Below, piece after piece: positions 1-19,649 of a DNA stretch of 19,649 bases (positions are counted from its first letter, which is position 1; each line of letters begins with the position of its first letter). Made by a program: the position numbers and the translations under genes. Origin of the DNA: Lachnospiraceae bacterium (GTDB lineage Bacteria > Bacillota_A > Clostridia > Lachnospirales > Lachnospiraceae); contig JAFQDI010000059.1 in NCBI GenBank assembly GCA_017416055.1, positions 1 through 19,649 on the forward strand. Direction: 5' to 3'. The notes under the pieces are model-generated. The model made no database searches and was not told where the DNA came from. It was given only the letters and a program-made list of their open reading frames with translations.

Positions 1-26
1 CGGATGAAGAATGCAAATTCGCTTCT

Positions 27-41
27 AGTATAAAGTATACT
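27..41. repeat. Short inverted repeat at left edge
   Basis: AGTATA (27-32) and TATACT (36-41) form a perfect 6-base inverted repeat with a 3-base centre. It could be an operator for a gene outside the window or chance in AT-rich DNA. Nothing else is visible in the first 60 bases. Confidence 0.25.
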
Positions 42-67
42 CAAATGAAGCGGGGGTGTCAATGAGT

Positions 68-100
68 GAGGAGGAGTACGGTGAAGTTGTACTCCTCCTC
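68..100. terminator. 12-bp hairpin after the XRE gene
   Basis: Arms 68-79 and 89-100 are perfectly complementary over 12 bases around a 9-base loop. The hairpin abuts the stop codon of the minus-strand XRE gene at 101. There is no strong T-run on either side, only a weak TTATAATGTTT on the plus side. It may be a bidirectional terminator or an mRNA 3' stabilising hairpin rather than a classical intrinsic terminator. Confidence 0.5.
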
Positions 101-319
101 TTATAATGTTTGATCGGTGTTTGATGGAATGTATTGGACGATATCAGCGATTTGGCAATTGAGGATGCGGCAGAGATCATTTAGTGTTTTGGTCGAGACA
201 TCCATATTGTGTTTAAGTCGGTGTAGCGTGCTGTGAGATAAGTGATGTTTGTTGGTCAGGGTGTACCAATTATCGGGGCTGGATTCAAGTGTGCGCCAGA
301 ATGGGGAATAATCAATCAT
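101..319 (-). CDS. Small XRE/Cro-type HTH regulator
   Basis: This 72-residue protein is essentially a single Cro/C1-type helix-turn-helix domain. The N-terminus (W8, W18-Y19-T20-L21) leads into the HTH, with a recognition helix around residues 28-35 (S-H-S-T-L-H-R-L) and a closing helical part 45-61 (TLNDLCRIL, then ADIVQYIP). Single-domain proteins of this kind are common in Firmicutes as repressors of mobile or toxin-antitoxin-like cassettes. The start is supported by GGAGGC (325-330 on the complement) five bases upstream. It is divergent from the lipoprotein gene; an inverted repeat and a promoter lie between them, so autoregulation and control of the lipoprotein cassette are likely inferences. 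The true ligand and targets are unknown. Confidence 0.85.
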   Translation of the reverse strand: MIDYSPFWRTLESSPDNWYTLTNKHHLSHSTLHRLKHNMDVSTKTLNDLCRILNCQIADIVQYIPSNTDQTL

Positions 320-348
320 GTTTTGCCTCCAGATATCAAGATATTTTT

Positions 349-365
349 AGAATAAAATATATTCT
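349..365. promoter_or_regulatory. Candidate operator between XRE and lipoprotein genes
   Basis: AGAATA (349-354) and TATTCT (360-365) are a perfect 6-base inverted repeat with a 5-base centre, a 17-base dyad suited to a dimeric XRE repressor. It lies in the divergent region just upstream of the lipoprotein -35 box. Assignment to the adjacent regulator is inference. Confidence 0.4.
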
Positions 366-370
366 AGTAC

Positions 371-399
371 TTGAATATCTTCGTAAAAACGAATATAAT
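371..399 (+). promoter_or_regulatory. Promoter for lipoprotein gene
   Basis: The -35 is TTGAAT (371-376) and the -10 is a perfect TATAAT (394-399), with a 17-base spacer. The spacer contains a small palindrome, TTCGT-AAAA-ACGAA (380-393), that could bind a repressor. Confidence 0.65.
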
Positions 400-433
400 A
401 CTAAAAAAGAGTTTATTCAGGAGGTAAATGTTT

Positions 434-1261
434 ATGAGAATTATGACAAAACGATGGAGTCTTTTATTTGTTTGTATTTTACTTGTTTTATCCGCATGTT
501 ATGGACCGGATTATACAAGTAGAGATATCATGGAGATAAAAGCGTCTATAGCTACGGCTATTCAAACAGAAAAAACTGAGTCTATGGAACAAAAATGTCG
601 TGAACGAAAAATCGAAAGATATTTAGAAAATGAGGAGCTAGTAAGTTTTATCAAGGTAACTTTAGACACACTTTATAATGAAAAGAATAGTACAATGTTT
701 AGAAAAATATTGCTTGTATTAGAAAAGTGTGGATACAAAAATAATTACATTAATGAATATCTGCATATTACATATATGCCAGAGAGTAAATCATTTCTTG
801 AAAAAATAGAAATGGTAGACTACTTTGCACATCTAGCTTTTTATGGACCAGTTAAAATCTCTCAAGGTGATATAGATGAATACGTAAAAGGAAAAGAGAG
901 TGTAATTTATACACAAAAGGGAAAAGGCGGATATTATGATGATTCGAGCACACATATGAAAGAATATAATCGAGCTATAAAATCAAATGGAGATATAGTG
1001 ACGGTTTCATATCAATATTTCGGAGATTTTGCAATAGGCGTCACAGAGACAGAGTATTTGGATAAGTATTATCAAATACACACAAGACAAACTGAAGACT
1101 TGTATTTTAGAGGATGGCACTTAGGGGGAATTGATAAAATTCAAGATTTTATATATGTTCAGCCATACTTGTTCTCTACATATGAGGGGCATACTGTAAT
1201 ATATGAATTGCCTAAAGATAGCACATATGCTAGTAGCATTTGGGTAGAAGTGGTTGAATAA
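434..1261 (+). CDS. Putative lipoprotein of unknown function
   Basis: I do not recognise this family. From the ATG at 434 the product is 275 residues. It begins with a short basic n-region (MRIMTKR), a hydrophobic core (residues 9-19) and a lipobox L19-S20-A21-C22, so it should be secreted and lipid-anchored at C22. The remaining ~250 residues are hydrophilic, Tyr- and Lys/Glu-rich, with no motif I can name. The start at 434 is preferred over the ATG at 428 because AGGAGG (419-424) is then 9 rather than 3 bases away. The gene is clearly more AT-rich than genes from 2592 onward, which suggests acquisition. It is followed after about 70 bases by another unknown gene in the same direction, so they may form one cassette under the divergent XRE regulator. 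Confidence 0.75.
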   Translation: MRIMTKRWSLLFVCILLVLSACYGPDYTSRDIMEIKASIATAIQTEKTESMEQKCRERKIERYLENEELVSFIKVTLDTLYNEKNSTMFRKILLVLEKCGYKNNYINEYLHITYMPESKSFLEKIEMVDYFAHLAFYGPVKISQGDIDEYVKGKESVIYTQKGKGGYYDDSSTHMKEYNRAIKSNGDIVTVSYQYFGDFAIGVTETEYLDKYYQIHTRQTEDLYFRGWHLGGIDKIQDFIYVQPYLFSTYEGHTVIYELPKDSTYASSIWVEVVE

Positions 1262-1332
1262 TAAAAAATAAAACGAAAAGTTAGTTTTACTCGTAACGAC
1301 ATTCTGTAAATTCATAAAAGAGAGGGGAATAT

Positions 1333-2085
1333 ATGTTGACAGCATATGAAACCAGATTGATTAAGGAGATTAGCGATAACAAAAAGAACTATCTTATAAT
1401 GGCACATGGTAGTGAGAAAAATTCGGAAATTAGTGAACTTTATGATCGGTTTTCATCTGTCTTTTCAAATTATTATAGTAATCTGGTTGATGATACATGG
1501 AACCGTATGGGATATCAAAATGCTTTAAAAACACATAAAGTTGACCCGTTTATTGCAGGTGGAATTGGTCAAGGCATTGGAGGCGTGGGGGCAGGAATAT
1601 ATGCAGCGGCTAATACTGCGTCAAATAATGCAGAAATCGATGCAAACCGTGCTTATTATGAGCATGAGGTTAGTAATTCGAGCAGATCGCTTTCGTCATC
1701 AGAAAGTTCATTGCTTTCAATTACAAGACAATTGGACAGCGTTTTAGACTCTGTGTCTTCAATAAAAGAATACAGAGAAAAAGAAAAGGAGAAATTGTAT
1801 TTAGAAGCTAAAGAACTTTGTCAGAAAGGTATTTTGGATACAGAATCTGCTAAAAAAGCACAAATAATATTCGATTCACTCGGGGATTATAAAGATTCAA
1901 TAACTATGGCGAGAGAGTGTTGTGATAGAGAAAGAAAATCAAATGAACTGGTCATTGCATTAGCCAGTGCAGTTTTAGGATTGTTTTTCGCTGTTACCAC
2001 TGGTGGTTTGGAAAATCCGGGATTTGGGATATTTGTGTTTTTGCTTATATTTATTTGTGGAGAAATAGGCTTTCGGATTAGATAA
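1333..2085 (+). CDS. Glycine-rich membrane protein, unknown function
   Basis: This 250-residue product is not one I can assign. Residues 1-72 are hydrophilic and helical. Residues 73-92 form a striking Gly/Ala-rich apolar stretch (Gly at nearly every second or third position) like those in pore-forming or membrane-inserting peptides. Residues 110-165 are Ser- then Lys/Glu-rich and probably coiled coil. Around 180-197 sits an F-x-S-L-G-D-Y-K-D-S...C motif, which I know as a short helical repeat unit in many Clostridia proteins. Two C-terminal membrane segments follow (about 205-224 and 229-245). AGAGGGG (1321-1327) supports the ATG. AT-rich like its upstream neighbour and probably part of the same accessory cassette; Gly-rich segment plus paired C-terminal helices would suit a membrane-active effector, but that is speculation. 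Confidence 0.7.
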   Translation: MLTAYETRLIKEISDNKKNYLIMAHGSEKNSEISELYDRFSSVFSNYYSNLVDDTWNRMGYQNALKTHKVDPFIAGGIGQGIGGVGAGIYAAANTASNNAEIDANRAYYEHEVSNSSRSLSSSESSLLSITRQLDSVLDSVSSIKEYREKEKEKLYLEAKELCQKGILDTESAKKAQIIFDSLGDYKDSITMARECCDRERKSNELVIALASAVLGLFFAVTTGGLENPGFGIFVFLLIFICGEIGFRIR

Positions 2086-2090
2086 TAAAG

Positions 2091-2165
2091 GTGAGTGTGA
2101 GGTATGACACTGCCAATAAGTTGGTTGTAAAACTTATTATCGCGTACATAGATACAAAGAAGTAA
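2091..2165 (+). CDS. Possible mini-ORF, toxin-peptide remnant
   Basis: An open frame ends at TAA 2163-2165 and reads into a hydrophobic stretch followed by a basic tail (KLVVKLIIAYIDTKK). This resembles the C-terminal end of holin-like type I toxins, and as in such loci the stop codon lies inside the left arm of a strong hairpin (2149-2207). No ATG is in frame; only GTG codons at 2091 and 2097 are available, so it may be a decayed end rather than a gene. Confidence 0.2.
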   Translation: MSVRYDTANKLVVKLIIAYIDTKK

Positions 2166-2207
2166 CCGCTCTAGCCCAACAAACTAGCAGTTACTTCTTT
2201 GTATCTA
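2149..2207. terminator. Strong hairpin of module A
   Basis: Arms 2149-2166 and 2190-2207 are perfectly complementary over 18 bases, around a 23-base loop. The right arm carries TTACTTCTTTG. Downstream is the motif GGGGATAACCG (2217-2227). The module is related to the hairpin at 2414-2442 plus GGGGATAGCCG on the opposite strand (complement of 2377-2387). It could terminate the 250-residue gene or be the shared terminator of a type I toxin-antitoxin-like locus. Confidence 0.6.
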
Positions 2208-2402
2208 ACAGTTTCGGGGGATAACCGTCTTTCGGCAGCACCTTTCACTTTCAATATAGAAAATATTTTTTATATTAGTCAACATTTTTCTTAATACTCG
2301 GACATGGCAGAAAAAAATGCGGGTACTTGAAATCTTGAAAGTAATATGGTATATTAACTTCATCGGGAAGCCGGAGCGGCTATCCCCTCAAGTAACTAGC
2401 TG

Positions 2403-2543
2403 TTACAAAAACCAGCCGTCACTAGTGAGCATAGTGGCGGCTACTTCCTTTTTGTCCTTGAAAATCTGCACACACAGACTGACAAGTGCAACAACGAAAA
2501 TACAATTTGCATAGCCCCCAATTTGTCTTGTGATTTTCCACAT
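2403..2543 (-). CDS. Possible 46-residue holin-like type I toxin
   Basis: The peptide begins MWKITRQIGGYA, then has one membrane segment (about residues 11-27, IFVVALVSLCVQIF) followed by a basic KDKK and a tail that is encoded through the hairpin at 2414-2442. A short hydrophobic helix, a charged end and a coding sequence running into the terminator are the usual architecture of Fst/TxpA-like or putative holin-like toxins. There is no visible Shine-Dalgarno before the ATG at 2543, so translation may be weak, structured or absent. The conserved stop frame in module A corresponds to another frame here, so this may equally be a degraded copy. Confidence 0.3.
   Translation of the reverse strand: MWKITRQIGGYANCIFVVALVSLCVQIFKDKKEVAATMLTSDGWFL
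2414..2442. terminator. Hairpin of module B
   Basis: Arms 2414-2424 and 2432-2442 pair over 11 bases with one G-U pair and a 7-base loop. On the plus strand it is followed by ACTTCCTTTTTG, a moderate T-tract, so it could end a plus-strand RNA that is antisense to the small minus-strand peptide. Confidence 0.55.
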
Positions 2544-2556
2544 GATATGATAAACT
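2528..2556 (+). promoter_or_regulatory. Weak promoter candidate for SGNH gene
   Basis: TTGTGA (2528-2533), a 17-base spacer and TAAACT (2551-2556) preceded by TGA, which resembles an extended -10. Both boxes match consensus at only four of six positions. Confidence 0.3.
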
Positions 2557-2591
2557 ATTTTTAAGATAATTTGTTGACGGAGGGCGTTTTT

Positions 2592-3677
2592 ATGGAGAAT
2601 TATATTAATATTGATCAGAATATGGTAGTAAATACGACGAATGAAGATGTGCCGATAGAGTGGCATGATGTCAGAAACGCACCGTTTTCGATCTACGGTC
2701 TTTATCAACCGGAGACGGAGCCATTTTTCCACCGTTTGCCGATGGAGGTCGGAGAGGCGACCAGTCCCGGTGTGGATAAGTTGCAGCGCGAGAGTGCCGG
2801 CGGACGTATCCGCTTTTCCACGGATTCACCGTATATTGCGGTGCGTGCAAAGTATCGCGCGGTGGGACGCTCGTCACACCTGACGCTGGTTTCGACCACC
2901 GGCTACGATTTATATATTGATGGAGAGTTTGGCAGCCGCTATGTGAGGGAGTTCAGAATGCCTTACGATATGGTGGACAGTTATGAGCAGGTTGTTGAGT
3001 TGGGAGCGGAAGTGTTCCGTTCATATACGCTGAACATGCCGGTGCATGCCTGCGTGGAGTCGCTGGAGATCGGTGTGAAGCCGGGGGCAAGATTGAGCGA
3101 AGGGCGGAAGTATCGCGAATTCGATCCTGTGGTGATCTACGGTTCATCGATTGTTCACGGTACTGCAGCTAGTCGTCCGGGAAATATTTATCCGTCGATG
3201 ATCTCACGGATGTTGAATGTGGACGTTCAGAATCTGGGCTTTTCCGGAAAGGCGAAGGGCGAACAGGCGTTGGCAGAATATATGGCGACCCTGCCGATGA
3301 GTGTATTTGTCTGCGATTATGATCACAATGCGCCGACGGTCGAGCATCTGGCAGCCACCCATTATCCGCTGTATGAGACGATCCGCGCGAAGAATCCGGA
3401 TCTGCCCTATATTATGATCAGCCGCCCCAATTACTGGACGTGCATTCGGGTTCAGCCGGAGATACTGAAACGTCGCGACGTGGTGATGTCCTCTTATCTG
3501 AAGGCGCGTCAGGCGGGCGATGAGAATGTGTATTTTATCGACGGTATGAGTTTCTTTCATGGTGCGAATCAGTACGAATACACTATGGACGCGATTCATC
3601 CCAACGATGCAGGTTTCCTCTGTATGGCGGAGAATATCGCGACGGTGATCCGTCATATTCTGGAGAAAGAAGCGTAA
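2592..3677 (+). CDS. SGNH/GDSL-family esterase
   Basis: A 361-residue hydrolase with a C-terminal SGNH domain after an N-terminal beta-rich domain (about 20-170, containing IYGLYQP), an arrangement seen in carbohydrate or acyl esterases of Clostridia. Block I is YGSSIVHG with S186 as the expected nucleophile (GSS instead of GDS). Block II is NLGFSGKAKGE (about 215-225) and block III is around D242-YDHN. Block V is D333-A-I-H336, giving the Asp and His of the triad. No signal peptide is seen, so it is probably cytoplasmic. ATG at 2592 has GGAGGG (2579-2584) seven bases upstream; a TTG at 2571 would extend the frame across that site and is not used here. The substrate cannot be told from sequence; deacetylation of an imported glycoside is a reasonable guess given the sugar genes downstream. 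Confidence 0.85.
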   Translation: MENYINIDQNMVVNTTNEDVPIEWHDVRNAPFSIYGLYQPETEPFFHRLPMEVGEATSPGVDKLQRESAGGRIRFSTDSPYIAVRAKYRAVGRSSHLTLVSTTGYDLYIDGEFGSRYVREFRMPYDMVDSYEQVVELGAEVFRSYTLNMPVHACVESLEIGVKPGARLSEGRKYREFDPVVIYGSSIVHGTAASRPGNIYPSMISRMLNVDVQNLGFSGKAKGEQALAEYMATLPMSVFVCDYDHNAPTVEHLAATHYPLYETIRAKNPDLPYIMISRPNYWTCIRVQPEILKRRDVVMSSYLKARQAGDENVYFIDGMSFFHGANQYEYTMDAIHPNDAGFLCMAENIATVIRHILEKEA

Positions 3678-3734
3678 AAAGCATAGCTGAACGAGAAGAA
3701 AAGCGGGAATTAACACCACAGGAGGATATCAATC

Positions 3735-4382
3735 ATGACCAAGCAGGAACTTGCCTTGGAAGTCATAAAACGCTTAAAAGAAGAGTACCCGGATTCGGAT
3801 TGTACGCTGGAATATGATCAGGCTTGGAAATTGCTGGTCAGTGTCTGCCTTGCGGCACAGTGTACCGACGCCCGCGTGAATGTGGTGGTGGAGAAGCTGT
3901 TTGCGGACTATCCCAGTATTGAGGCGCTTGCGGCGGCGGAACCGGAAGAAATCGAAGTGTATGTGCGCCCTTGCGGCCTCGGAAACAGCAAGGCGAGAGA
4001 TATCAGTGCATGTATGCGGATGCTGCGGGACGAGTACAGCGGTCAGGTGCCTGATCGCTTCGAAGATCTGATGAAGCTGCCCGGTGTGGGTCGAAAGAGC
4101 GCGAACCTGATCATGGGCGATGTGTTCGGAAAGCCTGCCATCGTGACAGATACCCATTGTATCCGGCTGGCGAACCGCATCGGTCTGGTGGACGATGTGA
4201 AGGATCCGAAGAAAGTGGAGATGGCGCTTTGGAAGATTGTGCCGCCGGAGGAGGGGAATGACCTCTGTCACCGGTTGGTGGATCACGGTCGCGCTGTGTG
4301 CACGGCGCGGACGAAGCCTTATTGTGATCGGTGTTGTCTGGCAGATATCTGCCGGATGAATCGGGAGCAGGCGGCGAAGTGA
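3735..4382 (+). CDS. nth: Endonuclease III, DNA glycosylase/AP lyase
   Basis: This base-excision repair enzyme removes oxidised pyrimidines and nicks abasic sites. The 215 residues match the family length. The helix-hairpin-helix is LPGVGRKSAN (115-124) with catalytic Lys K121, followed by VTDTH with catalytic Asp D139. The C-terminal [4Fe-4S] cysteines are C189, C197, C200 and C206. Spacing from the first to the second Cys is seven residues instead of the E. coli six, with an extra C201 next to C200. The ATG has AGGAGG (3720-3725) nine bases upstream. It follows the SGNH gene by 57 bases and precedes the GH13 gene by 43 bases, so co-transcription is possible though functionally unrelated. 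Confidence 0.96.
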   Translation: MTKQELALEVIKRLKEEYPDSDCTLEYDQAWKLLVSVCLAAQCTDARVNVVVEKLFADYPSIEALAAAEPEEIEVYVRPCGLGNSKARDISACMRMLRDEYSGQVPDRFEDLMKLPGVGRKSANLIMGDVFGKPAIVTDTHCIRLANRIGLVDDVKDPKKVEMALWKIVPPEEGNDLCHRLVDHGRAVCTARTKPYCDRCCLADICRMNREQAAK

Positions 4383-4425
4383 CTAGATGAGTTTGACAAA
4401 AGTAAGTTAGTGTAAGGAGACGAGT

Positions 4426-6042
4426 ATGAACAACCACTGGTACCATTCCGGCATCGTCTATCAAATCTACCCCCGATCGTTTTGCGACAGCAACGGGGAC
4501 GGTATCGGCGATATTCCCGGCATTATTTCCAAATTGGACTACCTGAAAAGTCTGGGCGTGGACATCCTTTGGCTGAGCCCCGTCTATCCCAGCCCGAACT
4601 GTGATAACGGCTACGATATCTCGGACTATTGCGACATTCACCCGGATTTCGGCACATTGGAGGACATGGACCGGTTAATCGCTAAGGCGAAGGACCGTGG
4701 GATCCGGATCATCATGGATCTAGTCATCAACCACACCTCTGACGAGCATGCATGGTTTCAGAAGGCATTGGCAGGCGATGAGACCTACCGGGATTATTAT
4801 ATTTTCCGCAAGGGCAAGGACGGAAAGGTGCCGAACAATTGGGGTTCTTTCTTTGCCGGTGATGTGTGGGAACCGGTGGGCGATGACGAGTATTATCTGC
4901 ACCTGTTCGCGAAGAAGCAGCCGGATCTGAACTGGCACAATCCGAAGGTCTACGACGAGGTGTGCAATATCCTGCGCTTCTGGCTGGATCGTGGGATCGC
5001 CGGATTCCGCTGTGATGTGATCAATATTCTCTATAAGAATACGCTGGAGGATGGAAAGAAGCAACTGGCGCTGACCGGACTGGAGCACTATCTCTCCACT
5101 GAGGGCAATCACGATATTCTGCGCAGACTGAGAAAGGACGTGCTTTCCAAGTATGACTGCTTCACGGTGGGCGAGACGGTGATGGTGGACACAAAGATGG
5201 CCGGAGAGCTTTGCGACCGTGAACGCGGAGAGCTGGACATGGTGTTCGGCTTTGAGCACATGGAGTGCGACCAGATTGGTGTGAAGTGGTTCAAGGTGCC
5301 TTACCGGCCGAAACGATTGATCCGGAGTCTGGACAAATGGCAGCGGGAGATGGAGTGGACCGCTAACTATCTGGAAAATCACGATCAGCCCCGCTCGGTG
5401 AGCCGTTTCGGCGACGAGGGCGAACTTAGAGAGGTCAGTGCGAAGATGCTTGGCGGATTGAATCTCTGCCTCAGAGGAACCGCATATCTCTACGAGGGAC
5501 AGGAGATTGGTATGACCAATTATCCGTTTAGAACGTTGGACGATATCGAGGATGTGGAAAGTCATACCGTCGATGCCACGGCGAAGAAGATGGGGATGTG
5601 GCCGGCGCTTCGCTGGAGTCTGATCCGAAAAACCACCCGTGATCATGCCAGAACACCGATGCAGTGGACTGCCGGTGAGCATGGCGGATTTACCACCGGA
5701 AAGCCCTGGTTGGCGGTGAATCCGAACTGTGAGACGATCAATGTGGAGGCGGAGGAAAAGCGAGAGAATGGTGTTTTGGCGTTCTACCGCGAGATGATCC
5801 GCATCCGGAAGAACAGCGAAGCGCTACTGTCCGGCGATTACCGGAAACTTTCCTCGCCGAAGGATGTGTACATATTTGAGCGCGAAGCGAAGGAGGAGAA
5901 GGTCACCGTGATCTGTAATATGGGCCGGAAAGTGCAAAAAATCAGTGCAGTGAACGGAGACGTGCTGATCGGAAATTACGGAAAAGAAAATGGTCTGATA
6001 CTGAAGCCCTTTGAATTCCGCGTCGTGAAGACGACTCAGTAG
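4426..6042 (+). CDS. GH13 oligo-1,6-glucosidase (isomaltase type)
   Basis: A 538-residue cytoplasmic alpha-glucosidase that releases glucose from the non-reducing ends of short alpha-glucosides. All GH13 blocks are visible: D98-LVINH (region I), QPDLNWHNP (165-173, the oligo-1,6-glucosidase subfamily signature), GFRCD197 with the nucleophile, G-E250 as acid/base, and ENHD320 as transition-state Asp. The residue after the nucleophile is V198. In characterised enzymes Val here goes with alpha-1,6 linkages (isomaltose, palatinose), while Thr or Ala goes with maltose. The C-terminal beta domain (about 470-538) is complete. No signal peptide. AAGGAG lies just upstream of the ATG. It could carry the name malL, but linkage specificity is inferred from one residue. 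Downstream are an AIM24 protein and a sugar symporter in the same direction. Confidence 0.93.
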   Translation: MNNHWYHSGIVYQIYPRSFCDSNGDGIGDIPGIISKLDYLKSLGVDILWLSPVYPSPNCDNGYDISDYCDIHPDFGTLEDMDRLIAKAKDRGIRIIMDLVINHTSDEHAWFQKALAGDETYRDYYIFRKGKDGKVPNNWGSFFAGDVWEPVGDDEYYLHLFAKKQPDLNWHNPKVYDEVCNILRFWLDRGIAGFRCDVINILYKNTLEDGKKQLALTGLEHYLSTEGNHDILRRLRKDVLSKYDCFTVGETVMVDTKMAGELCDRERGELDMVFGFEHMECDQIGVKWFKVPYRPKRLIRSLDKWQREMEWTANYLENHDQPRSVSRFGDEGELREVSAKMLGGLNLCLRGTAYLYEGQEIGMTNYPFRTLDDIEDVESHTVDATAKKMGMWPALRWSLIRKTTRDHARTPMQWTAGEHGGFTTGKPWLAVNPNCETINVEAEEKRENGVLAFYREMIRIRKNSEALLSGDYRKLSSPKDVYIFEREAKEEKVTVICNMGRKVQKISAVNGDVLIGNYGKENGLILKPFEFRVVKTTQ

Positions 6043-6109
6043 TATGCATACGGAACGATGAGAAGATAGAACGATAGAGTCATAGCAAAAAAAGAAGGAG
6101 GCGCTTGAT

Positions 6110-6838
6110 ATGTTAAAGTATGAAATCGAAGGCGGTCATTTGCCCGTTGTGATTTGTTATCCCGAAGCGGGGCAGACTCTCTGCACGGAGAGCGGTGCCA
6201 TGAGTTGGATGAGTCCCAATATGAAGATGGAGACGAACAGCGGAGGTGGTTTCAAAAAAGCTCTCGGCAGATTGTTTTCCGGTGAATCTATTTTTATGAA
6301 TGAATATACGCCGGAGGGTGGTGCGGGGATGATCGCGTTTGCGTCCACCTTCCCCGGTTCCATTATCCCCTATCAGGTGACGGAAGGACACGGGATCATT
6401 GTGCAGAAGAGAGGCTTTCTTGCTATGGAGAAGGGGCTTGATCTGTCGCTCTATTTCCAGAAGAAGATCGGTAAAGGCTTGTTCGGCGGCGAGGGATTCA
6501 TCATGCAGAAAATCAGCGGAAACGGGCTTGTATTTCTGGAAATTGACGGCCACTGCAAAGAATACGAGCTGGGCATCGGTGAGAGCATCATCGTGGACAC
6601 CGGCTATCTGGCGGCAATGACCGAGAGCTGTACGATGGATGTACAGACAGTGAAAGGTGCGAAGAATCTGTTCTTCGGCGGAGAAGGACTGTTCCACACC
6701 CGGATCACCGGTCCCGGAAAGGTATACATCCAGTCCATGCCGATCATCAACATTGCACAGAGGTTGTCACCATATCTGGAGATTAATTCCGGTGATAGCA
6801 ATAGCGGCGGTGGAATCAAGATCAATTTTGGCGAGTAA
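6110..6838 (+). CDS. TIGR00266 / AIM24-family protein
   Basis: This 242-residue protein has the repeating beta-strand pattern of the TIGR00266/AIM24 fold: an N-terminal ESGAMSWMS segment (about 27-35), a Gly-rich loop with a GGGFKKALGRLFSGE motif (about 45-59), then PGSIIPY, FGGEGFIMQKISG, ES-I-VDTG, and the C-terminal G-GLFHTRITGPGKV element. It ends in a Gly/Ser-rich tail (SGGGIKINFGE). The bacterial role is unknown; no catalytic residues are established. GGAGG precedes the ATG by a normal distance. It lies 67 bases after the GH13 gene and 44 bases before the symporter, so it is probably in their transcript, though families of this type also occur in unrelated contexts. Confidence 0.88.
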   Translation: MLKYEIEGGHLPVVICYPEAGQTLCTESGAMSWMSPNMKMETNSGGGFKKALGRLFSGESIFMNEYTPEGGAGMIAFASTFPGSIIPYQVTEGHGIIVQKRGFLAMEKGLDLSLYFQKKIGKGLFGGEGFIMQKISGNGLVFLEIDGHCKEYELGIGESIIVDTGYLAAMTESCTMDVQTVKGAKNLFFGGEGLFHTRITGPGKVYIQSMPIINIAQRLSPYLEINSGDSNSGGGIKINFGE

Positions 6839-6882
6839 GGTTGAGATATTCGCATTAGCGAAGGAACAGAGAGGATAAGTTC

Positions 6883-8283
6883 ATGAAGAATGATAATCAG
6901 GTAATCAGAAACCGCTATTGTTTCGGCTTCGGAACCATTGGCCGCGATATGCTGTACAGTCTGGTTAGTATGTATCTGATCAATTACATCACCGGAGTAA
7001 TCGGTGTGTCCAACAAAGGACTCGGTATCATCACCGCCCTGATGATGGTGTTCAGAGTGTTTGATGCACTGAACGATCCCATCATGGGCACGATTGTGGA
7101 CAACACAAAGACCCGCTGGGGAAAATTCAAACCCTGGATCCTGTTCGGCATGATTACATCCGGCCTTTTAACAATCTTGTTGTTTTCGAACTTCCATCTG
7201 GCGGAGGGACAGTATATTGCCCTGTTTGCGGTGGTTTATCTATTGTGGGGCATGGCATATACGACCAATGACATTTCTTACTGGGCGATTATGCCTGCGT
7301 TGACCAAGGATCAGAAGGAGCGGGAACGTATCGTAGCATTTGCGCGTATCTGTGCGAGCGTGGGTATGTTCTCGGTGGTGATTCTCTACACGCAGATTCC
7401 CACGATTTTCGCACCCTTCGGTGACAAGTGTTATTTGGTGTTTACCCTGATCGTAGTTGCGATTCTGTGGATATTCCAGTTGTTCACCCTGCTCGGTGTG
7501 AAGGAAGATCGTTCCGGCCTTGCGAAGCAGGAACACACGACTCTCGGCGGAATGCTGAAAGTATTATTTAAAAATGATCAGTTGATGGTGACTGCCATCG
7601 CGATGGCGTTGTTCATGATCGGTTACTGTACAACCACCTCGTTCGGAGTGTACTATTTCCGTTATGCATACCAGGATGAGAACATGTATATGGTGTTTGC
7701 GGCAGTGCTGGCGGTAGCTCAGTTGACAGCGCTTTCCCTGTTTCCGAAATTCTCGGCGAAATGGACCAGAAAGCAGCTCTATTTCGGATCAATGGTGGCG
7801 GTTTGTGTGGCGTACATTCTGTTTTTCCTCGCTCCCTTCCAAAATATGCTGCTGATCGGTGTTTCCGGACTGATCCTGTTCTTTGCACAGGCATTTATTC
7901 AGACGCTGATGCTGGTGTTCCTTGCAGATACCGTGGAGTATGGTCACTGGAAGCTGGGCAAGCGCAATGAATCGGTCACCTTTGCGGTACAGCCCTTCAT
8001 CAATAAGCTGGGCGGTGCAGTCGGCTCCGGCGTGGTCGGTCTGACACTGATTTTATCCGGTATCAACGATATCGAGCAGAAGTACGCAGCGGCAACAACA
8101 CAGGCAGATAAACTGGCAGCGGCAGCGACGGTTCAGACCTCGTCTCTGTGGATGATGAAGGTGGCGATGCTGATCTTCCCGCTGATCTGTATCGTGGTGG
8201 GGTTTGTATTGTACCGCAAGAAATACGTGATTGATAAAGAGATGTATGAGCGGATTGTGGAGGAGCTGAAGGAGAGAGAATGA
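6883..8283 (+). CDS. GPH-family sugar:cation symporter
   Basis: A 466-residue membrane protein with about twelve transmembrane helices of the glycoside-pentoside-hexuronide (MelB-like) family in the major facilitator superfamily. The family signature loop between helices 2 and 3 is clear: F-DALNDPIMGTIVDNT then K-TRWGKFKPW (residues about 58-86). It probably imports an unphosphorylated glycoside with Na+ or H+. A hydrophilic C-terminal helix (IVEELKERE) ends the protein. The start has a GAGGATAAG-type site. It lies directly after the GH13 and AIM24 genes, so its substrate is plausibly the alpha-glucoside cleaved by the GH13 enzyme. It converges with the DeoR gene with only three bases between the stop codons and no terminator in the gap. 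Confidence 0.93.
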   Translation: MKNDNQVIRNRYCFGFGTIGRDMLYSLVSMYLINYITGVIGVSNKGLGIITALMMVFRVFDALNDPIMGTIVDNTKTRWGKFKPWILFGMITSGLLTILLFSNFHLAEGQYIALFAVVYLLWGMAYTTNDISYWAIMPALTKDQKERERIVAFARICASVGMFSVVILYTQIPTIFAPFGDKCYLVFTLIVVAILWIFQLFTLLGVKEDRSGLAKQEHTTLGGMLKVLFKNDQLMVTAIAMALFMIGYCTTTSFGVYYFRYAYQDENMYMVFAAVLAVAQLTALSLFPKFSAKWTRKQLYFGSMVAVCVAYILFFLAPFQNMLLIGVSGLILFFAQAFIQTLMLVFLADTVEYGHWKLGKRNESVTFAVQPFINKLGGAVGSGVVGLTLILSGINDIEQKYAAATTQADKLAAAATVQTSSLWMMKVAMLIFPLICIVVGFVLYRKKYVIDKEMYERIVEELKERE

Positions 8284-8286
8284 TGC

Positions 8287-8988
8287 TCAGTTCAACTCGG
8301 TGATCACCCCATCGATCTCCCTTGCATTCGCAATATTGTACATATATTTCTGTCCGATTTTACTGCTGTCGCACAGAAAATAGCATTTGGCAGCGTTTTT
8401 CATCATCGCCTTTTTCACCGTAGCCTCCTCGATGGATGAATCGGTGATCACCCCGTCTTGGGTGATGCCGCGGGAGGAAAAGAAAAAGATGTCGGCATTG
8501 ATCTTGGAGATGAAATTCTCGGTATCACTTCCCACATAGGCGATGGAATGGAGTAGCAGCAGTCCGCCGGTACAGTAGTTTTTGATTTGTCGTTCTCCCA
8601 GTTTGATGGAGGTTTTCGGGCTGTTGGTGATGACAATAATGTCTTTAAATTTTTCCAGATAAGGAATCAAATAAGAAGCTGTCGAAGAAGCATCCAGAAA
8701 GATCACGTCCCCATCGCTGATCAGTTTGGATGCTTTTTCTGCGATGGCACGCTTTGAGAGGTTGTTCTGCTCCTCGCGGAAAACCAGAGGCACCTCATTA
8801 TCTGCAACTTTTCTGAGCATCACACCGCCGTGGGTGCGCTTTACTGTCCCCTGTTTTTCCAATTCACTGAGATCGCGGCGAATTGTGGGCTGACTGACAT
8901 ACAACAGTTCAGACAGTTTCTTCACGCTGATACTTTTCTTTTGAATTACCAGATTTAAAATTGCTTCCTGACGCTCGGTGTTGAACAT
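8287..8988 (-). CDS. DeoR/GlpR-family transcriptional regulator
   Basis: A 233-residue repressor. The N-terminal winged HTH (1-58) carries the DeoR signature around L26-S-ELLYVSQPTIRRDL and GTVKRTHGG. The C-terminal DeoRC sensor domain has the phosphosugar-binding pattern: F97-L-D-A-S-S-T (97-103), V-TNSP near 119-124, SRGITQDG (172-179) and DSSKIG (207-212). Such regulators usually respond to a phosphorylated sugar intermediate. It is convergent with the symporter and divergent from the dehydrogenase gene. Three TTTCG-type half-sites phased at ten bases lie directly over its own 5' region (8992-9019), pointing to autoregulation and to control of the dehydrogenase-epimerase genes and perhaps the transport genes. 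Confidence 0.94.
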   Translation of the reverse strand: MFNTERQEAILNLVIQKKSISVKKLSELLYVSQPTIRRDLSELEKQGTVKRTHGGVMLRKVADNEVPLVFREEQNNLSKRAIAEKASKLISDGDVIFLDASSTASYLIPYLEKFKDIIVITNSPKTSIKLGERQIKNYCTGGLLLLHSIAYVGSDTENFISKINADIFFFSSRGITQDGVITDSSIEEATVKKAMMKNAAKCYFLCDSSKIGQKYMYNIANAREIDGVITELN

Positions 8989-8991
8989 TTC

Positions 8992-9019
8992 TTTCGTTTC
9001 CTTTCGATTGTTTTCAAAT
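8992..9019. promoter_or_regulatory. Phased DeoR operator half-sites
   Basis: TTTCGTTT (8992-8999), TTTCGATT (9002-9009) and TTTCAAAT (9012-9019) recur every ten bases, one helical turn. Direct repeats of TTTCG-type units are what DeoR-family regulators of Firmicutes commonly bind. A further CGATTGTTTTTCA lies at 9033-9045, echoing CGATTGTTTTCA at 9005-9016. Confidence 0.55.
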
Positions 9020-9061
9020 AAGGCTGATTATGCGATTGTTTTTCAGAATTATCGCCAATGA

Positions 9062-9090
9062 TTGACCGTTTCCTTTCTTTATTATACGAT
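9062..9090 (+). promoter_or_regulatory. Promoter for dehydrogenase-epimerase pair
   Basis: TTGACC (9062-9067), 17-base spacer and TACGAT (9085-9090). It sits 32 bases ahead of the ATG and just downstream of the DeoR half-sites. Confidence 0.55.
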
Positions 9091-9121
9091 AAAGATAATG
9101 AAAAGGAAAGGGTCTGTCACG

Positions 9122-10120
9122 ATGAAAGTTGCAAATTTACATGGTATCAATGATCTGCGCTATGAAGATATACCGGTTCCGAAGTGTGAAGCAGACGAGG
9201 TGTTGATCGAGATAAAGAGCTGCGGCATCTGCGGAAGCGATGTGCCACGTGTGTACACGAAAGGAACTTATCATTTTCCGACCGTCATCGGGCATGAGTT
9301 TGCCGGGAAAGTGGTGGAGGACGCGAAGGGTGAACTGGTTGGTGCCCGCGTTGCGGTATTTCCTCTGTTGCCCTGTTTTTCCTGTGATTCCTGCAAAGAC
9401 GAAAATTACGCATCGTGCAAGGATTATGACTACTACGGCTCACGAAGAGACGGTGGAATGGCGGAATACATTGCGGTGAAGCGTTGGAATCTGGTCCCGT
9501 TGCCGGAGAATATCAGCTACGATGAGGGAGCAATGTGCGAGCCAATCTCAGTTTCTCGTCATGCGGTGTTGAAGCTGAAGATCGAAAAGGGAGATCACGT
9601 GCTGATCTCCGGAGCCGGCCCGATCGGCCTGATCGCCGGTCAGTGGGCGAAGGCGTTTGGCGCGGACGAAGTCTATTACTTTGATATTGATGAGCGGAAG
9701 ATCGCGTTTGCGAAGACAATGGGCTTCAAGGAGTATGATCCGACCTGCGAGATCAACAAGGTGATTGAGGGAACCGGATACGGAGATGCATTGAAAAAAT
9801 GCCTGGAGGCGGTAAAACCCTACGGCACGGTGGTGCTCATGGGCAATCCCGCGAGAGAGGTTGTTCTTTCCCAGAACACCTACTGGCACATCATGCGAAA
9901 AGAATTGACCGTTCTGGGAACATGGAATTCTTCTTACAGTGAGAAGCAGAACGATTGGGAGGAGAGCATCAAAGCGTTGGCAGAAGGTCGACTGAATGTG
10001 AAGCCGCTGATCACGCACAAAATCCCGCTGAGTCAGTGCAACGAGGCGTTTGAAGTGCTGAAGAACCGAACTGAGTTTTGCAACAAAGTGATTCTGAACA
10101 TGAATACGGAGGAGGTATAA
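9122..10120 (+). CDS. Zinc-dependent polyol(-phosphate) dehydrogenase, GatD-like
   Basis: A 332-residue medium-chain dehydrogenase. Catalytic zinc ligands are C37 (GICGSD), H58-E59 (GHE) and E140. The structural zinc cysteines are C85, C88, C91 and C99. The Rossmann motif is GAGPIG (164-169), and D188 at the end of the second strand indicates NAD rather than NADP. GICGSDVPRV, the GSRRDGG segment and SQNTYWHIMRKELTVLGTWNSS resemble galactitol-1-phosphate 5-dehydrogenases, so a sugar alcohol or its phosphate being oxidised to a ketose is the best guess. The exact substrate is not determined. ATG 9122 is preferred over upstream in-frame Met codons because GGAAAGGG (9105-9112) lies nine bases ahead. 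It is two bases from the epimerase gene, so they are translationally linked. Confidence 0.9.
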   Translation: MKVANLHGINDLRYEDIPVPKCEADEVLIEIKSCGICGSDVPRVYTKGTYHFPTVIGHEFAGKVVEDAKGELVGARVAVFPLLPCFSCDSCKDENYASCKDYDYYGSRRDGGMAEYIAVKRWNLVPLPENISYDEGAMCEPISVSRHAVLKLKIEKGDHVLISGAGPIGLIAGQWAKAFGADEVYYFDIDERKIAFAKTMGFKEYDPTCEINKVIEGTGYGDALKKCLEAVKPYGTVVLMGNPAREVVLSQNTYWHIMRKELTVLGTWNSSYSEKQNDWEESIKALAEGRLNVKPLITHKIPLSQCNEAFEVLKNRTEFCNKVILNMNTEEV

Positions 10121-10122
10121 AG

Positions 10123-10788
10123 ATGACAAGTAAACTTTCACCTTCAATCATGTGTGTGGATTTTTTTGATCTGGAGAACAGTGTCAAAGAATTTGAGCAG
10201 AATGACATCGAGTATATCCATGTGGACATCATGGATGGAAAATTTGTGGGGAACTATACATTGGGCACAGATTTTATCAAGAGTCTGAAAGCAAAGTGCT
10301 CGATCCCGCTGGACATTCATCTGATGATTGAAAACCCGGAGAATAAACTGGATTGGTTTGCGTTCGGAGAGAATGATTACGTGGCTGTTCATGCGGAGGC
10401 AACCTGTCATCTGCAGAAGGTGCTGGCAAGTATTCGCGCGCGCGGCGCAAAGCCGATGGTTGCGATCAATCCGGGGACACCGATCTGTATGCTTGAAAGT
10501 GTGTTGGATGACGTGGATTGCGTGTTGGTGATGACGGTAAATCCGGGCTTTGCAGGCCAGAAGCTGGTGAAGTCCACGCTGAAGAAGATTCGGGAACTGC
10601 GCGAGTATTTGAATCATAACGGATATGAGCATATCGAGATTGAGGTGGACGGAAATGTCAGCTTCGAAAATGCAAAGCTGATGCGTGAGGCCGGTGCAAA
10701 TATCTTTGTCGGAGGCACCTCCAGTATTTTTTCGAAGGAAGGTTCGATGTCGGAAAACGTGGCCAGACTGAGAGAAGTTACCGCATAA
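10123..10788 (+). CDS. Ribulose-phosphate 3-epimerase family, AlsE-like
   Basis: A 221-residue TIM-barrel epimerase that inverts C3 of a ketose phosphate. Metal ligands and acid/base residues are visible: H33 and D35 (HVDIMDG), H66 (LDIHLM) and D176 (EVDGNV), with the mobile loop VMTVNPGFAGQ (136-146) and the phosphate-binding GGTSSIF (197-203). SPSIMCVD and the EVDG and GTS segments look closer to D-allulose-6-phosphate 3-epimerase (AlsE) than to housekeeping Rpe, but this is a judgement by eye. GGAGGAGG (10109-10116), inside the end of the upstream gene, is seven bases before the ATG. Pairing with a polyol-phosphate-type dehydrogenase suggests a hexulose or pentulose phosphate catabolic step. 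Confidence 0.9.
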   Translation: MTSKLSPSIMCVDFFDLENSVKEFEQNDIEYIHVDIMDGKFVGNYTLGTDFIKSLKAKCSIPLDIHLMIENPENKLDWFAFGENDYVAVHAEATCHLQKVLASIRARGAKPMVAINPGTPICMLESVLDDVDCVLVMTVNPGFAGQKLVKSTLKKIRELREYLNHNGYEHIEIEVDGNVSFENAKLMREAGANIFVGGTSSIFSKEGSMSENVARLREVTA

Positions 10789-10798
10789 ATTATTTTAT

Positions 10799-10834
10799 CG
10801 AACACTTGTTCTTTTGTGCAGTATGTGCTATAAT
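10799..10834 (+). promoter_or_regulatory. SOS-type promoter: LexA box over -35
   Basis: TTGTTC (10806-10811) and a perfect TATAAT (10829-10834) are 17 bases apart. The -35 is part of CGAACACTTGTTC (10799-10811), which fits the GAAC-N4-GTTC core of the Firmicutes LexA/DinR box. A repressor bound there would block the -35. Confidence 0.7.
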
Positions 10835-10836
10835 GG

Positions 10837-10870
10837 ATGTCGGAGGTGTACTTGAACGCATCTCCGGCAT
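10837..10870 (+). promoter_or_regulatory. Leader hairpin in the NUDIX transcript
   Basis: Bases 10837-10845 pair with 10862-10870 (nine pairs, one G-U) around a 16-base loop, followed by TTGTCTTTTGG. It lies within the presumed 5' leader and could be a weak attenuator or only a 5' stabilising stem. Confidence 0.3.
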
Positions 10871-10907
10871 TTGTCTTTTGGAAAACGAGAGAACAGGAGC
10901 GGTGGAT

Positions 10908-11423
10908 ATGTCCGAAGTAAAGTTTTATGGAATAGATGAAGTCGATAAACATCTTTTGAAATATGCGGTGATCGTTGCCAGATATGAGGATAAGTGGATA
11001 TTCTGTCGCCACAAACGGCGTGAGACATGGGAGATTCCGGGCGGTCATCACGAGCACGGAGAGACGATCGAAGAAACGGCGAGACGTGAACTCTGGGAGG
11101 AAACCGGAGCGGTTGAAGCGGACATTCGGCCGGTGGCCATCTATCAGTACAATGATTACGGGATGTTATTTTTTGCGACAGTCAAAACCTTGGAGGCATT
11201 GCCGGAAGCGTCGGAGATCGGGGAGGTTTGCCTGATGGACACATTGCCTGAGAAGCTGACCTATCCGCAGATTCAACCGGAACTGGATCGATATGTGCAA
11301 GGGTGGCTAAATCTACAGACCAACGCGGAGGAACTGTTTGCGATGCGGGAGCGGGGGGAATTGGTACCGTTGCCGTATTTGGAGGAGATGCTTAAGATGA
11401 CTGGCGGTTCAACTGCGGGTTGA
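10908..11423 (+). CDS. NUDIX hydrolase
   Basis: A 171-residue pyrophosphohydrolase. The Nudix box is complete from G46 to A68: G-x5-E52-x7-R60-E61-L-W-E64-E65-x-G67-A, with the Mg-binding glutamates in place. Preceding WEIPGGH and following strands fit the fold. The C-terminal 50 residues (PYLEEMLKM region) are an extra helical tail. The substrate is unknown: oxidised nucleotides, nucleoside diphosphate sugars and others are all possible. The start at 10908 has AGGAG (10895-10899) eight bases upstream; earlier in-frame codons would lie over the promoter. Its own promoter carries a LexA-like box, which would favour a role in nucleotide sanitation during DNA damage. Confidence 0.92.
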   Translation: MSEVKFYGIDEVDKHLLKYAVIVARYEDKWIFCRHKRRETWEIPGGHHEHGETIEETARRELWEETGAVEADIRPVAIYQYNDYGMLFFATVKTLEALPEASEIGEVCLMDTLPEKLTYPQIQPELDRYVQGWLNLQTNAEELFAMRERGELVPLPYLEEMLKMTGGSTAG

Positions 11424-11445
11424 GCAAAATAAACTTGAGGCGTTA

Positions 11446-11474
11446 TTGTATTACAACTCCTTCCGTCCTATAAT
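11446..11474 (+). promoter_or_regulatory. Promoter for XRE-PRTase gene
   Basis: TTGTAT (11446-11451), 17-base spacer, perfect TATAAT (11469-11474). AGGAGG follows near 11515, then the ATG at 11525. Confidence 0.65.
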
Positions 11475-11524
11475 TCAGATATACCAATCAGTGCTGGCGG
11501 GAAAGATAGGATAGGAGGTTTTGT

Positions 11525-12325
11525 ATGAATTCGATAGGAAGTACGATTAAGTGTCTTCGCAAAGCAATGGGTGTGACACAGGAGGAATTGGCTGGAAGTT
11601 TAGGTGTGACATATCAAGCCGTTTCAAAGTGGGAGAATGATACAACGTTACCGGATATTATGATGATTCCGGCGTTAGCAACCTATTTTGGCGTTACGAC
11701 AGATGAATTGTTTGGATATAAGTTGAATGTGATGACAGATAAAGAACGATTAATCAACTTTATGATAAAAAACCAGATACTATGTCGTAAGGATGTTAAC
11801 AATGTAAATGATGTCAGACCGGACTACTATATTAACTCTGAGCGTTTCACAACAAATGCTCAAATTAGCAAGATCGGTGAGGCGTTTGCAGATTGTATCC
11901 GTGAAAACCATCTTGAGTTTGATACAATTATGGGGTTGGCATATCATGGAATCGGATTCTCGGCAGCGACAGCAGTTGCATTATATCAGAAATACGGGGT
12001 TACAACACACTATTGCTATGATCGACAGCGGCCGGATAGCAGAGGACGAATACTCTGTGGACATACACCGCAGACAGGTGAACGGCTGATCATCATCGAT
12101 GATGTAATGGGGACCGGGCGTAGTATGGATGAACGAATTTCACAATTACGGGCAGTAGCAGATGTGCGGATTGAAGCTATTATTGTTATTGTCAATCGGT
12201 GTCATTGCCTTACAGAAAAGTCCGGGACGGTGCTGATGAAAGAAAAATACGGAGCAAATGTGTATTCTCTGATCACGGATTATGATATTCAGCAGATGCA
12301 AAAGAGCGGAATGATTATTGCGTAG
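11525..12325 (+). CDS. XRE HTH fused to phosphoribosyltransferase-like domain
   Basis: The 266-residue product has an N-terminal XRE HTH (about 5-63: TQEELAGSLGVTYQAVSKWEND) and a C-terminal type I phosphoribosyltransferase fold (about 98-250). That domain resembles orotate phosphoribosyltransferase: YYINSERFTT, then MGLAYHGIGFSAATAVAL (136-153), and the PRPP loop L188-IIIDDVMGTGRS200 with both acidic residues. The flexible loop where PyrE has RKEAKDHGEGG here reads YDRQRPDSRGR, lacking the catalytic Lys and His. So it is probably a ligand-sensing regulator, analogous in logic to B. subtilis PurR, rather than an enzyme. Likely effectors are PRPP or a nucleotide. It has its own promoter and ends in a strong terminator. 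Regulon unknown; autoregulation is possible. Confidence 0.88.
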   Translation: MNSIGSTIKCLRKAMGVTQEELAGSLGVTYQAVSKWENDTTLPDIMMIPALATYFGVTTDELFGYKLNVMTDKERLINFMIKNQILCRKDVNNVNDVRPDYYINSERFTTNAQISKIGEAFADCIRENHLEFDTIMGLAYHGIGFSAATAVALYQKYGVTTHYCYDRQRPDSRGRILCGHTPQTGERLIIIDDVMGTGRSMDERISQLRAVADVRIEAIIVIVNRCHCLTEKSGTVLMKEKYGANVYSLITDYDIQQMQKSGMIIA

Positions 12326-12336
12326 GTTGTATAGTG

Positions 12337-12369
12337 AAAGGCAGATCATGGATAGGATGGTCTGCCTTT
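12337..12369. terminator. Bidirectional intrinsic terminator
   Basis: Arms 12337-12349 and 12357-12369 pair over 13 bases with one G-U and a 7-base loop, followed by TTTT on the plus strand and preceded by AAA for the other. It lies between the convergent XRE-PRTase and toxin genes. Confidence 0.85.
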
Positions 12370-12379
12370 TCAAGTCCTA

Positions 12380-12877
12380 TTACTCTGTTGAAGTGTGTTG
12401 ACGTAATTCTTCAAGCATCAAGTGTTCGATGCGTTGAATGTCTGGAAATACTAATTTTTTTCCACGTTTCATCAGTGCAAAGATTTTCCTCATGTTTGTG
12501 CGAATTGTTTGCTGAAGCTCTGTGTGAACACGCACTGGTTTGCCATCTCTGCTATGTACATGATCTAAATAATGTTCTGTGATTGGAAAAATATTTTGCA
12601 AAAGAAATGCAGCCTTTTTCTGATCAAATTCACCAATTACAATCGTTAGGCAGTTTCCGTAGGTTTTCATTTGTTTGTCGTAAAGTGCTTGATATTTTTC
12701 GTCAACTTTGGAACTCATGGGGACAACCCATAGAAGTGAAGTGAGAGAATCTTTGATACAATAGAATGTGGGGCGGTAGGAACCATGTTCTTTATTTTTC
12801 ATCAGTTTGTCATCTTTGATGTATTCAAAAAATTCATCTTTGATATGGTAGACGTAGCCTTCTCGGAATTGAGTCAT
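12380..12877 (-). CDS. cptN: Type III toxin, CptN/ToxN-like endoribonuclease
   Basis: A 165-residue protein that I assign to the CptN branch of type III toxin-antitoxin toxins from both sequence and locus architecture. These are small single-domain RNases with a compact SH3-like fold that cut mRNA and are held inactive by their own repeat RNA. Visible segments are YHIKDEFFEYIKDDKLM (10-26), RPTFYC (35-40), LLWVVPMSSKVDEKY (48-62, where the family's active-site Ser/Lys region lies), CLTIVIGEFD (76-85) and NIFPITEHYLDHVH (95-108). AGGAGG lies upstream of the ATG at 12877. On the same strand just upstream are an intrinsic terminator, two 45-base tandem repeats and a consensus promoter, the defining layout of this system. 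Lower GC than neighbours suggests acquisition. The CptIN label rather than ToxIN or TenpIN rests on repeat length and number. Confidence 0.82.
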   Translation of the reverse strand: MTQFREGYVYHIKDEFFEYIKDDKLMKNKEHGSYRPTFYCIKDSLTSLLWVVPMSSKVDEKYQALYDKQMKTYGNCLTIVIGEFDQKKAAFLLQNIFPITEHYLDHVHSRDGKPVRVHTELQQTIRTNMRKIFALMKRGKKLVFPDIQRIEHLMLEELRQHTSTE

Positions 12878-12912
12878 CCAATTCCTCCTTTCTTAAGAAA
12901 AATAAGAATGAA

Positions 12913-12938
12913 AAAACCCTATCCTCAGACAGGGTTTT
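12913..12938 (-). terminator. Leaky terminator between cptI repeats and cptN
   Basis: AAAACCCT (12913-12920) and AGGGTTTT (12931-12938) pair over eight bases; read on the minus strand the stem ends in a six-base T-run. This is the position where type III loci have the attenuating terminator that sets the RNA-to-toxin ratio. Confidence 0.8.
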
Positions 12939-12942
12939 CTTG

Positions 12943-13036
12943 ATTTTCCAGCCACCCATTTATCGGTCGCCGGTGGCGGCGAGCAATATTTTCCAGCCAC
13001 TCACTTATCAGTCGCCAGTGGCGGCGAACAATATTT
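12943..13036 (-). repeat. Two 45-base tandem repeats (plus 4-base start of a third)
   Basis: Copies are 12943-12987 and 12988-13032, exactly 45 bases apart, then ATTT at 13033-13036. They differ at five positions, all transitions. Two of these (12956 C to 13001 T, and 12972 G to 13017 A) are paired in the predicted stem and change together from C-G to T-A. Confidence 0.92.
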
Positions 13037-13045
13037 ACTGTTATT

Positions 13046-13074
13046 ATTATATTGAAAAAAGCATATTTTGTCAA
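13046..13074 (-). promoter_or_regulatory. Consensus promoter of the type III locus
   Basis: On the minus strand TTGACA (13069-13074), a 17-base spacer and TATAAT (13046-13051): both boxes perfect. It starts just ahead of the first repeat. Confidence 0.88.
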
Positions 13075-13142
13075 GACGGATATTTTTTGACCCTTTTTAG
13101 ACAGAGGTTTTTGACCTTTTCGATTTCTTCTTATCTTTCTCC

Positions 13143-13171
13143 TTGACAAATCACAAAAATGATTCTATAAT
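13143..13171 (+). promoter_or_regulatory. Consensus promoter of the SPFH operon
   Basis: TTGACA (13143-13148), 17-base spacer, TATAAT (13166-13171). Both boxes are perfect, so regulation must come from a repressor; TGATATCA repeats start at the last base of the -10. Confidence 0.88.
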
Positions 13172-13218
13172 GATATCAAAATAATATCACACACAAATCT
13201 AAACTTCGTGTGATATCA
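13171..13218. promoter_or_regulatory. TGATATCA operator repeats in the SPFH leader
   Basis: The palindrome TGATATCA occurs at 13171-13178 and 13211-13218, with TAATATCA at 13182-13189 (11 bases after the first). ATATCACAC (13184-13192) and GTGTGATAT (13208-13216) also form a nine-base inverted repeat. The ribbon-helix-helix protein two genes on is the obvious candidate ligand. The second arm nearly touches the ribosome binding site, so an mRNA hairpin role is also possible. Confidence 0.6.
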
Positions 13219-13229
13219 AGGAGGGCACT

Positions 13230-14243
13230 ATGAGTGTTTCAAATGAAAAGAGCGCATATCTCAATGTGGAGGAGCGCGAGATTGTTCCCATGAATGGCAT
13301 CCTGATGCTGTTAACGATTATCGCCATGCTGCTTTTGTCTGTCGGCGGCATTATCGCCAGCGCATTTGCACTGGATGCGGAGATGATCGCGTTGGGCGTG
13401 ATTGGTCTGATTGTTTCAACTATCTGGTTTGTTGCTTGTTGTATTGGCTTTGCCGGATTTCATGTGATTAACCCGAACGAGGCTCTTGTTATGACCCTGT
13501 TCGGCCAGTATTACGGCACGATCCGCAAGTCCGGTTTTTACTTTACGAATCCTTTTGCGAGCGGCTACAACCCCACTGTTGAGGGGCTTGGCGGTGCGGT
13601 TCAGGTGCAGCCCAACGGAACGACTCAGGTAAGCGCCTCGGCAACCCTCAGCAAGAAGGTCTCTACGAAAGTGATGACGTTTAACAACGAAAAGCAGAAG
13701 GTCAATGATGCACTGGGCAACCCGATCATTATCGGTACGGTGGTGATTTGGCGCGTGGCAAGTCCTACCAAGGCAGTGTTCAATGTGGATAATTATAAGA
13801 AATTCCTTTCAATTCAGTGTGATTCCACCGTGCGAAATGCGGCGCGCCTTTATCCTTACGACACGATGGAGGATGATACCGACGAGTTGACACTTCGTGG
13901 ATCCAGCACAGCGATCGCAGAGAGTATGAAGGAGGAACTTCAGAAGCGTGTGGCCGATGCCGGTCTGGAGATTCAGGAAGTACGTATCAATCATCTGGCA
14001 TATTCCGACGAGATTGCATCCTCGATGCTTCAGAGACAGCAGGCGGTGGCAATCATTGCAGCCCGTCAGAAGATTGTAGAGGGCGCGGTCAGCATGGTAA
14101 AGATGGCGATCGACCAGTTGAGCGAGGAGGAAATCGTGGTTCTTGACGAGGAGAGAAAGGCCGCGATGGTGAGCAACCTGCTCGTGGTTCTCTGTGGAAA
14201 CAAGGATGCACAGCCTATCGTGAACAGCGGATCCATCTATTGA
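13230..14243 (+). CDS. SPFH-domain (stomatin/prohibitin-like) membrane protein
   Basis: A 337-residue protein with an N-terminal cytoplasmic tail, two membrane helices (about 23-48 and 52-76) and a large SPFH domain (about 79-295). Recognisable SPFH features are V-I-NPNEALVMTLFGQYYGTIRKSGFYFTNPF (79-109), VWRV-P (about 172-178), the middle YPYDTM, and the helical A-I-E-SMKEELQKRVADAGLEIQEVRI region leading to the coiled-coil part with QRQQAVAIIAARQKIVEGAV. Such proteins form large membrane-attached rings that organise microdomains or protect membrane enzymes. AGGAGG is about six bases before the ATG. It is paired with a ribbon-helix-helix gene 57 bases downstream, a pairing I have seen described in other Firmicutes and Actinobacteria. 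Its specific role is unknown. Confidence 0.93.
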   Translation: MSVSNEKSAYLNVEEREIVPMNGILMLLTIIAMLLLSVGGIIASAFALDAEMIALGVIGLIVSTIWFVACCIGFAGFHVINPNEALVMTLFGQYYGTIRKSGFYFTNPFASGYNPTVEGLGGAVQVQPNGTTQVSASATLSKKVSTKVMTFNNEKQKVNDALGNPIIIGTVVIWRVASPTKAVFNVDNYKKFLSIQCDSTVRNAARLYPYDTMEDDTDELTLRGSSTAIAESMKEELQKRVADAGLEIQEVRINHLAYSDEIASSMLQRQQAVAIIAARQKIVEGAVSMVKMAIDQLSEEEIVVLDEERKAAMVSNLLVVLCGNKDAQPIVNSGSIY

Positions 14244-14300
14244 TGAAAATGTGCTGAGTTAGCATGCCGATGAAAATGAGACAGAGAAAGGAGCCGGCCC

Positions 14301-14630
14301 GTGTCGATGACTGAGAACATGTCGGATATCGTAGGCGATGAGAAGATGATGGACAGCCAGCAGAGGCTGGAGGAGAGAGAGCAGAGGCTTCAGGAAAAAC
14401 TGGAGCGCCTTAATTTGCTGGAGAAAGAGATCTTAGCGAAAGAGAAGGCGGTTAAAGCGAAAGAAAAGACCTTGAAGGAGCAGGAGAAGGCGAAAAAGCA
14501 GATATTGCTTCGTCTGGCCCCTTCGCTGTGGGAGGAATTGGCTGCTTGGGCCGAGGAGGACTTTCGTTCTATCAACAGTCAGATTGAGTATCTGCTGTCT
14601 GCCTGTGTGCGGGAACGCAAGAAAAAATAG
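14301..14630 (+). CDS. Ribbon-helix-helix (Arc-like) DNA-binding protein
   Basis: A 109-residue protein. Residues 10-65 are a Lys/Glu/Arg-rich coiled coil (RLEEREQRLQEKLERL and on), likely for oligomerisation. Residues 66-103 form an Arc/MetJ-type ribbon-helix-helix: the strand ILLRLAPSLW, then ELAAWAEEDFRSINSQIEYLL, with RSINSQIEYLL the classical second-helix pattern. AAAGGAG (14287-14293) is seven bases from the GTG at 14301; the ATG at 14307 would be 13 bases away. It probably binds the TGATATCA sites in the promoter of its own operon. The coiled-coil extension is unusual for a bare RHH repressor and might contact the SPFH protein, but that is speculation. Confidence 0.82.
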   Translation: MSMTENMSDIVGDEKMMDSQQRLEEREQRLQEKLERLNLLEKEILAKEKAVKAKEKTLKEQEKAKKQILLRLAPSLWEELAAWAEEDFRSINSQIEYLLSACVRERKKK

Positions 14631-14680
14631 TGTTTCTGCACAGAAAAATCTTAAAAATCAATCAGAACTGAGAAACTGCA

Positions 14681-14709
14681 TTGCACTTCCCCCGTTCTTC
14701 GTGTATACT
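14681..14709 (+). promoter_or_regulatory. Promoter for the 14752 operon
   Basis: TTGCAC (14681-14686), 17-base spacer and TATACT (14704-14709), about 43 bases ahead of the ATG. Confidence 0.6.
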
Positions 14710-14751
14710 AAAGGTGTTTGCCTTAAGTGATACGAGGCATGGGGGAATTTT

Positions 14752-15801
14752 ATGAACATCATTTTATTTTTCATTTTTTTAGCTTTCTTTCTGGGAAATA
14801 AGTCAGATAAAAAGAAGAGTGATTTGTTCAAGGGACTGCTGACCTTTGCGATCATCACTGCGTTCATCGGGTCGATTACGCCGATTTTTTGGATCGTAGC
14901 GATCGGTCTGATCATCTTTGTGGCCAGCCAGAAAAACTCGGACAAGTCAAAAAGCGACAAGGCAGAGTTTGAGCGGAGAAAGGCGGAGTGGGAACGTCAG
15001 CGGAATCTGAAGAAGACCGCGGATCCTTCCACGTCAAAGGAAGAGTATGAACGCCGCAGAAGAGAGTGGGAGCAGCAGCACGGAGCAACTCGCAGTACTA
15101 AAAGTGCACGAACAACGTTCGACAGTATGCAAGGTCAGACCTCATCACAGACCGCAAAGAGCCGTGGCGGCACAGGAACAACATCGGGACAGACAGGGGC
15201 GAAGACCGGAGAAAAGAGCAGTGCGGGACGAAAAGCATATATCCCCGGTGTGTACGATCAGTCCTACACGGCCAGCCGTATTTTGCCGAAGCCGTTGATG
15301 CGTCGTAACCGGATTATCACCAGTTTTAATCAGAAGTATGATCTGAGCCTGACCGGCGAGGAAATCCGCCGTATTGCAGAGGCTTCCTACGTGTCTGACT
15401 CTTGGAAGCGGGAAGTGGAGGCGATGACCTACAAGTACGAGACAGAGGGGCAGTGGTTCGCCGGATCGACGGACTGGCTGCGCGTTTACATTTATGCATT
15501 CCAGATTCAGAATATCTCCACGGATTTCTCCATGCAGGAGCAGATCTGCTTTGAAACGTTGGACGAAGTGATGTCCTACGCCTGCGAGATTCCCGATGCG
15601 ACGGTAGAGGAGCGTGTACGTAGGATCAATGATCGGTATTTTACCCGCTTCAATGAGATGTCCTTCATGATCGCTTACCGGTTCCTGCAACGAAAAGGAC
15701 GAAACTATGAGTTGTCCAGACCGGATTTGGTGAAAAATGTGGATCAGGAGCTGGAAGAAGTGATGAAGAAATATCAGAATGTGAAGGTGGGGGCAAAATG
15801 A
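14752..15801 (+). CDS. Membrane-anchored protein, unknown C-terminal domain
   Basis: I do not recognise this 349-residue protein as a named family. It begins with a short hydrophobic segment (2-15), a Lys-rich loop, then a membrane stretch (about 28-59). A charged linker has two similar units, AEFERRKAEWERQRN (71-85) and EEYERRRREWEQQHG (97-111). A Ser/Thr/Gly/Gln-rich low-complexity stretch (112-160) follows. The last ~185 residues are a compact, Tyr/Arg-rich domain beginning AYIPGVYDQSYTASRILPKP. The conserved domain is thus tethered to the membrane by a long flexible linker. GGGGG precedes the ATG. The stop overlaps the next gene by four bases (ATGA), so the two are translationally coupled. 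Confidence 0.8.
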   Translation: MNIILFFIFLAFFLGNKSDKKKSDLFKGLLTFAIITAFIGSITPIFWIVAIGLIIFVASQKNSDKSKSDKAEFERRKAEWERQRNLKKTADPSTSKEEYERRRREWEQQHGATRSTKSARTTFDSMQGQTSSQTAKSRGGTGTTSGQTGAKTGEKSSAGRKAYIPGVYDQSYTASRILPKPLMRRNRIITSFNQKYDLSLTGEEIRRIAEASYVSDSWKREVEAMTYKYETEGQWFAGSTDWLRVYIYAFQIQNISTDFSMQEQICFETLDEVMSYACEIPDATVEERVRRINDRYFTRFNEMSFMIAYRFLQRKGRNYELSRPDLVKNVDQELEEVMKKYQNVKVGAK

Positions 15802-16475
15802 TTGTAAAGATCGTGCAAACAGCCTCGAGCCTGATGCAGGCATACGATATCGAGAGTGATCTTTTTTCTTTGAAGGGTAAGATAGGAAGTGTCAGCGCGA
15901 AACAGAAGATTGATCTCAAAGGAGAGGAGGTCTCAATTGAGGGATATTATCAGTCTTCGCATTGGGTAAACTATATACCGTTTCGTACACTGTTTGGCAA
16001 GGAAAAAGTGACGCGTACCGTTGAGCTTTTTCGAAATGGCAAAAAGCACGGAAGCATTTCATTAATCCAGAATGGAATGTTCAAGCAGTTTTATCGGATC
16101 ACTTTGGATGGTGAAGGGAATTTTCATTGCTATTGGTGTTCAAAGGGATCATATAACTATGTTTCCATTTATCATGGGGATACTCAAATCGCATTGATTG
16201 AAACTTATCTGACGGTAACTGATTATAAGTATGTTCATACATTGTATCTTTTGGATGAATATAGTAAATTTGGTGATACGTTGTCCTTTTTTGTACTGTA
16301 TTATGCAAATTATCAGTTTGCAGAGCGGTTACACATGAGCAAGGGAACTGTATATCAAAAAGCCTGGAGCATTTCGAAGTACAATCACAAATTTAATCCT
16401 GCATGGAAAGAAACAAATTTTCCGAGAAAAAGTCTTTTGGATAGATTTGCTGACGCAGGAGGAGAGAATAAATAA
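15798..16475 (+). CDS. Unknown protein coupled to the 14752 gene
   Basis: A 225-residue product without a family I can name, and without signal peptide or clear membrane helix. The first half is beta-rich (ESDLFSLKGKIGSVSAKQKIDLKGEEVSIEGYY, then GSISLIQNGMFKQFYRITLDGEGNFHCYW), and looks like a repeated-strand barrel such as a tubby/LURP or PH-like fold, but that is a guess from pattern alone. The second half is helical with many aromatic residues (LSFFVLYYANYQFAERLHMSKGTVYQ). The start ATG overlaps the stop of the upstream gene (15798-15801), and its own stop overlaps the next ATG by one base, so it is the middle gene of a tight three-gene operon. Confidence 0.75.
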   Translation: MIVKIVQTASSLMQAYDIESDLFSLKGKIGSVSAKQKIDLKGEEVSIEGYYQSSHWVNYIPFRTLFGKEKVTRTVELFRNGKKHGSISLIQNGMFKQFYRITLDGEGNFHCYWCSKGSYNYVSIYHGDTQIALIETYLTVTDYKYVHTLYLLDEYSKFGDTLSFFVLYYANYQFAERLHMSKGTVYQKAWSISKYNHKFNPAWKETNFPRKSLLDRFADAGGENK

Positions 16476-16750
16476 TGGGCTGGAAGATTCTCGCAACATG
16501 GTTACTTGCCACGAATGCATTCGGTTTTATCCAAATGTGCGTAGACAAGCACCGCGCGCAGAAAAACAAATGGCGCATCCCGGAGAGACGACTGTTTTTG
16601 GTGGCAGCGCTCGGAGGAAGTATCGGATCGATTCTTGGGATGCAAGTGTTCAGACATAAAACGAAGCACAAGAGTTTCGCGATTGGAATGCCGGCGATTC
16701 TGGTGGCACAGGTAGTGCTGGCGGGAGCGGTGTGGTACTTAGTAAGATGA
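16475..16750 (+). CDS. DUF1294 small membrane protein
   Basis: A 91-residue membrane protein with the DUF1294 signature: NAFGFIQMCVDKHRAQKNKWRIPE (14-37), LFLVAALGGSIGSILGMQVFRHKTKHKSF (40-68), then a C-terminal helix. About three membrane segments are expected. Function unknown; in other bacteria the domain is found alone or fused to cold-shock domains. AGGAGGAG (16457-16464) lies about ten bases upstream. The ATG shares one base with the upstream stop. A terminator follows. Confidence 0.88.
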   Translation: MGWKILATWLLATNAFGFIQMCVDKHRAQKNKWRIPERRLFLVAALGGSIGSILGMQVFRHKTKHKSFAIGMPAILVAQVVLAGAVWYLVR

Positions 16751-16779
16751 AATGATCGTTAAGAGAGATTGAAATAAGT

Positions 16780-16821
16780 AAGCCGATGGTCGAAGTTCGT
16801 CAGAACCTGATTCATCGGCTT
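16780..16821. terminator. Terminator between convergent genes
   Basis: AAGCCGATG (16780-16788) pairs with CATCGGCTT (16813-16821), nine bases, followed by TTT; an inner TTC/GAA pairing lies in the 24-base loop. It ends the DUF1294 operon and probably also the CBS gene from the other side. Confidence 0.8.
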
Positions 16822-16831
16822 TTGTATGTAT

Positions 16832-17236
16832 TTATTTCTCTGACTTCTCCGCTAAATGCGAGATTACTCCGCGCCTGGTCAGTATCCCGCACAATACATT
16901 CCGAGAATCTACGATAGGTACAAAGTTTTGATTCAGGATTGCAGAGAGGATTGTCTGATCATCAGAGTCCATGGACAAAGCGGGACAGAAATCCCTACGA
17001 AGGATATCGCTGATGTGGTCTTGCTCTAATGCACGCTTGTCCGTGGTACCTTTCTCCATCATGTAGCGGAGAAAATCGCCCTCAGTGATACTGCCTACAT
17101 AGTGTTGATTTGGATCAAGCACCGGGAGAGCAGTGTAGCCGTGGTAAGTCATGGTTTCCAGACCCTGACGGATCGTATTGTCCTCGCGAAGAAATGCAGT
17201 GCAAACCTTCGGAATCATAATTTTCGCTATGTTCAT
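16832..17236 (-). CDS. Stand-alone CBS-domain pair protein
   Basis: A 134-residue protein made of two CBS motifs: residues 8-60 (IMIPKVCTAFLRED, G-TALPVLD, YVGSITEGDFLRYM) and 75-130 (ISDILRRDFCPALSMDSDD, QNFVPIVDSRN, CGILTRRGVISHL). CBS pairs bind adenine nucleotides. Small Firmicutes proteins of this shape include the cyclic-di-AMP binding CbpB/DarB group, which this resembles in length and in NFVPIVDSRNVLCGILTR, but other CBS pairs look similar. AAGGAG lies before the ATG at 17236. A TATAAT with TGG (extended -10) at 17270-17278 on the complement should drive it. Confidence 0.9.
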   Translation of the reverse strand: MNIAKIMIPKVCTAFLREDNTIRQGLETMTYHGYTALPVLDPNQHYVGSITEGDFLRYMMEKGTTDKRALEQDHISDILRRDFCPALSMDSDDQTILSAILNQNFVPIVDSRNVLCGILTRRGVISHLAEKSEK

Positions 17237-17269
17237 GAGAAACTCCTTTTGTCTGTGGTTGATAGATTG

Positions 17270-17278
17270 ATTATACCA
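17270..17278 (-). promoter_or_regulatory. Extended -10 promoter of the CBS gene
   Basis: On the minus strand TGG-TATAAT (17270-17278), an extended -10. No good -35 at 17 bases is seen. Confidence 0.5.
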
Positions 17279-17378
17279 CAGAAAGCGGCAAAAAGAATGA
17301 ACAAACTGTGTTAAAGCAATTAAATAAGTATTACATTTTCGGTAAAGAATTATCGTTAGATACCCAAAGGATAATTAA

Positions 17379-18746
17379 TCAGACGGTTTCAATCTCTTTC
17401 ATCGCTTTCTTAAACTGCACGAAGAACAGAATGGTGGTAAACGTCACAGCAATCACATCTGCCGCCGGTTCTGCTGCGTAAACTGCCATCGTTTTGTTTT
17501 CCAGAAGCTGAGGAAGAAGATAAATCAGCGGCAGCAGCAGGACGAATTTGCGCATAACAGCGACGACGATGGAAGAAAAGGCCTTGCCGAGAGAAACGAA
17601 GGTCATCTGGCAGGCGATTTGGATTCCAAAGAGGCATAGGGCACCGCAGTAGATGCGCAGGGCTTTCTCCGAGAAATTAAGAAGGGTCGGATCAGGGGTG
17701 AAAATGCCGGCGAATACTCTCGGGAAGAGCATCACCGATGCCCACAGGGACACGGAGTAAACCAGGCTGGCGGTGAGAAGCAGGCGGAAGACCTTTTTCA
17801 CACGTTCCGGATTGCGTGCGCCGTAATTGTAGCTGGAAATTGGCTGCGCACCCTGAGAAAGACCCTGCAGAGGGAGCATTGCCAATTGAAGAACACTGGT
17901 CAGGATCGTCATCGCACCGACGGCCACATCGCCGCCGTATTTCAGCAGAGAGGAATTGAAGCAGACGGAGATGATGCTCTCGCTGGACTGCATGATAAAG
18001 GGGGCGATACCCAGTGCGATGCAAGGGAGCACCAGGTCGAAGCGAATTTTCAGTGTTTCCTTTTTGAGACGCAACAGAGTCTTTTTGCCACAGAGGAACA
18101 GGACAACCCACACGCAGGAGATGCCCTGGGAGAGGATGGTAGCCAAAGCCGCACCGGAAACACCCATGTCAAAGACAAAGATAAAGATCGGGTCGAGAAT
18201 AATATTGCACACGGCTCCGATCAGAATGGTGAGCATACTGATCTTGGAGAAGCCCTGAGCCGTAATGTAGGCATTCATGCCCAGTGTGAGCTGGACAAAA
18301 ATCGTGCCTAACGCGTAGATCTGAATGTAGGACGATGCGTAGTCGATGGTATTTTCGCTGGCCCCGAACATCATCAAGAGGTCGCGGTGGAAAATCAGCA
18401 GGATGGAAGTCAGCACAAGGGAGACAATCACTTGCAGGGAAAAACAGCTTCCCATGGTCTTTTCGGCGGTTTCATGATCGCCCTTGCCCATGAAGATAGA
18501 GGCACGGGGAGCCCCGCCCGCACTGATCAGAGAAGCGAATGCGGACACGATGATCAGAATCGGCATACAGATGCCCACGCCGGTCAGTGCCAGATCACCG
18601 TCCCCTGGCATATGGCCGATGTAGATGCGGTCCACAATGTTGTATAGCATATTGATCAGCTGTGCCAGAATCGTTGGCAGAGAGAGTTTAAAGAGCAGCT
18701 TGCCCACCGGGGCGGTGCCTAAAAAATCATTGTTCTGTTTATTCAT
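17379..18746 (-). CDS. MATE-family multidrug/Na+ exporter
   Basis: From the ATG at 18746 the product is 455 residues, the usual MATE length, with about twelve membrane helices in two similar halves. Family traits are PVGKLLFKLSLPTILAQLINMLYNIVDRIYIGHMPG (13-48), the ISAGGAPRASIFMGKGD loop with its small residues, and the second-half GLSQGAQPISSYNYGARNPERVKK. It expels cationic drugs or metabolites using H+ or Na+. The open frame extends upstream to 18968, but that extension crosses the promoter (18792-18820) and the AAAGGAAG site before 18746, so it is not coding. It has its own promoter and no operon partner. Confidence 0.93.
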   Translation of the reverse strand: MNKQNNDFLGTAPVGKLLFKLSLPTILAQLINMLYNIVDRIYIGHMPGDGDLALTGVGICMPILIIVSAFASLISAGGAPRASIFMGKGDHETAEKTMGSCFSLQVIVSLVLTSILLIFHRDLLMMFGASENTIDYASSYIQIYALGTIFVQLTLGMNAYITAQGFSKISMLTILIGAVCNIILDPIFIFVFDMGVSGAALATILSQGISCVWVVLFLCGKKTLLRLKKETLKIRFDLVLPCIALGIAPFIMQSSESIISVCFNSSLLKYGGDVAVGAMTILTSVLQLAMLPLQGLSQGAQPISSYNYGARNPERVKKVFRLLLTASLVYSVSLWASVMLFPRVFAGIFTPDPTLLNFSEKALRIYCGALCLFGIQIACQMTFVSLGKAFSSIVVAVMRKFVLLLPLIYLLPQLLENKTMAVYAAEPAADVIAVTFTTILFFVQFKKAMKEIETV

Positions 18747-18782
18747 GGTAAACTTCCTTTCGTGAGTACAAAATACGAACAG

Positions 18783-18805
18783 ACGAGGATAATTATAATC
18801 TTCGT
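18783..18805. promoter_or_regulatory. Candidate operator over the MATE -10
   Basis: ACGAGGAT (18783-18790) and ATCTTCGT (18798-18805) form an inverted repeat (one mismatch, G/T) with a 7-base centre that covers the -10. Further ACGAA/TTCGT elements lie between this site and the start codon. A MarR- or TetR-type repressor site is possible; no such gene is adjacent. Confidence 0.4.
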
Positions 18806-18820
18806 GAACGGAAAGGTCAA
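18792..18820 (-). promoter_or_regulatory. Promoter of the MATE gene
   Basis: On the minus strand TTGACC (18815-18820), 17-base spacer and TATAAT (18792-18797). Confidence 0.75.
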
Positions 18821-18882
18821 GAATCTGTCGGGAAGACTTTCTAAAAAGAAAATGAAAAATATCAGTAAAAAAGTTGTCAGTA

Positions 18883-18911
18883 TTGTGTTTGCGAGTAGAA
18901 TGTGATATAGT
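18883..18911 (+). promoter_or_regulatory. Promoter of metY
   Basis: TTGTGT (18883-18888), 17-base spacer, TATAGT (18906-18911) preceded by TGA, an extended -10. It would give a leader of about 100 bases before the ATG. Confidence 0.5.
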
Positions 18912-18938
18912 AAGCTGTAAGCGATGGGCAGGATACTG

Positions 18939-18957
18939 TCGTACCGTGAAGGTACGA
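18939..18957 (+). promoter_or_regulatory. Hairpin in the metY leader
   Basis: TCGTACC (18939-18945) and GGTACGA (18951-18957) form a perfect seven-base stem with a GTGAA loop. An alternative GGCAG/CTGTC pairing lies just upstream. No S-box consensus (CTTATCNAGAG) is seen, so this is not a recognisable SAM-I riboswitch. Confidence 0.35.
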
Positions 18958-19016
18958 GATGCGCGCAATGTGAAAAGAAGGAATTAATCAACCTAATCAT
19001 AAAGGAGCGAAATAAG

Positions 19017-19649
19017 ATGAAACAGTGGAGAAGTGAAACAAATTGTATTCAGGGCGGATATGTGCCGAAGAACGGCGAGTCCCGCATGATCCCGATTATC
19101 CAGAGTACCACATTTAAATATGACACCGGTGAGCAGATGGGCGCGCTGTTTGATTTGGAGGCCAGCGGCTATTTCTATACCCGCCTGCAGAACCCGACCA
19201 ACGACATGGTGGCAGCGAAGATCTGCGAGTTGGAAGGCGGTACCGCAGCGATGCTGACATCTTCCGGCATGTCTGCAGTATTCTTTTCTGTGTTTAATAT
19301 TGCCAATGCAGGAGACCATGTGATCTCCTCCGCGACGATTTACGGTGGCAGTTTTAACTTATTCTCTGTGACCATGAAAAAGATGGGCATTGAGTTCACC
19401 TTTGTTGATCCCGATTGTACCGATGAGGAGCTTGAGGCAGCGTTCCGTCCGAATACGAAGGCTGTGTTTGGTGAGACCATCGCAAATCCCGCACTGAATG
19501 TGCTGGATATTGAGCGTTGGGCGAATGCGGCTCATGCACACGGTGTTCCGCTGATCATTGACAATACCTTCGCAACTCCGATCAACTGCAGACCCTTTGA
19601 GTGGGGCGCAGATATCGTGGTTCACTCCACCACGAAGTATATGGATGGC
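19017..19649 (+). CDS. metY: O-acetylhomoserine sulfhydrylase, 5' part (cut by window edge)
   Basis: The first 211 residues of a PLP enzyme of the Cys/Met metabolism family, which makes homocysteine from O-acetylhomoserine and sulfide. Seen are TNCIQGGY (8-15), YFYTRLQNPTNDM (52-64), SSGMSAVFF (82-90), SATIYGGSFNLF (105-116), DNTFATP (182-188, Asp contacting PLP) and STTKYMDG (204-211) with K207 as the PLP lysine. IQGGYVPKNGESRMIPI and ETIANPALNVLD favour O-acetylhomoserine aminocarboxypropyltransferase over cystathionine or methionine lyases, though these are close relatives. AAAGGAG (19001-19007) is nine bases before the ATG. The gene continues beyond 19649; roughly half is present. Confidence 0.9.
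   Translation, partial: MKQWRSETNCIQGGYVPKNGESRMIPIIQSTTFKYDTGEQMGALFDLEASGYFYTRLQNPTNDMVAAKICELEGGTAAMLTSSGMSAVFFSVFNIANAGDHVISSATIYGGSFNLFSVTMKKMGIEFTFVDPDCTDEELEAAFRPNTKAVFGETIANPALNVLDIERWANAAHAHGVPLIIDNTFATPINCRPFEWGADIVVHSTTKYMDG

Follow-up and report, generated by a model that had tools for sequence, protein, structure and literature searches.

A Probable CptIN Type III Toxin-Antitoxin Operon in a Lachnospiraceae Bacterium

The minus strand between positions 13074 and 12380 of a contig from a Lachnospiraceae bacterium (JAFQDI010000059.1, 19,649 nucleotides, analysed over its whole length and called the window below) almost certainly harbors a CptIN type III toxin-antitoxin operon. The assignment is supported by the family and predicted fold of the toxin, by the order of the genes, and by the register and pairing potential of the repeats; the locus is an ordinary further member of an already known family. 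As an initial annotation had proposed, a promoter, two 45-base repeats, an intrinsic terminator, a ribosome-binding sequence, and a 165-codon gene follow one another in the order of a CptIN-like type III system.

Results

Layout of the Locus

The putative cptIN promoter (13046..13074, minus strand), assigned by consensus match, consists of TTGACA, a 17-base spacer, and TATAAT and agrees with the consensus at 12 of 12 positions, so that the annotation was right in calling it perfect. Promoter-like matches as a class occur in the window at background frequency (5 found versus 3.8 expected), and only the perfect score is therefore informative. The first antitoxin unit starts (13036) so soon after the end of the -10 box (13046) that the antitoxin RNA would begin almost at this unit. 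The intrinsic terminator (12911..12940, minus strand), also annotated initially, was recovered as a 13-pair stem followed by a T-run, with a folding energy of -15.9 kcal/mol (z -3.80). Situated between antitoxin and toxin, it is expected to limit read-through into cptN. The ribosome-binding sequence AGGAGG (12884..12889, minus strand) lies upstream of the toxin start codon, AAAGGAGGAATTGG preceding the ATG of the cptN open reading frame (12380..12877, minus strand). This frame, the 165-residue gene of the annotation, is full-length and open, encodes a predicted endoribonuclease, and shares the operon with no other gene.

Downstream of cptN, a 13-base inverted repeat (92%; 12337..12369) is located between cptN and a convergent gene; it is a possible terminator and is absent from the output of the terminator scan. 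This convergent gene (11525-12325, plus strand) codes for a Cro/C1-type helix-turn-helix joined to a phosphoribosyltransferase domain and shows weak PADLOC matches to the PRTase_III-A and HTH_VI models. On the other side, a second perfect sigma-70-type promoter (13143-13171, plus strand) diverges from the cptIN promoter and precedes a Band_7/SPFH gene. The 68 bases between both promoters (13075-13142) contain two direct copies of a 13-base sequence (13084-13096 and 13108-13120), set 24 bases apart, which are possibly an operator or a product of chance.

Family, Fold, and Active Site of the Toxin

The profile search proposed in the annotation placed the toxin on the CptN side: the NCBIfam CptIN equivalog NF047359 is matched with 180.1 bits, twice its cut-off of 90, over profile positions 1-149 of 150, and at E<=1 there is no ToxN family match in Pfam, NCBIfam, or PADLOC, the latter yielding nothing for the toxin. 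The anticipated structural match was found as well, the predicted fold being that of CptN. CptN from Eubacterium rectale (4rmo) is both the best solved relative and the best fold match (31-32% identical), and fold similarity to ToxN is lower. A Pfam match to YjhX_toxin was dismissed (score 13.6 versus a cut-off of 27, E 0.067).

For the active site, residues are numbered according to 4rmo, with roles taken from the structural study (PMC4627078). Relatives were gathered by similarity to the toxin of the window, namely the best 80 of 152 in genome contigs and one in viral contigs; four of these 81 have an in-frame stop in the matched cptN stretch (one each in L002, L018, L029, and L048) and were left out, leaving 77 readable relatives. 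Upstream of the interrupted cptN of L002, three plausible antitoxin units and one probable wrong pick are found despite the stop. Ser51 and Ser52 correspond to S55 and S56 in the window and are kept in 77 and 72 of the 77 readable relatives, respectively. Arg53 is replaced by K57, and among the readable relatives lysine (51) and glutamine (22) prevail over arginine (4). Furthermore, Ala89 takes the place of Ser85, and arginine that of Ile106. Asp81 stands opposite D85 in two alignments and opposite a gap in another, and only one of the 77 relatives has aspartate there.

The fourth substitution with respect to CptN of E. rectale concerns Tyr104, a residue in contact with the scissile adenine and stacked on G44 (PMC4627078). 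Its counterpart in the window is His108, and histidine occupies this position in all 77 readable relatives, a tally that describes one branch and not the whole family because the relatives were gathered by similarity to the toxin of the window. Relatives in plasmid records (6 of 72,556) reach at most 38% identity, and the two of these six that were examined keep the tyrosine. Judging from this substitution, toxins of the His108 branch might cut at another sequence, or slightly differently, than the crystallised CptN, an idea that we offer tentatively and consider less than probable.

Antitoxin Units

The annotated pair of 45-base tandem repeats is borne out by two copies (12943-12987 and 12988-13032) that are 89% identical. 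Tandem Repeats Finder (TRF) reports 2.1 copies at 12943-13036 with a score of 153, the highest of its 7 rows in the window and in keeping with the roughly two copies of some 45 nt that mark CptIN, and the tandem score of 36.5 compares with a maximum of 12.5 among 80 shuffled upstream regions. The E. rectale CptI unit, derived from a primer sequence in PMC4627078, was compared ungapped with unit 2 in each of the 45 registers. The best was register zero, in which the unit begins right after GGA, with identity at 23 of 45 positions; the runner-up had 18, and none of 10000 composition shuffles reached 23. For unit 1, only register zero was tried, and 20 positions were identical. In this register of the E. 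rectale processed unit, which starts with AAAU and ends with GGA, CptI unit 1 lies at 12992..13036 and unit 2 at 12947..12991, both being of 45 nt and on the minus strand. Coinciding with E. rectale CptI are the terminal G44-A45, U34-G35, and the loop stretch A29-U30-A31-A32, within which an A29U change or deletion of U30 abolishes antitoxin activity in E. rectale CptI (PMC4627078).

Of the pseudoknot that had been anticipated for each unit, the pairing potential stood: stem 1 (10-14/21-25) and stem 2 (15-20/36-41), with loop 2 comprising 26-35, are possible in both units, and so are all 11 pairs. The folding prediction did not favor it, as single units folded without pseudoknots adopt other structures of about -15 kcal/mol; compared with shuffles, only unit 1 is clearly more stable (z -2.78, versus -1.12 for unit 2). 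Judged by base complementarity, the window units can form a CptI-like H-type pseudoknot whose register is that of the crystal structure, while nested folding prefers other hairpins. The units differ at five positions, all of them transitions, two of which form a compensatory pair (U20-A36 versus C20-G36), the others being unpaired. When five random substitutions were simulated, every pair survived in 7.5% of cases, and did so with a change on both sides in 1.1%; restricting the substitutions to transitions gave 27.8 and 5.0%. The compensatory change is therefore suggestive of pseudoknot pairing and, taken alone, weak support. A search of the whole window with Rfam gave nothing at gathering scores, and around the locus only matches far below them.

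Upstream Units in Relatives

Pseudoknot-capable units were also sought in 80 upstream regions, those of 79 relatives and of the window; L011 and L055 lack upstream sequence and were left out. In a first round, the pattern had no loop motif and allowed up to four picks per region; the two window units scored 30.0 and 31.0, and chance picks in the window 21.1 and 24.0. A second round with the loop motif TANAA found at least two units in 57 of 80 regions versus 21 of 240 shuffles, but none in 12 regions and none in the window. For the third round, the motif was widened to ATAA/ACAA/AAAA, three G or C were demanded in stem 1, and a higher score was required. At least two units were then present in 75 of 80 regions versus 1 of 400 shuffled regions, a contrast that overstates a blind test, because the pattern was chosen after sight of the sequences and after round 2 had missed the window, and that does not rest on independent regions, many relatives being close kin. 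With the third-round pattern, one or more units turned up in 107 of 1000 shuffles of the window upstream region, and two units in 5 of the 1000, with a best score of 26.7 versus the observed 30 and 31. Fewer than two units occur in L027, L029, L033, L042, and L069, and the second units of L031, L048, and L056, whose stems misfit the family plan, are probably wrong picks.

Among the 167 units there are 22 different stem-1 and 44 stem-2 sequences; ATAA plus TAAA or TAAG occurs in the loops of 147. Swapping partner arms between distinct stems gives a pairing of 0.59-0.60, which is illustrative only since the units had been picked for pairing.

Eleven relatives (L003, L004, L010, L013, L016, L025, L057, L059, L060, L070, and L077) possess three-unit arrays with differing stems upstream of cptN. 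Units at the same position have mean identities of 0.85, 0.92, and 0.87 across these loci (55 comparisons each), and units within one locus 0.66, with a maximum of 0.76 (33 comparisons); several of the loci are near-identical and hence represent few independent cases. By eye, two-unit loci (L005, for example) look like positions 2 and 3 of these arrays. This sequence pattern suggests that units are specific to their position and that rings, perhaps, combine unlike RNAs. Mixed three-unit arrays are not mentioned in the titles and abstract beginnings of the literature searched. In 10 of the 11 loci, the tandem-repeat score is at or below the shuffle maximum, so that repeat finders may miss three-unit antitoxins.

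The relative from a viral contig (L081, filed as viral in IMG/VR) carries a CptIN locus whose neighbors include a SpaA-domain protein, a HerA-type ATPase, and an M23 peptidase (five proteins scanned). These neighbors would fit a conjugative element; PHROGs matches in 3 of 8 proteins, including a weak one to a terminase, leave a phage origin possible.

Genomic Context

Among 299 genomes searched, all from the family of the genome carrying locus L009, the closest was G046, whose endonuclease III is 91% identical. In the 16 kb of it that were read (L093), 6 of the 20 listed window genes are matched over most of their length and in the same order, and a seventh in a short stretch only. The matches of the transporter gene (6883-8283) and of the Band_7 gene (13230-14243) are separated in G046 by another gene, which we take to be PnuC-like. 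At E 1e-5, the six window genes between transporter and Band_7, cptN among them, have no match in the corresponding G046 stretch, and similarity at the DNA level sets in again at 13143, where the plus-strand promoter begins. As the flanks match G046 and the intervening genes do not, cptIN resides in a variable block between conserved genes. The Band_7 gene occurs in 2 of 3 genomes of the genus of G046 (E 1e-60); CptN was matched in none of the three, in a search whose control was silent as well, so that absence is not established. The gene for the helix-turn-helix/phosphoribosyltransferase protein, searched for in this genus, has one match of 34%, located elsewhere. Another window gene (6110-6838, plus strand), between glucosidase and transporter genes, has no match in the sister region L093. 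No mobile-element gene was encountered with Pfam on 10 of the 20 listed genes, PADLOC on 8 of those, and scans of cptN. Three of these eight neighboring proteins have PADLOC matches, all partial and at domain level, the best being to a helix-turn-helix (E 1.5e-9).

Discussion

The CptIN of E. rectale (4RMO; PMC4627078) resembles the locus described here; the toxin of the window is 32% identical and the stem sequences differ. A closer counterpart is the CptIN of Clostridiales bacterium GWE2_32_10 (L001), with a 61% identical toxin, two units, the same GAAAATATTG junction as in the window, and histidine at the Tyr104 position; it differs in its units, which are 46 nt long, identical to each other, and endowed with shorter stems. 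In type II systems such as MazF, Kid, or CcdB, the antitoxin is a protein, whereas the operon in the window has no gene besides cptN. ToxIN and AbiQ (2xd0, 4ato, 4glk, and 7d8o) employ repeats of 34-36 nt in 2.8-5.5 copies, and ToxIN rings are hexameric (PMC5086642). Membership in ToxIN was rejected on the grounds of the 45-nt repeat and of the missing ToxN family match at E<=1.

By homology with the E. rectale system, we infer transcription, cutting, neutralisation, ring formation, and growth arrest for the window locus. One promoter would give rise to a short RNA with two CptI pseudoknot units; most transcripts would end at the terminator and some would continue into cptN. CptN, an endoribonuclease with a MazF-type toxin fold, would cleave this precursor behind GGA, releasing units of 45 nt that would each bind back to the toxin and block its active site, presumably in a two-protein, two-RNA ring like that of E. 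rectale. Upon loss of the locus or of its transcription, the RNA would decay first, and free CptN would cut A-rich transcripts and stop growth. The E. rectale CptIN is toxic in E. coli and prevents plasmid loss over 24 h; its own RNA neutralises it, whereas those of two other CptIN systems do not (PMC4627078). Being homologous to it, the window locus should be a self-maintaining addiction module, and by this analogy its effect is most likely the maintenance of itself or its neighborhood.

One might suspect that only a relic of CptIN persists, with intact architecture and a toxin, or RNA pairing, that is no longer active. The substitutions at the positions of Arg53, Ser85, Tyr104, and Ile106 would agree with this, and the in-frame stops in 4 of 81 relatives indicate that decay does occur in the family. 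However, the frame in the window is full-length and open, both serines are kept, and most readable relatives have lysine or glutamine at the Arg53 position (51 and 22 of 77) and all of them histidine at the Tyr104 position. The repeats, too, retain every pair with one compensatory change, though kept pairing alone would arise by chance in 7.5-28% of cases. Altogether, a relic is very unlikely. Still less credible, to the point of being negligible, is that repeats and terminator constitute a cis-acting attenuator or leader of the downstream gene and no antitoxin. A terminator in this position would indeed attenuate, but in register, loop motif, and cut end the units agree with the crystallised antitoxin of a 31-32% identical toxin, and repeated pseudoknot-capable units precede cptN in 75 of 80 regions, by a pattern adjusted after seeing the sequences.

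A main role in abortive phage infection is rather improbable, less so than the two former alternatives. Type III relatives of the ToxIN family do abort phage infection, but no resistance was conferred by the two CptIN systems tested by 2016 (both statements from PMC5086642), and PMC4627078 reports no effect of E. rectale CptIN in E. coli on >200 coliphages. In addition, the PADLOC matches of the neighbors (3 of 8) are all partial and domain-level, and 50,697 phage records contain no relative of the toxin at E 1e-5.

The CptIN operon of the window thus adds to its family a complete and cleanly delimited locus, with a compensatory base-pair difference between its two antitoxin units, and a toxin branch in which the adenine-contacting residue is unlike that of the crystallised member. 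The results with the relatives suggest that a search guided by the pseudoknot plan recovers antitoxins overlooked by one that relies on tandem repeats. The branch-wide histidine, together with the mixed arrays in some relatives, are points that a specialist may not expect.
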